The position numbers were made by a program, and so were the translations under genes. Shown here one piece after another: positions 1-64,000 of a stretch of 64,000 nucleotides of DNA; positions within the stretch are counted from its first letter, which is position 1; every line of letters starts with the position of its first letter. The stretch comes from an uncultured Eubacterium sp. (GTDB taxonomy: Bacteria; Bacillota; Clostridia; Lachnospirales; Lachnospiraceae). The DNA lies in contig CAMUHY010000009.1 in assembly GCA_947088865.1 (NCBI GenBank), positions 56,891 to 120,890 of the forward strand, written 5' to 3'. The notes beneath the pieces were generated by a model. It was not told where the DNA came from and did not search any database. It saw only the letters and a list, made by a program, of their open reading frames with translations.

Positions 1-2
1 AG

Positions 3-773
3 AGTGATGTTAATATATTAGCGACAATTAATCCAAAGACAAAGCAGATTTTATTGGTATCTACACCAAGAGATTATTATATTACCATAAGCGGTTTTGA
101 CGAGAGCGGTAATTTAATTACAGGTTTAGATAAGTTTACTCATGCAGGAAATGCAGGGATTCAATATTCAATAGAAGCGCTTGAAAATCTATATGGTATT
201 GATGTGGATTATTTTTTTAAGATTAATTTTGATGGCTGTATCAATATTGTTGATGCAATGGGAGGTATTACCATTTATTCCGATGTGGAATTTACAAATG
301 GTACAAATGCGGCGCCAGAACAATATAATTTTGTGGAAGGTGCAAATCAGTGTGACGGCGCTAAGACGTTAGCGTTTGTAAGAGAGCGCGAATGTTTTAC
401 AAAAGGGGATATTCAGAGAGGAATCAATCAGGAAGCTGCAATCACTGCGATGTTGGACAAGGTAATATCGCCTTCCATACTTTTAAAATATGCAGAAATA
501 CTGGATGCCGTATCGAATATGCTTCTTACCAATATGCCTGTGGAAGCTATAACTGGACTTGTTAAAGAGCAAATTAATAATCCTAAAGAGTGGAATGTGC
601 AATCATATGCTTTGGATTATATAAAAGAGGAGAGCGGAACAAAGCTGTGTAATGTGTATGGTGGTTATAGATGGGTGGCAATACCAGATTACAATATGGT
701 TAATAATGCAATTGAGATGATAAATAGGACAAAAAGCGGTGAAATATTTGATGTTAATGAATATATAAAATAG
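3..773 (+). CDS. LytR-CpsA-Psr (LCP) family protein, 5' truncated
   Basis: LCP enzymes sit in the membrane and transfer polyprenyl-phosphate-linked glycopolymers to peptidoglycan. The frame is open from base 3 and reads SDVNILATINPKTKQILLVS before STPRDYY, so the gene begins upstream of the window and the TTG at 54 is not the start. The core LCP signatures are visible: STPRDYY, then FVRERE followed by GDIQRGINQE, the arginine and glutamine-rich motif that binds the lipid pyrophosphate. The C-terminus is intact. The next gene is a Wzx-type flippase, which fits a role in attaching an exported polysaccharide to the wall. Confidence 0.9.
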   Translation, partial: SDVNILATINPKTKQILLVSTPRDYYITISGFDESGNLITGLDKFTHAGNAGIQYSIEALENLYGIDVDYFFKINFDGCINIVDAMGGITIYSDVEFTNGTNAAPEQYNFVEGANQCDGAKTLAFVRERECFTKGDIQRGINQEAAITAMLDKVISPSILLKYAEILDAVSNMLLTNMPVEAITGLVKEQINNPKEWNVQSYALDYIKEESGTKLCNVYGGYRWVAIPDYNMVNNAIEMINRTKSGEIFDVNEYIK

Positions 774-809
774 ATAATATATAAAATAGCTATTTCATGA
801 AAGTGTGGC

Positions 810-2309
810 ATGGAGATTGGTATTGATATGAGGGAGCAAAAAAAGAAAGAGGTAAGCTTAAAAGAAAATACATTTTATAATATGTTAAAAACGGTATGCA
901 CAATAATGTTGCCTTTGATAACATTTCCATATTCTTCAAGGATTCTTCATGCCCAAAACATAGGAAAAATTAATTTTGGCACATCAATTGTCAATTATTT
1001 TACGTTAATTGCGGCTTTGGGAATTACTACATATGCCGTTAGAGAATGCAGCCGTGTCAAAAATGATGAAAAACAGTTTTCACAGACAGTTAATGAAGTA
1101 TTTTCTATTAATATTGTATCAACGATGGTCTCCTATTTAATTCTTGGATTCTGTTTGATATTTGTTCCAGATTTAAAGGGATATACAACACTTATTCTTA
1201 TTCAAAGTATACCTATTATATTTACCACATTGGGCGCTGATTGGATTAACACGACAATGGAGGATTTTAAATATATTGCAATAAGAACATTGATTGTTCA
1301 AGTGTTTATTCTTTTAGCGATGTTTATATTTGTGAGAGAGGAGAAAGACTATTATAATTACGCCGTTATATTTATGTTGTCAACAAGTGCAGCAAATATA
1401 GTAAATATTTTATATCGAAGAAAATTTTGCAAAACAAAATTTATCTTAAAAATGAATGTAAAAAAGCATATGATTCCTATTATGATGCTGTTTGCAACGA
1501 CTCTTTCACAGACTGTACTTCCCAGTATTGATATGACAATGTTAGGCATCGCACAGGGAGATGTATCCGTTGGTCTTTACAGTACAGCGGCTAAGATTAT
1601 TAATTGTGTAAGTCAAGTCGTTGTTTCTATTGCATGGGTAGTTATACCAAAACTTAGCTATGATTTTGCTAATAAAAATTATAATCGAATTAATGATATG
1701 CTTTATAAAGTTTCCTTGCTTACAATGACTGTTGGAATGCCTTGTGTAGTTGGACTAAATGTGATAGCGCCAGAACTTATTGAGATATTTGGCGGACATG
1801 AATATGTTGGAGCGGCTAGTTGTATGCAAATTATGACAATCACAATGGCAATAGGTTTTGTTGTCAATATACTAGGTAATATGATATTAATACCATCAAT
1901 GAAAGAAAAACAGTTTATGATAGCGTGTGTTGTTTCGGTAGGCGTTAATATAATTTTAAATGGACTAATGATTCCTTTATGGGGAATGAATGGAGCGGCA
2001 GTGGCAACAGTGTTATCTTCTTTAGTGATTGTATGGATTGCTGCTTTAAAATTGGATAAAAATATTCATATAAAAAGTTTAAAAAAGTCATTTGTTGGGG
2101 CATTTATTGGTTATTTTGGCATTGTAATATCTGCATGGCTAATAAAGATATTTTTAAATGGTATATGGATAACAACGATTGCTGTTATTTTCGCAAGTGT
2201 TGTTATATATGCAGTTGTGTTGTTGATTTTTAAAAATGAAATTGCAGTACAGATAATAAATATATTAAAAAAATTTTTTGTTGCTATTACAAAGAAAAAT
2301 AATAATTAA
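810..2309 (+). CDS. Wzx-type oligosaccharide flippase (MOP superfamily)
   Basis: A polytopic membrane protein of about 499 residues with roughly 12-14 hydrophobic segments, matching the length and pattern of polysaccharide biosynthesis/export proteins that flip lipid-linked repeat units. The N-terminus contains the typical LPLITFPYSSRIL segment and later GADWINTTMEDF, both characteristic of Wzx proteins. The ATG at 810 has little Shine-Dalgarno; the in-frame ATG at 828 has GGAG 12 bases upstream and is an equally good start. It follows the LCP gene by 36 bp, so the two are probably the distal part of a capsule or exopolysaccharide operon. Confidence 0.88.
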   Translation: MEIGIDMREQKKKEVSLKENTFYNMLKTVCTIMLPLITFPYSSRILHAQNIGKINFGTSIVNYFTLIAALGITTYAVRECSRVKNDEKQFSQTVNEVFSINIVSTMVSYLILGFCLIFVPDLKGYTTLILIQSIPIIFTTLGADWINTTMEDFKYIAIRTLIVQVFILLAMFIFVREEKDYYNYAVIFMLSTSAANIVNILYRRKFCKTKFILKMNVKKHMIPIMMLFATTLSQTVLPSIDMTMLGIAQGDVSVGLYSTAAKIINCVSQVVVSIAWVVIPKLSYDFANKNYNRINDMLYKVSLLTMTVGMPCVVGLNVIAPELIEIFGGHEYVGAASCMQIMTITMAIGFVVNILGNMILIPSMKEKQFMIACVVSVGVNIILNGLMIPLWGMNGAAVATVLSSLVIVWIAALKLDKNIHIKSLKKSFVGAFIGYFGIVISAWLIKIFLNGIWITTIAVIFASVVIYAVVLLIFKNEIAVQIINILKKFFVAITKKNNN

Positions 2310-2321
2310 AATAATTTTGTA

Positions 2322-3080
2322 TTATAAAAATAAATAATATTCACCCTCTTCATCTTTAAAATGTTTGCATTTTACATGAAATACATCTTCAATAATATGC
2401 TGCTTTAGGAGAACATCTGGTTTTCCTTGTGCAGCAATTTTTCTATTATCCATAACAATAAGATTATCGGCTATGCGAACAGCATAAGAAAGGTCATGAA
2501 TAACAAGAAGAATGGTTTTGCCTTGCTGTTTCAGTTTGTAAATGTCTTCATAAAATTTATGTTGGCGGTTTATATCAAGATAAGTTGTAGGTTCGTCTAA
2601 AACAATAGTATCACAGTTTTGTGCTAAATTCATAGCAAAAAATACTTGTTGTCTTATTCCTCCTGAAAGTGTGTCAGCACACATATTAGAATAGGGGGTT
2701 GTCTCTGTAAAATCCATAGCTTGATTTACAATATCAATATCAGCTTTTTGTTTTTTGCGTGCAAAACCAAGATATGGAAATCGTCCATGTTCTACTAAGG
2801 TTTTTGCAGGAAGCGTAGGAATAATTTGTCGTACTTGCGGCAGAAAAGATAATTGTTTTGCGCGTTCTTTGTAAGAAAGCTGTAAAAAATCACAGCCGTT
2901 TAACAGAATACTCCCCTCAATGACTTTGGATATTCCATAAAGACATTGTACAAGAGTGGTTTTTCCGCAGCCATTAGGACCAATAATACAAGTGATTTCT
3001 CTGGTAGGTGCAGTGATAGAAATATTTTTAAGAATAATTTGATGTTGACAGGAGGCAGTAATATTTTTAAATTCAAGCAT
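2322..3080 (-). CDS. FecE/FhuC-type ABC transporter ATP-binding protein
   Basis: The ATPase of an iron-siderophore, heme or cobalamin-type importer. Walker A GPNGCGKTT near residue 35, signature LSGGIRQQ, Walker B TIVLDEPT and the switch histidine in LLVIHDLS are all present; the length (252 aa) is normal. Its start overlaps the end of the permease gene by 8 bp and its ribosome site (AAAGGAGG) lies inside that gene, so the two are translationally coupled. No substrate-binding protein is found beside them. The substrate cannot be deduced from the sequence. Confidence 0.92.
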   Translation of the reverse strand: MLEFKNITASCQHQIILKNISITAPTREITCIIGPNGCGKTTLVQCLYGISKVIEGSILLNGCDFLQLSYKERAKQLSFLPQVRQIIPTLPAKTLVEHGRFPYLGFARKKQKADIDIVNQAMDFTETTPYSNMCADTLSGGIRQQVFFAMNLAQNCDTIVLDEPTTYLDINRQHKFYEDIYKLKQQGKTILLVIHDLSYAVRIADNLIVMDNRKIAAQGKPDVLLKQHIIEDVFHVKCKHFKDEEGEYYLFL

Positions 3081-4086
3081 TGAGACGACGTCCTCCTTTC
3101 TTTTTCATTAATAAGTACAGGAAAAATGGACCACCAATAAAAGATAGTATAATACCTACGGGCAATTCATATGGTGATAAAATAACTTTTCCAATTAAGT
3201 CACATGACAATACAGCAATAGGACCAAGCAGCGCACTGCATGGAAGAAGCAATCTGGAATCATTGCCAAAAAGGTGGCGGCATATGTGAGGGACGATAAG
3301 TCCTACAAAGCTGATTAATCCAGCATAGCTTACAACACAGCCTGCCATAATGCTAGAAAGCATAAGCAAAATAAATCGAACGACAGATACATTGACACCA
3401 AGCGAGCGTGCTATATCATCACCAAGATTTAATATATTTAGCAGTCTGGATAAAGCAATGGAAATTATCACAGCTAGGGTAATGCAAACGGCAGGCAAAA
3501 AAAGTCCTTTCATTGTAAGTCCTGTGAGAGAACCCACCATAAAAGACGTAATATTAATAGTGATATCCGTATCAAGCAGTTTTAGTGTGTTAATGCCAGA
3601 ATTTAAAAATGTAGAGACAGTAATACCAGCTAGAATAATTGTTGTGCGGGAACTATCTGCAAAATAGGCGAGTAAAAATATAAGTAAACTTGTTATAAAT
3701 GCGCCTGCAAATGCAAATATAGGCATAGCCGTTAAATTTGCAGGCAGTAAAATCATGGAAAGCATAACAGCAAATCCAGCGCCGGAGTTAATTCCTATTG
3801 TGTTTGGGCTGGCAAGAGAATTGTTCATTACATTTTGAAGAATTACACCTGAACAAGCAAGTCCCATACCAGCAAACAGCCCGCCAACCATTCGAGGAAG
3901 GCGGACTGTTGTAATTAATGTGTAGGTGACAGATGATTTATCATCGCCAAACAGACAATTTATAATGTCCACCGGATTTAATTGTACACTTCCAATCATT
4001 ATATTAAGGAAAATAGAAAAAATTAATATAATCATCAGAATTGTTATCATTAGTGGAGCATTGATGCCTGTTTTTTGATTTTTCAT
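3073..4086 (-). CDS. FecCD-family ABC transporter permease
   Basis: A hydrophobic BtuC/FecCD-type permease of about 337 residues with some ten membrane spans. Recognisable family motifs are RLPRMVGGLFAGMGLACSG in the first third and GLIVPHICRHLFG in the last third, the coupling-helix region that contacts the ATPase. An ATG at 4098 would add four residues, but GGAGG lies between it and the ATG at 4086, so 4086 is the better start. It forms one import unit with the downstream ATPase; the missing binding protein must be encoded elsewhere. Confidence 0.9.
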   Translation of the reverse strand: MKNQKTGINAPLMITILMIILIFSIFLNIMIGSVQLNPVDIINCLFGDDKSSVTYTLITTVRLPRMVGGLFAGMGLACSGVILQNVMNNSLASPNTIGINSGAGFAVMLSMILLPANLTAMPIFAFAGAFITSLLIFLLAYFADSSRTTIILAGITVSTFLNSGINTLKLLDTDITINITSFMVGSLTGLTMKGLFLPAVCITLAVIISIALSRLLNILNLGDDIARSLGVNVSVVRFILLMLSSIMAGCVVSYAGLISFVGLIVPHICRHLFGNDSRLLLPCSALLGPIAVLSCDLIGKVILSPYELPVGIILSFIGGPFFLYLLMKKKGGRRLNA

Positions 4087-4173
4087 TAAATCCTCCATTT
4101 TATTTTTGCAAGTAATAAGTCAAATGTTATGCTAAATTATATTAGTAAATGAATTTTTTATATTATAATTATA

Positions 4174-5550
4174 TTATAATTCAACTTTAGGCAGACCTGC
4201 AAATCCAACAGCAAGGTCATCTTCCGTAGGAATATAATCATCCATTAAGCCGTCATTAAATTTTTGGTAAGCAACCAAATCAAAATAGCCAGTTCCTGTA
4301 AGTCCAAAAACAATCGTTTTGTCTTCGCCGCTTTTTTTACATTTAAGAGCTTCATCAATGGCAACTTTGATAGCGTGACTGCTTTCAGGAGCAGGAAGAA
4401 TGCCCTCCACTCTAGCAAATTGAGTAGCCGCTTTAAATACAGATGTCTGTTCAACAGAGACAGCTTCCATTAGTTTATCATCATATAATTGTGATACAAC
4501 AGAACTCATGCCATGATAGCGCAGACCGCCAGCATGATTTGATGAAGGAATAAAGCCACTGCCCAAAGTATACATTTTAGCTAATGGACATATCATACCT
4601 GTATCACAGAAATCATATGCGTAGCGTCCTCTTGTAAGGCTTGGACAGCTTGCTGGTTCTACGGCAATAAAATGATAATTCTTTTCACCGCGAAGTTTCT
4701 CGCCCATAAATGGAGAGATAAGACCGCCTAAATTAGAACCGCCGCCAGCACAACCGATAATAATATCTGGAGTGATATTATATTTGTCTAAAGCGGCTTT
4801 TGTCTCAAGACCAATAATAGATTGGTGAAGTAGTACTTGAGTGAGTACAGAGCCAAGCACATAGCGATATCCTTCTAAAGAAGTAGCCGTTTCAACGGCT
4901 TCAGAGATTGCACAGCCAAGACTGCCTGTTGTGCCTGGATGTTTTGCAAGAATTTTGCGTCCAACATTGGTTGTCTCAGAAGGCGAAGGTGTTACATTGG
5001 CCCCATAAGTACGCATAACTTCACGTCGAAATGGCTTTTGCTCATAAGAACATTTAACCATATATACTTTGCAGTCAAGACCAAAATAAGAACATGCCAT
5101 AGATAGAGCCGTTCCCCATTGACCGGCGCCCGTTTCTGTTGTCACGCCTTTTAATCCCTGTTTTTTGGCATAGTAAGCCTGAGCGATTGCGGAATTAAGC
5201 TTATGGCTTCCAGAAGTATTGTTGCCCTCAAATTTATAGTAAATTTTGGCGGGCGTATCAAGCGCTTTTTCTAAACAGTAAGCACGAACAAGCGGAGAAG
5301 GGCGATACATTTTGTAAAAGTCTTGAATTTCTATCGGAATGTCAAAATATGGTGTTGTATCATCTAATTCCTGCTGTACCAATTCATCGCAAAATATGGT
5401 TGATAGCTCAGCGGCAGTCATTGGCTTTAATGTTGCAGGATTGAGCAGAGGAGCTGGTTTATTTTTCATATCAGCTCGTACATTGTACCATTGTTTTGGC
5501 ATTTCATTTTCTTCCAAATAAATTTTGTAAGGAATTTTGTTATCAGACAT
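4174..5550 (-). CDS. TrpB2-type tryptophan synthase beta-like PLP enzyme
   Basis: A 458-residue fold-type II PLP enzyme of the TrpB2 class, which is longer than the usual TrpB1. The PLP lysine is in NNTSGSHKLNSA, preceded by RPSPLVRA, and the phosphate-binding loop is IIGCAGGGSNLGG. TETGAGQWG is also typical. Some TrpB2 proteins make tryptophan from indole and serine without TrpA, others have unrelated jobs; no trpA, trpC or trpE is near. It sits between an oxidoreductase and an ABC importer on the same strand. Its leader (5559-5635) carries one of the five pseudoknot-type elements described below. Confidence 0.88.
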   Translation of the reverse strand: MSDNKIPYKIYLEENEMPKQWYNVRADMKNKPAPLLNPATLKPMTAAELSTIFCDELVQQELDDTTPYFDIPIEIQDFYKMYRPSPLVRAYCLEKALDTPAKIYYKFEGNNTSGSHKLNSAIAQAYYAKKQGLKGVTTETGAGQWGTALSMACSYFGLDCKVYMVKCSYEQKPFRREVMRTYGANVTPSPSETTNVGRKILAKHPGTTGSLGCAISEAVETATSLEGYRYVLGSVLTQVLLHQSIIGLETKAALDKYNITPDIIIGCAGGGSNLGGLISPFMGEKLRGEKNYHFIAVEPASCPSLTRGRYAYDFCDTGMICPLAKMYTLGSGFIPSSNHAGGLRYHGMSSVVSQLYDDKLMEAVSVEQTSVFKAATQFARVEGILPAPESSHAIKVAIDEALKCKKSGEDKTIVFGLTGTGYFDLVAYQKFNDGLMDDYIPTEDDLAVGFAGLPKVEL

Positions 5551-5558
5551 TGTTTTAT

Positions 5559-5635
5559 CCTCGTTTCTGCGCTGCTTTTATAATTAAAATTATTGTGTAA
5601 ACAAGTCTGTGATTGCAGCACGGACACAAACTTGT
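5559..5635 (-). promoter_or_regulatory. Pseudoknot-type 5' leader element, copy 1 (before trpB2-like gene)
   Basis: On the minus strand an 11-bp hairpin (arms at plus 5625-5635 and 5601-5611, one G-U pair) has a loop containing GTGCTGC (5615-5621). This pairs over seven positions with GCAGCGC at 5569-5575, just before the GAGG ribosome site and 19-20 bases before the start codon. The arrangement is shared with four other leaders in the window. Confidence 0.6.
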
Positions 5636-5647
5636 AAAATATAAAAG

Positions 5648-6667
5648 TTACTGCTTGGCATTGGTTACGCCACTTTTCCACACTCTATTTTTATCAGAAT
5701 AAAGTGTTGTTATTTTATTATCTTCTATTTGATTCATCAAGATTGAAAGATAGGCATCTTCAAGAGCTTCTCTCATAGGATAAATTTCTTTTCCAGTATT
5801 GATGTAATTCATCATTCCAAATAAAATATCAGTAATTGCTGCTTCATCTGCTGTTAAGTTGAATGTTTCATAAGGATTTTTATAATCAATATTTTGGGTG
5901 CAAGCAATATTATTTTCATTGAGATAATATAGTTTGTCGTTGATAATTTCTCCTCTTGTTCCGCGAACATTCAAATACCGATTGCGAATTTCACTGCGAT
6001 ATTGGTCTGACATAAAATCATAAAATGCGACTTTGCCGCTTTCATATTCTATAATCAAATGTTTTTCTTCTTTATCTGCAACTTGTCCATCTGTTAATGT
6101 TTCATATCGGGTTTTGGTGTTGGTTACAGGAAGCATAAATATTTTGCCTGAAATCGTTACATCTTCTAAGCCAACTTGCAGCAATCGTCGGATGATACTG
6201 ATTGCATGGTAGTCGTGCATGGCAGAAATCGTTATTGATACAGGAGTTCCTATAATTCCAGATTCAACAAGATTGATTATTTTACGGTTTAGCGGAGATA
6301 AAAAATATTGTTCAGCTACTTGTAATTTTGAACCATTTTGACACATATTCCATATAGTATCTAACGATTTTTTGTCAAGTGCTATTGGCGTTTCTGATAG
6401 AACAGGAAATCCATAAGACAGCCAATGTACACAAGTGTCATACATATTTACTTTAGAAACTGCCGATACAATAAAATCAGGTTTTTTTGCAATAACATCT
6501 GCTTCGTCACAGGTTGTATAAATTTGATATTTCTCTGCAAATGTATCTGCTTTTTCTTTTGTTCGGCAAAGTAATGCACACATTTCAAAATGGTCGGGCA
6601 TAGCTTTTGCAATTCGCACATAAAATAAACTTCGCCAGCCAGAACCTATAATAGCAAATCGAATCAT
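5648..6667 (-). CDS. Gfo/Idh/MocA family oxidoreductase
   Basis: A 339-residue NAD(P)-dependent dehydrogenase-like protein. The N-terminal Rossmann fold begins FAIIGSGWRSLF, followed by VSAVSKVNMY and a SETPIALD segment corresponding to the EKP-type motif of the family, here with the lysine replaced. The motif VAEQY and the HDYHAISIIRRLL region are typical of a Firmicutes subgroup that resembles thiazolinyl imide reductases; the substrate is unknown. It is the first gene after a good promoter and is followed by the TrpB2-like gene 97 bp on, so these may be one pathway. Confidence 0.82.
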   Translation of the reverse strand: MIRFAIIGSGWRSLFYVRIAKAMPDHFEMCALLCRTKEKADTFAEKYQIYTTCDEADVIAKKPDFIVSAVSKVNMYDTCVHWLSYGFPVLSETPIALDKKSLDTIWNMCQNGSKLQVAEQYFLSPLNRKIINLVESGIIGTPVSITISAMHDYHAISIIRRLLQVGLEDVTISGKIFMLPVTNTKTRYETLTDGQVADKEEKHLIIEYESGKVAFYDFMSDQYRSEIRNRYLNVRGTRGEIINDKLYYLNENNIACTQNIDYKNPYETFNLTADEAAITDILFGMMNYINTGKEIYPMREALEDAYLSILMNQIEDNKITTLYSDKNRVWKSGVTNAKQ

Positions 6668-6717
6668 ATTGTTGTCTTCCTTTCTGAAGGCATAAACGTA
6701 ATTTTTTTACCAATCCA

Positions 6718-6746
6718 ATGATAAGAAGTTTTTATAAAAATGTCAA
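6718..6746 (-). promoter_or_regulatory. Sigma-A promoter for the oxidoreductase-trpB2-ABC operon
   Basis: On the minus strand, TTGACA (plus 6741-6746), a 17-bp spacer and TATCAT (6718-6723) lie about 50 bp upstream of the oxidoreductase start. This is close to consensus. It runs back-to-back with the promoter of the antitoxin RNA at 6767-6795. Confidence 0.7.
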
Positions 6747-6766
6747 TGATAATTGTAAAAACGATA

Positions 6767-6795
6767 TTGCACCTTATTAAAAGATATGATATAGT
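6767..6795 (+). promoter_or_regulatory. Promoter of antisense RNA (antitoxin)
   Basis: TTGCAC at 6767-6772, a 17-bp spacer and TATAGT at 6790-6795, with no coding gene downstream on this strand until 7238. It would start a transcript near 6802 running towards the toxin gene. Confidence 0.6.
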
Positions 6796-6801
6796 GAAAA
6801 T

Positions 6802-6906
6802 ACAAAAAGGGAAAGCCATAAAGCGGCTACCCTCATGATATGCTGAAACCTTTTATAAGGTCAGTTGCCAGCTATTTGGGGTAGTTGGCGACTTATTTCT
6901 TTTTCT
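6802..6906 (+). ncRNA. Predicted antisense RNA antitoxin
   Basis: A transcript of about 100 nt is predicted. It holds a hairpin GGGAAAGCC/GGCTACCC (6809-6832), a small ACCTT/AAGGT hairpin, and a final stem GTTGCCAGCTA with TAGTTGGCGAC (6864-6892) followed by a T-rich tail. Its 3' end overlaps the stop codon and 3' untranslated region of the convergent toxin gene, as in TxpA/RatA and BsrE/SR5 type I systems. The arrangement is visible; RNA function is inferred. Confidence 0.55.
6806..6832 (-). terminator. Terminator of toxin mRNA
   Basis: On the minus strand GGGTAGCC and GGCTTTCCC form a stem that is followed by a run of five T, about 60 bp beyond the toxin stop codon. Confidence 0.6.
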
Positions 6907-6985
6907 CTTTAAAGATTGTATAGCACAATCCAACAAGAGCAACAATAAAAATACCTGTTTGAATTAAATCAGCGTATGTAATCAT
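6893..6985 (-). CDS. Type I toxin, putative holin-like toxin (Hol-Tox family)
   Basis: A 30-residue peptide, MITYADLIQTG followed by a hydrophobic stretch and ending FKEKKK: a short N-terminus, one membrane span and a basic tail, the pattern of the Firmicutes holin-like type I toxins. The ATG at 6985 has an ideal AAAGGAGGGCG ribosome site seven bases upstream; a longer reading frame from 7078 has none and covers only leader. The leader contains GCCCTCC 12 bases before the ribosome site, able to pair perfectly with GGAGGGC and hide it, and a further upstream GGAGGG that could compete. Convergent antisense RNA lies at its 3' end. Confidence 0.72.
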   Translation of the reverse strand: MITYADLIQTGIFIVALVGLCYTIFKEKKK

Positions 6986-6993
6986 TGTATCGC

Positions 6994-7031
6994 CCTCCTT
7001 TCGTAAGAATGGAGGGCTTAAAAAACCCTCC
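6994..7031 (-). promoter_or_regulatory. Ribosome-site sequestering hairpin in toxin leader
   Basis: On the minus strand the order is GGAGGG, then GCCCTCC, then GGAGGGC (the toxin ribosome site). The middle segment can pair with either flank: a perfect 7-bp stem with the ribosome site, or a 6-bp stem with the upstream copy, giving two exclusive structures. Confidence 0.6.
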
Positions 7032-7084
7032 AAAATAAAATAAGAGGGTAAGCCGCCTATGGCTCTATGGTTTCCCATGATGAT

Positions 7085-7113
7085 AATATAACATAGGTTT
7101 TAACACATAACAA
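7085..7113 (-). promoter_or_regulatory. Promoter of toxin mRNA
   Basis: On the minus strand, TTGTTA (plus 7108-7113), a 17-bp spacer and TATATT (7085-7090). It would start transcription about 95 bases before the toxin start, leaving a structured leader. Confidence 0.6.
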
Positions 7114-7167
7114 TAGATTTTAAGTTTATATAAAAAAGATATTTTTTGTTAAAAATTTCTATATGAA

Positions 7168-7197
7168 TTGACGAAATGCTAAAAAGAATGATATGAT
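7168..7197 (+). promoter_or_regulatory. Promoter of SDR gene
   Basis: TTGACG at 7168-7173, 18-bp spacer, TATGAT at 7192-7197, about 40 bp upstream of the SDR start codon. Confidence 0.55.
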
Positions 7198-7237
7198 AAA
7201 ATTGCAAAATAAATAAGAAAGGTGTGGGAATTTTTAC

Positions 7238-7996
7238 ATGAAATTTGAAAACAAGAGTGTCGTTGTAACTGGAGCAAGTTCTGGAATGGGGAGACAGATT
7301 GCTTTGGATTTTGCGAAAGAAGGGGCAACCGTTATTGCAGTTGCACGCAGAAAAGAACGTTTGGAAGAGCTTGTAAAAGAGTCTGAGCCATTGGCAGGTA
7401 AGATTCTTTTATATGTTGGCGATGTATCATCAGAAGAAGTCAATGAAGGCATGATTGAATATGCTGTAAAAGAGTGCGGAAAGTTAGATATATTGGTGAA
7501 TAATGCTGGTGTTATGGACGAGTTTACTCCTGTGGGAGATATGAGCAATGATTTATGGAAAAAAATAATGTCTATCAATCTTGATGGTCCAGTATATGCA
7601 ATGCGCAAAGCTGTTCAGGTAATGAGCGGACAGGAAAATGGAGGAAATATTGTTAATGTAGCATCTATTGGCGGTGTTAATGGCTGTCGTGCTGGTGCAG
7701 CATACACAGCTTCTAAACATGCGTTGGTAGGTATATCAAAAAATACAGCATATATGTACGCAGGAAAGATTCGCTGTAATGTTATCTGTCCAGGAGGAGT
7801 AGAGACGGAAGTTATGCAAAGTCAAACCAATATCAACCAGTTTGGTATGGGCAGAATTATGGCAGGATTGGACAAGTCTATTCCACAGGGAAAGGTAGAA
7901 GATATTTCTTCAGCAGTGCTTTATGTAGCAAGTGATGATGCAAAGTTTATGACAGGTTCTGTTGTTGTAATTGATGGAGGAGTAAGCTGCAATTAA
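7238..7996 (+). CDS. Short-chain dehydrogenase/reductase (SDR)
   Basis: A classical SDR of 252 residues that uses NAD(P)H to oxidise or reduce an alcohol or ketone. The cofactor motif TGASSGMG is at residues 11-18, NNAGVMD near 88, the catalytic serine in NVASIGG, and the tyrosine-lysine pair in YTASK; the C-terminus MTGSVVVIDGG is typical of FabG-like members. The arginine pair in AVARRKERL after the second beta strand suggests NADPH preference. The substrate is unknown. It stands alone, with a promoter upstream and a bidirectional terminator downstream. Confidence 0.9.
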   Translation: MKFENKSVVVTGASSGMGRQIALDFAKEGATVIAVARRKERLEELVKESEPLAGKILLYVGDVSSEEVNEGMIEYAVKECGKLDILVNNAGVMDEFTPVGDMSNDLWKKIMSINLDGPVYAMRKAVQVMSGQENGGNIVNVASIGGVNGCRAGAAYTASKHALVGISKNTAYMYAGKIRCNVICPGGVETEVMQSQTNINQFGMGRIMAGLDKSIPQGKVEDISSAVLYVASDDAKFMTGSVVVIDGGVSCN

Positions 7997-8064
7997 GTCT
8001 TTATAAAGAGTATTGCAATAGTTTTATAAAACAAAAACAAAAATAAAAATAGAATAAATTGAAA

Positions 8065-8115
8065 AAGTATGTCTATAAAGTTTATTGTAAAATAAATCAT
8101 AAGACATACTTTTTT
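8065..8115. terminator. Bidirectional terminator between convergent genes
   Basis: AAGTATGTCT (8065-8074) pairs perfectly with AGACATACTT (8102-8111), flanked by A-rich and T-rich runs, between the SDR gene and the convergent methyltransferase gene. Confidence 0.7.
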
Positions 8116-8136
8116 ATTGTATATAAAATTGTAATA

Positions 8137-8763
8137 TTATTTTTTTGTCCCTGAAACTTGAAACATATCAGTAGTAGCAACCACAACATCAATATCAAAA
8201 TAAGGAGTCATTAATTTTACTAAGTCATCTTGATGCAAAAGCGGAATGGATATTTCGCTTGCTTTTTTTTGATGGTGATGGTCTAATTCCTGTCTGCCCA
8301 TGTCATGGGATATGGCAATGCGACCGCCATATTTCAGATTTTTGGCGGTGGCAGTGATAATTTTTTCAGGTTCCATAAAATGCGGAAATGCGTTAAATAT
8401 CATAGCAACATCAAATTGTTGGTCAAATTGATAAGTTTGGGCATCGCCACAAATAATTTTAATGTAAGGATAATTTTCAGATGAAGTTGTCTGCTGTGTA
8501 TTATTATATAATTTTTTATTTTTTTCTCTTGCAATTCGTACCATTTCAGGTGATAAATCAATTGCTGTGACAGAGTGTACATTTCTTTTGATATAATCAG
8601 AAAACAAAAAGCCTGTGCCGCAGGCAATATCTAAAACATCAATGCCAGCGGTGATTTTTGCATTATCGAATAATTGGACAAGAATATCATCTTTTCGGAT
8701 TGCCCATTCATCCCAATAGGGGGCGCATTTATTAAAAAAATCAATTATCTTTTCTTGTGACAT
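8137..8763 (-). CDS. Class I SAM-dependent methyltransferase
   Basis: A methyltransferase of 208 residues. The SAM-binding motif I is VLDIACGTGFLF near residue 45, with the acidic residue in TAIDLSPEM and CGDAQT further on; this is the Methyltransf_11/25 pattern of small-molecule methylases. An ATG at 8775 is possible, but it contains the GGAG that serves the better start at 8763. It follows the ECF S component by 12-24 bp and is co-transcribed with it, suggesting it modifies the imported compound or its product. The target is unknown. Confidence 0.85.
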   Translation of the reverse strand: MSQEKIIDFFNKCAPYWDEWAIRKDDILVQLFDNAKITAGIDVLDIACGTGFLFSDYIKRNVHSVTAIDLSPEMVRIAREKNKKLYNNTQQTTSSENYPYIKIICGDAQTYQFDQQFDVAMIFNAFPHFMEPEKIITATAKNLKYGGRIAISHDMGRQELDHHHQKKASEISIPLLHQDDLVKLMTPYFDIDVVVATTDMFQVSGTKK

Positions 8764-8787
8764 TTTAATCTCCATTCCTGTACTGCT

Positions 8788-9336
8788 TTATTTTTCTTTG
8801 ATATACCGTTGTGGTATAAGGTGTGCTTTCATTAATCCAACAAGGATACTTGGAATAAAAATAAGTTGAATTAAAGTTCCTGGCCAGTTTGTAATAACAG
8901 AACCAGATATCCATACAGCAAAAGAGTAATTTTGTCCGCCTGTAAAAATAAAGGCTTTTACTAGTCCTGATAAAATTCTGCCGCACACAATTCCAGTAAT
9001 GAGTGATATATATAAATCAACATATGTATTTTTAGTGTGAATATGTGTGCTGAGAAATCCAGAAACAACACCATATGTTATTAATTCAATCGTCATTGAA
9101 GGAAGCATAGCAACAGGCGGCATAGAAGTAAGCACACAAGAGATAACTGGTCCGGCAAGACCACACATCAGACCATATGGCCAGCCGCAGATTAATCCGC
9201 AGATAAATACAGGAATGTGCATAGGGCAAAAGACTGCGCCAGCGCCAAACACATGAAATACCATAGGAAAAATATAGCATAATGCAATACATATAGCGCA
9301 AATAATTGATTTTTTGATGGTTGATAAAGTATTCAT
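8788..9336 (-). CDS. ECF transporter S component (substrate-specific subunit)
   Basis: A 182-residue membrane protein with six predicted spans, the size and layout of vitamin-binding S components. The segment FCPMHIPVFICGLICGWPYG, followed by LAGPVISCVLTSMPP, is typical of the ECF_trnsprt family. It lies in the same direction as the EcfA1-EcfA2-EcfT genes, 211 bp away, and so is probably served by that module. Linkage to a methyltransferase is a clue to the ligand but does not identify it. It has its own AAAGGGG ribosome site. Confidence 0.82.
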   Translation of the reverse strand: MNTLSTIKKSIICAICIALCYIFPMVFHVFGAGAVFCPMHIPVFICGLICGWPYGLMCGLAGPVISCVLTSMPPVAMLPSMTIELITYGVVSGFLSTHIHTKNTYVDLYISLITGIVCGRILSGLVKAFIFTGGQNYSFAVWISGSVITNWPGTLIQLIFIPSILVGLMKAHLIPQRYIKEK

Positions 9337-9547
9337 TGTAACTATACCCCTTTCTTTTAAATGAATTTATAATAATTTTAAAATGTTTTTGCTATATATT
9401 TTATTTATATAAAAAATATTTATTTTATAACTGTTGGATAATATACTTATATGTTATTTGTTTTATTATTAAGGTATTATTCTTTAAATAAAATATAAAT
9501 AGTTAAAAAATTTTATATTTTGTTTTATTGTTTAAATATATAATAAA

Positions 9548-10330
9548 TTATATATATATTTCTATAATAAATAATAGTAAAAAAACAGCTATTATTGCCC
9601 ATTCCAATATAGTAATTTTTGAGTATCTTTTTTGGGTTCGATGTTTGGCATCACGGAAACCTCGCGCTTCCATAGCGATTGATAAATCGTCGGCACGTTT
9701 AAATGCCGCTATAAATACAGGAATAAACAATGCACCACCAGCCATTATTTTTTTATGTAAATGATTGCTTTCAAAATCGGCGCCGCGTGCAGTTTGTGCC
9801 TTACGTATTGTATCACCTTCCTGTAATAAAGTTGGAATAAACTGAAAAGATATAGTTAGTATTAAAACTGCTTGTTCAATTGGGATTTTTAAGTAGGATA
9901 GGGGCATAAGAAGTGCCTCTAATCCATTTATCATTTCTGTTAATTCCGTAGTAAGTGTAAATATATTTCCTAAAATTAAAATAATAAAAACATTAAATAT
10001 AATTGTAATACCATGATGTATGCCTTCTTTAGTAAGCTGAATAAATTTCCATTGAAATAATATTGTGTCGCCATCAAAAAACAAAACATTTAAAATAAAA
10101 ATAACAATAAAAAATTTCCATATATATTTTATGGAAGAAAATATAAGTTTTAAATGAAATTTTGATAGTATAATTATCATTCCAAGAATGGCAACCAATA
10201 ATATATATCCAAAGAAAGAGTCAGTAAAAACAGTTGTAAAAATAAGTATAATAAAAACAATAATCTTACCTTGTGCATTGAATTGATGGATAAGAGAATT
10301 GCCATGTATATATTTTCCAGTGAACGGCAT
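9548..10330 (-). CDS. ecfT: ECF transporter transmembrane subunit EcfT
   Basis: The scaffold membrane protein of an energy-coupling factor transporter, 260 residues. The two family-defining ARG motifs that dock the ATPases are present, in KAQTARGADFES and AMEARGFRDAKHR. Several membrane spans precede and follow them. It is 14 bp after ecfA2 in transcription order. The 211-bp stretch between this gene and the S component is extremely A+T-rich and shows no gene. Confidence 0.92.
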   Translation of the reverse strand: MPFTGKYIHGNSLIHQFNAQGKIIVFIILIFTTVFTDSFFGYILLVAILGMIIILSKFHLKLIFSSIKYIWKFFIVIFILNVLFFDGDTILFQWKFIQLTKEGIHHGITIIFNVFIILILGNIFTLTTELTEMINGLEALLMPLSYLKIPIEQAVLILTISFQFIPTLLQEGDTIRKAQTARGADFESNHLHKKIMAGGALFIPVFIAAFKRADDLSIAMEARGFRDAKHRTQKRYSKITILEWAIIAVFLLLFIIEIYI

Positions 10331-10344
10331 AAAAATTCCTATTT

Positions 10345-11223
10345 TTAATTATTTTTTATAGCTGCTTGCAGTGAATTTAAAAGCTCGTTGTAGGTAGTTA
10401 TATTTTTAGAAATATTCCAACCACGTTTTTGTAATTCACAGGCAATCAATTTACTTTGGCTTATTCCAAGCTGATGCGATTCCATCCAATCTATATCTGA
10501 AAATAAGTGGCATGTTGAATCATCTGCTATTAAATGCCCTTTTTCTAACACAAGAAGTCTTTTGGTGTATTCACTGATACAATCAGCATTATGTGAAATC
10601 ATAAGTATAGTCATTCCATCCTGATTGAGTTTTTGCAGAAGCTCCATAAAATGATTTCGCATAACAGGGTCTAATCCAGCGATAGGTTCATCTAACAAAA
10701 GATAGTCTGGATGTATTGCTAATATGCCAGCGATTGCAACGCGTCTTTTTTCACCGCCAGACAATGATAATGGCGATATATGACGTATCGTTTCATAAGA
10801 AAATCCCATTATTTCTAATGCCCATTGAACACGGTTATTGATTTCGGCTGCTGGCATATGGATATGTTTTAACCCATAAGCAACATCTTTTTCAACCGTT
10901 GTTTCAAATAGTTGGTTTTCAGGGTATTGAAAAACAATACCCAATTTTTTTCGTAAGGACTTTCTATCATAATTATATTTGTGTCGTCTATAAGATTGAT
11001 GATGTTTAAAAATATCTTCATTATCGATTAAAATCGTTCCATTTGTAGGATTGATAAGACCACATATAAGCTGAAATAATGTTGATTTTCCGCAGCCAGT
11101 ATGCCCCATAATTCCTACAAATTCACCTCGTTTTATAGTAAAATTAATGTTTTGTAAAGCATCTATGGCAAGAGGTGTTCCTGTTTCATACTGAAAACTT
11201 ACATTTTTTGCCGTAATTGACAT
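10345..11223 (-). CDS. ecfA2: ECF transporter ATPase EcfA2
   Basis: The second ATPase of the ECF module, 292 residues. Walker A GHTGCGKST, Q-loop FQYPENQLF, signature LSLSGGEKRR, Walker B YLLLDEPIAGLD and switch histidine MISHNAD are all intact. The EGEFVG/GIMGHTG context and the PENQLFE sequence separate EcfA2 from EcfA1. It overlaps ecfA1 by 25 bp, indicating coupled translation. Confidence 0.93.
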   Translation of the reverse strand: MSITAKNVSFQYETGTPLAIDALQNINFTIKRGEFVGIMGHTGCGKSTLFQLICGLINPTNGTILIDNEDIFKHHQSYRRHKYNYDRKSLRKKLGIVFQYPENQLFETTVEKDVAYGLKHIHMPAAEINNRVQWALEIMGFSYETIRHISPLSLSGGEKRRVAIAGILAIHPDYLLLDEPIAGLDPVMRNHFMELLQKLNQDGMTILMISHNADCISEYTKRLLVLEKGHLIADDSTCHLFSDIDWMESHQLGISQSKLIACELQKRGWNISKNITTYNELLNSLQAAIKNN

Positions 11224-12032
11224 AATTCCTCCACAAACTCAGCAATTGTAATAGGACAATGTTCTAAGCATATTCCCATTTTTTTTAAATCCTCATATAG
11301 TTTTACAACCGTTAAAGGAAGCATACCTGATTGAATTAAACGTTCAGAATTTGTTAGTATATCAAAAGGCGTTCCATATGCAGAAAATGTCCCCTGATGC
11401 ATAAGGTATATTTTATCAGCAAATACAGCTTCTTCAATGTAATGCGTAACCATAATAATTGTTTTTCCGAAAGCTTTTTGTTGTTGTATAATATCAAGAA
11501 CTTCTTTTCTTCCAATAGGGTCAAGCATGGAGGTTGCCTCATCAAATACAATAATATCTGGATGAAGCGCTAAAATTCCAGCTATGGCAATACGTTGTTT
11601 TTGTCCGCCGGAAAGATTGTGAGGACAGGCATTTTCAAAACCTTGCATATTTACCATCTCAAGAGATTGTGTGATTCTTTTATCAATTTCTTCTCTTGAA
11701 AATTCATAGTTTTCTAATCCAAAGGCAATGTCTTGTGCAACAACCGATGATACAAATTGATTGTCAGGATTTTGAAATACCATACCTATTTTGCGTCTTA
11801 GCTCCCATAGCTTGTCTGTATTATGCACATCAATGTCAGCTACGGTTAATTTTCCGGATTGCGGTAAAAGTAAACCGTTTAACAGTTTACAAAAAGTTGA
11901 TTTTCCACTTCCATTTGCACCAAGTATAGCGATAAATTCGCCAGCATCAACATTAAAATCAACATGGTTAATAATGGGAGGGTCTTTTGTATTAATTGAG
12001 TATGAAAATGTTATATCATTGCCATGTATCAT
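11199..12032 (-). CDS. ecfA1: ECF transporter ATPase EcfA1
   Basis: First gene of the ECF module. Walker A GANGSGKST, FQNPDNQFV, signature LSGGQKQR, Walker B IIVFDEATSMLD and MVTHYIEEA are all present. The frame is open to an ATG at 12059, but the ATG at 12032 has GGAG seven bases upstream and gives the usual EcfA1 N-terminus; the extra codons read MLRFGMEIF and belong to a leader motif repeated before the ThiE-like gene (37544-37570). Confidence 0.92.
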   Translation of the reverse strand: MIHGNDITFSYSINTKDPPIINHVDFNVDAGEFIAILGANGSGKSTFCKLLNGLLLPQSGKLTVADIDVHNTDKLWELRRKIGMVFQNPDNQFVSSVVAQDIAFGLENYEFSREEIDKRITQSLEMVNMQGFENACPHNLSGGQKQRIAIAGILALHPDIIVFDEATSMLDPIGRKEVLDIIQQQKAFGKTIIMVTHYIEEAVFADKIYLMHQGTFSAYGTPFDILTNSERLIQSGMLPLTVVKLYEDLKKMGICLEHCPITIAEFVEELCQLRQKM

Positions 12033-12059
12033 AAAAATCTCCATTCCGAAGCGTAACAT
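12033..12059 (-). repeat. Repeated leader motif (MLRFGME), copy 1
   Basis: Minus-strand ATGTTACGCTTCGGAATGGAG, directly before the EcfA1 start. It differs by one synonymous base from the motif at 37550-37570. It supplies the Shine-Dalgarno for ecfA1. Confidence 0.5.
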
Positions 12060-12400
12060 AAATTCACAAAGGTGATTTTTGTTATTATAGTCAACTCTAT
12101 TTGTAAAGCTTTAACGAATAAAGTGCAAATTTTAAAGTTGTCTATAATAAACAGCATTGAAAGTCATTTTATCAAAAATAAAAATACAACACAACCCTAT
12201 AAGAAAGAAATAAATAATAAAAATATAAAATATTGTTCTGATATTTGTAAAATTTACAAATGTAAATATTTGTTGTTATTATATGGTAATTTATGCAGAA
12301 TAAGGTTAAAATTTTAAATTATATGTCGATAAAACTTATAAGGGTAATTGGCTAAAATGGAGTTTAGTCCCCTAATAACTCAAATTCAAGGAGGATAATT
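12060..12400. other. Divergent intergenic region with sigma-28-like promoter
   Basis: No gene is seen in these 340 bp. On the minus strand a TATAAT (plus 12084-12089) may serve ecfA1, without a good -35. On the plus strand TAAA (12307-12310), 14 bases, GTCGATAA (12325-12332) resembles a sigma-28 (flagellar/motility) promoter and would transcribe the DUF6033-like gene. Confidence 0.45.
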
Positions 12401-13153
12401 ATGAGTATGATTTCAGAAGCAATGTCTGGTACACAGCAGACTGCCCAAATGCAGATGACCGAGACATCAAACAGAACAAAAAAAACAAAAGTTAGTGGTA
12501 AAACAATCGGAGAGCCTCAATTAAGCGAACAGGCAGCAAAGTATTATGAGGAACTTAAAAAGAAATATTCTAATATGGATTTTATTCTTGTAAGTGCAGA
12601 CCAAAAAGAATATGCAAAATCAAAAGCAGCAAGTTATGCAAATGCAAATAAGATGGTTGTTCTTATTGATGAAGAAAAAATTGAAAAGATGGCTTCCGAT
12701 GAGAATTATCGCAAACAGTATGAAGGCATTATTGCAAATGCTGCAAGCGGTTTATCACAGCTAGGAAAGCAATTATCTGCAACTGGGGCAAAAGTAAAAG
12801 GATATGGTATGCAGGTCAATGATAATGGAACAGCATCCTATTTTGCAGTTGTAGACAAGTCTTTAGCATTACAAAAACAACGTATTGCAAATAAGGCAGA
12901 GGCAAAGCGTGAAGAACGAAAAGCTGAGGCAAAGAAAGCTAAAAGAGAGCAGCAAGAAGAGCGGATTCAGAAAAGCCGAGATAAAAACAAGGCGGATAAG
13001 GCAGAAGAATCAGAGGATATTGTTACCATTACAGCATCTTCTATCGGTGAACTCATTAACAAGGTCAATAATACAATTTATACAAGTATGAGTGATTATG
13101 TTCAGACGGACGAGGAAAAGAAGATTGGACAGCAATTTGATTATGTGATTTAA
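12401..13153 (+). CDS. DUF6033-like protein
   Basis: A 250-residue protein resembling the Lachnospiraceae DUF6033 family, whose function is not known. Residues 35-160 form a predicted mixed alpha/beta core with LSEQAAKYYEELKKKYSNMD, VVLIDEEKIEKMA and KGYGMQVNDNGTASYFAVVD; from about 165 to 205 there is a highly charged, lysine/glutamate-rich helix likely to be a coiled coil. There is no signal peptide and no membrane span. It opens a run of six same-strand genes of unknown function and has a sigma-28-like sequence upstream, so export or regulation by a flagellar-type system is possible but unproven. Confidence 0.7.
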   Translation: MSMISEAMSGTQQTAQMQMTETSNRTKKTKVSGKTIGEPQLSEQAAKYYEELKKKYSNMDFILVSADQKEYAKSKAASYANANKMVVLIDEEKIEKMASDENYRKQYEGIIANAASGLSQLGKQLSATGAKVKGYGMQVNDNGTASYFAVVDKSLALQKQRIANKAEAKREERKAEAKKAKREQQEERIQKSRDKNKADKAEESEDIVTITASSIGELINKVNNTIYTSMSDYVQTDEEKKIGQQFDYVI

Positions 13154-13189
13154 ACTTGGCATATATTGTATTGATAAGGAGATGATAGC

Positions 13190-13990
13190 ATGAGTTTACT
13201 CGTTGGAGGAATGAGCACTGGTGGAAAACTTATCATTACAGGAATAAGGAAGAAAACTTCAAAATCGGTTAGTACTTCTAATTCAAATATAAAACCGCGT
13301 AAAAAATTGCAGTATAATCACAGAGAAGTTTCAGCGATGATTCTTAGAGCCAAAACCTCTTTTTCAGCTAGTCTTACCGTTTCATCAGCAAGAACAAAGT
13401 TGGTTTCACTCAGCAAAAAAGCTGGTACTGGTGAATATGATGAGGAGGAATTGAGACATGCGATTATTCATGCACAGAGTATTGTGCGTGTTGCAAAGAA
13501 ACGTCTAAAACATTTGAAGCAGGAAGAAGCAGAGAAAAAAGCCATTGATGATGAACTTCTTGAACTGGAAGAAGAAGAAAAAGAATCGGATTTAGAAGAT
13601 GTTGAAGAAGAAAATCGTTCTGAGAGTGAAGAGTCTTCTGAAATGAGTCAGCAAGAACTGCGCAAACTGATGCGTGAGATTGAGCAGCTTATGAGGGAAA
13701 CTATGGAGGAAAGCAATGAGAACGAAGAAGATGTTTTTGAAGAGTTTAGTTTTGTGAGGGATGTTGAACCAAAAGATTTGGAACTTAGAAAGAAAAAACA
13801 TAGAGCAGAAGAGCTAAAAGACATCGTAAAAGCAGATATGAAATATCTTAAATTCGTTTTTGGACGATTGGAAAGTGAAAGAAATGGTATTGATAGTGGC
13901 GTATCTCTTGCAATTGGAGGGTTTGATATTCCATTTTCACCTCCTCCACCAGTTGTTACTGAAGGTGGTAATGTAGATGTATCTTTATAA
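13190..13990 (+). CDS. Hypothetical acidic coiled-coil protein
   Basis: A 266-residue protein I do not recognise. The N-terminus is glycine-rich (SLLVGGMSTGGKLII) and basic; residues 60-115 are helical; residues 105-185 are strongly acidic (ELEEEEKESDLEDVEEE) and probably coiled coil; the tail is FDIPFSPPPPVVTEGG. No secretion signal. It follows the DUF6033-like gene by 36 bp with a good AAGGAG ribosome site and is closed by a terminator at 14006. The charge pattern suggests a partner-binding or chaperone-like role, but nothing identifies it. Confidence 0.65.
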   Translation: MSLLVGGMSTGGKLIITGIRKKTSKSVSTSNSNIKPRKKLQYNHREVSAMILRAKTSFSASLTVSSARTKLVSLSKKAGTGEYDEEELRHAIIHAQSIVRVAKKRLKHLKQEEAEKKAIDDELLELEEEEKESDLEDVEEENRSESEESSEMSQQELRKLMREIEQLMRETMEESNENEEDVFEEFSFVRDVEPKDLELRKKKHRAEELKDIVKADMKYLKFVFGRLESERNGIDSGVSLAIGGFDIPFSPPPPVVTEGGNVDVSL

Positions 13991-14005
13991 TTGAGCAGAT
14001 ATAAG

Positions 14006-14048
14006 ACTGTTGTATAAAGCAAAAGAAAGCTTTATGCAACAGTTTTTT
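14006..14048 (+). terminator. Rho-independent terminator
   Basis: ACTGTTGTATAAAGC pairs with GCTTTATGCAACAGT (one mismatch) and is followed by six T, 20 bp after the stop codon of the preceding gene. Confidence 0.75.
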
Positions 14049-14301
14049 GATATAAATAGAGTTACTTATTTTTGCCAAAGTGTTACAAATTAAGGTTAAT
14101 ACAACAATAAAAATTATTTTCGTGAATGATACAATTTTTAACGTAAAATTATAGGTGTTCTTGTATTATTAGGGTTATGTAATTTTAAATTGTTCCGATA
14201 AATAAATTGAAAAGTTAATATAAATAATTTCTTTTTAGAAAATATGTGTATTTTTAATTAGAAATATTTTTTGAAAAGAAAATAAATAAAGTCAAGGATG
14301 A

Positions 14302-14410
14302 CGATAAAAATTCTCATGTAAAAGACGATTGTTCGGTCTTACTAGGGCTTAAGTTATTAGTTACTTCTAAACGTAAATAATAGCATAAGGCTAAAAATAG
14401 AATTTTATCG
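14302..14410 (+). ncRNA. Candidate structured leader RNA (three-way junction)
   Basis: In the 527-bp gap before the next gene, CGATAAAAATTCT (14302-14314) pairs with AGAATTTTATCG (14399-14410) with one bulged A. Inside are a hairpin AAGAC/GTCTT (14322-14340) and a longer arm closed by GGCTTA/TAAGGC. The layout resembles a riboswitch-like three-way junction, but I cannot match it to a known class. The rest of the gap is A+T-rich with no gene. Confidence 0.35.
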
Positions 14411-14517
14411 TTATTTTTATTTTATGGGGAATGTTTATCTGCAAAAAATAACAAGAAAGATATAGATTTCCTATAAAGGACTTTATTCATGAATTATAAT
14501 GAAAGAAGGAGGAACGA

Positions 14518-15105
14518 ATGGTAACAGGAATAAATGCAAATACCGATATGATGACCTCGAATAAAAGTAATTCTGTTCATTCTAAACAAGGAGATTTTAA
14601 GAAAAATGTTTTGACATGTGTTGGGATGGGGACACAGAAGGTTATGCTTCGTTCAGATGCTTTGATATCTTATGCAAGTCCTAAAACAGGAGAATCTGTT
14701 AATATTTATCATGCAGACAATTATTCTAAAGAAAATCCCGTATATGTTATTAAAGGGTTGGATAGATATGGCAATGAATTTGAGAAAGAAGTCAACGCCA
14801 AAGAAATTAATCCAAATTGTTGCAGTTATAATGATATGATGATACTAAATTTAGAGACAGGCAATGCTAATGATTCATCTTATTTAAAGTCTGCTATGAT
14901 GTTTGATAAGTCCGGCAGAGACAGCTATTTTGATGAAGCAGATTATACAGCAGCTATGAAAAGTTTAATGAAGGATTTTAAAACATTAGGGTGTTGGGAT
15001 TCTTATATTTTTATGGATAAATGGCTTCATGATATTTGGGATTATACAAAAAAGACAGAACAGTCTCAAGATTTAAGGGTTAAAAATGGTTATTTAACGT
15101 CATGA
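14518..15105 (+). CDS. Hypothetical protein
   Basis: A 195-residue protein with an excellent AAGGAGG ribosome site. I do not recognise the family. The N-terminal 35 residues are polar and disordered-looking (MVTGINANTDMMTSNKSNS), a feature shared with its neighbours; the middle contains IYHADNYSKENPVYVIKGLD and a helical C-terminal part. There is no signal peptide or membrane span. Neighbouring genes of the same type on both sides suggest a common system. Confidence 0.65.
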   Translation: MVTGINANTDMMTSNKSNSVHSKQGDFKKNVLTCVGMGTQKVMLRSDALISYASPKTGESVNIYHADNYSKENPVYVIKGLDRYGNEFEKEVNAKEINPNCCSYNDMMILNLETGNANDSSYLKSAMMFDKSGRDSYFDEADYTAAMKSLMKDFKTLGCWDSYIFMDKWLHDIWDYTKKTEQSQDLRVKNGYLTS

Positions 15106-15172
15106 TTCTTTTGTAAATATAAAATGTGTCGATATAGTTTTAGGAAAGAAATATAGTATGGATGACAAGACG

Positions 15173-15250
15173 ACAAGTTTGTGGTTGCGCTGACTCCCCA
15201 AACTTGTAAGAACTTTTTATTTTTTAGAAAAAAGCAGCGCAGAAATGAGG
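15173..15250 (+). promoter_or_regulatory. Pseudoknot-type 5' leader element, copy 2
   Basis: A 9-bp perfect hairpin ACAAGTTTG/CAAACTTGT (15173-15181, 15199-15207) encloses TGCGCTG (15186-15192), which is exactly complementary to CAGCGCA (15235-15241). The GAGG ribosome site follows at 15247-15250 and the ATG at 15257. Confidence 0.65.
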
Positions 15251-15256
15251 TTTAGT

Positions 15257-15922
15257 ATGAGAGTTACAACACAGATGTTAAATATGGCAGCAATGAAGGC
15301 TGGTCTTCCAATTCACCGCAGTACTTTATTAGATTATTTAGATTCAAACAAAGGGGCAGGTTCTTTAAATGATGTCTTGCAGTCGAAAGCAAGCGCTTCA
15401 TTAAATCATGCAAATAAATCAAAATATGAAAAGATAGAAAAAACAGCCGATAAGTTAAATAAACAAGCTGAATTATTTGCGGACAGCGAAAAGAATGGCA
15501 TGTTTGATAAGGCAAAAGAAAGCAATGATACTTCTAAGATTTGTAAAAATGTAGAAGATTTAGTAAATAATTACAATGACCTTCTTGATAATATGCAAAA
15601 GGATTCTGGCGCATTAAATCTATTTTATTGTCAGGGATTAAAAGATATTATAGAAGAAAATAAAGAAGATTTAAAAGAAATTGGTATTTCTGTAAAAGGC
15701 GATGGACATATGGTGATTGACAAGGATAAGTTAAAGGCAGCTTCTTGTGATTCCTTAGAAAAAGTACTTGGAGGGAAGGATTCGTTTACTCAAAAATTAG
15801 CATTTGTATCATCAAGAATATCGGATAATGCTTATGCAAATATACAAAATATATCAAATAATTACACATCAAATGCCAATACAATAGAAAGTTATTTGAG
15901 TAAATTTAACTTTTATGGCTAA
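15257..15922 (+). CDS. Hypothetical protein with flagellar hook/cap-like ends
   Basis: A 221-residue helical protein. The start at 15257 is preferred to the in-frame ATG at 15245, because the latter contains the GAGG that serves as ribosome site. The N-terminus MRVTTQMLN resembles the start of FlgL-type junction proteins, and the C-terminal YANIQNISNNYTSNANTIES resembles the end of FliD/filament-associated proteins. The similarity is weak and judged by eye. A secreted, flagellin-like or flagellum-exported protein is possible. No other flagellar gene is in the window. Its leader holds a pseudoknot-type element. Confidence 0.55.
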   Translation: MRVTTQMLNMAAMKAGLPIHRSTLLDYLDSNKGAGSLNDVLQSKASASLNHANKSKYEKIEKTADKLNKQAELFADSEKNGMFDKAKESNDTSKICKNVEDLVNNYNDLLDNMQKDSGALNLFYCQGLKDIIEENKEDLKEIGISVKGDGHMVIDKDKLKAASCDSLEKVLGGKDSFTQKLAFVSSRISDNAYANIQNISNNYTSNANTIESYLSKFNFYG

Positions 15923-15944
15923 AAAATAGTTGTGAGGAGAGTTT

Positions 15945-16349
15945 ATGAGCGTTTCAGAAATTTATGGTGGTACATATCAAAAATATCAAAACAAAACCAC
16001 CAATAATGATAATAAAACAAATAATACAAGCAGTGAAGACGCATCACAAGATATAAAAAATTATGATGCTATATTCCATCAAAAAATGGTTGAGATGAGC
16101 GAAAAATTTAGAAATGGTGAGACTGAACAAAAGATACAGATAGGTTCTAATGCTTATACTGTAAAAGAATGGAAGAAGCTGCTTACCAGTTTTGATAAAG
16201 CGCAAGACCAAATCAGAGAAGAGATTGAGGAAGAAGTACGCATCCGAATGGAGAAAAAGCGTGCGGAGGAAATACGAAAAAAATTAGAAAATATAAGTGA
16301 TTCTGAGATTGCTGCATTAGTTGGAGATGAGGGGAAGATTGAAAATTAA
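15945..16349 (+). CDS. Hypothetical small charged protein
   Basis: A 134-residue protein with GGAG ribosome site. An asparagine/threonine-rich disordered N-terminus (residues 10-35) is followed by a helix, the short segment IGSNAYTVKEWKKLL, and a long charged helix (EEIEEEVRIRMEKKRAEEIRKK). It is unrecognised by me, 22 bp after the previous gene and 66 bp before the next, and shares the disordered-head, charged-helix-tail layout of this cluster. Confidence 0.6.
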   Translation: MSVSEIYGGTYQKYQNKTTNNDNKTNNTSSEDASQDIKNYDAIFHQKMVEMSEKFRNGETEQKIQIGSNAYTVKEWKKLLTSFDKAQDQIREEIEEEVRIRMEKKRAEEIRKKLENISDSEIAALVGDEGKIEN

Positions 16350-16414
16350 AATTTTCAACCTGCAAATGTTAGCAAGACCAGTTTTAAAAATCAGTCATAT
16401 CATGGAGGTTAAAA

Positions 16415-16945
16415 ATGATATATAATTTAGCGAACATTCATAAAAATAATAATACCATTTTTTCTAACTATCAAAAAAAAGAGAATTTTAATGAAACAAG
16501 TCAGCCCGTTACAGTAGAAAATATGGGGATGGTTTTTAAAGAAGCAATTGATAGTATATTTGACCCAACCACTGCTATGACAGATAAACAAAAAGAAGAT
16601 TTTGTTAAAGAAATTCAAAGAAAAATTAATAAGGGCGAAAAATTGACTTATGATGAGATGCAGTATTTACGTATCAATAATCCTGTGCAGTACGCTAAGA
16701 TGGTAAAGGTTCAAATGAAGCGGGAGGCGTTAGAGCGAAGGCTTGAAGCCTGTAAATCAAAGCAGGAAGCACAAGAAGTATATGTTGATGCGGTTTCAAG
16801 AATAAGTAAAGATGATTCTGCAATTAAAGAAACGTTAGCTGCTTACGATAATACAATGGAAGAATTTAAAAAAACAGACCAATATAAAAGGCTGCCACAG
16901 GAAGAAGAAAAAGAAGAAGATAAAAAAAGCCATAATAATGAATGA
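16415..16945 (+). CDS. Hypothetical helical protein
   Basis: A 176-residue protein with a GGAGG ribosome site. It is almost wholly helical, with MTDKQKEDFVKEIQRKINKG and GEKLTYDEMQYLRINNP in the middle and a lysine/glutamate-rich tail. No signal peptide, membrane span or known motif is seen. It is the last gene of the six-gene cluster; a short hairpin of CACACAATTATT type follows near 16990. Confidence 0.6.
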   Translation: MIYNLANIHKNNNTIFSNYQKKENFNETSQPVTVENMGMVFKEAIDSIFDPTTAMTDKQKEDFVKEIQRKINKGEKLTYDEMQYLRINNPVQYAKMVKVQMKREALERRLEACKSKQEAQEVYVDAVSRISKDDSAIKETLAAYDNTMEEFKKTDQYKRLPQEEEKEEDKKSHNNE

Positions 16946-17059
16946 AATAATTGTGTGATTTAGGTAAAATTTAATATCTAAGTCACACAATTATTTTTAT
17001 GAAAAAATAGTTGAAAATTTAGAAGTATTTAACAATAATTAAATAAAAAATGTAAAAGG

Positions 17060-17088
17060 TTGACTTTAATCTTTATAAAGGTTATATT
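17060..17088 (+). promoter_or_regulatory. Promoter of PL10 pectate lyase operon
   Basis: TTGACT at 17060-17065, 17-bp spacer, TATATT at 17083-17088, about 60 bp upstream of the start codon. A match of good quality to the sigma-A consensus. Confidence 0.65.
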
Positions 17089-17151
17089 AATCATGGGAGA
17101 AAATTTTTTTGAAAGTTTTTTCACAAAAGTAAAAAAGGAGGAGAGCTTTTT

Positions 17152-19026
17152 ATGAAGACAAAACACTGGAAAGCTTTGGCTGCACTGGGATTATGTGCAG
17201 TAATGACTTCAAGCGTATACGTTGCATTACCTGCAATCGAACCTATGCAGACAATGGCGGCTGAAGGTGAAGAAGTGAAGGTATCTGATTTAGTTATTAA
17301 GTTTTTGGCTGTGCCAGAATATGAACCAAACAGATACACGAAGAGTAATGGAGGAAAATGGGCTCCAGAAGAACTCGAAAAAGGATTACTGATTAAAGCA
17401 GAGATGAAATTAGGGGAGGGTAATCCTGAAGGTATGATGGCTCCATTAAAATATTCATTTATGGACATCACTGCAGATGTTGATGCAGACCAAGCCACAG
17501 GAGATATTACAATTACATACAATGGTTTAACACTTAAAATGAAGGCTGGAAGCACAACAGCAACATTAAATAATGGAAAAACTGAAAAGACTCTGACAAT
17601 GCAGAGTGAACTTGCACCTTATTTTAAGGCTGTTGAAAATGAACAGGACGACAAGGGAAATCAGTATTATGCTTGTTATCTTCCAGTAAAATTTACAGCA
17701 GAAGCATTAGGTGCTAATGTAATGTGGAATGATGCAATGCACAGAATGGAGATGGCATTTGCATTTTATTATTCTGATGCTGCGGTAGAACCAGTTACAA
17801 ACTCAAAGTCTAATTATACGACAAAGAAGATGGAGAGTGACTCTAATAATTATAATACATTAAAAGACCGTATTACAGTATCAGATAAGGTAACAGCTGA
17901 ACAGGTTACTGCCAATGTAAAGGATATGATAAGCGCAGCCGTTATGGTATGTGATCCTACTTATCAAAATGAAGATGGCGGCTGGGGCAAGACGAATAAA
18001 GATTGGGATTTATTAAATGAGACATTTCCACAATTCTGCCCACATGCTTATTCAACAATTGATAATGGTGCTACACATGGACATGTTAAGTTCTTGACAC
18101 GTGTTATTCGTTTATCAAAGGAATATCCAGATTTGTTTGCTGGTTATGCAAAAGAGCTTGACACCATTGAAAAAGGTTTCTGGAAAGGTATGAAGTATGT
18201 ACTTGATGCACAGACAGAAAGCGGTGGCTGGACACAGTATTGGCCATATGGCGTAGGATATTTTGGAAATATTACATTTAATGATAATGCTATGCCAGAT
18301 ATGATGGAAGTAGTATATGCAATGTCTTATGATAAAGGTTTAACAAGCAGTACATTTTGTGACGATTTTGCATGGGCAAGAACGGATGCAAAAAATCAGA
18401 CAGAAAATGTAAAGGCTGTTGGACTTACACAAGAAAAATTCCAGACTTCATGGGATAAGAGCTTAAGATTTACATTGGATGCACAGGTTGTTGTCGATGG
18501 TGTAAAGACTGGCTGGGCGCAGCAATATGACGAAGATTTGGACAAGCCAGTTCCAACAGGCGGAAGAGCATTTGAGCTTCCATCTGTATGTACAGCAGAA
18601 AGTTCAACAGTACTTCGTGTTTTATGTAATATAGAAAATCCAACAGATGAAATCAAGACAGCTATTGAAAGTTATTATAACTGGACAAAAGAAATTGGTT
18701 TTACAGGATACAAATTATATAACATAACAGATAGAACAAGAGAACTTGGAAAAGACAGATTAGTATTACAAGATGGTACACAAACTAAGATGTATGGTCG
18801 TTTCTATGGTCTTGATATAACAGGCGAATATTATGGACTTGATATTTCTAAGAAATTAACTTCAAGCAAATTCTATGAGATATTCTCTGGAAGAGATGGA
18901 ATTGCAAACTATACACAAAATCTTGGTATGCACGAGAGAAGAAGCGGCTATTCATATACCAACACAAATACAGAGAGCAATGCAAAGAAACTCTATGATG
19001 CTTGGGCAGCCGCATTGAATCAATAG
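17152..19026 (+). CDS. Secreted pectate lyase, family PL10, with copper-amine-oxidase-like N-domain
   Basis: A 624-residue exported enzyme that cleaves polygalacturonate by beta-elimination. Order: signal peptide (about residues 1-36, ending in TMAAEGEE), a stalk-like domain with the CYLPVKFTAEALGANVMW repeat of the Cu_amine_oxidN family (about 60-210), and a PL10 domain (about 245-620). PL10 signatures are visible: EDGGWGKT, DNGATHGHVKFLTRV, SGGWTQYWP, ITFNDNAMPDMMEV and GGRAFELPSVCTAES. The key acidic and arginine residues of the family appear retained, so activity is expected. It has no sortase signal and is probably released. It is followed 12 bp on by a paralogue. Confidence 0.88.
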   Translation: MKTKHWKALAALGLCAVMTSSVYVALPAIEPMQTMAAEGEEVKVSDLVIKFLAVPEYEPNRYTKSNGGKWAPEELEKGLLIKAEMKLGEGNPEGMMAPLKYSFMDITADVDADQATGDITITYNGLTLKMKAGSTTATLNNGKTEKTLTMQSELAPYFKAVENEQDDKGNQYYACYLPVKFTAEALGANVMWNDAMHRMEMAFAFYYSDAAVEPVTNSKSNYTTKKMESDSNNYNTLKDRITVSDKVTAEQVTANVKDMISAAVMVCDPTYQNEDGGWGKTNKDWDLLNETFPQFCPHAYSTIDNGATHGHVKFLTRVIRLSKEYPDLFAGYAKELDTIEKGFWKGMKYVLDAQTESGGWTQYWPYGVGYFGNITFNDNAMPDMMEVVYAMSYDKGLTSSTFCDDFAWARTDAKNQTENVKAVGLTQEKFQTSWDKSLRFTLDAQVVVDGVKTGWAQQYDEDLDKPVPTGGRAFELPSVCTAESSTVLRVLCNIENPTDEIKTAIESYYNWTKEIGFTGYKLYNITDRTRELGKDRLVLQDGTQTKMYGRFYGLDITGEYYGLDISKKLTSSKFYEIFSGRDGIANYTQNLGMHERRSGYSYTNTNTESNAKKLYDAWAAALNQ

Positions 19027-19038
19027 GGAGGTAATATA

Positions 19039-21048
19039 ATGAAAAGAACAATAAAAAAAGCAGTCGTTGGAATTATGGCAGCCTCTCTTATAGCAGGTGT
19101 TGCTCCGCTTGCTACTGTAAATGTACAAGCAGCAACTGTAACTAAAGGCGAGTACGATTTTTCTAACATGACTATTAGAAGAGTATGGTTTAATACAAAC
19201 GACCCAGTATTTCTTATAGATAATTATCAAAGAGTATGGCTCGATAAAAATGCAAATGTTCTCGCTACGGGTGACTATAAGAAGACAACAGCCGACGGCG
19301 ATTTGATGGCTCCAATGAAAGAGATGTTTGCTCAGATAGGCGGCGTATATAATGAAAGCGGAGACACCATTACGATTACAATGAATGGAACAACTTTAGG
19401 ATTTACAGTTGGTTCTAAAGATGTAACAATTGATGGTAAGAAACAAGAAGGTGTTTTGTCTGATGCACAGGTGCCTGCAAAAGTTAATGTAAAAGAGCAG
19501 TTTGGTGATTTTAACACATATTTGACAGAGGATTACTTTGTAACTTATTTGCCAGTAGCTTATGTACTTAATACATTTGAGGCTGATATTTACACAGATG
19601 GCAATGTGCAAAGTTTTTATGCAGCAATTCCTATCTTTAATGATGTAAATGTTCCTTCTTATGAGACAAAGGCAGAGGGATATGGCAATCGTTATGATGC
19701 ATTTATGGATGGTGCATTGACAGACAGCTATGCTATTTCACAAGCTATTGCGGATAATGTTGTAGCACTTCAAAATGAAGATGGCGGTTTTGGTGTACTT
19801 CCAGCTAATTTGGATATGGCTCAGGCAAATGTTGTAAGCAAAATTGGTACATTAAAGCAGGAATCAACATTAGAAAATGGTTCAACCGTTGCACAACTTC
19901 GTTATCTTGCACAGTTTATTACAGAGACCAATCCAGAAGATGGTAAGTATGCAGATGCATTTGCAAAAGGTATTGATTATCTTGTTAAAAACCAGAATGC
20001 AAATGGCGGTTGGAGCATGTCACCTACGGCAGCAAAAGGTTTTAATGGCAATACGGTTATTGGTAATCAAGTAACAACAGAAGTTTTAACATTATTGTCT
20101 GATATGTCTATGCTCAACAATCAAAATTATGTATTTGCAAGACGTTCTATGGATATGGCGCCAGTAGAAGCTGCTGTTGCAAAAGGAAATGATTTCCTTG
20201 TATTGACACAGGTTGAAAATGATGGTGTTAAAGCAGGTTGGGCTTCACAAGTAAAGAGTGATGGTACTGTTACAATGGGACGTACTTATGAGAGAGAGTC
20301 TGTAAATGCTGAGACAACAAAGCAAGTAGTAGAATATCTTATGACCGTTCACAATCCTTCAAGTAAAGTGATTGATGCAGTAAAGGGTGCAGTAAAGTGG
20401 TTAGAGGACGTTAAGATTGAAGGTAAGGCAACAGAGATTGTACATGATACTTCAATGAATAATGGTTTTGATATCTTTTTAGTTGATGGTGATGGTACTT
20501 GGGCAATCAATTATGTTTATGATGCTGACAGTAAGGCATACAGACCATTGTATTCTGATGTTACACCATCAAGAGCTGACCAGAAAATTGTAAATCAATG
20601 GGATATGTTCAATTATGTCTATGAAGGTAAAAAACTTGATAATGTAGATAATGTAGATATGATATATTATTCTACAAGAACAAGTGTAAAGTACTATGAT
20701 GATGTTCTTGCAGCAAAATTGTTGGCTGATAGCACAACAGACCCAGAATATACAACTTATAAGATGTGGCTTGCTTATTTGGATAATGGTTTCCCAGAGG
20801 TTCCGACAGACCCAACAGACCCAGAAGTTCCAACAGACCCAGAGAATCCAACAAATCCTGACGACCCATCAGTAAAAGACCCAACAACTGGGGATTCATC
20901 AGATGGCAATGTTAATTCACCACAAACAGGTGATTATAGCAATATGTTTGTATATACAGCAATTTTAGCAGCTTCATTAGGAATGGGCGGTGTAGTATAT
21001 TACACAAACAAAAAGAGAATTAAGAAAAATAATTCAGAAGAAAAATAA
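19039..21048 (+). CDS. Cell-wall-anchored PL10-like protein, divergent
   Basis: A 669-residue paralogue of the preceding pectate lyase. Order: signal peptide (1-32, VNVQAA), stalk-like domain (about 40-200), divergent PL10-like alpha-barrel (about 225-590) with EDGGFGVLP, ENGSTVAQLRYLAQF and GGWSMSPT, a Pro-Thr-Asp-rich linker (about 600-635), and a C-terminal sorting signal: SPQTG, hydrophobic span, then KKRIKKN. The PL10 motif FNDNAM is replaced by VIGNQVTTEV and RAFELP by RTYERES, so catalysis may be altered or lost; it could bind pectin at the surface. Expression with the upstream enzyme is likely. Confidence 0.82.
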   Translation: MKRTIKKAVVGIMAASLIAGVAPLATVNVQAATVTKGEYDFSNMTIRRVWFNTNDPVFLIDNYQRVWLDKNANVLATGDYKKTTADGDLMAPMKEMFAQIGGVYNESGDTITITMNGTTLGFTVGSKDVTIDGKKQEGVLSDAQVPAKVNVKEQFGDFNTYLTEDYFVTYLPVAYVLNTFEADIYTDGNVQSFYAAIPIFNDVNVPSYETKAEGYGNRYDAFMDGALTDSYAISQAIADNVVALQNEDGGFGVLPANLDMAQANVVSKIGTLKQESTLENGSTVAQLRYLAQFITETNPEDGKYADAFAKGIDYLVKNQNANGGWSMSPTAAKGFNGNTVIGNQVTTEVLTLLSDMSMLNNQNYVFARRSMDMAPVEAAVAKGNDFLVLTQVENDGVKAGWASQVKSDGTVTMGRTYERESVNAETTKQVVEYLMTVHNPSSKVIDAVKGAVKWLEDVKIEGKATEIVHDTSMNNGFDIFLVDGDGTWAINYVYDADSKAYRPLYSDVTPSRADQKIVNQWDMFNYVYEGKKLDNVDNVDMIYYSTRTSVKYYDDVLAAKLLADSTTDPEYTTYKMWLAYLDNGFPEVPTDPTDPEVPTDPENPTNPDDPSVKDPTTGDSSDGNVNSPQTGDYSNMFVYTAILAASLGMGGVVYYTNKKRIKKNNSEEK

Positions 21049-21093
21049 TATAAAATCATTTTTATAGTTCGTATGTAAAGTGATAATAAAAGG

Positions 21094-21122
21094 GAAGGCT
21101 GTTTTATACAGCCTTCTTTTTT
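21094..21122 (+). terminator. Rho-independent terminator of pectinase operon
   Basis: GAAGGCTGT (21094-21102) pairs perfectly with ACAGCCTTC (21108-21116), followed by a T run. Confidence 0.85.
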
Positions 21123-21240
21123 GGTTATATAAAGATTGTTTACATAAAAATCAATAAATTTACTATTTATTAAAAGCATAATAAACAATAGAATATAGGT
21201 ATTGGTAATATTTTAAAATATAAATTATAATAATTTATAT

Positions 21241-21256
21241 ATAACAGTTCTGTTAT
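21241..21256. promoter_or_regulatory. Palindromic operator-like site
   Basis: ATAACAGTTCTGTTAT is a perfect 16-bp palindrome 60 bp upstream of the dockerin-flavodoxin gene, overlapping a possible -10 (TATGAT). It is a plausible repressor site; the regulator is unknown. Confidence 0.4.
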
Positions 21257-21315
21257 GATTTTATTTGTAAATAGGGCAGATAATTTATACATTGAATAAG
21301 AATGGGGGATTTTTG

Positions 21316-22560
21316 ATGAAAGAGAACAAAAAATTTATATGGAGAATATTGCCATTAGCATTGATATTTATTGTTTTTTTGTGTATATTAAATATGGTAA
21401 AAGCACAGTGTACGGAATTAAATAGTAATGTAAAATATGGTGACATTGATAAAAATGGAGAAATTAATATATCTGATGGCGTTATATTAAAAAAATATTT
21501 GGCAAATGTAGCAGGAATTACTGTTGACAAGGCTGTTGGAGATGTCAATGTAGATGGAGAAATTAATATATCTGATGCCGTTATTCTTGTGAAATTTCTT
21601 GCTGGAATGGATGTAAAACTTGGTGGGAATAGTGAGATACCAACAATACCACAAAAAGAGAATAAAAAACTGGTGGCTTATTTTTCTGCCACAGGTACAA
21701 CAAAAAAATTGGCAGAGCAAATAGCACAGATATGGGATGCCGATTTATATGAAATTGTGCCTCAAAATCCGTATAGCAGTGAGGATTTGAATTATAATGA
21801 CAGTAACAGCCGTGCAAATATTGAGCAAAATGATGATAATGCCAGACCAGCTATTGTTGGAAATGTGCAAAATATGCAACAATATAGTTCCATTATATTG
21901 GCATATCCAATTTGGTGGGGGCAAGCTCCTAAGATAATCCGTACTTTTTTAGAAAGCTATGACTTTTCAAATAAAACAATCCTTCCATTTTGTACATCAG
22001 GAAGCAGTCCAATTGGAAATAGTGCTAAAAATCTTGAAAAGTGTTGTAGTACTGCCACAACATGGCTTGAGGGAAAAAGGCTTTCTGCAAATATATCTGT
22101 TGAAGAATTAGAACAATGGATATATTCTTCGGGGATTCATTATACAGAGCCAGAAGAGGAAAATACAGCAGACAGTACAATAAAGCCTGAGGATACTACA
22201 AATAAGGAGGAGACTTTGAAGATTTCATTTGGACAATATGAGCTGGAGGCTATATTTGAAAAAAATAGTTCAGCAGACGCCTTTAAGGAATTATTAGAAA
22301 AGGGACCTATTACAATTAATATGAGTGATTATGGCAACTTTGAAAAGGTTGGTTCACTTGGTGCAACGCTTCCCAGAAATGATATATCAATTACAACAGA
22401 ACCTGGTGATATTATTTTATATCAGGGAAATAGCATAACTATTTATTATGATACAAATACATGGAATTTTACCAGACTTGCAAGGATTAAAGATAGTGAA
22501 AATTTAAAGGAAAAACTTGGTAATGGCGCCGTTTTAGTGACCTTTTCACTGAGCGAGTAG
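21316..22560 (+). CDS. Exported dockerin-flavodoxin-cyclophilin-like fusion protein
   Basis: A 414-residue protein with an unusual order: N-terminal membrane anchor or signal (about 5-30); a dockerin type I pair, GDIDKNGEINISDGVIL and GDVNVDGEINISDAVILV (about 40-100), each a calcium-binding EF-like loop; a flavodoxin domain starting LVAYFSATGTTKKLAEQIA (FMN phosphate loop) with YPIWWGQAP (about 120-270); and a cyclophilin-like fold domain ending GAVLVTFSLSE (about 300-414). Flavodoxin plus cyclophilin-like domains are known together in Firmicutes; addition of dockerin implies action outside the cell. The start at 21316 is chosen for its GGGGG ribosome site; an earlier TTG-type start at 21292 is less likely. 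Confidence 0.82.
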   Translation: MKENKKFIWRILPLALIFIVFLCILNMVKAQCTELNSNVKYGDIDKNGEINISDGVILKKYLANVAGITVDKAVGDVNVDGEINISDAVILVKFLAGMDVKLGGNSEIPTIPQKENKKLVAYFSATGTTKKLAEQIAQIWDADLYEIVPQNPYSSEDLNYNDSNSRANIEQNDDNARPAIVGNVQNMQQYSSIILAYPIWWGQAPKIIRTFLESYDFSNKTILPFCTSGSSPIGNSAKNLEKCCSTATTWLEGKRLSANISVEELEQWIYSSGIHYTEPEEENTADSTIKPEDTTNKEETLKISFGQYELEAIFEKNSSADAFKELLEKGPITINMSDYGNFEKVGSLGATLPRNDISITTEPGDIILYQGNSITIYYDTNTWNFTRLARIKDSENLKEKLGNGAVLVTFSLSE

Positions 22561-22630
22561 CAAATAAAACAGTTGCTTATGTAAAAGTAAAAAATGATAT
22601 AGCATTTTTAATTGGTAAAGGTGAATTAAT

Positions 22631-23077
22631 ATGAGAGAAAATTATCGTACAATTGATGTTAAACTTGCATCGGGAAAAGAAATAAAAAATGTGTCCTATG
22701 AAGATATTGACCATTATATAATGATGATTAAATATGGGGAGGAAGATTTTATTATCTTAAATTCTGAAAATGGATTTTTACAGTTTTATGGAATAGGTAA
22801 TGAATATATTGCAGAAGTTTGGATATATTTTGATGATGAGGACTTTTGTTGCTATTCTCTAATTAATAGCGATAAAAAGGATAAATTAGAGCGCGTTAAA
22901 TTTAGTACGCCTTATGGAGATTTTACGCCTATGGAAAGAGATATCGTTTCTCTTGAATTGATTACAGCGGCTGTAAAAGAATATTATAAAAATATAGATA
23001 TGCAAGATTTTTGCAAGACAATTCCTGTTGTTGACACAACTAAAGAAATGAAAGAATTGATGGGGCGTAAAAATTAG
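22631..23077 (+). CDS. Hypothetical protein
   Basis: A 148-residue soluble protein I cannot assign. It has alternating strands and acidic residues (IMMIKYGEEDFIILNSENG, VWIYFDDEDFCC), a size and composition like polymorphic-toxin immunity proteins, but no toxin gene is adjacent. The ribosome site is AAAGGTG. A terminator follows at 23141. Confidence 0.6.
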   Translation: MRENYRTIDVKLASGKEIKNVSYEDIDHYIMMIKYGEEDFIILNSENGFLQFYGIGNEYIAEVWIYFDDEDFCCYSLINSDKKDKLERVKFSTPYGDFTPMERDIVSLELITAAVKEYYKNIDMQDFCKTIPVVDTTKEMKELMGRKN

Positions 23078-23140
23078 GAGCAATAATATATTGCAATGGA
23101 TAAAATCAGATAAACAAAAAATATAAAATGATATTAAAGA

Positions 23141-23173
23141 GCAGTAAAATGATTGTAGTTTTACTGCCTTTTT
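23141..23173 (+). terminator. Rho-independent terminator
   Basis: GCAGTAAAA (23141-23149) pairs perfectly with TTTTACTGC (23159-23167), followed by five T. The rest of the 309-bp gap up to 23386 is A+T-rich and shows no gene. Confidence 0.8.
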
Positions 23174-23386
23174 AAATATTTAAAATATTAACATATAGAT
23201 ATTATTTATAATATTAATATTTATAACATAATTATTTTTTAATATATAACATAATATCTTGTCTATTTTGTACGTTTTTAACTTCACAACACCCTCTAAA
23301 TTTGGTAAAATATTAACAAGGTTTGTATGTCAGTAAAATAATAATAAAAACTCTTATGTTAGAGTTGAGGAAATGGAGGGAATAAT

Positions 23387-23767
23387 ATGACACATTTGGA
23401 AAAAGCGGAACAGCTTTTACAACAGCAATATCATTGTTCGCAGGCGTTGTTTGGTGCTTTTGCAGAAGATTTTGGATTTGATATAAAAACGGCATTTAAG
23501 ATAAGTACGTGTTTTGGAGGAGGTATGCGTCAAGGGGGAACTTGTGGCTGCATTACAGCCTCATTATTAGTATTAGGGTTAGCTTTGGGATTTTATGATG
23601 CACAGGATAAAGAACAAGAAGTTTATGGAAATAAAAAAACAGATGAATTTATACAGCGTTTTATAAAACAGATGAATGGCAAAGTATATTGCAGAGATAT
23701 TTTAGGTAAAGATATATCAAAGCCAGAAGATATGGCAGTGATTCGCAAAGAAAAATTAATATTATAG
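23387..23767 (+). CDS. C_GCAxxG_C_C family protein
   Basis: A 126-residue protein of the cysteine-rich C_GCAxxG_C_C family, thought to be redox-related and possibly to bind a metal or cluster. The spaced cysteines are in YHCSQALFGAFAEDFG, STCFGGGMRQGGTCGCITAS and, near the end, VYCRDIL. The glycine-rich membrane-like segment around residues 55-70 is typical. GGAGG ribosome site. It precedes the EAL-domain gene by 45 bp and may be co-transcribed. Confidence 0.85.
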   Translation: MTHLEKAEQLLQQQYHCSQALFGAFAEDFGFDIKTAFKISTCFGGGMRQGGTCGCITASLLVLGLALGFYDAQDKEQEVYGNKKTDEFIQRFIKQMNGKVYCRDILGKDISKPEDMAVIRKEKLIL

Positions 23768-23812
23768 AAGTGTCCTAAAGCGATAGCGGTCAGTATTGGT
23801 ATACTAGAGGAT

Positions 23813-25147
23813 ATGTTGGCAGACCATTTGAAGTATAAAGCGCAAAACAGTGTTAATTTGGAAGATATTTTAAAGGATGAAGAATTGAAAAGTGTGCTTA
23901 AGCGCACTAGTAAAATACATAATTTTAGAAGAAGTATCAATAATCTTTTATATTCTTGTTCAAAAGAAGTAGGGTTTATTCAGTTTGATATTCGTAAATT
24001 TAAAATTATTAATGATATTTATGGAGAACGATTTGGCGATGAAATTTTAGATTTTATTGTAAAAAAACTAGAAGAATGCTGTGGAAATGACAAATTATTT
24101 ATCAACTTGCGCAGTGATGTATTTATGGTTGTAACAGAATATGATGATGAAGAGGAACTCGTTGAATTTATTAATAAACTTGACCGTGAAATTAGTTGTT
24201 TTAAAGATGTAAAGTTGCAGTTATCTTATGGTGTTTATACGGTTGAAGATGAAAGTATGGAATTAAGACAAATGGAAGACCGTGCTGCTATGGCAAGAAA
24301 AGCTGCTAAAAATAATATCGTAACAAATATTGTATTTTATAAAGAACAGTTTAAGGAATCGTTATATAACCGCAAATTTATTGAAGAAAGTATCCAAACG
24401 GCAATTAATGAACGGCAGTTTATGATGTATCTTCAACCGAAATATAGCATTTCTAAAAATGAAATTATAGGCGCAGAAGCATTGGTAAGATGGTGTCATC
24501 CAGAGCGCGGTATGATTTTTCCAAACCAGTTTATTCCTATTATTGAAGAAAATGGATTTATCAGAAAAGTTGATTATTACATATGGGAAGAGGCTTGTCG
24601 CTTTATAAGAAAATGCGTTGATTCAGGGATAGAAACTTGTCCAATCTCCGTTAATGTTTCAAGAATCCATCTGCAAGATAATGAATGTATTAGTGTACTA
24701 GATGATTTAATAAAAAGTTATCATATTCCTAAACGTTTATTAGAGTTGGAGATAACGGAGACGGCGGACGACCAGCAAATTAGTTTAAAGGCATTAGAAT
24801 TGAAGGACGAAGGATTTAAATTGCTTATGGATGATTTTGGAAGCGGTTATTCTTCTTTAAATATTCTTCTTGAGACGCCTTTTGATGTTATAAAATTAGA
24901 TAAAAAATTTATAGAAAATATGATGGTTTCCGATAAAGGAAAGTTGATATTAGAGCATATTGTCTTGATGGCAGAAAAATTAAATTTAGGACTTTTGGCA
25001 GAGGGGGTTGAGACAAAGGAACAAATAGAAGTGCTGCAAAGCATTGGCTGTGACCAAGTACAAGGGTACTATTATGCAAAGCCAATGCCTGAACGAGAAT
25101 TTTTTTCTCAGTTGGAAAAACAATATTCTAAAAAAGCAGCGCTATAA
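23813..25147 (+). CDS. GGDEF-EAL protein, probable c-di-GMP phosphodiesterase
   Basis: A 444-residue cytosolic protein. Residues about 50-185 form a GGDEF domain whose signature has decayed to LRSDVFMVV, so it should not make c-di-GMP. Residues about 195-440 form an EAL domain with all the usual catalytic motifs: GAEALVRW, VNVSRIHL, ELEITET, DDFGSGYSS, IKLDKKF, LAEGVET and QGYYYAKPM. Hydrolysis of c-di-GMP to pGpG is therefore expected. ATG at 23813 is only three bases from AGAGG; a TTG at 23816 has better spacing. No sensor domain is visible. Confidence 0.9.
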   Translation: MLADHLKYKAQNSVNLEDILKDEELKSVLKRTSKIHNFRRSINNLLYSCSKEVGFIQFDIRKFKIINDIYGERFGDEILDFIVKKLEECCGNDKLFINLRSDVFMVVTEYDDEEELVEFINKLDREISCFKDVKLQLSYGVYTVEDESMELRQMEDRAAMARKAAKNNIVTNIVFYKEQFKESLYNRKFIEESIQTAINERQFMMYLQPKYSISKNEIIGAEALVRWCHPERGMIFPNQFIPIIEENGFIRKVDYYIWEEACRFIRKCVDSGIETCPISVNVSRIHLQDNECISVLDDLIKSYHIPKRLLELEITETADDQQISLKALELKDEGFKLLMDDFGSGYSSLNILLETPFDVIKLDKKFIENMMVSDKGKLILEHIVLMAEKLNLGLLAEGVETKEQIEVLQSIGCDQVQGYYYAKPMPEREFFSQLEKQYSKKAAL

Positions 25148-25153
25148 ATTCAT

Positions 25154-25768
25154 TTATAGTAATGATAAATAACTAAGTATACCGTTTGGTATACCAGTGC
25201 CACGCTCAAGAAGTGATATAAGTCCCTTGAGCGTGTTTTCTGTCTCTTCTGAAGTTGAAGGGATAAATGAATTATCAAGTTTTATCGCAATGACAATTAA
25301 AACAATTTCCGCGAGTGCGTCAGGGTAATCAAAATGAATCTCGCCTCTGTCAATACCTTGTTTTATAATTTCTGCCAAATCTGGTTTTAATTCTGAGATT
25401 AAATAATTTAAATATTTTTGATGCAATAGTGCTTGGTCTTGTAAACTTGAAACTTCTGTTGTGTTATTTTGCTTTAAAAATGCAGAAGATGAATTATGAC
25501 ATGCCTGAAATAACATAGCCATACGCGTAAAAGGTGAAACATCAGGCTGTGAGGCAAGATGTTTTGCAATTTGCAGTGGTTTTTCATAATTTCTTTTTAT
25601 AAGGGCTTCAAGTATTGCATTTTTTGATGGAAAATAATAATAAATACTTCCTTTTCCCATACCAGCATTGCTGGCAATTTCACTGACAGATATTGTTTGT
25701 ATATTTTTTTGTTCAAGCAATTGCTGTAAAGAGTTTAGTATTTTTTCATATTTTTTTGAATCGGGCAT
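25154..25768 (-). CDS. TetR family transcriptional regulator
   Basis: A 204-residue repressor-type protein. The N-terminal helix-turn-helix is in ISVSEIASNAGMGKGSIYYYFPSKNAILEAL (about residues 22-53, given in part), followed by an all-helical ligand domain. It is transcribed away from the SCP2-hydrolase-condensation-carrier-ligase genes. Two similar 15-bp palindromes in the promoter of those genes (25916-25930 and 25960-25974) are likely operators, and a separate inverted repeat sits over its own promoter. Confidence 0.9.
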   Translation of the reverse strand: MPDSKKYEKILNSLQQLLEQKNIQTISVSEIASNAGMGKGSIYYYFPSKNAILEALIKRNYEKPLQIAKHLASQPDVSPFTRMAMLFQACHNSSSAFLKQNNTTEVSSLQDQALLHQKYLNYLISELKPDLAEIIKQGIDRGEIHFDYPDALAEIVLIVIAIKLDNSFIPSTSEETENTLKGLISLLERGTGIPNGILSYLSLL

Positions 25769-25809
25769 AAGTTTTAGTTACCTTTCCTGATAGTAAAAAT
25801 CTTATTTAT

Positions 25810-25840
25810 ATTATAGCATTTTACTCTCTGATTGAGTAAA
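25810..25840 (-). promoter_or_regulatory. tetR promoter with inverted repeat
   Basis: TTTACTC (25820-25826), 7 bases, GAGTAAA (25834-25840): a perfect inverted repeat overlapping the region upstream of a minus-strand TATAAT (plus 25810-25815). Possible autoregulatory site; it differs in sequence from the operators of the divergent genes. Confidence 0.45.
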
Positions 25841-25915
25841 TGTAAATATGTTAAATTATTGTAACAGTCTAGTTACGTCTTTTGCAAATAAATTATAAAT
25901 TTTATAAAATAATGA

Positions 25916-25945
25916 TTGACTATCAGTCGAAATATATGTTATGTT
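25916..25945 (+). promoter_or_regulatory. Promoter of SCP2-NRPS-like cluster with operator O1
   Basis: TTGACT (25916-25921), 18-bp spacer, TATGTT (25940-25945). The -35 is embedded in the palindrome TTGACTATCAGTCGA (25916-25930), so repressor binding there would block RNA polymerase. Confidence 0.65.
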
Positions 25946-25959
25946 AGTTAAGAATTAAA

Positions 25960-25974
25960 TCGACTGTTGGTCGA
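25960..25974. promoter_or_regulatory. Operator O2 (TetR-type)
   Basis: TCGACTGTTGGTCGA has a TCGAC/GTCGA dyad and matches O1 at 10 of 15 positions. It lies between the -10 and the start codon of the SCP2 gene, 44 bp centre-to-centre from O1. Confidence 0.6.
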
Positions 25975-25991
25975 AAAATAGGAGGCGCATT

Positions 25992-26414
25992 ATGACATAT
26001 GCAGAGTATTTTACAAGTTTCAAGGGAAGATTTATGGGGGCAGATGTAAGCGACATACAGGAACATTTAGCATTCCAGTTTAATATTGAGGATGATGAAG
26101 CTGGAGGGATTTTTTATGTGGAAGTTAAGGATGGCACGCTTCATGTAGAGCCATATGAGTATTATGATAGAGACGCTATGTTTATCTGTACTCCAGAAGT
26201 GTTGGATAAAATAGCAGATGGAGAGCTTGACCCAGTAGAAGCTTTTACGCAAAAGAAACTTAGAGTAGAAGGCAATATTGAAAAGGCGCTGAAGTTTAAA
26301 GAAATCATTGAGATGAAAAAGGGTTATGCAAATAATAAAACGGTTGTACAAAAGGTGACAGACAAGGTTGTAGGAGCAGTAGCAAAGAAGATGTCAAAGA
26401 AAGATGACAAATAA
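25992..26414 (+). CDS. SCP2 sterol-binding domain protein
   Basis: A 140-residue protein with the SCP2-like fold, a hydrophobic-pocket domain that binds lipids or acyl chains. Residues 15-110 carry the domain (LAFQFNIEDDEAGGIFYVEVKDG, here given in part, then DPVEAFTQKKLRVEGNIEKAL); the tail is lysine-rich. GGAGG ribosome site. It is the first gene after the twin-operator promoter, 26 bp before the hydrolase. A role in holding a lipid substrate or product of the pathway is a reasonable inference. Confidence 0.82.
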   Translation: MTYAEYFTSFKGRFMGADVSDIQEHLAFQFNIEDDEAGGIFYVEVKDGTLHVEPYEYYDRDAMFICTPEVLDKIADGELDPVEAFTQKKLRVEGNIEKALKFKEIIEMKKGYANNKTVVQKVTDKVVGAVAKKMSKKDDK

Positions 26415-26440
26415 TGCTTTGTTAGATTGGAGAAAAAACT

Positions 26441-27403
26441 GTGAAAGTATTAAAAAAGATAGCAAAAGCCGCAGGTGTTCTGGCAATAGCGGGAGTTGGC
26501 GAGACCGTTTACTTTTATAATAGAACAATGAAGAGAAATAATGCAAAGACAGACCGCACAATGAAGATGTCTGGGACAGATTGGTCACAGTATATGCCGC
26601 TTATGAAAGAGCGAGGCGAGTTTGTTATGGCACAGCCACATCAAGATGTTTATCAAACTTCTTTTGATAATTTAAAATTACATGCTACATATTTTCCTTC
26701 CATTAAAAGTGACAATACGATTAAAAAAGTAGTGATATGTTTTCATGGCTATACAGGTGAGGGACTTAGTAATCATATAGCAATATCACAATATTTTCTA
26801 AATAATGGATATGGAGTTTTATTGCCAGATGCCAGAGCGCATGGAAGCAGCGAGGGCGAATATATTGGCTTTGGATGTTTAGATAGAAAAGATGCTATGG
26901 TTTGGATAGATTGGGTAATTAAAGAGTGTGGAGAAGATGTACAAATTATGCTTCATGGCACGTCGATGGGCGGTGCAACTGTCCTAATGACAAGCGGATT
27001 AGAGCTTCCAAGCCAAGTAAAGGGAATTGTATCCGATTGTGGATTTACGTCACCAAAAGAAGTATTTACGCATGTGTTGAATGATATGTATCATCTTCCA
27101 GCATTTCCAGCAATTCAAGGAGCAGATATTTTAAATAAAAGATTAGCTGGATATGGAATGGATGAGTGTAATGCAAAAAATGAGGTGAAAAAGGCAAAAG
27201 TACCTATCTTATTTATACATGGTTCAAACGATACATTTGTACCATGCAAAATGTGCCATGAGATATATGATAATTGTCAGTCTCCTAAAAAGAAGTTAAT
27301 TATAGATGGTGCTGCTCATGCAGAAAGTTATTATAAAGATATGGATTTATATGAAAATGCACTGACAGAGTTTGCACAAGAAATATTTGAAGTAAAATCA
27401 TGA
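26441..27403 (+). CDS. Alpha/beta hydrolase, membrane-anchored
   Basis: A 320-residue serine hydrolase starting at GTG with GGAG upstream. An N-terminal hydrophobic segment (about 5-25) likely anchors it. The oxyanion region is CFHGYTGEG, the nucleophile elbow GTSMGGA, the acid lies in HGSNDTFVP and the histidine in DGAAHAESYY, so the catalytic triad is complete. It resembles the BAAT/peptidase S15-like exported hydrolases of Firmicutes. In this cluster it could act as thioesterase or tailor a lipid. Confidence 0.86.
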   Translation: MKVLKKIAKAAGVLAIAGVGETVYFYNRTMKRNNAKTDRTMKMSGTDWSQYMPLMKERGEFVMAQPHQDVYQTSFDNLKLHATYFPSIKSDNTIKKVVICFHGYTGEGLSNHIAISQYFLNNGYGVLLPDARAHGSSEGEYIGFGCLDRKDAMVWIDWVIKECGEDVQIMLHGTSMGGATVLMTSGLELPSQVKGIVSDCGFTSPKEVFTHVLNDMYHLPAFPAIQGADILNKRLAGYGMDECNAKNEVKKAKVPILFIHGSNDTFVPCKMCHEIYDNCQSPKKKLIIDGAAHAESYYKDMDLYENALTEFAQEIFEVKS

Positions 27404-27444
27404 GATAAGTAAGCAGACTTATTTTATTTATGAAAGGATAGATA

Positions 27445-28848
27445 ATGAAAACAAGAAAAGGATATAAAACATACCCATTAACAGTAGCTCAAAAATTTCA
27501 TAATTTTTATTCGCAATATTGTCCTGGCAAAGAAATATTGACTATTGGAACCAGTTTGACAATAGAGTTTGAGTTGGATATTGAAGAATTGCGCAGGGCA
27601 GTGTATAAGGCGTATGATAGATGTGAGTCTATGCGTGCGCGTATGGCATATGATAAAAAAGAAAAAGAATGGTATCAGTATATTGTTCCAAAGGAAGAAC
27701 GTCCGATAGAATATGTTGATTTTTCAGGTCAGACAATGGAAGAAGCAGAAGCCACAATGACAAAATGGACAAGAGTTGCTTTTGATAAAGAAGATGAACC
27801 GATGAACAAAGTTGTTATTGTTAAGACTCCTGATGGATTTCAAGGGTTATATGTGGCAGGCGACCATCGTTTTTTGGATGCACAGTCACTGATATTGTTT
27901 CTTAAAGATGTTATTGAGTTGTATTGTAATGCAAAGTTTGAAGGTGTTGCATATCCAGCAGAAATGCGTTCTTATATTGAACAGATAGAAAAAGACTTAG
28001 CGTATGAGGCAGGCAGTAAAGCGCAGGAGCGAGATAGAGCTTATTTTTATAAGTTGATAGAAGAGTCTGAGCCAATTTATAATGGAATTAATGGACCAAA
28101 AAAGCTTGAAGAAATAAGGGAAGCTACCAATAATCCAAATCTTCGAGCAGCGCCAACAGGGTCAGACAGCATGGTTGCCGCTATTGATATTTTTCATTTG
28201 GAAGAGGAACCTACAAAAAGATTGATGGCATTTTGTGAAAATAATCATGTATCGCTGCAATGCTTATTAATTATGGGTATTCGTACATATCTTCAAAAAA
28301 TAAACAATAATGATGATGTTAGTTTGCAAGTGGCGTATGCAAGAAGAGCAACTTTATTAGAAAAAAAGTCAGGCGGAACACGTATTCATTGTTTTCCTTT
28401 TAGAACGGTTATATCGGAAGAAAAAAGTTTTATGGAAGGCATCCATGAAATAAGAGATAGACAAAATGAGACGTTTCGATATGTAAACTTTAATCCAGCA
28501 GAGTATTTGGGATATAGAAAACAATACTATAATACACCTGTTGGTTTAGGTTATGAAACCATTTCTCTTACATATCAGCCAGCAACTTTAAAAGAAAAGG
28601 GATTAACGGATATTGGCGATATTCGATATAAGACAAAGAGATATTGCAATGGTTATTATTCTGATGGATTATATCTTACAGTTGTACACAGACCAGAGGA
28701 TAATGGTCTTGACTTTAGCTTTGAACATCAGACAAAGGCATATACCAGAGAAGAATTAGAATATTTTTATTATTATATTTGTAAAATTATGTTTAAAGGT
28801 ATAGAAAGACCGACGTTAAAGATAGGGGATATTATAAAATTAACATAA
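27445..28848 (+). CDS. Stand-alone condensation-domain-like acyltransferase
   Basis: A 467-residue protein with the fold of NRPS condensation domains and related acyltransferases, which join an acyl or aminoacyl thioester to a nucleophile. YPLTVAQKFHNFY at the start matches the C1 motif; the active-site HHxxxDG appears as GDHRFLDAQS, keeping the second histidine and the aspartate but with Asp for the first His. SLQVAYARRATLLEK corresponds to the later structural motif. It is followed by a carrier protein and an AMP-ligase, so it probably takes its donor from that carrier. Confidence 0.8.
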   Translation: MKTRKGYKTYPLTVAQKFHNFYSQYCPGKEILTIGTSLTIEFELDIEELRRAVYKAYDRCESMRARMAYDKKEKEWYQYIVPKEERPIEYVDFSGQTMEEAEATMTKWTRVAFDKEDEPMNKVVIVKTPDGFQGLYVAGDHRFLDAQSLILFLKDVIELYCNAKFEGVAYPAEMRSYIEQIEKDLAYEAGSKAQERDRAYFYKLIEESEPIYNGINGPKKLEEIREATNNPNLRAAPTGSDSMVAAIDIFHLEEEPTKRLMAFCENNHVSLQCLLIMGIRTYLQKINNNDDVSLQVAYARRATLLEKKSGGTRIHCFPFRTVISEEKSFMEGIHEIRDRQNETFRYVNFNPAEYLGYRKQYYNTPVGLGYETISLTYQPATLKEKGLTDIGDIRYKTKRYCNGYYSDGLYLTVVHRPEDNGLDFSFEHQTKAYTREELEYFYYYICKIMFKGIERPTLKIGDIIKLT

Positions 28849-28888
28849 TATTTATTGTATATTATCAATTAAGTAGAAGGAGAAAAGA

Positions 28889-29113
28889 ATGTTAGAAAAA
28901 TTGACAGAAATAATATTGAGATATGTTGAAGTAAAAAAAGAGGATATCAAACCAGAGTCAAGATTTATGGAAGATTTAGGATTTACTTCTTACGATTTTA
29001 TGAGTATGCTTGGTGAGGTTGAAGATGAATTAAATGTTGAAGTAAATCAGGAAGAGGCAGCAAATATCCGCACAGTACAAGAGGCAGTTGATTATTTAGA
29101 AAAAATTTCATAA
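28889..29113 (+). CDS. Acyl/peptidyl carrier protein
   Basis: A 74-residue four-helix carrier protein. The phosphopantetheine serine is in EDLGFTSYDFMSML, with the family's acidic second helix (GEVEDELNVEV) and the closing TVQEAVDYLEK. GGAG ribosome site. It sits between the condensation protein and the ligase, and is the probable thioester carrier for both. Confidence 0.9.
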   Translation: MLEKLTEIILRYVEVKKEDIKPESRFMEDLGFTSYDFMSMLGEVEDELNVEVNQEEAANIRTVQEAVDYLEKIS

Positions 29114-29163
29114 TCAAACATGTATTATTGAAGAGAAGAATAATTGTAAAATGTGATGTCTTG

Positions 29164-29226
29164 TTTTGTATCTGTGGCGCTGTTTGATACAAAATAATTT
29201 GGGTTGAAAGCAGCGCAGAAATGAGG
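29164..29226 (+). promoter_or_regulatory. Pseudoknot-type 5' leader element, copy 3
   Basis: Perfect 9-bp hairpin TTTTGTATC/GATACAAAA (29164-29172, 29186-29194). The loop contains GCGCTG (29177-29182), complementary to CAGCGC (29211-29216), which is directly followed by AGAAATGAGG and the ATG at 29232. It lies inside the operon, so it could set ligase translation separately. Confidence 0.65.
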
Positions 29227-29231
29227 ATTAA

Positions 29232-30770
29232 ATGAATATTGTTAGCAGTACAATTCGTGATTTATTGATGGTGGCAGAAAAAGAATATAATGTACAAGAT
29301 GCCTTTCGATTTAAGACAAAGCAAGTAGGAGCAGACGGTAAAGCGGAGACTGTAATCGAATCAAAAAGCTATACACAGTTAAAAAAGGATTCCGAATGTT
29401 TTTCAAAAGCGTTGGCTTCTTTGGGGGAACAAGGCAAACATATTGCACTTATTGGAAGTACATCTTACACATGGGTTGCTTCTTATTTTGGTATTGTAAA
29501 TTGTGGAAGTGTTGCTGTTCCATTAGATGCGCAGTTATCGGCGGAAGAACTTTGTGAACTGTTGAATCGAGCAGATGTGACAACATTAGTATATGATGAA
29601 AATAAATCCAATGTTGCAGATATGGCAGGCAGTAAATGTCCACAGATAAAACATTTTATTGCTTTAAGTAAAAATAGTACTGTATCAAATACATTGTATT
29701 TTGAAGAATTGATTGAGCAGCAAGAACCAGGATTTGAATGTGAAATCGTGCCAGAACAGCTTGCAACCATTATGTTTACATCGGGTACAACAGGAAAGAG
29801 CAAAGGTGTTATGCTCACTCATCAAAATATGGCTGAAAATGCTACTTGTCTTGATATGAAATTTGAGCCAAAGACAGTACTTTTAACTGTATTGCCAATT
29901 CATCATGCGTACTGTCTTAGCATGGATATTTTAAAAGGACTTTATACGGGCGCTGTGATTTGTATTAATGATTCCTTGATGCGTGTTGCTCAAAATATCA
30001 AGTTGTTTAAACCAAATATGATATTGATGGTACCTCTTATGATAGAGTCTATGGCAAAAAAGTTAGAAGATGCGGCGGCTTTGCCAGCTCAGATTGTAAA
30101 GGAAAATGTATTTGGAAGTCAGTTTCAGACAATATGCAGCGGCGGGGCATACTTAAATCCAGCATATATTGAATTGTTTAAAAAGTATGATATTAATATA
30201 TTACAAGGTTATGGTATGACCGAATGTTCACCTGTTATTAGTACCAATCTTTTGTGGGATAACAAAGTAGGCTCCGTAGGAAAGCTTATGCCAAATTGTG
30301 AGGCAAAGACCGTTGACGAAGAGTTGTGGATAAAAGGTTCAAGCGTTATGCAAGGATACTATAAAATGCCACAGGAAACAGCGGATACGTTGGAAGATGG
30401 CTGGTTAAAGACTGGTGACTTGGGTTATGTAGATGAAGATAGTTTTATTTTTCTTACAGGAAGAAAGAAAAATCTTATTATCACTCCAAATGGTGAAAAT
30501 GTTTCTCCAGAAGAGATTGAAAATAAAATTGGAGACAACAGACTTGTACAAGAAATATTGGTAAGAGATAGCGAGGGTGTTATAGAAGCTGAAATTTATC
30601 CAGATTATGAGTATGCAGAGAAAAAAGGCATTACAGATATTTTGGCAGAGTTGCAAAAAATTGTCGATGAGTATAACAGCAGCGCACCATTATATAAGAG
30701 GGTGTTTAAATTAAAGTTGAGAGAGGTTGAATTTGAAAAGAATACAACAAAGAAAATAAAGAGATTTTAA
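29232..30770 (+). CDS. AMP-binding acyl-/aminoacyl-carrier protein ligase
   Basis: A 512-residue ANL-superfamily adenylating enzyme. Core motifs: TIMFTSGTTGKSKGVMLTH (A3), LQGYGMTECSPV (A5), GWLKTGDLGYVDED (A7) and the C-terminal catalytic lysine in NTTKKIKRF (A10). It activates a carboxylic acid as adenylate and transfers it to CoA or, given its neighbours, to the carrier protein encoded just upstream. The specificity code was not deduced. The short ATG-AGG-ATT-AAA-TGA minicistron at 29221 overlaps its start by ATGA. Confidence 0.88.
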   Translation: MNIVSSTIRDLLMVAEKEYNVQDAFRFKTKQVGADGKAETVIESKSYTQLKKDSECFSKALASLGEQGKHIALIGSTSYTWVASYFGIVNCGSVAVPLDAQLSAEELCELLNRADVTTLVYDENKSNVADMAGSKCPQIKHFIALSKNSTVSNTLYFEELIEQQEPGFECEIVPEQLATIMFTSGTTGKSKGVMLTHQNMAENATCLDMKFEPKTVLLTVLPIHHAYCLSMDILKGLYTGAVICINDSLMRVAQNIKLFKPNMILMVPLMIESMAKKLEDAAALPAQIVKENVFGSQFQTICSGGAYLNPAYIELFKKYDINILQGYGMTECSPVISTNLLWDNKVGSVGKLMPNCEAKTVDEELWIKGSSVMQGYYKMPQETADTLEDGWLKTGDLGYVDEDSFIFLTGRKKNLIITPNGENVSPEEIENKIGDNRLVQEILVRDSEGVIEAEIYPDYEYAEKKGITDILAELQKIVDEYNSSAPLYKRVFKLKLREVEFEKNTTKKIKRF

Positions 30771-30931
30771 CCTCATCAAGGAAGTCCCCCCCCACTTCAA
30801 TGCTGCAAGGGTATAAGTGGGGGATTTCTTTGTTTGAGTGAAAGTACAAACGCTCACTCAAAAGCTTTGATAAAAGCTTAATGGTTTAAGCAAACTAAGT
30901 AGCGCAGTGGATTGCGAATATTTATTTTGAC
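30769..30931 (+). repeat. Multi-hairpin intergenic repeat, copy A
   Basis: Begins AACCTCATCAAGGAAGTCC after TTTT and ends TTTTGAC. Contains a stem around CCCCCACTT/AAGTGGGGG, a stem TTTGAGTGA/TCACTCAAA, a stem AAGCTTT/AAAGCTT and a terminal GTGGATTGCGAATATT hairpin region. Full-length member of the family also at 54770 and 60306. The rest of the gap to 31313 holds a terminator and tandem -10-like sequences. Confidence 0.75.
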
Positions 30932-31031
30932 TAAATTGGTTAAGCGATAATTTTAAATTTGGTTTATTTTTCATTTATCAAATATCAAAGGAGTTATCAT
31001 AATAGTTAAAATAGAATCGTTACATAAAATC

Positions 31032-31069
31032 AGAGTATATAGAAAAAAGTCTATATACTCTCTTTTTTT
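31032..31069 (+). terminator. Rho-independent terminator
   Basis: AGAGTATATAG (31032-31042) pairs perfectly with CTATATACTCT (31051-31061), followed by seven T. Confidence 0.85.
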
Positions 31070-31117
31070 GTTTTTTTATATAGAAAGCAAACTTTATAAA
31101 AAAGAATGGAGATTTTA

Positions 31118-31151
31118 TGATATAATAACCATAGCAGAGCTGTGGTATAAT
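31118..31151 (+). promoter_or_regulatory. Tandem extended -10 elements
   Basis: TGATATAAT (31118-31126) and TGGTATAAT (31143-31151) are two extended -10 sequences, separated by a hairpin ACCATAGC/GCTGTGGT. No strong -35 is seen. They may serve the HEAT-like gene at 31314. Confidence 0.35.
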
Positions 31152-31313
31152 AATCTTGGCAAAAGGTAAGTTATAAAAGTTTGTTTTGCAAACTTGTGGT
31201 ATTTTACTATATAAAAAATAATAATATAATAATCATAACAAAGCGGCAGTATGAAATGATGATTATATAGTTATAGTAAAATTATAATTAAAAAAGAAAG
31301 GAATGATAAAAAT

Positions 31314-32861
31314 ATGGAAAAATCAATTTATAGACTGATTAAAGAAGCTCTTAATGAAGATGGAATGTTATCGGCTGATTTTTCTTTGCCAAAAGAAGAT
31401 GATGGCAGTAAAATTCGTTTTGCAGATGGCGCAATGGATGGAATTATGATGTTTCACAGCAAGATTTCAAGTGATACTGAAAGTGAAGGATATAAACAAA
31501 TTATAGATGCTATTGAGTTGGCAAATAAAGGACAAGGTGCAAATGCCAAAGCAATAATTCACGAATTTGCAGTAAAAGGACATATGCTTCCTCATATTGA
31601 TGATGTGCAAAATTATATTGTGGAGCATAAAGACCAGTTGAATGCAAAAGATATTTATAATTTTGCAATGGATTTAGTGCTTTTTGGAACAAAATCAGAG
31701 GCAGTAAAAGTTGGTATGTCTATTATGGAATTGTTTAATACCAATAATAATGAAGAATTTAAACAAGTAATTCGCAATTTTGCATTAAATGATGAGTTTA
31801 CTTTATATTCAGGTTATTTGATGCGTGGCTGGGATAATGATAATAAGGAAATTTTTGAAGCGGTAAAGAAAGTAAAAGGGTGGGGAAGAGTTTTTCTTGT
31901 CAATTCTTTTCTTGAGCCTGAAAATGAGGAGATAAAAAACTGGATTCTTTTAAATGGAGTGGATAATGAGGTTCTTCCAAACTATTCTGCTATTGATTGT
32001 TATACACATATAAATCTATTAGAACGATTGGAAGAACCCATGACAATTGAAGAGTATCGAGGAGCTGCAAGTATTATCAGTGCGCTTCTTGATGATGAAC
32101 CAGAGCCAGGTATTTCAGCAATAAAAGATGCAAATAAATTGTTAGAAACTTTTATGAAAAAGACAATACAGCGTGAAGAACTTGAAGCAGGAGATTATTC
32201 TTTAATTTATAGAATAATGACATATGCGAAAGAACAATCAGAAGATTTTTCTAATATTTATAATCAAGCAAAGAATATTTTATATAGTGATACGGTTTTA
32301 AAGACTATTAAAGAAGCATTGAATAAAGGAAATGCAGTTGAATTTGAACTTGCAAGAGATTTGGGAATGGACTATAAAGAGCAGGCATATGATTCACTGC
32401 TTAAAGATTTTAAAACAAACTTTCAATTGGCAAGCTTGTTAATGCAAGATAATTATAGAGTAGATGATATGATTCAGTTAATCAGTGAAAAATTGGAAGT
32501 GGATAAGTTATGTACAGGAAGCAAAGATGAGATTGGAGTTGGTGAAGAATTTTCTGATTATAGGATACTTTCATATCTTCTGCAATTTCTTAGTACATAT
32601 CCGGGAAAAGGCATAGAATTAATAAAATCAGCATTGCGTATGCCTGTGATAAATTGTAGATTTACAGCGTTGAGAGTGATTGAACAATGGGTAGAAGCAG
32701 AACAAAAGCCGTTGAAGACATCATTTCCTGAACTTTATCAATATTTGTGTGATATTTTACCAGAAGAGGTAAGAGAAGATGCACAAAAGAAGATGAATGA
32801 GTTAATAGAAGGAATAATTGACAAGCCGCAAGGAATTACAATACAAAGAAAAGACGAGTAA
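31314..32861 (+). CDS. Hypothetical helical-repeat (HEAT-like) protein
   Basis: A 515-residue soluble protein made almost entirely of predicted helices, with repeated pairs such as IIDAIELANKGQGANAKAII and MDLVLFGTKSEAVKVGMSIM, consistent with a HEAT or ARM-type solenoid. No enzyme motif is visible. Similar Lachnospiraceae proteins have no known function; a scaffold or protein-binding role is likely. It is followed by spmA after 114 bp. Confidence 0.65.
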   Translation: MEKSIYRLIKEALNEDGMLSADFSLPKEDDGSKIRFADGAMDGIMMFHSKISSDTESEGYKQIIDAIELANKGQGANAKAIIHEFAVKGHMLPHIDDVQNYIVEHKDQLNAKDIYNFAMDLVLFGTKSEAVKVGMSIMELFNTNNNEEFKQVIRNFALNDEFTLYSGYLMRGWDNDNKEIFEAVKKVKGWGRVFLVNSFLEPENEEIKNWILLNGVDNEVLPNYSAIDCYTHINLLERLEEPMTIEEYRGAASIISALLDDEPEPGISAIKDANKLLETFMKKTIQREELEAGDYSLIYRIMTYAKEQSEDFSNIYNQAKNILYSDTVLKTIKEALNKGNAVEFELARDLGMDYKEQAYDSLLKDFKTNFQLASLLMQDNYRVDDMIQLISEKLEVDKLCTGSKDEIGVGEEFSDYRILSYLLQFLSTYPGKGIELIKSALRMPVINCRFTALRVIEQWVEAEQKPLKTSFPELYQYLCDILPEEVREDAQKKMNELIEGIIDKPQGITIQRKDE

Positions 32862-32975
32862 GTTTTGATTCTTGTAATAAAGAATATTTTTTCCACATAA
32901 AATGATGTAAGTATTTTTATAATAATAGAAAATTTGTAAGATATTTTTTATTGTTTACATAGTTTAGAGGGGTTT

Positions 32976-33554
32976 ATGCTTAATTATTTATGGGGATTTA
33001 TGATTGTGATAGGTGTTATATATGGTATGTTTACTGGCAATATACAGGCAGTGGCAGACGGCGCTATTGAATCAGCAAAAGATGCAGTAGCGCTGTGTAT
33101 TACTATGTTGGGAGTGATGTCTCTATGGACTGGGCTTATGCAGGTTGCTGATAAGTCCGGTTTGATAGCGTCTTGCACAAAAAAACTAGCGCCATTTATG
33201 AAATGGATGTTTCCAAATGTACCTCCAGAAGATGAAGCAATGAAACATATGACAACGAATGTTATATCTAATATATTAGGTCTTGGATGGGCTGCAACAC
33301 CCGCAGGATTACGGTCAATGCGCAGTCTTAGCCATCTAAATAAAGGCTCTGATACAGCCTCCAATGAAATGTGTACATTTTTAGTATTAAATGTATCTTC
33401 TTTACAGTTAATTCCAATGAATATGATAGCTTACAGAAGTCAATACGGAAGCGCTAACCCCACAGCAATATTGGTTCCAGCGATTATAGCTACATCGATT
33501 AGTACATTGGTAGGCATTATTTTTGCAAAAATAATGAGCAAGGTTTATCCGTGA
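32976..33554 (+). CDS. spmA: Spore maturation protein A
   Basis: A 192-residue membrane protein of the nucleoside-recognition (Gate) family. ESAKDAVALCITMLGVMSLW at the start and NVISNILGLGWAATPAGLRSM in the middle are hallmark SpmA sequences. With SpmB it contributes to spore core dehydration in Bacillus and Clostridium; it also occurs in non-sporulating relatives. GAGG ribosome site. It is 19 bp before spmB. Confidence 0.92.
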   Translation: MLNYLWGFMIVIGVIYGMFTGNIQAVADGAIESAKDAVALCITMLGVMSLWTGLMQVADKSGLIASCTKKLAPFMKWMFPNVPPEDEAMKHMTTNVISNILGLGWAATPAGLRSMRSLSHLNKGSDTASNEMCTFLVLNVSSLQLIPMNMIAYRSQYGSANPTAILVPAIIATSISTLVGIIFAKIMSKVYP

Positions 33555-33573
33555 GCAGTGATGGAGGGCATTT

Positions 33574-34113
33574 ATGGGGATTGTATCAGTTTTAGTTATC
33601 GCTTCAGCATATATTATTCCAATTGTTATTTTAATTGTTGTCATTCATGGCATGTATAAAAAAGTAGATATTTATGATGAATTTGTTATTGGTGCTGAAG
33701 ATGGAATGAAAACAGTAGCATCCATTGTGCCAACGTTAATAGGATTAATGATGGCGGTTGGAATACTGAGAGCGTCTGGATTTTTGGATATGTTAGCAAA
33801 TATGCTGGGAGATTATACAGATAAAATAGGTCTTCCGGCGCCGCTGCTGCCATTGCTTTTAGTGCGGCTATTCAGCTCATCAGCGGCTACTGGTTTGACA
33901 CTTGACTTATTTGAAGAGTTTGGAACAGATTCTTATATTGGATTGATTGCTTCTATAACAACCTCTGCAACAGAAACCGTGTTTTTTACAATCTCGGTTT
34001 ATGCTATTGCAGCAAAGGTGACAAAGACCAAATGGACGCTGGCAGGTTCGCTTATGGCAACATTGGCGGGAATTGTGGCAAGTGTTGTAATTGCAGCAAT
34101 TATGAGTATGTAA
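33574..34113 (+). CDS. spmB: Spore maturation protein B
   Basis: A 179-residue membrane partner of SpmA. The motifs YDEFVIGAEDGMKTVASIVP, LLLVRLFSSSAATGLTLDLF and FGTDSYIGLIASITTSATET are typical. GGAGG ribosome site. The pair indicates a spore-forming ancestry of the organism. Confidence 0.92.
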   Translation: MGIVSVLVIASAYIIPIVILIVVIHGMYKKVDIYDEFVIGAEDGMKTVASIVPTLIGLMMAVGILRASGFLDMLANMLGDYTDKIGLPAPLLPLLLVRLFSSSAATGLTLDLFEEFGTDSYIGLIASITTSATETVFFTISVYAIAAKVTKTKWTLAGSLMATLAGIVASVVIAAIMSM

Positions 34114-34198
34114 AAATTAGTATTATTTATTTGACTTCAAAAAATCAATGTGATATTATAATGATATCAAATTAATTTATTTTTGGAGGTATGGACAA

Positions 34199-35215
34199 AT
34201 GGAAGAAAAAATACTTAAGAATAAGAAACATGGAATGAGAGTATTGCTTATCTGTCTGTTAGTGGAGATTTTAAGTATTACAGGCATTGTTTTTGGAGCA
34301 ATAATGACTGGAGAAGTGACAGGAGGCGGTTTTTTACTGGGATTGTCTATCTTTGTTACATGTGTGGCATGGTTTCCATTGGTAGGTTTAAGAATATTAA
34401 AGCCACAGGAAGCATTAGTTTTAACATTGTTTGGCAATTATATTGGTACGATTCGTGAACCAGGATTTTATTTTGTCAATCCATTTTGTACGAGTGTCAA
34501 TCCTGCTGCCAACACAAAACTTGCACAGAGCGGTGATTTGGAATCTAATATAAATGGAATTGGAATTAAAAATGCTTCTGAAATGACAATAACTATTGGA
34601 AATAATAAAATATCGCTTAAAAATATGACTTTAAACAATGGCAGACAAAAAATTAATGATTGTCTTGGCAATCCAGTAGAAATTGGAATTGCTGTTATAT
34701 GGAAAGTTACAGATACAGCAAAAGCCGTATTTAATGTTGATAATTACAAAGAATATTTATCACTGCAATGTGACAGCGCCCTTAGAAATATCGTAAGAAT
34801 CTATCCATATGACGTGGCATCCAATGTTGATACAACAGGTGATGGATTGGCGGATGAGGGCAGTTTGCGTGGTTCAAGCGAGACGGTTGCATCACGTATT
34901 CGAGATGAGATACAAAGCAAAGTTTCAGATGCGGGACTTGAGATAGTGGAGGCACGCATCACTTATCTTGCATATGCTCCAGAGATTGCTTCTGTCATGT
35001 TGCAAAGACAGCAAGCGTCTGCTATTATAGATGCGAGAAAAATGATTGTTGATGGAGCGGTTGGAATGGTTGAGATGGCGTTAGAGCGTTTAAATGAGAA
35101 ACAAGTGGTGGAATTGGACGAAGAACGAAAAGCGGCGATGGTTTCAAATTTACTTGTTGTTTTGTGTGGCAATCGAGATGCCCAGCCAGTCGTTAATTCA
35201 GGAAGTTTATACTGA
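34199..35215 (+). CDS. SPFH/band 7 domain protein
   Basis: A 338-residue stomatin/prohibitin-like protein. Two N-terminal membrane spans (about 15-60) precede an SPFH domain (about 70-300) with [20 protein letters not shown] and [11 protein letters not shown]. It probably forms membrane-associated oligomers and organises lipid domains. Its TGA shares an A with the ATG of the next gene, so the two are translationally coupled, an arrangement common for this family in Firmicutes. Confidence 0.88.
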
Positions 35216-35412
35216 TGGCAGCAAAAAAACAAGTGCCGCTTAGATTATCAGAAAGCCTATATAATGCGTTGGCACAATGGGCTGAAGATGATTTTCGTTC
35301 AGTTAATGGACAGATAGAATACTTGCTTACAGAATGTGTCAAACAGCGCAAAAAAGATGGCAAATATGTGTCCAAACAGATTGATGTTCCTCCTGAACTT
35401 GATATTCATTAA
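35215..35412 (+). CDS. Arc/CopG-like small ribbon-helix-helix protein
   Basis: A 65-residue protein. [35 protein letters not shown] fits a ribbon-helix-helix DNA-binding fold (one strand, two helices). It overlaps the SPFH gene by one base and probably accompanies it functionally; whether it binds DNA here is untested. Confidence 0.75.
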
Positions 35413-35444
35413 CAGTATATTAAAGGTGAAAGGAAATCAATATA

Positions 35445-36299
35445 ATGATGAAAACTAATGAAAATAGTGCATCAAAACATCTTTCTTTTGAGGTATTTCC
35501 TCCAAAAAAAGAAGGAGATTTTGAAGGTGCATACAAGATTGTAAGTGATTTGGCAAAATTAGAGCCAGAATTTATCAGTGTAACATATGGGGCAGGGGGA
35601 AGCATGTCTAAAAAAACAATTGATATTGCTTCTTATATACAAAATGAATTGAATGTACAAGCTATTGCACATATGACTTGTGTGGGAAGCACAAAAGAAG
35701 ATATTGATAAGCTTTGCAGTGAACTTGAAACACATAACATATATAATGTACTTGCACTGCGTGGTGATAGACCAAAAGATATGAGTGATGAACAGTATAA
35801 TAATCGTGAATTTATTTATGCAACAGACCTTATTGCACGATTAAAAGAAAAAACAGGACTTAAATTGTTAGGGGCATGTTATCCAGAAAAGCATTTTGAG
35901 GCAGCAAGCATAGAAGAAGATATTGCTCATATGAAAGAAAAACAGGATATGGGAGTAGAGGCTTTTATTACACAACTGTTTTTTGATAATAAGATATTTT
36001 ATCAATTTAGAGAATATACAGACAAAATAGGAATTACCGTTCCCATTCATGCGGGCATTATGCCAGTTACCAGTGCTAAACAAATCAATACATCCATTTC
36101 GTTGTCTGGTTCATCGGTGCCTAAAAAGCTGACGGATATTATAGCAAAATATGGAAGTTCACCAGAGGATATGTATAAGGCAGGAATTGATTATGCAATA
36201 GGACAAATTATTGATTTGCAAAAAAATGGTGTTGATGGAGTGCATATCTATACGATGAATAAGCCAGATATTGCAAGACAGATTGTGGAAGCTTGCTAA
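35445..36299 (+). CDS. metF: 5,10-methylenetetrahydrofolate reductase
   Basis: A 284-residue flavoprotein that makes 5-methyl-THF for methionine synthesis or the Wood-Ljungdahl pathway. SFEVFPPKKEGDFE at the start, FISVTYGAGGSM, HMTCVGST, NVLALRGDRP and the C-terminal GVDGVHIYTMN are classic. AAAGGA ribosome site; start could be either of two adjacent ATGs. No metH or SAM riboswitch is near. Confidence 0.95.
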   Translation: MMKTNENSASKHLSFEVFPPKKEGDFEGAYKIVSDLAKLEPEFISVTYGAGGSMSKKTIDIASYIQNELNVQAIAHMTCVGSTKEDIDKLCSELETHNIYNVLALRGDRPKDMSDEQYNNREFIYATDLIARLKEKTGLKLLGACYPEKHFEAASIEEDIAHMKEKQDMGVEAFITQLFFDNKIFYQFREYTDKIGITVPIHAGIMPVTSAKQINTSISLSGSSVPKKLTDIIAKYGSSPEDMYKAGIDYAIGQIIDLQKNGVDGVHIYTMNKPDIARQIVEAC

Positions 36300-36317
36300 G
36301 AATAATGGAGAACGATT

Positions 36318-36863
36318 ATGTTAGAGCGATATATTGGGCGACCAAATGATGAAACAGGTCGCATGGATAAAGAGATTCATGTATATAATATGTTAGATAA
36401 GCTTGGTGTTCTATATGAAAGAATAGACCATAAGCCAGCTATGACAATGGAAGTATGCAAAGATATAGAAGAATCGCTAGAGGCTGAAATATGTAAAAAT
36501 TTATTTTTATGCAACAGACAAGGTACAAAGTTTTATTTGCTTATGATGGCTAAAGATAAAAAATTTAAGACAAAAGAGCTTTCTTCTCAAATTCATTCAG
36601 CAAGATTATCCTTTGCAAGTGATGAAGATATGATGAAATATCTGAATATTACGCCTGGTTCAGTGAGCGTAATGGGGCTGTTAAATGATGTAAATCATGA
36701 TGTTTGCCTTCTTTTAGATGAAGATATCCTAAAAGGGGAATATATTGGGTGTCATCCATGTATCAATACTTCAAGTATACGATTAAAGACAAAGGATTTG
36801 CTTGATAAAATACTTCCATATTTAGGATATGCTCCAACGTTGGTTACATTGCTTGGAGAGTAA
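36318..36863 (+). CDS. YbaK/ProX-type aminoacyl-tRNA deacylase
   Basis: A 181-residue trans-editing enzyme related to the editing domain of prolyl-tRNA synthetase; members hydrolyse Ala-tRNAPro or similar. The motif FYLLMMAKDKKFKTKELSSQ holds the conserved lysine, and ITPGSVSVMGLLND and IGCHPCINTSSIRL complete the family pattern. It follows metF by 18 bp with GGAG and is convergent with the ThiE-like gene. Confidence 0.88.
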   Translation: MLERYIGRPNDETGRMDKEIHVYNMLDKLGVLYERIDHKPAMTMEVCKDIEESLEAEICKNLFLCNRQGTKFYLLMMAKDKKFKTKELSSQIHSARLSFASDEDMMKYLNITPGSVSVMGLLNDVNHDVCLLLDEDILKGEYIGCHPCINTSSIRLKTKDLLDKILPYLGYAPTLVTLLGE

Positions 36864-36872
36864 AGCAGGCGT

Positions 36873-37445
36873 TTAATGTTCCATAAAACCAGACATCATA
36901 CAGCCTCCTGCGGCACCACAAGATAATACTTCATTGATATTGTTAAATGAGATGCCCCCAATGGCATATACAGGCATATGGACAGTTTGAACAACCTCTT
37001 TAAGAAACGGTAATCCTTTTCCTGCAAGACCAGGCTTACAGTTTGTTTTATATATATTCCCAGCAAATATATAATGACAGCCAAATTGTTTGGCAAGAAG
37101 GGCTTGTTCAATAGAATGAACAGAAGTTCCCAGCATAGTAATTGAAGATAGCATATTGTCAGATGGAAGAATAGTTGACAATATAGAAATTGGCAAGTGA
37201 ATATAAGGATGTTCAAGGACATGCGCTGCTTCTGTATAGTTGTGCAGAATAAGCGTTGTGTCCTCTTTTTTGCATATTTGCAGAACATTTTTTGCTAATG
37301 CAATATATTCTTCTAAGGACAAGTCCTTTTCTCTTAGCACAATGGCTTTTGGGTGAAGCTGTGCGATATGTTTAATCTGCTGTAAATAATCTTCTTTTTT
37401 ACATAAATGACGATTGGTTATAGCAATAAAATGATTATAATTCAT
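36873..37445 (-). CDS. ThiE/TenI-family thiamine phosphate synthase-like protein
   Basis: A 190-residue TIM-barrel protein. IAITNRHLC at strand 1, AIVLREKDLSLEEY, LHNYTEAA, LGTSVHSIEQA, YIFAGNIYKTNCKPG and PVYAIGGISFNNI give the ThiE/TenI order. The short form lacking some ThiE substrate residues suggests TenI-like or a variant ThiE; other thi genes are absent nearby. Its 125-base leader is exceptional: a repeated MLRFGME motif, a 10-bp hairpin and a pseudoknot-type element in succession. No TPP riboswitch is visible. Confidence 0.82.
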   Translation of the reverse strand: MNYNHFIAITNRHLCKKEDYLQQIKHIAQLHPKAIVLREKDLSLEEYIALAKNVLQICKKEDTTLILHNYTEAAHVLEHPYIHLPISILSTILPSDNMLSSITMLGTSVHSIEQALLAKQFGCHYIFAGNIYKTNCKPGLAGKGLPFLKEVVQTVHMPVYAIGGISFNNINEVLSCGAAGGCMMSGFMEH

Positions 37446-37452
37446 AAAAATT

Positions 37453-37515
37453 CCTCATTTCTGCGCTGCTTTTTGCGCATAAGCAACTTTGTGTCAAGCA
37501 ACGCACAGACACAAA
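37453..37515 (-). promoter_or_regulatory. Pseudoknot-type 5' leader element, copy 4 (before ThiE-like gene)
   Basis: On the minus strand a perfect 8-bp hairpin (plus 37508-37515 and 37488-37495) has a loop with TGCGTTGCT (37497-37505). It pairs over nine positions, one G-U, with AGCAGCGCA (37462-37470), immediately before the ATGAGG ribosome site. Confidence 0.65.
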
Positions 37516-37520
37516 TTGTG

Positions 37521-37544
37521 GTGTGAAAAATTTATTTTTCACAC
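37521..37544. repeat. 10-bp palindromic hairpin in ThiE-like leader
   Basis: GTGTGAAAAATTTATTTTTCACAC is a 10-bp stem with a four-base loop. It lies between the MLRFGME motif and the pseudoknot element and lacks the T run of a terminator. Confidence 0.5.
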
Positions 37545-37570
37545 TAATCCTCCATTCCGAAGCGTAGCAT
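37544..37570 (-). repeat. Repeated leader motif (MLRFGME), copy 2
   Basis: Minus-strand short reading frame ATG CTA CGC TTC GGA ATG GAG GAT TAG. Twenty of its first 21 bases equal the ecfA1 leader at 12039-12059, the one difference being synonymous. The remaining gap to 37838 shows no gene. Confidence 0.5.
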
Positions 37571-37838
37571 AGGAATTGTGCAATAGAAAAAACTGTTAAA
37601 ATAATTGTAAAGTCAATTTCTATTACTGCATCAAGCCTTATTTATGATATTTAGTATAAATAGGCAGTAAATTGGTTTGTAGATAATAGTATAATACATT
37701 TTTGGTAATTATTGAATGAAAAAATAAATTGTGCTAAAATACTCACAGTTTTGTCAAAGTCTAAATGGCTTATGCTAAAGTGATAATAATGCTATTTGTA
37801 AATTTTTGCTAAAAGACATTTGAGAATAGGAGGAACAT

Positions 37839-38303
37839 ATGAAAAGGACAACGATTTGTTACATAGAAAAAGATAATCAATATCTTATGCTTTACCGAAA
37901 TAAGAAAAAGGAAGATTATAATAAAGAAAAATGGATTGGTGTGGGAGGAAAAATTGAGCCAGAAGAAACGCCAGAACAATGTATTCTTAGAGAAGTTAAG
38001 GAAGAAACTGGATTGACGCTTACAGCATATCAGTATAGGGGGATTATCCGTTTTACATTTGATTTGTGGGAAGATGAGGAGATGTATTTATATACAGCAA
38101 CGGAATTTGAGGGTGAATTAAATAAGGAATGTAATGAAGGTGAACTTGCATGGTTTCCAATAAGTGAAGTGATGAATTTAAATACATGGGAAGGTGATAG
38201 AATCTTTTTGCAAAAATTGATTGATGGAGAAATGAATATTGATTTGACACTGCATTATAAAGGGGATAACATCTTTTTGCAAAAGTTGATTGATGTAAAG
38301 TGA
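37839..38303 (+). CDS. Nudix hydrolase (MutT-like), with duplicated C-terminus
   Basis: A 154-residue nucleoside-diphosphate hydrolase. The Nudix box runs from GGKIEPEETPEQC to REVKEETGL (about residues 37-59), complete with the catalytic glutamates; 8-oxo-dGTP is a plausible substrate. After the normal end (WEGDRIFLQKLIDGE) the tail repeats GDNIFLQKLID, and the DNA shows a matching near-identical stretch, so a short tandem duplication has extended the gene. GGAGG ribosome site. Confidence 0.88.
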   Translation: MKRTTICYIEKDNQYLMLYRNKKKEDYNKEKWIGVGGKIEPEETPEQCILREVKEETGLTLTAYQYRGIIRFTFDLWEDEEMYLYTATEFEGELNKECNEGELAWFPISEVMNLNTWEGDRIFLQKLIDGEMNIDLTLHYKGDNIFLQKLIDVK

Positions 38304-38432
38304 TATTTTTATTGCTTAAAAAGCAGTATAAAAATACAAAAGTTGATATATATTTATAATATTTTTTAATTTTTATATAAATTAAAATTGTACAGTTATC
38401 AAAGGTTTATTAGTATGGAAATGAGGATTAAA

Positions 38433-39764
38433 ATGTTATTTAGCGGAAGAGATTTAAGAAAGTTAATTATACCTTTAATATTTGAACAGTTATTAGCAGT
38501 CAGTGTTGGATTAGTTGATGTGCTTATGGTGTCGCAGTCTGGAGAAGCGGCAATTTCCGGCGTTGCGCTTGTCGATAATATTAATCGGTTAATTATTCAA
38601 GTTATGGCGGCGCTTTCTACGGGTGGTGCGGTGGTTTGCAGCCAGTTTATAGGAAAAGGCAAAAAAGAGGATTCAAGAAAAGCAGGCGCACAATTAGAGA
38701 CCGTGTTATTTATCTTTTCCGTGATTATGACATTGCTTTCAGTCACTTGCACAAGACCTCTTTTAGGTGTTATTTTTGGAAAAGTTGAAGAGAGCGTTAT
38801 GGAATGTGCCGTTCTTTACTTTGTAGTGACATCTATATCGTATCCATTTCTTGGCGCTTACAATGCAGGCGCTGCTATTTTTAGAAGTGTTGGCAACAGT
38901 AAGATAAGTATGGAAATTAGTATTTTAATGAATCTTATCAATGTTGGTGCAAATGCTTTATTTGTGTTTGTATTTCAATGGGGTGTATTTGGGGTGGCTT
39001 TTGCAACATTACTCTCAAGGATAACGGCAGGTGTTGTGATGACTGCATTTGTATTAAGCCGTAAAAATTCTGTGAAAATAGAAAATATTTCAGAATTGAA
39101 ACCAATAGGAAGTATTATAAAGAAAATTTTGACTATCGGTATACCAAGCGGCATTGAAAATGGTATGTTTCAGATTGGTAAACTTTCCGTTACAAGTATG
39201 GTTTCTACGTTTGGAACAGCATCGATAGCCGCTAATTCAGTAGGATATACGATCATTGATTTTGCCAATATTCCAGGAAGCGCTATGGGATTGGCATTAA
39301 TTACAGTTGTTGGACGATGTATAGGCGCTGGTGATAAAGAACAGGCAAAAATGTATACGAAAAAGGTAATTAAATTTGCTTATATTGGAGATTGGGTATG
39401 TAATATTGTACTATTTTTGGGAGCGGGATTTTTTGCAAATTGGTTTAATTTGTCACCGGAAGCCCATAAAATAGCAGTGGATGTTCTCCGTGCTTTCAGT
39501 ATAACATCTTTATTTATATGGCCATTATCATTTACTTTGTCAAATTCGCTTCGTGCGGCAGGAGATGTCAATTTTACAATGACAGTAAGCATTGCTTCTA
39601 TGTGGATATTCCGTGTTGGAAGTAGTTATCTGTTTGGCGTTGTGTTCGGAATGGGCGTGCTTGGCGTCTGGATAGGTATGTTTATAGACTGGGCGGCAAG
39701 GTCTGTTATGTTTGTATGGCGATTTGCAAGTGGACGATGGTTAAATAAAAAATCGCTGGCGTAA
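38433..39764 (+). CDS. MATE family efflux protein
   Basis: A 12-span multidrug and toxin extrusion transporter of 443 residues. MLFSGRDLRKLIIPLIFEQL is the standard N-terminus, followed by GLVDVLMVSQSGEAAISGVAL. The ATG at 38433 follows GAGG by six bases; upstream in-frame starts (ATG 38415, TTG 38388) are less convincing. It exports cationic compounds using a Na+ or H+ gradient. Related open-ended genes lie downstream, but co-transcription is uncertain. Confidence 0.9.
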   Translation: MLFSGRDLRKLIIPLIFEQLLAVSVGLVDVLMVSQSGEAAISGVALVDNINRLIIQVMAALSTGGAVVCSQFIGKGKKEDSRKAGAQLETVLFIFSVIMTLLSVTCTRPLLGVIFGKVEESVMECAVLYFVVTSISYPFLGAYNAGAAIFRSVGNSKISMEISILMNLINVGANALFVFVFQWGVFGVAFATLLSRITAGVVMTAFVLSRKNSVKIENISELKPIGSIIKKILTIGIPSGIENGMFQIGKLSVTSMVSTFGTASIAANSVGYTIIDFANIPGSAMGLALITVVGRCIGAGDKEQAKMYTKKVIKFAYIGDWVCNIVLFLGAGFFANWFNLSPEAHKIAVDVLRAFSITSLFIWPLSFTLSNSLRAAGDVNFTMTVSIASMWIFRVGSSYLFGVVFGMGVLGVWIGMFIDWAARSVMFVWRFASGRWLNKKSLA

Positions 39765-39803
39765 AAAAGCTATAAAAAATCAGTTGCAGTGTGGAGGTTA
39801 ATT

Positions 39804-40952
39804 ATGATAAAAAAAGAAATCAATGAAATAAAATCTCTTTTTAATATTGAGGATTGTGGAATATGCAAAATAGCTTGTTGTTATGTAAATGGTGAAAAAG
39901 AAAAAGTAACAAAATTTACAGAAACTTTTTTGAATTTGCCAGAAGAAGAACAACATAAGTATTTTGATATTTTTAGAAAAACACTTTCTGGAACACAGGG
40001 AAAAAATTTGCTGGATATGAAATTTAATTTGTCAGCATATGGAGAAGGCGGCGCGCAAGCGATGCTTATGGAACTTAAAAATACTGGTTTAGAAGATGAA
40101 AAGCTCCTTGATTTGTTTTATGATAAAATTATTAAGTCCTATAATTATCCGGGTAACTATATTATTATTTTAATTAATCAAACATATGATATACCTGGAA
40201 AGACAACCGACGGCATTGCTATGGAAGATGCTTCGGATGAAATTTATAATTATATATTATGCAGTATATGTCATGTTACATTGTCAAAACCAGGACTTGG
40301 CTATAATGAAGAAGAAAATACATTCCACAATCAAAGACAGTTTCATATGATTGATTTGCCAGATATTGGATTTTTGTTTCCAGCGTTTAATGATAGAAGC
40401 GAAGATAGAGATATTGTTCTTTATTATACAAAGGACATTAATAATTTTCAGACAGAGTTTATATCATACATATTAGACAGTCAAATTCCACTTCCAGCAG
40501 GAAGTCAGAAAGAGACATTTCAAACGTTAGTAACAGAAACGCTTGGCGAGGAGTGTGATTATAAGACTATAAAAAATATACATGAAAATTTAAATGAGAT
40601 GATACAGCAACAAAAAGATGAGCCAGAACCGGCTGTATTAGATAGAAATTCAGCAAGGCAGCTATTAGAAAAAAGCGGTGTAAAGGAAGAAAAACTGGAA
40701 CATTTTGAAGAACAGTTTGATAATGCGGCGGGCGAGAGCGGTAAGCTTTTGGCAACAAATGTTGCAGAGATAAGAAAATTTGAAGTGAAAACGCCAGATA
40801 TTGTAGTAAAAATTAATCCATCAAAGACAGACCTTGTAAAAACAATGGTTATTGAAGATAAACAATGTCTTGTTATTGAGATAGACGAGCGGTTAGAGGT
40901 AAATGGAATTTCAGTAAATCCATATACAGGTGAGGTTATAGAGCATGAATAA
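39804..40952 (+). CDS. DUF4317 family protein
   Basis: A 382-residue protein of the DUF4317 family, common in Lachnospiraceae and of unknown function. IKSLFNIEDCGICKIACCYVNGEKEK at the start and PGNYIIILINQTYDIPGKTTDG with a mid-protein ILCSICHVTLSKPGLGYN are characteristic. The start at 39804 has GGAGG; an upstream GTG is unlikely. Its end overlaps the TtcA-like gene by 8 bp, implying coupled translation and perhaps a shared role. Confidence 0.85.
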   Translation: MIKKEINEIKSLFNIEDCGICKIACCYVNGEKEKVTKFTETFLNLPEEEQHKYFDIFRKTLSGTQGKNLLDMKFNLSAYGEGGAQAMLMELKNTGLEDEKLLDLFYDKIIKSYNYPGNYIIILINQTYDIPGKTTDGIAMEDASDEIYNYILCSICHVTLSKPGLGYNEEENTFHNQRQFHMIDLPDIGFLFPAFNDRSEDRDIVLYYTKDINNFQTEFISYILDSQIPLPAGSQKETFQTLVTETLGEECDYKTIKNIHENLNEMIQQQKDEPEPAVLDRNSARQLLEKSGVKEEKLEHFEEQFDNAAGESGKLLATNVAEIRKFEVKTPDIVVKINPSKTDLVKTMVIEDKQCLVIEIDERLEVNGISVNPYTGEVIEHE

Positions 40953-41766
40953 AGTCCAAGACAGTATTATGAAAAAGTTTAGAAAAGCAATATGGAGACC
41001 TTTTATACATGCTGTTAAGGATTATAAACTGCTTGAAGAACATGACCATATATGTGTCTGTATCTCTGGAGGCAAAGATTCGATGCTTTTGGCAAAGCTT
41101 ATGCAGATGCTTCACCGATTTAGTGACTTTCCATTTGAAGTAACATATCTGGTTATGGACCCGGGATATAATCCATTAAACAGAGAAAAAATTGAGGAAA
41201 ATGCAAAATTACTGGAGATACCTATCACTATTTTTGAGACACAAATTTTTGATATCACATTTCAAACAGAAAAATCACCATGCTATCTGTGTGCCAGAAT
41301 GAGACGAGGGAATTTGTATGCGAAAGCAAAGGAGCTTGGGTGTAATAAGATAGCACTGGGTCATCATTTTAGTGATGTGATTGAGACAACTCTTATGGGT
41401 ATGTTGTATGGGGCGCAATTGCAGGCAATGCTACCCAAACTGCACAGTCAAAATTTTGAGGGAATGGAACTTATCAGACCATTGTATAGAATACATGAAG
41501 ATGATATTATTGCATGGCGCGATTATAACCATCTTACATTTATTCAGTGTGCTTGTCGATTTACAGAAAGTATGACGGTTGGCACGCATGGAGACAGTAA
41601 TTCTAAACGTATGGAAACAAAAGAAATTATTAAGGGCATGAAAAAAATAAATCCAAATGTTGAAATGAATATTTTTAATAGTTTACATAATGTAAATTTG
41701 GATACGTTTTTAGAATATAAGTCCAATGGGGAAAGACATTCTTTTTTGGAAAATTGGAATATGTAA
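40945..41766 (+). CDS. TtcA-family tRNA thiolation-like ATP-PPase
   Basis: A 273-residue PP-loop enzyme. The ATP-pyrophosphatase motif is CISGGKDSMLL, and CYLCARMRRG supplies the CxxC pair that holds an iron-sulfur cluster in TtcA. ALGHHFSDVIETTLMG is also typical. TtcA adds sulfur to cytidine 32 of tRNA; the Firmicutes branch may differ. It overlaps the DUF4317 gene. Confidence 0.86.
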   Translation: MNKVQDSIMKKFRKAIWRPFIHAVKDYKLLEEHDHICVCISGGKDSMLLAKLMQMLHRFSDFPFEVTYLVMDPGYNPLNREKIEENAKLLEIPITIFETQIFDITFQTEKSPCYLCARMRRGNLYAKAKELGCNKIALGHHFSDVIETTLMGMLYGAQLQAMLPKLHSQNFEGMELIRPLYRIHEDDIIAWRDYNHLTFIQCACRFTESMTVGTHGDSNSKRMETKEIIKGMKKINPNVEMNIFNSLHNVNLDTFLEYKSNGERHSFLENWNM

Positions 41767-41865
41767 CAAATTGGAGAATATATATAAAGTATATAAGAAA
41801 TAATCTATCTCCATTTGAAATCCTTATAATATGTTGTTTATAAACAAACTATTGTAAGGGAGAGT

Positions 41866-41898
41866 AGCCAGAAGGATTTTCCTTTTGGCTATTTTTAA
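41866..41898 (+). terminator. Rho-independent terminator
   Basis: TAGCCAGAAGGA pairs with TCCTTTTGGCTA (one mismatch), followed by a T-rich tail. Confidence 0.7.
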
Positions 41899-41901
41899 TC
41901 T

Positions 41902-41996
41902 TATCAGGGAAATGTCTCAATTTAACGCCACAGAGGCATAAGTGAAAACATGCTTGCACTATATTTGCCTTGCTTTTGCTAAACCAAGTGTGGCAT
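41902..41996 (+). repeat. Degenerate multi-hairpin repeat, probable relic
   Basis: TTATCAGGGAAATGTCTCAATTT and GAGGCATAAGTG align with the 5' part of the full repeats (TTATCAAGAAAGT..., AAGGCATAAGT). GCCACA/TGTGGC closes the segment. The terminal module is missing. Confidence 0.35.
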
Positions 41997-42046
41997 AATT
42001 ATAAGTAGTAGTAAACGTATGAGTAAATATATAAGGGGGATTTTAT

Positions 42047-44191
42047 ATGGAAACAAAGGAGGACAAGATAAACCATAGTTTAGTTGTAGGATGGCTCGTG
42101 ATAGTTACTGTTTTATTAATATCTTATTTGGGTGAGGTTATTAAAGGAGAACGAACAATTACATATCTTTTTATTTTTATGATAGTAACAGTTATTCCAG
42201 CAGTGACTGCTTATATCTTATATTTAAAAAATCATTCTATGAATGGATTAAGATATTATATTGTGACAGGATATTTTTTGATGTATCTGTTTTGTATGAT
42301 TACAGGAAGCACCAATATGGTATTTTCTTATATCCTTCCAATGTTGTCTTTTTTGGTTTTGTATCATCAGCCTAAGTTAATATTATATACAGGAATTGCA
42401 TCTGTTTTAATTAATATTGTATCGATTGCTATTAAGATTGTTAATGGAGAGATGACAATATCCAACAGTAAAGATGCTGAAATTCAGATAGCTTTATTAT
42501 CTCTTTGTTTTGTGGGGTCTTATGTAGCAACAAAATTGTATGATAATATTACAAAGGAAAACTTAGAGTATACACAGATGCTCAATGAAAAAAATAATGA
42601 AATTCAAAAAATGACATTTCAAGCTATTGAGACGATTGCAAATACAATTGATGCAAAGGATACTTATACACAAGGACATTCATACCGAGTGGCAGAATAT
42701 TCTGCTGCCATAGCAAAATCGCTGGGGCTTAGTGAAGAACGAGTCAATAATATACATTTTATTGCACTGCTTCATGATATTGGCAAGATTGGCGTTCCAG
42801 ATTCGGTTTTAAATAAACCTGGAAGACTCACAAATGAAGAGTATATGCTGATGAAGCAGCATACGGTTATAGGCGGGGAAATATTAAAGGATATTAAGGT
42901 TTTGCCAGATTTGGATATAGGGGCAAAATATCACCATGAACGATATGATGGAAAAGGATATCCAGATGGACTTTTAGGAAATAAAATTCCATATGTAGCA
43001 AGAATTATAGCCGTTGCCGATGCGTATGATGCCATGACCACCAATAGAGTATATAGAAAACATTTAAGCAAAGAGATTGTTTTAAATGAGTTGGAACATG
43101 GAAAAGGAACACAGTTTGACCCAGAAATTTGCAATGCTATGATTGAGCTTATAAAAAATAATAAACTTGATGATGTACAAGCACATGAGGATGAAAATAA
43201 TATTGATGATGCGATACTTATTCTTAGCCGTGTTATGGAAAAGAATGAAGAAATTTCAGCAAAACGAGCCGATTTAGACGAATTGACAGGTATTTACAGC
43301 CGTAATTGCGGCGAGCGTATGTTAAAAGAATTGGTTAGTAAAAAAACAGGTTGTCTTATGATTTTTGACTTAGACCGTTTTCGTCTGCTGAATGAAAAGT
43401 TGGGATTTATAAAAGGTGATTTTTTCTTAAAAGAAACAGTTGAGTGCATAAAAAGCCTTAAAGAAGATATTATTATTTCAAGGTTTGGAAGTGATGAATT
43501 TGTGACATTTTTTGCAGGTGTTGTCTTAGAGGAAGATATCTGTGCTATTACAAATGAATTTTTTGATAAGATACATAAACGTATAGAACAAAATCAAGAT
43601 TTGCAGGGGTTATCTGTATCTGTTGGTGTTGCCATAAGAAATATAGATGAAATTTCCTTTTCAAGATTATTTCAAAATGCAGATAAAGCTTTGTATCATT
43701 CTAAGCAGCAAGGCGGCGGAAGTTATTATATATACAGCGAGAGCAATTTAATAAATAAATCAGATAACACAAATGTAGATTTTGAAAGATTGTTAAAGTG
43801 GTTAAGAGATGCGGAACAACATAATGATTTGCCAAAGTCAACCTTTCAAGAGGTTATGGATATATATGATGATATTCGCAAAAATATGACAAAATGGGAA
43901 AATCATATGCAGATTGTCTTGTTTACACTGCTCACAAATGCAGGTAAAAAAGTAATACCAGAGGAGACAGACCGGGCAATGGATATTTTAGAGAGGGCTA
44001 TTGCTTATGCTGTTCCAGTTAAGGGAATGGTGAATAAATTTAGCAATACACAAAGAATTGTGATGCTTCAATGTGATGATAAACGTCAAAGTACAGCGGT
44101 AGTTGAGCATATTCTTCTTGAATTTTATAAAATGTATGACCAAAAGGGTATTTATATACATTATGATTTTGCTGATTTAACAGATATGTAA
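42047..44191 (+). CDS. HD-GYP and GGDEF domain membrane protein
   Basis: A 714-residue signalling protein. Six or so membrane spans (about 15-185), an HD-GYP phosphodiesterase domain (about 200-375) with HSYRVAEYS, LLHDIGKIGVPD, HHERYDGKGYPDGL and VADAYDAMTT, a GGDEF domain (about 405-565) with DELTGIYSRNCG and a GSDEF signature, and a C-terminal helical extension of about 140 residues of unknown role. The HD-GYP half should degrade c-di-GMP; the variant GSDEF may or may not be active. A GGGGG ribosome site precedes it. Confidence 0.9.
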   Translation: METKEDKINHSLVVGWLVIVTVLLISYLGEVIKGERTITYLFIFMIVTVIPAVTAYILYLKNHSMNGLRYYIVTGYFLMYLFCMITGSTNMVFSYILPMLSFLVLYHQPKLILYTGIASVLINIVSIAIKIVNGEMTISNSKDAEIQIALLSLCFVGSYVATKLYDNITKENLEYTQMLNEKNNEIQKMTFQAIETIANTIDAKDTYTQGHSYRVAEYSAAIAKSLGLSEERVNNIHFIALLHDIGKIGVPDSVLNKPGRLTNEEYMLMKQHTVIGGEILKDIKVLPDLDIGAKYHHERYDGKGYPDGLLGNKIPYVARIIAVADAYDAMTTNRVYRKHLSKEIVLNELEHGKGTQFDPEICNAMIELIKNNKLDDVQAHEDENNIDDAILILSRVMEKNEEISAKRADLDELTGIYSRNCGERMLKELVSKKTGCLMIFDLDRFRLLNEKLGFIKGDFFLKETVECIKSLKEDIIISRFGSDEFVTFFAGVVLEEDICAITNEFFDKIHKRIEQNQDLQGLSVSVGVAIRNIDEISFSRLFQNADKALYHSKQQGGGSYYIYSESNLINKSDNTNVDFERLLKWLRDAEQHNDLPKSTFQEVMDIYDDIRKNMTKWENHMQIVLFTLLTNAGKKVIPEETDRAMDILERAIAYAVPVKGMVNKFSNTQRIVMLQCDDKRQSTAVVEHILLEFYKMYDQKGIYIHYDFADLTDM

Positions 44192-44244
44192 ATATTTATA
44201 GGTTATTATACGGAAAAATGATAATAAAAATAGAGTATATTTTC

Positions 44245-44346
44245 ACCTCATTAGAAAAACTTAAATTTCTTATGTGAAAAAATGAAACAAGGCGGTAATG
44301 AGGTTGTAAGCAAGTAATAAAGCGGATTGGAAATATTTGTTTAACT
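44245..44346 (+). repeat. Multi-hairpin intergenic repeat, shortened copy
   Basis: ACCTCATT (44245-44252) pairs with AATGAGGT (44297-44304) as the enclosing stem, then comes the tail module TGTAAGCAAGTAATAAAGCGGATTGGAAATATTTGTT. The inner hairpins of full copies are replaced. Confidence 0.55.
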
Positions 44347-44353
44347 TGTGAAT

Positions 44354-44451
44354 GAGGCTGTTGCAAAATAGAAATTTTATGCTATATATAGTAGTTATAA
44401 CGTCAATATAAAACTATATATAGTACTTGAAATTCTTTTTGCAACCGCCTC
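44354..44451 (+). mobile_element. 98-bp inverted-repeat element (MITE-like)
   Basis: GAGGCTGTTGCAAAA at the left and TTTTTGCAACCGCCTC at the right form long imperfect terminal repeats, with a palindromic ACTATATATAGT core. GAGGCTGTTGCAAA-type ends recall terminal repeats of IS6/IS1182-like elements. A T run follows the right end, so it may also work as a terminator. The remaining gap to 44630 shows no gene. Confidence 0.45.
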
Positions 44452-44630
44452 TTTTTTATAAAATAAATTTATATGTGGTTTTAAGGATTATTTAATAATT
44501 GGTGTTATAAACTATATCCAACAACAGATGAATCAGCTAAGTATTATGTTAAACGCAATCTTTGTTCAATTTACATATTGGCGAATAACATAAGGCTTAA
44601 GTTGGCAGATTAAATCAAAATGGAGGTCGT

Positions 44631-47024
44631 ATGTATTTTAAAATTTTAAAAAAGGATATAAAAAGAAAAAAGACAATGAATATTATATTGCTGCTGTTTA
44701 TTATCCTTGCAACAGCATTTATTGCCAGCAGTGTTAATAACCTAATTATCACATCAAATGCAACAAGCAAATATATGGAAATAGCAAATATCCAAGATTT
44801 TGTTATTGTTACCATGAGTTCAGAACAGGGTAATTCTAAAAATGATAACAATATCAGCAATTATCTTAATCAGGAATCCTATGCAGATTCTTATACAAGA
44901 GATGATTTACAGTATCTTAGCAAGTCTAATTTGTTATTGCCAAATAGTGAAGAAAGCAGCAATGTCAAATCTTCTATGATAGCAATGTGTTATGATACAA
45001 AGCAGCAATATTTTTTTGATAAAGATAATCATAAGATTGATTATATGGAAGATGGCACAATTTATGTTCCATTAGCTTATTTACAGGACAATGATTTAAA
45101 AGTAGGAGATACTATAAAATTAAAGACAAAAAATAATTATGAAAAAAGCTTTAAAATTGCCGGAAGCTGTAAAGATGCGTTCTTAGGTTCTAGTATGATG
45201 GGTGTAAATCGATATTTATTTAGTAAAAATGATTTTAAGGATATTAAAGAAAATAGCGGTTTGCCGTCAGGCTCAGTATTTTCGATAAAAGCAAATAATC
45301 TTAAAGAATTTAAAAGTAACTTTTATAAACATGATTTTCAAGTTCTGTTTTCAGGAGATAAAGATTTGATAATCCTTAGTTATGTGATGGATATGGTTAT
45401 AGCTTTGGTTTTAATTATGGTCAGTATATTTTTGATTCTTATTTCAATTGTAATGCTGCGATTTATTATTGTATTTTCGGTCAGTGAAGATTATCAAGAA
45501 ATTGGTATTATGAAAGCGATAGGATTAAAAACAAAAAATATACGCTGCATCTATGTAACAAAATATTTAATGTTATCTATCATGGGAGGTTTTGTCGGTT
45601 TTGGAATATCCATTCCATTTGGCAAAATGATGTTAGACCAAATTTCTCAAAATATGGTTATGCAGGCAGAAAAAAATAGTATATTTATTCCATTTATTTT
45701 TAGTATCTTGGTTACTTTCGTTATTATTAGTTTTGCGTATTTTAGCACAAAAAGAATAAAGAAAATGTCACCGATGGACGCTATCCGAAGCGGCAATAAT
45801 GGCGAGCGTTTTAAGCGTAAAGGTATTTTTAGACTTGAAAAGTTTAAATTAAGTAATACGACATTTTTAGCGATAAATGATGTGTTTTGTGAAAAAAGAA
45901 AATATATAACACTATTAATTGTCTGTATTGTTGGAGTATGGCTTGTGTCTATGCCCGCTATTACAATTAACACACTTCGTTCCGAAAAAATTGCTTCATG
46001 GTTTTCTACATTAGATTGTGATATGTTTATTAAGAATGATGAAGCTGTTACAGAATGTATCAATCAGCATGATATTAAAGCATTTTATGATTATGTAGAT
46101 GAATTGCGTGCCACATTGGAAAAAAATGATATTGAAGTAGAACGAACGTTTATAGAAGTGATGTTTCGATATCGAGTTGAACATGAAGATAAATCCTATT
46201 TATCATTTGCTATTCAAGGAGTAGGAACAAAAGCAGACGAGTATCAATATGAAGAAGGCAGCGCGCCTAAGTACGAAAATGAACTAGCATTAGCGTACAG
46301 TACAGCAAAAGCAATTGATGCGGGTTTGGGTGATATTGTTTACATTAATATGTATGGAGAAAAAAAAGAATTTATAGTAACAGCATTATATCAGTCCTTA
46401 AATAATATGGGAGAGGGTATTCGTTTTTGTGAAAAAACAGATGTTGATTACAGCAATGTAGGAGGAGCATTTGATGCTCAAGTTTGTATTAAGGGAAATC
46501 CTGAAGGCAGACAGCTTCAAGATATGATTGATAAAGTATCCGATATTATGGAACATTCAACGGTTATGACCGTTGTTGAATTTGTGGATAGTTTGATAGG
46601 TGATATTTCTACCAGAATAGTCAGTTTAAAATTCTTAATATTATTGGTTGTAATTATTATAATAGTTTTAGTTGTTGTACTTATGCAAAAAATGTTTCTT
46701 TTAAAGGAACGTGGACAGATAAGTCTGTTAAAGGCAATTGGATTTAATAATGCTGCCATTATTAAATGGCAGACAAAGCGTATTGCTGTTGTTTTGATAT
46801 CGGGTATGATATTGGGTTTAATTACAATGCTTCCATTTTCGCACTTGACATCAGGTGAAGTATTTAAGTTAATGGGTGCAAGTCATATTGATTTTGTTAT
46901 CAATCCAATAGAAATATATATTTTATATCCTGTTTTGATAACGGTTGTAACACTTATAATATGTGTTTTGACAATGCTGTCTGTAAAACATATTCATTCC
47001 AATGATATGAACAATATAGAATGA
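44631..47024 (+). CDS. FtsX-like ABC transporter permease
   Basis: A 797-residue permease with a first transmembrane helix (about 15-35), a large extracytoplasmic loop, three helices with an FtsX domain (about 255-385), another helix near 425, a second loop, and a second three-helix FtsX domain (about 675-790). This is the duplicated layout of peptide-antibiotic or lipoprotein-type transporters. It precedes an ATPase and a two-component system, like Bce modules, but is not an obvious BceB. GGAGG ribosome site. Likely role: sensing or resisting a cell-envelope agent. Confidence 0.85.
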   Translation: MYFKILKKDIKRKKTMNIILLLFIILATAFIASSVNNLIITSNATSKYMEIANIQDFVIVTMSSEQGNSKNDNNISNYLNQESYADSYTRDDLQYLSKSNLLLPNSEESSNVKSSMIAMCYDTKQQYFFDKDNHKIDYMEDGTIYVPLAYLQDNDLKVGDTIKLKTKNNYEKSFKIAGSCKDAFLGSSMMGVNRYLFSKNDFKDIKENSGLPSGSVFSIKANNLKEFKSNFYKHDFQVLFSGDKDLIILSYVMDMVIALVLIMVSIFLILISIVMLRFIIVFSVSEDYQEIGIMKAIGLKTKNIRCIYVTKYLMLSIMGGFVGFGISIPFGKMMLDQISQNMVMQAEKNSIFIPFIFSILVTFVIISFAYFSTKRIKKMSPMDAIRSGNNGERFKRKGIFRLEKFKLSNTTFLAINDVFCEKRKYITLLIVCIVGVWLVSMPAITINTLRSEKIASWFSTLDCDMFIKNDEAVTECINQHDIKAFYDYVDELRATLEKNDIEVERTFIEVMFRYRVEHEDKSYLSFAIQGVGTKADEYQYEEGSAPKYENELALAYSTAKAIDAGLGDIVYINMYGEKKEFIVTALYQSLNNMGEGIRFCEKTDVDYSNVGGAFDAQVCIKGNPEGRQLQDMIDKVSDIMEHSTVMTVVEFVDSLIGDISTRIVSLKFLILLVVIIIIVLVVVLMQKMFLLKERGQISLLKAIGFNNAAIIKWQTKRIAVVLISGMILGLITMLPFSHLTSGEVFKLMGASHIDFVINPIEIYILYPVLITVVTLIICVLTMLSVKHIHSNDMNNIE

Positions 47025-47053
47025 TGGATATAAAAAGTATTTTATAATATCAG

Positions 47054-47133
47054 TTTGCGTCCGCGATGTTGTCGCAAATAATGCAGAAAAATAGCTGTTA
47101 AATTAGAATAATGAAAGCATCGCAGAAATGAGG
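47054..47133 (+). promoter_or_regulatory. Pseudoknot-type 5' leader element, copy 5 (covariant)
   Basis: Perfect 6-bp hairpin TTTGCG/CGCAAA (47054-47059, 47073-47078); its loop has GCGATG (47063-47068), exactly complementary to CATCGC (47118-47123). In the other copies these are GCGCTG and CAGCGC, so both strands have changed together. AGAAATGAGG and ATG at 47139 follow. Confidence 0.7.
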
Positions 47134-47138
47134 AGAAT

Positions 47139-47903
47139 ATGAAACAAGCACTTGAAGTAAAAGATTTATGTAAAACATATATCACCAATAAAAGACAGAA
47201 TAATGTATTAAAAAATGTATCTTTTTCCATAGAAAAAGGAGAAATGGTGGCAGTTATGGGACCTTCAGGTTCAGGAAAATCAACGCTTTTATACTGTGTG
47301 TCCAGCATGGATAAACCAACAGCGGGAAAAGTTGTTTTGTATGATAAGGTAATGACTGATTTATCTGAAAATGAAATGTCGGATTTAAGATTAAATGAAA
47401 TGGGATTTATCTTTCAACAGATGCATATGTTAAAAAATTTAACGATTATGGATAATATTTTGCTGCCAGCATATCAGTCAAAAAACAAAAGCAGAAGCAG
47501 GGCTGAAATTAATACATATTGCCGAGAGCTTATGCGTAAGCTATCCATCAGTGAGATTGCAGGAAATGACATAACAGAAGTCTCTGGCGGACAGCTTCAA
47601 AGAGCTTGTATATGCAGAAGTTTAATTAATAAGCCGCAAATTATTTTTGCGGATGAGCCGACGGGAGCCTTAAATCACAGTGCTTCACAAGATGTAATGG
47701 AAGAATTAAACAAGATAAATAAAGAGGGAAGTACAATTATGCTGGTAACACATGACAGAACGGTTGCATCAAAGTGTGGGAGAGTGATATATATTGAAGA
47801 TGGAACGATAAAGGGGGAACTTGTGCTTGAAAAAAATGAAAAAAGAGATGGAAAGGAACGAGAACGAAAAGTAAATCAATGGTTATCGGATATGGGTTGG
47901 TAG
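47139..47903 (+). CDS. ABC transporter ATP-binding protein (MacB/BceA type)
   Basis: A 254-residue ATPase of the MacB-like family that pairs with FtsX permeases. Walker A GPSGSGKST, VSGGQLQRACICRSL signature, Walker B IIFADEPTGAL and LVTHDRTVASKC. It lies 114 bp after the permease; the leader holds pseudoknot copy 5. The end is one base from the response regulator start. Confidence 0.93.
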   Translation: MKQALEVKDLCKTYITNKRQNNVLKNVSFSIEKGEMVAVMGPSGSGKSTLLYCVSSMDKPTAGKVVLYDKVMTDLSENEMSDLRLNEMGFIFQQMHMLKNLTIMDNILLPAYQSKNKSRSRAEINTYCRELMRKLSISEIAGNDITEVSGGQLQRACICRSLINKPQIIFADEPTGALNHSASQDVMEELNKINKEGSTIMLVTHDRTVASKCGRVIYIEDGTIKGELVLEKNEKRDGKERERKVNQWLSDMGW

Positions 47904-47904
47904 A

Positions 47905-48567
47905 ATGATTGATGTTTTATTGATAGAAGATAATGAAGAAATAGGCGGTTTAGTGGTCGATTTTTTAATTGCGGAAGGGTATGATTGTTATCTTGCGCTC
48001 GATGGAGAAGAAGGACTTGCAATTTTTGAGGATGAAGGGGCAAAGTTAGTACTTCTTGATATTACTTTGCCCGGTATTGATGGTTTTGTAGTTTGCAAGC
48101 GGATTCGAGATAAACATAATACACCGATTATTATTATCAGTGCAAAGGGCAGTAAAGAAGACAAATTAAATGGGTTGCTGCTTGGTGCTGATGATTATAT
48201 AGAAAAACCGTTTGATATTGATATATTGCTTGCAAAGATAGATGGAATATTTAAGAGAAGATATGGTTCTGATGAAATCATTGAAGGTAATATAAGGCTT
48301 GACAAAAAAGGAAGACGTTTGTATCTTGATGATAAATTTGTAGAAACGACCGTAAAAGAGTTTGATTTATTATTGTATATGATGGAAAATAAGGGAAAAG
48401 TGTTATCAAAAGATGAATTATTTGCAAAAATTTGGGGATTGGATTCGGAAAGTGAAATTCAGACCTTAACCGTGCATATTAAGTGGCTGCGGGAGAAATT
48501 AGAGAGTGATTCAAAAAATCCTGTGCATATTCAGACTGTTTGGGGAGTGGGGTATCGATTTGATTAA
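47905..48567 (+). CDS. OmpR-family response regulator
   Basis: A 220-residue two-domain regulator. Receiver domain 1-120 with acidic pocket LLIEDNEE, phospho-aspartate in LLDITLPGIDG and lysine in IEKPFDI; winged-helix DNA-binding domain about 130-220 with TVKEFDLLLYMMEN and HIQTVWGVGYRFD. It is one base from the ATPase gene and 27 bp before the kinase, so it probably regulates this transporter. Confidence 0.93.
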   Translation: MIDVLLIEDNEEIGGLVVDFLIAEGYDCYLALDGEEGLAIFEDEGAKLVLLDITLPGIDGFVVCKRIRDKHNTPIIIISAKGSKEDKLNGLLLGADDYIEKPFDIDILLAKIDGIFKRRYGSDEIIEGNIRLDKKGRRLYLDDKFVETTVKEFDLLLYMMENKGKVLSKDELFAKIWGLDSESEIQTLTVHIKWLREKLESDSKNPVHIQTVWGVGYRFD

Positions 48568-48594
48568 CAAATTAAGCAAGAATGGAAAATATAT

Positions 48595-49914
48595 ATGAAA
48601 AAATATACAAAAATTATCTTTTTGCTAATAATGTTGATGATTATATTTTTTGTTGGTACAAATATCATATTATCTTATTTTAAAGAGACAAATAACAATA
48701 ATCAATATAAAGTTGAAATCAATAGAATAAAACAAACCATTAGGGCATATGAAGAACAATACGGCATATGCCCTAAAAATGCTGCAACGTTTTTGCAGTA
48801 TAATGATGAAACTTATTATTATATAATAGATATATTTTGTGTTCCTTTTGATAAAGATGGAAAGGTAGACCAAAAGGAATTAAGTAAAATTAGTAATGAT
48901 ATGGATAAGCCATATGTTTTGTATCAATCCAATTTAGGAATATATAAAATTAGTTATACGATATCATATCAATTTCAAATTGAAAAAGTACGTTATTTTG
49001 TTAATATAATATTGTTATTTTTTGCATTATTTATGATAGCTGTATTGCTGTATATCAGACAAAATATTATGAAACCGTTTAATGCGTTGTCTAGTTTACC
49101 ATATGAATTGTCTAAGGGAAATTTGTCAAAACCGTTAAAAGAAAGCAAAAATAAATATTTTGGACATTTTTTATGGGGAATAGATATGTTAAGACAAAAG
49201 CTGGAGATGGATAAACAGAGAGAATTTCAGCTTATAAAAGATAAAAAATTGCTGTTGATTTCATTGTCACATGATATAAAGACACCATTAAGTGCTATTA
49301 AACTTTATGCAAAAGCTTTAGATAAAAACTTGTATAAGCAGGAGGAACAAAAACATAAAGCGGTTTTAAGTATCAGCAATCATGTTGACGAAATTGAACG
49401 GTATTTATCACAAATTGTCACTGCTTCAAGTGAAGAATTTATGAATTTTGATGTTGATTTAAAAGAGGTATATGCTAAGACAATAATAAATAGTGTGAAA
49501 AAATATTATACTGAAAAATTAATGCTTGCTCAAATATCATTTGATATTTGTTTGCATGATGATTGTTTAATTAAAGGTGATGAGAACAGAATCATTGAGA
49601 TTCTGCAAAATGTTATTGAAAATGCAGTAAAATATGGTGATGGTGCGTTTATACACATCGATGCCAGAAGAAAAGAGGAAGAATATATTATTTGTATTAC
49701 CAATTCAGGCTGTACACTGATGGAAAAAGAACTTTTGCATATATTTGATAGTTTTTTTAGGGGGACAAATATTGACAATAAGCCTGGAAGTGGATTAGGA
49801 TTATATATATGCAGGAGTCTTATACATTTGATGGAAGGGGAAATATTGGCAGATATTATAACAGAAAATGGTATAAGATGTATGTGCGTAAAGTTGGTGT
49901 TTAGACTTGCCTAA
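48595..49914 (+). CDS. Sensor histidine kinase
   Basis: A 439-residue kinase with two membrane helices (about 5-27 and 138-160) around a 110-residue extracellular sensor, then HisKA (phospho-histidine in LISLSHDIKTPLSAIKL) and HATPase_c (NVIENAVKYGDGA, SGLGLYICRSLI). It is longer than the intramembrane-sensing BceS kinases, because it has a true external domain. Partner: the regulator just upstream. Confidence 0.9.
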   Translation: MKKYTKIIFLLIMLMIIFFVGTNIILSYFKETNNNNQYKVEINRIKQTIRAYEEQYGICPKNAATFLQYNDETYYYIIDIFCVPFDKDGKVDQKELSKISNDMDKPYVLYQSNLGIYKISYTISYQFQIEKVRYFVNIILLFFALFMIAVLLYIRQNIMKPFNALSSLPYELSKGNLSKPLKESKNKYFGHFLWGIDMLRQKLEMDKQREFQLIKDKKLLLISLSHDIKTPLSAIKLYAKALDKNLYKQEEQKHKAVLSISNHVDEIERYLSQIVTASSEEFMNFDVDLKEVYAKTIINSVKKYYTEKLMLAQISFDICLHDDCLIKGDENRIIEILQNVIENAVKYGDGAFIHIDARRKEEEYIICITNSGCTLMEKELLHIFDSFFRGTNIDNKPGSGLGLYICRSLIHLMEGEILADIITENGIRCMCVKLVFRLA

Positions 49915-49920
49915 ACATCA

Positions 49921-49963
49921 AGGTTATAAACAAGCAGCAAGCGGACTGTGAATATTTGCTTGG
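49921..49963 (+). repeat. Repeat tail module
   Basis: AGGTTATAAACAAGCAGCAAGC followed by GGACTGTGAATATTTGCTTGG; resembles the terminal module of the multi-hairpin repeats, here alone after the kinase gene. Confidence 0.5.
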
Positions 49964-49992
49964 CAGAATAATAAGATTAAAGGAGAATTGGT

Positions 49993-50511
49993 ATGGGTGT
50001 AGGTTCAGCAATTATTGAATTAGCAAAGAGAATATCAAATGAGGATAAGGCAGTTTTAGATGAGGTAACATTTTGTGTTACAGATATAAAGAGATACTTT
50101 AATGAAAATTTGGAGCAATATGATAATCGTTTTATAGAACAATTTGAGGATGAGGAAGAACATACACTTTGTTGGCTTGGAATGGTGGATATTCTTGAAA
50201 AGAATGGTTATGTATGTGAGCGTGATTGGAAAGATGAAAAAGAAGACTTTTTGTATTTTGTCGGCGAGTTAAAGGGAATGAGTGAAAATGGCTTAGTTGT
50301 CGATGAAAGTTGGCTTGATGAAGATGATGATATTACTGCATGGGGCGAGATTATTGATGAAAAATGGGAAGATGACGATTTTTGCCTTGCCTCCATTGAT
50401 ATTGAAAGTGATAGTTTTGTTCTTTTTCCAGCAAGGGTGTCTGATTTGGAAATACTGGATAAATTGGCAAAGGAAGCCGGTTTTAGGATAGACCATGCAA
50501 GTGAAATGTAA
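49993..50511 (+). CDS. DUF6630-like protein
   Basis: A 172-residue acidic protein. CWLGMVDILEKNGYVCERDWKD and LASIDIESDSFVLFPAR recall the DUF6630 family, which has no known function. No signal peptide or membrane span; GGAG ribosome site. It is followed 73 bp on by a DUF4272 protein. Confidence 0.6.
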   Translation: MGVGSAIIELAKRISNEDKAVLDEVTFCVTDIKRYFNENLEQYDNRFIEQFEDEEEHTLCWLGMVDILEKNGYVCERDWKDEKEDFLYFVGELKGMSENGLVVDESWLDEDDDITAWGEIIDEKWEDDDFCLASIDIESDSFVLFPARVSDLEILDKLAKEAGFRIDHASEM

Positions 50512-50584
50512 TAGGAAAATTGCAATTTTATATAAGCTGGTGGAAAGAATAACTATGATTATATTATGAGAAAATGAGGGAGTA

Positions 50585-51850
50585 ATGAGTTTATTTAAAA
50601 ATAAGAAAGAAGAGCCAGAAGAAAAAGAGATTAATATATTAAATTTAGCATTTGTTAAAGAGGAAAATGTGAAATATATTGCGGAATGTTTTTGTAATGT
50701 AATAGGGGTGACGAATTTGCCAGAAGAAAATCCGTTAGTTTTTTATAATGGTAAGACCAAACTTTCCGTAACCATATATTCGCCAAAAATGGGAGAGGAA
50801 TTTGAGAAGTTTATTAATTCACATAAAAATGCAGCATCGGGTCAATTTGGGCATGTAAGTGGTGGTGATGAAGATATCAAAGTCAATCTTGTACATTATA
50901 TTCAGAAAATGAAGAGCCTTGTCATATTTGAGATGAAAATTGATGCAACGAAAAAAGAGATGGATAAAGATATTAAAATGGCTGAAGAAGAGATGAAAAA
51001 TTTAGTATTAGCATTTCTTAAACAGATTGATGGATTATTTATATGTGACAATGCTCAAACCGTATATAATGCAGAGGGCAAAATGGTGTTTAACATTGAA
51101 GGGAAAAGCGACTTGTCTTTTTATTTTCCATTTCAATATCAAGACAATCCAAAATTTCTTGAAAAATGTACCCATAACCAGATAAATCGAAGAAACCGCA
51201 ATATGAAGGAATTGTTTGACAAACATATTTATGTGTGTGAGCTTCCGGTTAATGATGGTGAGGAAACGGCAAAGATAAGGACCAAAAAAGAAGTTGTGAA
51301 ACGAGCATTGGGACTTCTTTTGATATCGTTATATTCAGAATCCCTTTTAAATCCAGAAGTAGGTAATACCGTTGAAGAAGCCAGAGAATTTATAGAAGAA
51401 GTTTCTGCAAATTATGGCATTAAAAATTTTAATGAAGTGATGACGCCAGAAGAATATGCCTATTATATAGATGATAATTCAGATGAAAAAACGCGTATAT
51501 CTTATTCATGGTGTTATGAAAACTTGTATATAATGGAATGGTCGCTTGGCTTGGTTGAATGGGAGTTTCCAGACCATATTTGTGATGTGCCAAAGGTTGT
51601 AAGAAATCTTAAAAAATTTGAATCTATTGAAGATATGGAAAAACAGTGTGAAATGCGTTCTATGACTGAAATTTTGGACAAGGCAGATTTGGCATATCGC
51701 TTAGACTGGGCGGCTGTCGATGCAAGGGTGCGTGGTCTTACAGGACCAGCTCATATTGAACATGGTGTGATTATGGAGTGGCATAGAGCGTTTAATTGGT
51801 TGATTTGCTTTGGCGGTGAGGATTGGGACCATGTGGATACACCAACATAA
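50585..51850 (+). CDS. DUF4272 domain protein
   Basis: A 421-residue protein. The C-terminal 230 residues match DUF4272: VKRALGLLLISLYSESLLNPE, then SWCYENLYIMEWSLGLVEWEFP, DLAYRLDWAAVDARVRG and VIMEWHRAFNWLICFGGEDWD. The N-terminal 150 residues are charged and unassigned. Function unknown; GAGGG ribosome site. It may pair with the DUF6630-like gene. Confidence 0.75.
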   Translation: MSLFKNKKEEPEEKEINILNLAFVKEENVKYIAECFCNVIGVTNLPEENPLVFYNGKTKLSVTIYSPKMGEEFEKFINSHKNAASGQFGHVSGGDEDIKVNLVHYIQKMKSLVIFEMKIDATKKEMDKDIKMAEEEMKNLVLAFLKQIDGLFICDNAQTVYNAEGKMVFNIEGKSDLSFYFPFQYQDNPKFLEKCTHNQINRRNRNMKELFDKHIYVCELPVNDGEETAKIRTKKEVVKRALGLLLISLYSESLLNPEVGNTVEEAREFIEEVSANYGIKNFNEVMTPEEYAYYIDDNSDEKTRISYSWCYENLYIMEWSLGLVEWEFPDHICDVPKVVRNLKKFESIEDMEKQCEMRSMTEILDKADLAYRLDWAAVDARVRGLTGPAHIEHGVIMEWHRAFNWLICFGGEDWDHVDTPT

Positions 51851-51873
51851 GTTTATGAAAGATTTGGTTATTG

Positions 51874-52149
51874 ATGGAAAGTTTTTTTGAGATTGTATTT
51901 GAGATAATATTTGAAGTGGTGATTGAGGGCTGTTTAGAATTATCCACGACAAAGAGTATAAAAGTACCATTGTTATTACGAATATTGGCGGTATTGTTCA
52001 TTGTGGCAATTGGCGGAGGTTTATGTGCGTTTATTTTTATTATTGGTGTAAAAAATGAACAGTCGTTGCTTATAGGGATTTCTGTTTTTTTATTGATTAT
52101 GATAATAGTGGCATTTATTACGAAATATAGAGAGTATAGGAGAAGATAA
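51874..52149 (+). CDS. Small membrane protein
   Basis: A 91-residue protein with an acidic hydrophobic N-terminus (FFEIVFEIIFEVVIEG) and two predicted membrane spans (about 30-55 and 60-82), ending KYREYRRR. The ATG at 51874 is preferred to the TTG before it. Unrecognised; 6 bp before the methyltransferase. Confidence 0.55.
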   Translation: MESFFEIVFEIIFEVVIEGCLELSTTKSIKVPLLLRILAVLFIVAIGGGLCAFIFIIGVKNEQSLLIGISVFLLIMIIVAFITKYREYRRR

Positions 52150-52155
52150 GAAAAT

Positions 52156-53742
52156 ATGAGTGATTTAATTACTATTTCTCAAGCAGTTCAGTTTGTATCT
52201 GAGTTGACAACAAAGAAAGTGACCGAATCAAATATAACATATCTGATTCAATATGGACGAATTGATAAGTTTGAAAAAGATGGATTTGTTTGTGTAGATA
52301 AAAAACAATTAATAGATTATTATCATTCAATCAATACAAAAAAGGAAATAGAGTGGAAAAACAAATTAGGAGATGATATTAACTGGAAACTTTCCTTTGA
52401 TGAATATAAAGAAGCAGAAACAACCAAACATGTACATAGACTGCATCCATATAAAGGTAAATTTATTCCTCAGTTGGTTGAGTACTTTCTTGATAATCAC
52501 GTAGATTCTTTCAAAAAAGATGTATATTTTCAGCCAAATGATATCGTTTTTGACCCGTTTTGTGGAAGTGGTACAACATTAGTTCAGGCAAATGAATTAG
52601 GAATCCATGCTATTGGTATTGATATTTCAGTTTACAATGCTCAAATATCAAATTCTAAAATTGCAATTTATAACATAAGTGAATTGCAAAAAGTTACAAA
52701 TTATATTACAAGTGAATTAGAAAAATATGAAAAAACATTAAATATTAAAGATTTTGAAAAAGAACTTTTGGAAGAATTATATAATTTTAATGTTGTTTAT
52801 TTTCCTTCACCGGAATATAAAAAGAAAGTATATAATAAAGAGATTATTGAAAAACAATATGCCAAAGAAAAGTCACAATTATTTCTGCCTATTTATGAAA
52901 AGTTAGTTAAAAAATATAATATCTCAACTAAAATATCAAACCAATCTTTTTTGGATAAATGGTATTTTGAAACGACTAGAAAAGAGATTTATTTTGTTAA
53001 TGAATTAATTAATTCAGTAGAAGATGAAAATATTAAACATTTGTTGCAGGTGATTTTATCACGAACTATGAGGTCATGCAGAGCGACTACACATTCTGAT
53101 TTAGCAACACTTATAGACCCTATATGTACAACATATTACTGTTCAAAGCATAAAAAAATATGTAAGCCGTTATTTAGTATTTTAAAATGGTGGAAAACTT
53201 ATTCTAAGGATACAATTGCTAGAATTGAAGTATTTAATAAAATAAGAACAAATACACAACAACATTGTTTTGCTGCTAACTCTGCAGTTATAGATATTGA
53301 AAAATGTATTTATAATATGGGTGGCAATATAGTAGAAGAATATAAAAAAAAGAAAATTAAGGGCATTTTTTGTAGTCCTCCATATGTAGGGTTAATTGAT
53401 TATCATGAACAACATGCTTATGCGTATGATTTATTTGATTTTAAAAGGCAAGATGAAGAAGAAATTGGTTCTTTGAAAAAAGGACATACGAAAGTAGCAC
53501 AACAAAAATATATTGATGATATTTCAGCAGTTTTGATAAATTGTAAAAAATATCTTGCACAAGATTATGAAGTTTTCATTGTAGCAAATGATAAATTTGG
53601 GCTTTATGAAACGATAGCAGAAAATGTTGGTATGGTTATTGTGGAACAATTTAAGCGTCCTGTGTTAAATCGAACAGAAAAGGATAAAAATGCGTATTCA
53701 GAATTGATATATAGAATGAAGGAGAAAAATTATGACAAATGA
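52156..53742 (+). CDS. Type II DNA methyltransferase
   Basis: A 528-residue amino-group DNA methylase. HPYKGKFIPQLVEYFLD precedes motif I FDPFCGSGTTLVQA (about residue 130), and the catalytic motif IV is CSPPYVGLIDYHEQHAYAYD (about 410). The SPPY variant is most common in N4-cytosine enzymes, and the order X-I-TRD-IV is the alpha type. The 280 residues between presumably bind the target DNA. The first 60 residues look like a small helix-turn-helix. It overlaps the endonuclease gene by 11 bp. Confidence 0.88.
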   Translation: MSDLITISQAVQFVSELTTKKVTESNITYLIQYGRIDKFEKDGFVCVDKKQLIDYYHSINTKKEIEWKNKLGDDINWKLSFDEYKEAETTKHVHRLHPYKGKFIPQLVEYFLDNHVDSFKKDVYFQPNDIVFDPFCGSGTTLVQANELGIHAIGIDISVYNAQISNSKIAIYNISELQKVTNYITSELEKYEKTLNIKDFEKELLEELYNFNVVYFPSPEYKKKVYNKEIIEKQYAKEKSQLFLPIYEKLVKKYNISTKISNQSFLDKWYFETTRKEIYFVNELINSVEDENIKHLLQVILSRTMRSCRATTHSDLATLIDPICTTYYCSKHKKICKPLFSILKWWKTYSKDTIARIEVFNKIRTNTQQHCFAANSAVIDIEKCIYNMGGNIVEEYKKKKIKGIFCSPPYVGLIDYHEQHAYAYDLFDFKRQDEEEIGSLKKGHTKVAQQKYIDDISAVLINCKKYLAQDYEVFIVANDKFGLYETIAENVGMVIVEQFKRPVLNRTEKDKNAYSELIYRMKEKNYDK

Positions 53743-54757
53743 AATGAGACAAGAAATTTCAAAGGTGATAATTAAAGTTTTAAAATCAAAATTTGATACT
53801 TTTCCGATAGATGCAGCTCAGCCTAGAAATGCACCTTTTCATAAAGCATTTTTACAAGCATTTTCTGAAAAATTTAATCAGGTAGGTATGAACGTTGATG
53901 TTATGATAAGTATGAGTTCTTGGATGCATGGATTAAATACTACAATGGGACAAACATTTTTTGAAAGTGTAGCACATATTTTGACAAATGGCGCTAAACG
54001 AAGTTTTAGAGGTGATAAATTTAAAATTTATTCAGACCAAGAAAGCATAATAAGTGAAATTATGACAGATTTAAAAAATGGTGATAAAATTCCTAATATG
54101 ATAAATGAGGATAAATTAATAAGTGATAATGCAAATGGAAAATTAGTAACAGGTACAAATTTTACTGCTGATTGTTATATTGAAGATAGTACGAATATAA
54201 TTGCAATTGAGTTGAAGTCTGTCAGACCAAATTCAGGCGAAACACGTGGAGAGAAACAAAAGATATTAAAGGCAAAAGCTGCTTTAAGGAATCAATATCC
54301 AAATAAAAAGATTCAATATTTTTTTGGTTTTCCATTTGACCCCACATCTGATACAGATACAGGTTATAATAAAAAGCGGTTTATGGCAAATATGGTTGAA
54401 TTTTCAAAATTTTGTGATGAGGAAGAAATATTGTTAGCTGATGAATTATGGTCTTTTTTGTCTGGCGAGCAAGATACTATGCAGGAAATATTAAATTTAA
54501 TTAAAAGTATTGCAACAACAGATTTTTTTAGTAAATTTGAGTTTATCAATAATTCTCAAAATTTAATAAAGTATACTGAAAAATACATTGATATTGTTTC
54601 TTCATGGTATTTATTTGATGAAATTAGTATTGCTCAGAATGTATCTGAATTTTTGCACAATAAAAATAGAAAAGTGCAATCAGCACTATTTTCTTGCCCG
54701 TTTTTTGAAAATGGGAAATATAATGAAAATCGTGTTAAGGTGCTTTCAAAATGTTAA
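53732..54757 (+). CDS. TdeIII/MjaII-like type II restriction endonuclease
   Basis: A 341-residue endonuclease. The PD-(D/E)xK-type centre is FTADCYIEDSTNIIAIELKSV, followed by RPNSGETRGEKQKILKAKAA and YFFGFPFDP, characteristic of the RE_TdeIII family. Related enzymes such as MjaII cut GGNCC; that this one does is a guess. It starts within the methylase gene, the usual R-M arrangement. G+C is lower than in neighbouring genes, consistent with transfer. A full repeat copy starts 12 bp after its stop. Confidence 0.85.
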   Translation: MTNEMRQEISKVIIKVLKSKFDTFPIDAAQPRNAPFHKAFLQAFSEKFNQVGMNVDVMISMSSWMHGLNTTMGQTFFESVAHILTNGAKRSFRGDKFKIYSDQESIISEIMTDLKNGDKIPNMINEDKLISDNANGKLVTGTNFTADCYIEDSTNIIAIELKSVRPNSGETRGEKQKILKAKAALRNQYPNKKIQYFFGFPFDPTSDTDTGYNKKRFMANMVEFSKFCDEEEILLADELWSFLSGEQDTMQEILNLIKSIATTDFFSKFEFINNSQNLIKYTEKYIDIVSSWYLFDEISIAQNVSEFLHNKNRKVQSALFSCPFFENGKYNENRVKVLSKC

Positions 54758-54769
54758 AATTAAATATTT

Positions 54770-54927
54770 AACCTTATCAAGAAAGTTCCCACTTCAATGC
54801 TGCAAAGGCATAAGTAGGAGTGGGGACTTCCTTGTTTCAGTGGGAGTATAAGCTCCCACTGAAAAGCTGTGATAGCAGTTAGAGGGTTTGAGCAAGTAGT
54901 GTAGTGGATTGCGAATATCCGCTTGAC
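54770..54927 (+). repeat. Multi-hairpin intergenic repeat, copy C
   Basis: 158 bp from AACCTTATCAAG to GCTTGAC. Stems: AAGAAAGTTCCCAC with GTGGGGACTTCCTT; a perfect 12-bp stem TTTCAGTGGGAG/CTCCCACTGAAA; AAGCTG/CAGTT; the tail AGTGGATTGCGAATATCCGCT. Same length as copy D. Confidence 0.8.
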
Positions 54928-54976
54928 TGTTGTAGTATATTAAATGATAACTAAAATTTTAAGAAAGGCAAATATT

Positions 54977-55480
54977 ATGTTGAGATTAAGACCATATAAA
55001 GCTTGTGATGCAAACACGATTGTTTCATGGATAAAAGATGAAGTATCATTTCATAAATGGTGTGCAGATAGATTTGAACATTATCCAATTACAGGAGAAG
55101 ATTTAAATAATTACTATCAATCGTTTGCTTGTGCCAATAATTTCTTTCAGATGACGGCATTTAATGAGTCCGAAATAGTAGGACATTTGCTTATGCGATT
55201 TATAGATGAAGAACAGAAAATTCTTCGTTTTGGCTTTGTTATTGTAGACGATACAAAACGAGGCAAAGGCTATGGAAAGAAAATGCTTCAGTTAGCAATA
55301 CAGTTTGCATTTGATATTGTAAAGGCGGAAAAAATAACAATAGGTGTGTTTGACAATAATGAATCAGCGTATCATTGTTACAAGGCAGTTGGATTTCAAG
55401 ATATAGGGCAAGTACAGAACTATTATATTTTAGGGGAAGAATGGAAATGTAAAGAGTTGGAGTTAGGGAAACGTTTTTAA
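54977..55480 (+). CDS. GNAT family N-acetyltransferase
   Basis: A 167-residue acetyl-CoA-dependent acetyltransferase. LRLRPYKACDANTIVSW is the usual start, and FVIVDDTKRGKGYGKKML is the acetyl-CoA pyrophosphate loop, followed by ITIGVFDNNESAYHCYKAVG. ATG at 54977 has AAAGG upstream; an earlier ATG is in the repeat-flanking region. Substrate unknown. Confidence 0.88.
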   Translation: MLRLRPYKACDANTIVSWIKDEVSFHKWCADRFEHYPITGEDLNNYYQSFACANNFFQMTAFNESEIVGHLLMRFIDEEQKILRFGFVIVDDTKRGKGYGKKMLQLAIQFAFDIVKAEKITIGVFDNNESAYHCYKAVGFQDIGQVQNYYILGEEWKCKELELGKRF

Positions 55481-55508
55481 AAGCAAATTACATAAATAGG
55501 TAAAATAA

Positions 55509-56060
55509 ATGGCATTACAAACATATTATATTTCTCTTTATTTTGATAAAGATACAGACAATTGGTTAAGCAATTTAATTGACCAAGCAGCACAAAAGTT
55601 TCACAATAACACTGTAAAAGCTATACCTCCACACATTACAATTGCGATGTTGAAGGCTTCGGATAGTGATATATTGTGTCAAAAAATAGATATGATTATT
55701 AATGAATTTTTTATACAAGAAATTTTGATTGCTGGAATTGGATTATTTCAGACAAAGGTGGTTTATTTACAGCCAGTATTAAATTGGTATCTGCATAATA
55801 TTTCTGTAAGAATAAATGATACATTTTTACAAGAACAACAAAAAGATAATAAATATATACCATATAATTGGATACCACATATCAGTATTGCAAAAAGGCT
55901 TACAGATACAGAGCAGATTGATGTTATAAAGTTGCTGCAAAAAGAGAAATTTCCAAGACAAGCAAAAATTTGTTACATTGGGCTTGAGAGAGCAAAACCG
56001 TATAAAAGTATAAAGATGTGGGCATTGCAGGATTTGGAAAATACTACAATGCAGCAATAA
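55509..56060 (+). CDS. 2'-5' RNA ligase family protein (2H phosphoesterase)
   Basis: A 183-residue protein with both His-x-Thr/Ser motifs of the 2H phosphoesterases: IPPHITIAML (about residue 40) and WIPHISIAKRL (about 120). Members act as cyclic phosphodiesterases or RNA ligases. The gene follows the GNAT gene by 28 bp. Confidence 0.85.
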   Translation: MALQTYYISLYFDKDTDNWLSNLIDQAAQKFHNNTVKAIPPHITIAMLKASDSDILCQKIDMIINEFFIQEILIAGIGLFQTKVVYLQPVLNWYLHNISVRINDTFLQEQQKDNKYIPYNWIPHISIAKRLTDTEQIDVIKLLQKEKFPRQAKICYIGLERAKPYKSIKMWALQDLENTTMQQ

Positions 56061-56062
56061 AA

Positions 56063-56104
56063 TTATAAGTAAGCAGCAAAATAGGCTGTGAGTATTTGCT
56101 TAAC
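56063..56104 (+). repeat. Repeat tail module
   Basis: TTATAAGTAAGCAGCAAAATAGGCTGTGAGTATTTGCTTAAC, same module as 49921-49963 with several substitutions. Confidence 0.45.
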
Positions 56105-56198
56105 ATATAAAAATTATAGAAAAATATGTATAAGACTGGAAAATTTGTATATGAATACAATTAGTTTCTAATATAATACACAATTTATGTAAGAATTT

Positions 56199-56241
56199 AA
56201 CCTCATCAAGCAGCGTAGTGGATTGCGAATATCCGCTCAAC
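56199..56241 (+). repeat. Multi-hairpin repeat, deleted copy B
   Basis: AACCTCATCAAG joined directly to CAGCGTAGTGGATTGCGAATATCCGCTCAAC: both ends of the family with the whole middle missing. The surrounding 400 bp (56061-56460) contain no gene, only this, the tail module and a promoter. Confidence 0.65.
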
Positions 56242-56391
56242 TTATACTAAAACAATAATATAATTTCAAAACAAAAGTTTGTTTTTTGAAATAAATGGAA
56301 GAGAATGTTTACAATGACAATATTTACTTAAATGGATTGTTTAATATAACAAAATAATAACAAAGTTATTTACAATTCTTCCAAAAAGTGG

Positions 56392-56421
56392 TAGACAAAA
56401 CATAAAGTGTATTGTTATAAT
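56392..56421 (+). promoter_or_regulatory. Promoter of ppdK
   Basis: TAGACA (56392-56397), 18-bp spacer, TATAAT (56416-56421), about 40 bp before the start codon. Confidence 0.65.
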
Positions 56422-56460
56422 CTTAACAAAGAAAATAAGTACATTTGGGAGGTACTATTA

Positions 56461-59085
56461 ATGGCAAAATGGGTTTATTTATTTACTGAGGGCAATGCCG
56501 ATATGAGAGAGTTATTGGGCGGCAAGGGTGCAAACCTTGCAGAGATGACGAATATTGGACTTCCTGTTCCACAAGGTTTTACAATTACAACAGAGGCTTG
56601 TACACAGTATTATGAAGATGGCAGACAGATTAATGAGGAAATTCAGGCTCAAATTAATGAGTATATTGGCAAGATGGAAGAGATTACAGGCAAAAAGTTT
56701 GGTGATACAAAAAATCCATTGCTTGTTTCTGTTCGTTCTGGTGCAAGAGCTTCTATGCCAGGTATGATGGATACAATTCTTAATTTGGGATTAAATGAAG
56801 AAGTTGTCAATACGATTGCAGAAATGTCTGGAAATCCTCGTTGGGCATGGGATTGTTATAGAAGATTTATTCAAATGTATTCTGATGTCGTTATGGAAGT
56901 AGGTAAGAAATATTTTGAGGAACTCATTGATAAGATGAAAGAAGAAAGAGGAGTAAAACAAGATATTGAGCTTACTGCTGATGATTTAAAAGAACTTGCA
57001 AATCAGTTTAAGGCTGAATATAAAAGTAAAATCGGAGAAGATTTCCCAGATAATCCAAAAGAACAACTTATGGGTGCTATCAAAGCCGTATTTCGTTCAT
57101 GGGATAATCCAAGAGCTAATGTTTATCGTCGTGATAATGATATTCCATACTCTTGGGGTACTGCTGTCAATGTACAGTCTATGGCTTTTGGAAATATGGG
57201 TGATGACTGTGGTACAGGTGTAGCATTTACACGTGACCCAGCAACAGGTGCAAAAGGTCTTTTTGGTGAGTTTCTCACCAATGCACAAGGCGAAGATGTT
57301 GTTGCAGGTGTTCGTACACCAATGAAGATTACAGAGATGGCGGACAAGTTCCCTGAGGCGTTTGAGCAGTTTAAAGAGGTATGTGCAACACTTGAAAAGC
57401 ATTATAGAGATATGCAGGATATGGAATTTACAGTAGAGCATGGAAAACTTTATATGCTTCAGACAAGAAATGGTAAGAGAACAGCTCAAGCAGCTTTAAA
57501 GATTGCATGTGACCTTGTAGATGAGGGAATGAGAACAGAGGCAGAGGCTGTTGCAATGATAGACCCACGTAACCTTGATACACTTTTGCATCCACAGTTT
57601 GACGCTGCTGCATTAAAAGCTGCAACACCAATAGGCAAGGGACTTGGAGCTTCACCAGGTGCTGCATGTGGTAAGGTTGTATTTACAGCAGAGGATGCCG
57701 AAAGCTGGAATGCAAAAGGTGAAAAAGTGGTTCTTGTTCGTCTTGAGACATCACCAGAAGATATTACAGGTATGAAGGCTTCACAGGGTATTCTTACTGT
57801 TCGCGGCGGTATGACATCACATGCTGCAGTTGTGGCACGTGGTATGGGAACATGCTGTGTTTCTGGCTGTGGTGATATTGCTATGGATGAGGAAAACAAG
57901 AAATTTACATTAGCTGGAAAAGAATACCATGAAGGAGATTATATCTCTATTGATGGTTCAACAGGTAATATATATGAAGGTCAGATTGCCACAGTAGATG
58001 CAACTATTGCAGGCGAGTTTGGTCGTGTTATGGCTTGGGCAGATAAATATAGAAAATTAAAAGTAAGAACAAATGCAGATACACCTGCTGATGCAAAGAA
58101 AGCAAGAGAGCTTGGTGCTGAAGGTATTGGTCTTTGCCGTACAGAGCATATGTTTTTTGAGGAAGATAGAATTGCAGCATTTAGGGAAATGATTTGTTCA
58201 GATACAGTTGAGGAGAGGGAGGCTGCTCTTGAAAAAATCCTTCCTTATCAGCAAAATGACTTTGAACAACTTTATGAGGCTCTTGAAGGAAATCCAGTTA
58301 CAATCCGTTTCCTTGACCCACCTCTTCATGAGTTTGTTCCAACAGAAGAAGCTGATATTAAGAAGCTTGCAGAAGCACAGGGCAAATCCGTAGAGACAAT
58401 AAAGAATATTATTGCTTCACTTCATGAGTTTAACCCAATGATGGGACATAGAGGTTGTCGTCTTGCTGTGACTTATCCTGAAATTGCAAAGATGCAGACT
58501 AAGGCAGTTATCAGGGCTGCAATTAATGTGGCAAAGAAGCATCCTGAATGGACAGTAAAGCCTGAAATAATGATTCCATTAATATGTGAAGTAAAAGAAT
58601 TAAAGTATGTAAAGAAGGTTGTTGTTGAGACAGCCGATGCTGAAATTACTAATTCAGGTATTCAATTAGAGTATGAAGTAGGTACGATGATTGAAATTCC
58701 TAGAGCTACATTGACAGCCGATGAAATTGCAAAAGATGCAGATTTCTTCTGTTTTGGTACAAATGACCTTACACAGATGACATTTGGTTTTTCAAGAGAT
58801 GATGCAGGTAAGTTCTTAAATGCTTATTATGATACAAAGATTTTTGAAAATGACCCATTTGCAAAACTTGACCAGACAGGTGTAGGCAAGCTTATGGAAA
58901 TGACAATTAAGCTTGGCAAACCAGTTAATCCAAATCTTCATATTGGTATATGCGGAGAGCATGGCGGCGACCCTTCATCTGTTGAGTTCTGTCATAAGAT
59001 TGGACTTGATTACGTAAGCTGTTCACCATTTAGAGTGCCAATTGCAAGATTAGCGGCAGCACAGGCGGCGATTGCACAGAAGTGA
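56461..59085 (+). CDS. ppdK: Pyruvate, phosphate dikinase
   Basis: An 874-residue enzyme that interconverts pyruvate, ATP and phosphate with PEP, AMP and PPi; in anaerobes it works in PPi-linked glycolysis. ATP-grasp domain first (LLGGKGANLAEMTNIGLPVP), central swivelling phosphohistidine domain with GGMTSHAAVVARGMG (about residue 455), then the PEP-binding TIM barrel with GIGLCRTEHMFF and CGEHGGDPSS. The start at 56461 has GGGAGG; an extension to 56407 is not supported. A strong terminator follows. Confidence 0.97.
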   Translation: MAKWVYLFTEGNADMRELLGGKGANLAEMTNIGLPVPQGFTITTEACTQYYEDGRQINEEIQAQINEYIGKMEEITGKKFGDTKNPLLVSVRSGARASMPGMMDTILNLGLNEEVVNTIAEMSGNPRWAWDCYRRFIQMYSDVVMEVGKKYFEELIDKMKEERGVKQDIELTADDLKELANQFKAEYKSKIGEDFPDNPKEQLMGAIKAVFRSWDNPRANVYRRDNDIPYSWGTAVNVQSMAFGNMGDDCGTGVAFTRDPATGAKGLFGEFLTNAQGEDVVAGVRTPMKITEMADKFPEAFEQFKEVCATLEKHYRDMQDMEFTVEHGKLYMLQTRNGKRTAQAALKIACDLVDEGMRTEAEAVAMIDPRNLDTLLHPQFDAAALKAATPIGKGLGASPGAACGKVVFTAEDAESWNAKGEKVVLVRLETSPEDITGMKASQGILTVRGGMTSHAAVVARGMGTCCVSGCGDIAMDEENKKFTLAGKEYHEGDYISIDGSTGNIYEGQIATVDATIAGEFGRVMAWADKYRKLKVRTNADTPADAKKARELGAEGIGLCRTEHMFFEEDRIAAFREMICSDTVEEREAALEKILPYQQNDFEQLYEALEGNPVTIRFLDPPLHEFVPTEEADIKKLAEAQGKSVETIKNIIASLHEFNPMMGHRGCRLAVTYPEIAKMQTKAVIRAAINVAKKHPEWTVKPEIMIPLICEVKELKYVKKVVVETADAEITNSGIQLEYEVGTMIEIPRATLTADEIAKDADFFCFGTNDLTQMTFGFSRDDAGKFLNAYYDTKIFENDPFAKLDQTGVGKLMEMTIKLGKPVNPNLHIGICGEHGGDPSSVEFCHKIGLDYVSCSPFRVPIARLAAAQAAIAQK

Positions 59086-59149
59086 GCAATTGAATAAATC
59101 CTTATTTTATGCAATTTAAGCTCTATTTTAGATAGTAACAATTATGATG

Positions 59150-59187
59150 AAATAGCTTGATTAGTATCTTCTAATCAAGCTATTTTT
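59150..59187 (+). terminator. Terminator of ppdK
   Basis: AAATAGCTTGATTAG (59150-59164) pairs perfectly with CTAATCAAGCTATTT (59171-59185) and runs into T. Confidence 0.88.
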
Positions 59188-59262
59188 TGGTTTCAAGCGA
59201 TTTTAGGGTATCAAATGAGCTATTTTTATCAAGTTATAAAAATTGTTTTGGAGATATATAAG

Positions 59263-59291
59263 TTGTAAAGAAATGAGTTTTATGGTATAAC
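59263..59291 (+). promoter_or_regulatory. Promoter of retropepsin-like pair
   Basis: TTGTAA (59263-59268), 17-bp spacer, TATAAC (59286-59291) with TGG before the -10. Confidence 0.55.
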
Positions 59292-59328
59292 GAATAATGG
59301 GAGGATAGACTTTGAGGAGGTTTTTATT

Positions 59329-59580
59329 ATGGGTGATAAATTGAAATTAGAAGATTTAAAAATTGGAATGAAAGTATCAAGAAGTCAATTAGATACTATA
59401 TTTAATATTTATATATTCTTAAAGGATTTTGAACTTGATAATGGTGATATGATTGGTATTATAGCTTCAGTAACATCTAATCCGAGTGAAGAAGTTAGAG
59501 ATAAGGTTTTTTGTGGCGACTTCTATTGTATAATAAATGATGAGGAAGACATGGAAGGAGATATATTTTATGAAGAATAA
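59329..59580 (+). CDS. Small hypothetical protein
   Basis: An 83-residue acidic protein with a GAGGAGG ribosome site. LKLEDLKIGMKVSRSQLDTIFNIYI begins a likely small beta-rich domain; the end is EEDMEGDIFYEE. Unrecognised. It overlaps the retropepsin-like gene by 11 bp, so the products are made together and may interact. Confidence 0.6.
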   Translation: MGDKLKLEDLKIGMKVSRSQLDTIFNIYIFLKDFELDNGDMIGIIASVTSNPSEEVRDKVFCGDFYCIINDEEDMEGDIFYEE

Positions 59581-60214
59581 TTTTTTAATAGCCCAATTGT
59601 ATAAAAATTGTTTTTTTGTAGATTTAAGCACTTCTTTAGATGTTCATAAGATAGAGATAAATTCAATTGCCAAGATAGATACAGGTTGTGGATTTACAAG
59701 TATACATTTATTTAATAGAAGATTTTTATTAGGTAAAGAGGATATAACCAGATTAAAGAAAGAAGCAATTAATTTAAACTTAAAAGCAGGGCTGAGTTTT
59801 GGAGTATCTGATACAGATGATATAAAAAAGCATGAAGAAATGTTGTTTAAAAGTGGAAATTTATTAGAGTGTAAATGTATTAATTTTAAACATAATATTT
59901 CTAAGTTTCTATTGAATGGCTATGATATAGAGAAGAGTAGTATACGAGTTAGTTATAATAGGCAAAATAATATTTTAATAGGTATGGATGTTTTGCAGTT
60001 ATTTGATTTTCATTGTGGATATAGTAGGGTTTTAGATAATTACATATTTATTGGGGTATTGAGGACACAAGAAGATAAATCAGATTATTATAAAGCCTTA
60101 GAGGAACATTTTGGGATTTTAAGTAATATTAATGAGGATTTTTTAAATAGTGAAGCTGTTAAAATTGAGGCATCAGGATTTTTTGCTTGGTTAAAAAATA
60201 AGCATAAGAATTAA
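59570..60214 (+). CDS. Retropepsin-like aspartic protease-type protein
   Basis: A 214-residue protein. AKIDTGCGFTSIHL matches the catalytic DTG of retroviral-type aspartic proteases (with Cys after it), and NNILIGMDVLQLFDF matches the following ILIGMD-type strand that packs on the active site. A single domain would have to dimerise. The remaining sequence is unassigned; no signal peptide. ATG at 59570 has GGAG; a start at 59537 lacks support. Protease activity is inferred from motifs. Confidence 0.62.
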   Translation: MKNNFLIAQLYKNCFFVDLSTSLDVHKIEINSIAKIDTGCGFTSIHLFNRRFLLGKEDITRLKKEAINLNLKAGLSFGVSDTDDIKKHEEMLFKSGNLLECKCINFKHNISKFLLNGYDIEKSSIRVSYNRQNNILIGMDVLQLFDFHCGYSRVLDNYIFIGVLRTQEDKSDYYKALEEHFGILSNINEDFLNSEAVKIEASGFFAWLKNKHKN

Positions 60215-60305
60215 ATAGTATTTTTGGGTACACTGAGTGTACTTTCTTTTTTCTCAGATATTTTTTATTTTATTAAGACTGATAGTACATAGGTCTTATT
60301 TTTTT

Positions 60306-60463
60306 AACCTCATTAAGGAAGTCCCCCACTTCAATGACGTAGGTATAAGTGGGGATGGGGACTTGCTTGTTTCAGTGGGAGCTTGTACTTCCACTGAAAA
60401 GCTGCGATAGCAGCTATGAGGTTATGAGCAAGTAGTGTAGCGGATTGCGAATATCCGATTGAC
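60306..60463 (+). repeat. Multi-hairpin intergenic repeat, copy D
   Basis: 158 bp. AACCTCAT (60306-60313) pairs perfectly with ATGAGGTT to close a junction holding AAGGAAGTCCCC/GGGGACTTGCTT, TTTCAGTGGGAG/CTTCCACTGAAA and AGCTG/CAGCT stems; the tail GCGGATTGCGAATATCCG follows. Confidence 0.8.
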
Positions 60464-60577
60464 TTTTTCCCAATGTATCAAAAATGGACTGTTTGATTTA
60501 TTGGATCTATACTATTAAAGTAGACACAGATATGAATTATCTGTTATAATAAATTATACATAAAAAAAAGGCTTCCT

Positions 60578-60865
60578 ATGGCTACCAACAATTACACCAA
60601 ATACGATGAAGATTTCAAAAAATCCCTCGTCTCTCTACACCAAAATGGCAAAACTCAATCTCAACTCTGCAAGGAATATGGTGTTTCAAAATCCACACTC
60701 AGTAAATGGATAAAACTATACTCTACTGTTGAAATGGATGATGGTGATGTCCTTACTGCTAAATAGGTTAAAGAACTTCAAAAACGTAATGCTCAACTGG
60801 AGGAGGAAAATCTTATATTAAAAAAAGCCATTGCCATATTCACGCCACACTCAAACAACGATTAG
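60578..60865 (+). pseudogene. IS3-family orfA (helix-turn-helix), amber-interrupted
   Basis: The DNA-binding subunit. KYDEDFKKSLVSLHQNGKTQ and LCKEYGVSKSTLSKWIKLYS form the helix-turn-helix. A TAG at 60764-60766 interrupts it, but the same frame continues with VKELQKRNAQLEEENLILKK, the leucine zipper, to a TAG ending at 60865. The amber stands where the family usually has glutamine, so a single C-to-T change is the likely cause. Confidence 0.75.
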
Positions 60866-61740
60866 ATGCTGTTCATGCGCTTCGTTTTCAACATAACATA
60901 AACCCTCGGCAGGGTTTTAAATGTCAATCGAAGTACTTATTACAAGCATTTTCGTAAACGACCTGCTCCTCGTGTTTGTCAAAACCAGCACATTAAATGT
61001 ATCATCTTACACATTTATGCTGATTATAACAAACGTCTAGGCGCTTACAAAATTCAATACATCCTTCATCGTGACTATGGCATTAACATCAGTGTTGGGA
61101 GAGTGTACCGACTGATGCATAGTATGAAACTTCCTAAAATGTCAACTACAAAACCCAAATCGAGCTATCACCACACAGACAATAGTGAATGTACCAACCA
61201 TTTGCAGCAACAATTTTCTCAGGATGCTCCAAATCTCGTCTGGGTTAGTGATATCACTTACCTAAAAGTGGGTGGAAAATGGTATTATCTATGCGTTATA
61301 ATAGACCTATTCTCAAGAAAAGTAGTCTCATGGAATCTATCCAGTAAAGCGGATACTAACCTTGTTATAACCACTTTCTGAAAGGCTTATGAGAACAGGA
61401 ATGCCCCCCTATGGTCTTATGTTCCATTCTGACCGTGGGGTACAATATACATCATTTGCTTTTCATCAGCTTTTGGATTCACTAAATGTAGTGCAGTCTT
61501 TTTCCAAGAAAGGGTACCCTTTTGACAATGCTGTCTGTGAGAGCTTTTTCAAGTACTTAAAGCTGGAAGAAACCAATCGAAAAACATACCATACTTTTGA
61601 TGAATTACATTGGTCTATTTTTGAGTACATTGAAGGATTCTACAATTCCCGACGACCTCATGCTTCTCTTGGCTATTTAACACCAAATGAAATGGAATCC
61701 ACTATTGGGAACAGATTTAATTCTGTTCTCAATAAAAAAA
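60850..61740 (+). pseudogene. IS3-family orfB (DDE transposase), frameshifted
   Basis: The catalytic subunit in pieces. KQRLDAVHALRFQHNIN is followed by a shift near 60902 to RVLNVNRSTYYKHFRKRPAP, running through WVSDITYLKVGGKWYYLC (first Asp) to a TGA at 61379. An extra C near 61405 shifts the frame again before GLMFHSDRGVQYTS (second Asp) and NAVCESFFKYLKLEE (Glu). All three acidic residues remain but not in one frame. The last frame runs through the inverted repeat into flanking DNA. Confidence 0.75.
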
Positions 61741-61777
61741 TTTACAAAAATGTGTCTACTCTATTGACTATAGTCCA

Positions 61778-62095
61778 CGTTTCTCCCGAAAAGGTTTCCT
61801 GCCCCATTCCTGCCGCGTGTTCCGGCGTTAGTACGCTCACCCGCTCTGGTCACGGTGTCCAGAAGCCGAGTCACGGTGCACTTCCCCAGCCGGGGTATTC
61901 CTTTTCAGACGGTCATTCGGTTTTCAAGGGGCTTGTCCATCGATGAACTATCCCAAGTCTACACTTTTTTGACCGCCTGTGTCGTATATCTAAGAGGTAG
62001 GAAATCAGCCCGGAAAACTTGCTATTTCCACGCTCTCGGATTTGTGGTATAATGGAAAGGCAAAAAACAAATCGAAATTATGAGGATATTAAGTC
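61778..62095. other. G+C-rich segment after IS, no intact gene; promoter at its end
   Basis: Composition changes abruptly from the A+T-rich chromosome. Short open stretches are present but none has a start and ribosome site. A promoter with TTTCCA (62025-62030), 17 bp and TGGTATAAT (-10 at 62048-62053) leads to the next gene. Probably a truncated part of an inserted element. Confidence 0.5.
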
Positions 62096-62458
62096 ATGCT
62101 AAAAGATGGTATTGTCTTAGAAGATAGTGACAATAGGATAATTGTTAATCAATATAGTTTTTGCGAATTGATAAAGCATTTATTAACTCATTATGTGGGC
62201 ATCTCATACGAAAAAGCATCTAAAATAGTAGCGCAATCTCATCTTGCAAAGTCAATTTCAAGTGTAATGGATGCCGGATTATTAGGACATGAATATCCTT
62301 ACTATTGGGCTATGAATCTTTATTATGGAGCAATGTACTGGGAAAAAGGAATACCTGCACAACCAGATGATTTGACAGCCTATTTTGAACTTGAAAATAG
62401 CATAATGAAGCGTCATAATTTAAACGAACCCTTTGAATACATTCCTTTTGTAAAATAA
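62096..62458 (+). CDS. Hypothetical protein of mobile-element type
   Basis: A 120-residue protein with GAGGA ribosome site. ISYEKASKIVAQSHLAKSISSV and GHEYPYYWAMNLYYGAMYWEKG are helical and aromatic-rich. I do not recognise it. It is lower in G+C than the next gene. Confidence 0.6.
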   Translation: MLKDGIVLEDSDNRIIVNQYSFCELIKHLLTHYVGISYEKASKIVAQSHLAKSISSVMDAGLLGHEYPYYWAMNLYYGAMYWEKGIPAQPDDLTAYFELENSIMKRHNLNEPFEYIPFVK

Positions 62459-62496
62459 CAATGTAAATTTATCGAACAAACAAGAAGGGTGTGTGA

Positions 62497-63099
62497 ATGT
62501 CTTTATCCATACAAGAACGCTTGAAAGACCTGCGTGTGGAGCGTGGCTTGACGCTGGAAGAGTTTGCGGAGCGGACGCACCTCTCTAAGTCTGCGCTGGG
62601 CAGCTATGAAGCGGAGGACTTCAAGGACATCAGCCACTATGCCCTTATCAAACTGGCAAAGTTTTATGGCGTAACCACCGACTATCTGCTGGGGCTGTCT
62701 GAAATGAAGCGTCACCCAAACGCCGATCTTGCAGACCTGCGTTTGAGTGACGGAATGATTGACCTGTTGAAAAGCGGGCGGGTGGATAATACTCTGCTGT
62801 GCGAATTAGCGGCGCACCCGGATTTTGTAAAACTGCTGGCCGATATACAGATTTATGTAGAGGGCATTGCCGCCATGCAGGTACAGAATTTGAACGCATG
62901 GGTAGATGTGGCGAGGGCTGAGATTGTAGAGAAGTACCAGCCGGGGGAGCATGACCAGACCGCCTATCTTCTGCAAGCTGCCCACATAGATGAGGGCGAC
63001 TATTTCAGCAGCCGGGTACATAAAGACATTGACGCTATCATAGAGGATATGTGGCAAACCCACCGGGCCGAAGCGACAGCGCACCCAAAAAATCCGTGA
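62497..63099 (+). CDS. XRE-family helix-turn-helix regulator (probably frameshifted near its end)
   Basis: A 200-residue regulator common on clostridial conjugative elements. The HTH is RLKDLRVERGLTLEEFAERT and HLSKSALGSYEAEDFKD (residues 8-45); the following DYLLGLSEMKRHPN is typical. G+C and codon use are clearly higher than in the chromosome. The frame ends RAEATAHPKNP, while the expected continuation DSAPKKSVIEEMKQDLEEV is in the +1 frame from 63051, so a one-base indel near 63050-63090 seems to have split the gene. Confidence 0.75.
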   Translation: MSLSIQERLKDLRVERGLTLEEFAERTHLSKSALGSYEAEDFKDISHYALIKLAKFYGVTTDYLLGLSEMKRHPNADLADLRLSDGMIDLLKSGRVDNTLLCELAAHPDFVKLLADIQIYVEGIAAMQVQNLNAWVDVARAEIVEKYQPGEHDQTAYLLQAAHIDEGDYFSSRVHKDIDAIIEDMWQTHRAEATAHPKNP

Positions 63100-63302
63100 T
63101 AGAGGAAATGAAGCAGGATTTAGAGGAAGTCGTCAGCTTTAAGGGAAGCCGTCTTGAACAATGGCTTTTAATCTACTGCAAGCAAAATCATCTCCTCTAT
63201 AATCGGCTGACGGAGGAAGAAAAGCAGTGGTTGATACGGATAGGCTCTAAATCGGATTTTCTGAAATCGCATATAACGCAGAGAGGAAAGAAACGAAAGT
63301 AG
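63051..63302 (+). pseudogene. Detached C-terminal part of the XRE regulator
   Basis: SVIEEMKQDLEEVVSFKGSR and WLLIYCKQNHLLYNRLTEEE match the usual C-terminal region of this regulator family. There is no ribosome site before the first ATG at 63051. Confidence 0.55.
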
Positions 63303-63339
63303 GATACTCAAAACATTATTGCTTTAGGAGGAATATTTT

Positions 63340-63405
63340 ATGTTGAGGTTTTTGCTAGGTGTTTTTATTGGTTTTTGGTGGGGACTGCTCAAGCATAAGT
63401 GGTGA
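63340..63405 (+). CDS. 21-residue hydrophobic peptide
   Basis: ATG-initiated MLRFLLGVFIGFWWGLLKHKW with an ideal TAGGAGG ribosome site seven bases upstream. It is one membrane span with a basic end. It is too short to be sure, but the ribosome site is stronger than chance. It resembles small peptides found in conjugative elements. Confidence 0.45.
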   Translation: MLRFLLGVFIGFWWGLLKHKW

Positions 63406-63410
63406 ATAAG

Positions 63411-64000
63411 ATGATGGAGAAATACAGTGATGCAGATGCGATTGTTACTATTGAGGGGAAAGAGTACGCCCTATATAAAAATGGCCATCTAAAGAAATAT
63501 CCATACATGGTTGATGTTTCGACTGGTGGAATACCGCAAGGTGAACAGCGTCCTTTGCTAAAAACCTATTTGTTGCTAAATGGGGTCGATATTGAACCAT
63601 GGGAAGAACGAGGGCCTCACTGGTGTGTGCGGCAGGCAATAAAAGTTGCCCAGGAAACAATAAAGGTAGTCGCAAAATCATCAAAAACTAAACGGTACAA
63701 AGCACGCGAACATTTGCCTACTATGGCGGTAGATGTTGCTGTCCAGTTAATTCGAGATTACTTCAACGAAACTGTTAAAGACCCTCATGGGCGGTATATG
63801 TCCTGGCGGCATTGTTATAAAGCGTTTTCTGACAATAGAAATGTAACCGATGAACAAGTCATAGATTATTTGTCATTACACCTTGCGTTTTATTTGGCAA
63901 GTTGGGGAATGTATCGAGGTTCTTCATTCCTGCTTCATAAGGATTACAAAGTACATATTCCTGTCGTGAAGATTATTCAAGAACAGAAATATAACCCTTT
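63411..64000 (+). CDS. Hypothetical protein, 3' truncated by window end
   Basis: The frame is open from ATG at 63411 to the window edge (196 codons). IEGKEYALYKNGHLKKYPYMVD and LASWGMYRGSSFLLHKDYKVHIP are visible. The latter resembles uncharacterised proteins of accessory regions. No known domain is recognised; composition fits the mobile segment. Confidence 0.55.
   Translation, partial: MMEKYSDADAIVTIEGKEYALYKNGHLKKYPYMVDVSTGGIPQGEQRPLLKTYLLLNGVDIEPWEERGPHWCVRQAIKVAQETIKVVAKSSKTKRYKAREHLPTMAVDVAVQLIRDYFNETVKDPHGRYMSWRHCYKAFSDNRNVTDEQVIDYLSLHLAFYLASWGMYRGSSFLLHKDYKVHIPVVKIIQEQKYNP

Follow-up and report, generated by a model that had tools for sequence, protein, structure and literature searches.

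Leaders in a Lachnospiraceae genome that appear to be copies of a small dispersed element placed between the Shine-Dalgarno sequence and the start codon

Five leaders in a 64,000-nucleotide stretch of DNA from an uncultured Eubacterium sp. (the window) probably represent a small, dispersed, MITE-like non-coding element of ~100-130 nt. We favor, with moderate confidence, the reading that this element enters the gap between the Shine-Dalgarno sequence (SD) and the start codon of a gene and supplies an SD of its own, its pseudoknot being kept for translation. The layout is a hairpin (P1) with a GC-rich loop, an A/T-rich linker ranging from a few to more than 60 nt, an arm complementary to the loop, the SD block AGAAATGAGG, 5-7 nt, and the start codon. 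The block, which we take to be one base off the canonical extended SD, lies after the arm and directly 5' of the start codon; copy 1 has the variant AGAAACGAGG. Complete copies also contain a second palindrome, P0, just 5' of P1, which lay beyond the original prediction. All five predicted leaders are present, each with hairpin, complementary loop, A/T-rich linker, and arm plus SD before a start codon. The loop motif proposed for them, GCGNTG, fails for copy 1, where the loop reads GTGCTG. Their features are listed below with E values from R1, a covariance model built from 48 sequences.

5548-5635, minus strand: copy 1, whole, start codon included (R1, E 6.9e-14)
5601..5635, minus strand: copy 1, P1 hairpin with 11-bp stem and loop TCCGTGCTGCAAT
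5559..5575, minus strand: copy 1, pseudoknot 3' arm GCAGCGCAGA and SD AACGAGG
5548-5550, minus strand: copy 1, start codon of a PLP-dependent TrpB-like gene (Pfam PALP)
15173-15259, plus strand: copy 2, whole, start codon included (R1, E 3.5e-14)
15173..15207, plus strand: copy 2, P1 hairpin, its loop carrying TTGCGCTGAC
15234..15255, plus strand: copy 2, 3' arm GCAGCGCAGA, SD AATGAGG and spacer
15257-15259, plus strand: copy 2, start codon
29161-29234, plus strand: copy 3, whole, start codon included (R1, E 3.7e-15)
29161-29197, plus strand: copy 3, P1, then linker, arm GCAGCGCAGA and SD AATGAGG
Plus strand, downstream of these: copy 3, ATG of an AMP-binding ligase gene
37443-37558, minus strand: copy 4, including P0 and upstream SD
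37443-37515, minus strand: copy 4 (young), part from P1 to ATG (R1, E 3.3e-19)
37488-37515, minus strand: copy 4, P1
5' end at 37470, minus strand: copy 4, arm and SD AGCAGCGCAGAAATGAGG, then ATG of a TMP-synthase (ThiE)-like gene
37521-37544, minus strand: copy 4, P0 hairpin GTGTGAAAAATAAATTTTTCACAC, left part of the element
37545-37558, minus strand: copy 4, upstream SD GGAATGGAGGATTA ahead of the element
47053-47141, plus strand: copy 5, whole, start codon included (R1, E 7.2e-8)
Plus strand, within copy 5: P1 GTTTGCG-loop-CGCAAAT, linker, arm GCATCGCAGA, SD AATGAGG, and ATG of an ABC-transporter ATPase gene

On the window, R1 separated the five copies (E = 3e-19 to 7e-8) from the next-best match (0.07); its training set took in copies 1, 2 and 3 and left out copies 4 and 5. 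In copy 2, an ATG at 15245 sits within AGAAATGAGG, in frame with the true start at 15257, and ORF callers can mistake it for the start, as one ORF call here did.

The leaders are highly repeated in the window's own 3.29-Mb genome (G000; other G numbers denote comparison genomes). The 16-mer CANCGCAGAAAYGAGG, with up to 2 mismatches, occurs 139 times versus 5 for the reversed pattern. R1 gave 120 matches at E<=0.001 and at least 142 at E<=1, the latter count, from 150 scored of 3073 first-look candidates, being perhaps low. An ORF start follows in 99 of the best-scoring 104 of these 142 matches (96 ATG, 2 GTG, 1 TTG), and among the 99 its distance from the SD end of the model is 6 nt in 53 and 5-7 nt in 86. 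At the low-scoring end of the 104, matches such as C22:15044 and C3:216990 are probably spurious. The EF-Ts (tsf) site at C3:131219 was not counted: the match is weak, and its SD end is separated from the true EF-Ts start by ~50 nt. At 24 of the 45 sites that have 1 kb or more of upstream sequence, an open stretch of 80 codons on the same strand ends within 150 nt upstream, and operon-internal and leading positions thus both seem to occur.

The genes downstream were expected to be unrelated, and the families that were checked bear this out. They comprise 29 different proteins among 98 with ORFs of at least 60 codons, and have no common pathway or theme. For the window copies the families are TrpB-like, FliD_C (weak), AMP-binding, TMP synthase and ABC ATPase. 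Elsewhere they include L20, RecA, a GyrA/ParC-type topoisomerase subunit, MetK and EF-Ts (the doubtful site), along with NrdG, DeoB, a LysR regulator, GlmS, RadA, NadA, IspD, CoaBC, CoaD, TrpB, YhbY, YajC, MinE, PyrF, Nfo, GpmI and RmlA; TrpF and ScpA fell below cut-offs (those of NCBIfam for ScpA).

Covariation in many copies supports the predicted P1 hairpin and loop-arm pairing. In a test independent of the model, at least 114 loci were retrieved from other genomes with nothing but the exact 17-mer GCAGCGCAGAAATGAGG, one being dropped for its Ns. A stem of at least 6 bp, with 7 or more of 8 pairs formed between its loop and the arm, was found in 69 of 113 loci, versus 1.5 expected from shuffled upstream sequence, and 44 missed this strict criterion. 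All 113 had a start-like codon 3-14 nt past the GG, a count made without a control. When the first 30 loci of G000 were fetched by the 3' block only, 23 carried the hairpin (0.35 expected). Among 68 aligned copies, 90% of 542 P1 cells were paired, both sides had changed in 6 of 8 pairs, and none of 500 shuffles reached any of five measures; P1 and arm conservation is partly search-selected because copies were found with models that contain both. The loop-arm score of 161 copies from seven genomes (101 from G000, 20 from G007, 16 from G020, 11 from G015, 9 from G021, 3 from G114 and 1 from G005) was 19.85 versus 17.47 (sd 0.18) after shuffling, with 0 of 1000 shuffles reaching it.

Within single genomes, shuffles reached the own loop-arm score in 0/500 trials for G000 and 0/2000 for G020; G015 and G021 beat their shuffles weakly (106/2000 and 110/2000). 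Pairing did not exceed shuffles in the 20 copies of G007 (716/2000), nor in the 46 G000 copies above 60 bits, many of which are near-identical (720/2000). The loop/arm code differs by genome, reading GCGYTGC/GCAGCGC in G000, GCGCAC/GTGCGC in its congener G007, and GCGCTGCC/GGCAGCGC in G015 and G021. Compensatory change is also found inside G000, where copy 5 of the window has GCGATG/CATCGC and a second code change, TACGC/GCGTA, occurs at C1:220487. The claim of a hairpin with a loop-to-leader pseudoknot is thus sustained by both the loop-arm shuffles and the two-sided changes in P1, and the pseudoknot adjoins the SD as had been proposed. By eye, the linker may contain a small hairpin of its own, of variable length (AAAACAAAA..TTTTGTTTT or AAGAAC..GTTCTT; L008, L022 and C17:55767). 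One G000 locus (L012, C2:261363) has, also by eye, a P1 unlike that of the family, GATATGC/GCATATC, with the same arm and SD; R1 misaligns it.

P0 takes the forms GTGTGAAAAATAAATTTTTCACAC, GGTTGAAAATTAAAATTTTCAACC and GAGTGAAAGATTTTTCAAATCTTTCACTC, and by eye its stems are compensatory between subtypes and genera. The listed forms are intact in 24 of the best 104 G000 copies. All 24 have a purine-rich, SD-like tetramer within the 18 nt before P0 (14.4 expected from shuffled flanks), and GGAG or GAGG occurs there in 21 of 24 (7.0 expected). A pattern search for P0 in G000 matched the longer variant only, and its 10 matches are no census. A remnant of the P0 3' strand is readable by eye in many other G000 copies. 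Most copies in this genome have lost P0 while P1, the loop-arm pairing, arm and SD persist, which suggests that the persisting parts are probably kept for translation.

Orthologous sites in relatives point to insertion. At the rpmI-rplT junction, 17 of 19 genomes with upstream sequence have a native SD and ATG, for example GAAGGAGGAATATAAA-ATG. G000 instead reads AAAAGGAGGAGTATCA, then P0, P1, linker and arm, then GAGGGAAAAA-ATG, and its left flank AAAAGGAGGAGTATCA matches the GAAGGAGGAATATAAA that stands ahead of the ATG in congeners. G020 carries a P0-less copy at rplT; the two rplT copies, L265 (G000, with P0) and L278 (G020, without), are either independent insertions or an old shared copy. 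G000 alone has the element at trpB among 19 genomes (18 congener loci without) and at trpF among 18 (17 congener junctions without); the trpF junction of G011 comprised 35 nt only, and alternative starts were chosen in a few genomes. The ThiE ortholog of window copy 4 had no leader in 16 congener loci. A scan of the rplT, trpF, trpB and ThiE loci for the arm-SD motif, allowing 4 mismatches, gave junction matches in G000 and at G020 rplT only; other matches were a copy 1.4 kb upstream of G007 ThiE and three 4-mismatch matches elsewhere. In G007, a fresh copy (L308) is nested, by eye, in an older, decayed one, between the SD of the latter and the ATG. As to target-site duplication, the 4-nt left and right spacers agree more often than shuffles (8/5000, 14 copies), an agreement that subfamily structure could cause, and the spacers at rplT differ. 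At the junctions compared with relatives, it therefore appears from sequence comparison that the cassette went in between the ribosome-binding site originally present and the start codon. Of the options first raised, a mobile regulatory cassette is the one that these sites favor, being empty in congeners at rplT, trpF and trpB with the SD kept upstream of the element.

For the loop-arm duplex, the median over 72 copies was predicted at about -13.5 kcal/mol. When the arm is kept out of the folding, as it would be in the pseudoknot, the median unpaired value of the SD core in these copies was 0.58 versus 0.52; the core is about as free, so the pseudoknot is not predicted to mask the SD through base pairing. 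This modeling does not point to a simple SD-sequestering switch, and the pseudoknot may act sterically or keep the GC-rich loop and arm from other partners. Eight ortholog pairs of G015 and G021, free of indels, have upstream flanks 90% and coding starts 95% identical. Differences numbered 3/80 in the arm, 2/64 in the SD, 2/80 in the P1 5' strand, 6/104 in the loop and 18/97 in the linker, while the P1 3' strand varied as much as the linker (14/80). The arm, loop and SD having changed less than the linker, selection seems to act on them after insertion, both members of each pair having been found with the model. The one-base departure of AGAAATGAGG from the canonical form raised the idea of an altered 16S anti-SD, a natural orthogonal ribosome. 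The pattern GATCACCTCNTTTCT for the 16S 3' end, canonical form included, had no match in the 22 genus genomes, whose assemblies seemingly lack the rRNA ends.

Under the reading that we favor, the element would land between the existing SD and spacer of a gene and its start codon, with P0 serving mobility. The pseudoknot would present the new SD to the ribosome: the GC-rich loop and arm would be prevented from folding elsewhere, and the new SD would stand apart from the upstream one. Translation of the host gene would thus continue, with initiation now, we infer, at the new SD. The strength of P1 and of the pseudoknot would set the level of translation. By supplying its own ribosome site the element would be nearly harmless even before essential genes, and we propose that it spreads for this reason.

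A regulon would account for the same leaders if a lineage-specific RNA-binding protein or sRNA read P1, the loop or AGAAATGAGG, switched about 100 genes, and the leaders had spread because they are useful. P1 TTTGTG/CACAAA and AGAAATGAGG are conserved beyond the needs of pairing, although search-selected; P1, arm and SD outlast the decay of P0; and start-codon-proximal repeats in Beggiatoaceae have been interpreted likewise in the part of that report consulted (PMC4679880). We nevertheless regard a regulon as rather unlikely: the 29 checked proteins, core genes recA, gyrA and rplT included, have no functional theme, the loop-arm sequences vary between congeners, and no factor is known, none having been sought.

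The upstream SD could alternatively initiate at an NTG-AAA in P0, translation through P1 then unfolding the pseudoknot and coupling the main gene. A paper seen in part deals with a Firmicute in which SDs are extended and uORFs exert control (PMC13009471). Complete copies do have an SD, spacer and [G/T/A]TG AAA start at their left end, and by eye some frames stop at the TGA within AGAAATGAGG (L067, L112 and L130). Such coupling is quite improbable, since the native site already explains the upstream SD and P0 with its start is gone from most G000 copies. Moreover, the start lies 27, 28, 29 or 33 nt from P1 by subtype (by eye), a variation that changes frame, peptide and stop position. A uORF with a conserved peptide was rejected on the differing frames of the subtypes, judged by eye.

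An immobile leader, inherited from a Lachnospiraceae ancestor and since retained by some species but not by others, is very improbable. It would fit the presence of the element in many genera of the family, the orthologous copies common to G015 and G021, and its occurrence at rplT in both G000 and G020, as an older common leader. Against it stand the rplT, trpF and trpB sites, empty in nearly all congeners read, the near-identical copies with intact P0 before unrelated genes, and the nested copy in G007. A 320-kb sample of the zero-copy genome G002, with 284 ORF starts, likewise contained no enriched leader word comparable to that of the window; a generic hairpin and pairing scan of G002 was strict, catching 2 of the 5 window copies, so this zero rests mainly on the k-mer comparison.

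In preQ1, SAM-II and rpsO/S15 leaders, as in the element, the loop of a hairpin base-pairs at the SD or beside it; these leaders precede one or a few related genes per genome and have a conserved core, with the SD usually within the fold. A metabolite riboswitch of a new class, an RNA thermometer or a Mg2+ sensor would fit a compact H-type pseudoknot by the SD, as in several known riboswitches, and the lack of an Rfam match, but is barely tenable given about 100 copies before unrelated genes of many protein classes in one genome, none detected in several congeners (R1 found nothing in 10 of 22 genus genomes), a pairing core that differs between species where a riboswitch would have a conserved core and a single pathway, a linker of such variable length, and an SD core that pairing does not sequester; the global ligand, temperature or Mg2+ switch first suggested is likewise not supported.

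That the leader matches no known riboswitch class agrees with Rfam 15, which gave no match at the gathering threshold in the window and four further loci; at E<=5 over these 5 loci there were 7 matches, all far below gathering scores. Known H-type pseudoknot riboswitches and ribosomal-protein leaders differ from the element in this respect. Many near-identical copies together with empty orthologous sites are the marks of a MITE or small interspersed repeat, and on its sequence features the element works like one, with no terminal inverted repeats by inspection and no transposase tied to it. Inspection of young copies revealed no terminal inverted repeats of the DDE-type MITE kind, the left end being the P0 palindrome and the right end GCAGCGCAGAAATGAGG, which are not complementary. 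Y1 transposases (IS200/IS605-derived, REP/RAYT) are not supported as the mobilizer. They do not track copy number, occurring in 13 of 22 genomes and not in G020, and none of the scanned Y1 flanks contained P0 (all four places in G000, three in G007 and one in each of eight other genomes); for P1 there was one 3-mismatch match, in G006. In G007, an arm-SD copy with one mismatch (L374, contig C124, position 258) precedes a gene; a Y1 transposase-like gene lies 1.2 kb downstream, beyond another ORF. A phage origin was rejected, the exact 17-mer GCAGCGCAGAAATGAGG having 0 matches in viral_contigs.

Small repeats known from bacteria insert in intergenic regions, and most are regarded as neutral or harmful; the RU/ERIC-type repeats of enterobacteria, of another lineage and sequence, are not known to be targeted to start codons. 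No description of the element was found among the open-license papers listed for the exact 17-mer GCAGCGCAGAAATGAGG (none) or for general terms. In the portions of the sources consulted, the nearest parallel as a structured dispersed leader is BOX of Streptococcus pneumoniae, which with RUP and SPRITE forms small dispersed structured repeats, some in 5' leaders and some nesting (PMC3049150). BOX and RUP differ in their terminal inverted repeats, their target duplications and their disruption of genes, and that portion makes no mention of placement in the SD-ATG gap or of supplying the SD of a gene (PMC3049150). In position, the TAACTGA repeat of marine Beggiatoaceae comes closest, with ~170 sets in one genome, mostly forward, directly 5' of start codons, with no functional pattern and a patchy distribution across taxa (PMC4679880, in part). 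It differs in being made of direct heptamer repeats lying across the expected ribosome site, mostly without an SD, and the portion consulted mentions no hairpin or pseudoknot (PMC4679880). RU/ERIC-type repeats are alike as mobile intergenic sequences of ~100-170 bp (PMC2759123, in part), and among the classes of a published ncRNA survey is one for 'mobile/repeat sequence candidates', "Lachnospir-" being absent from the main text of that survey (PMC11109978).

Further copies with conserved pairing were found by covariance-model search not only in G000 but in Lachnospiraceae relatives. R1 copy numbers in the 12 genus genomes with matches were 120, 64, 29, 26, 23, 6, 4, 2, 2, 2, 1 and 1. These are lower bounds, since a broader model, R2, lifted G005 from 6 to 22. 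Across the family, own genome included, copies were found in 20 of 120 genomes with R1 under strict filters and in 11 of 40 with R2. A phylum sample, in which 21 candidates were scored per genome, gave matches at E<=1e-4 in 2 of 249 genomes, namely G000 and one single-match genome of another family. Of the at least 114 genome_contigs loci with the 17-mer, 80 are known by title, most being Lachnospiraceae or unplaced Clostridiales/Eubacteriales and a few titled otherwise.

A wider claim, which we advance tentatively as a real possibility, is that of a new class of mobile element targeting translation starts, with SD-ATG insertion, a replacement ribosome site, a co-evolving pseudoknot, lineage-specific codes, and about 100 genes rewired, core genes included. 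If so, ~120 copies in a 3.3-Mb genome would affect perhaps 4% of genes, the genes themselves being uncounted. The cassette before rplT, recA, gyrA, metK and trp genes would then amount to an experiment that nature has repeated, a rewriting of translation initiation, and element-free orthologs offer the comparison at the genes examined. It also raises the question of how a piece of DNA locates the handful of bases that separate a Shine-Dalgarno sequence from a start codon; targeting could proceed via mRNA or the initiating ribosome rather than a DNA motif. For many gut Lachnospiraceae, the annotation of start positions and leader RNAs may have to be revised.

A second repeated leader, with the sequence ...CAATTCCTACGCTACGCTTCGGAATGGAGG (a small hairpin, then its own SD), is visible by eye at 37545-37580 on the minus strand of the window and upstream of the G000 copies at C4:31311, C4:129614, C18:71713 and C7:15743. 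Young copies seem to be inserted into this leader, which is perhaps another family of start-site cassettes.
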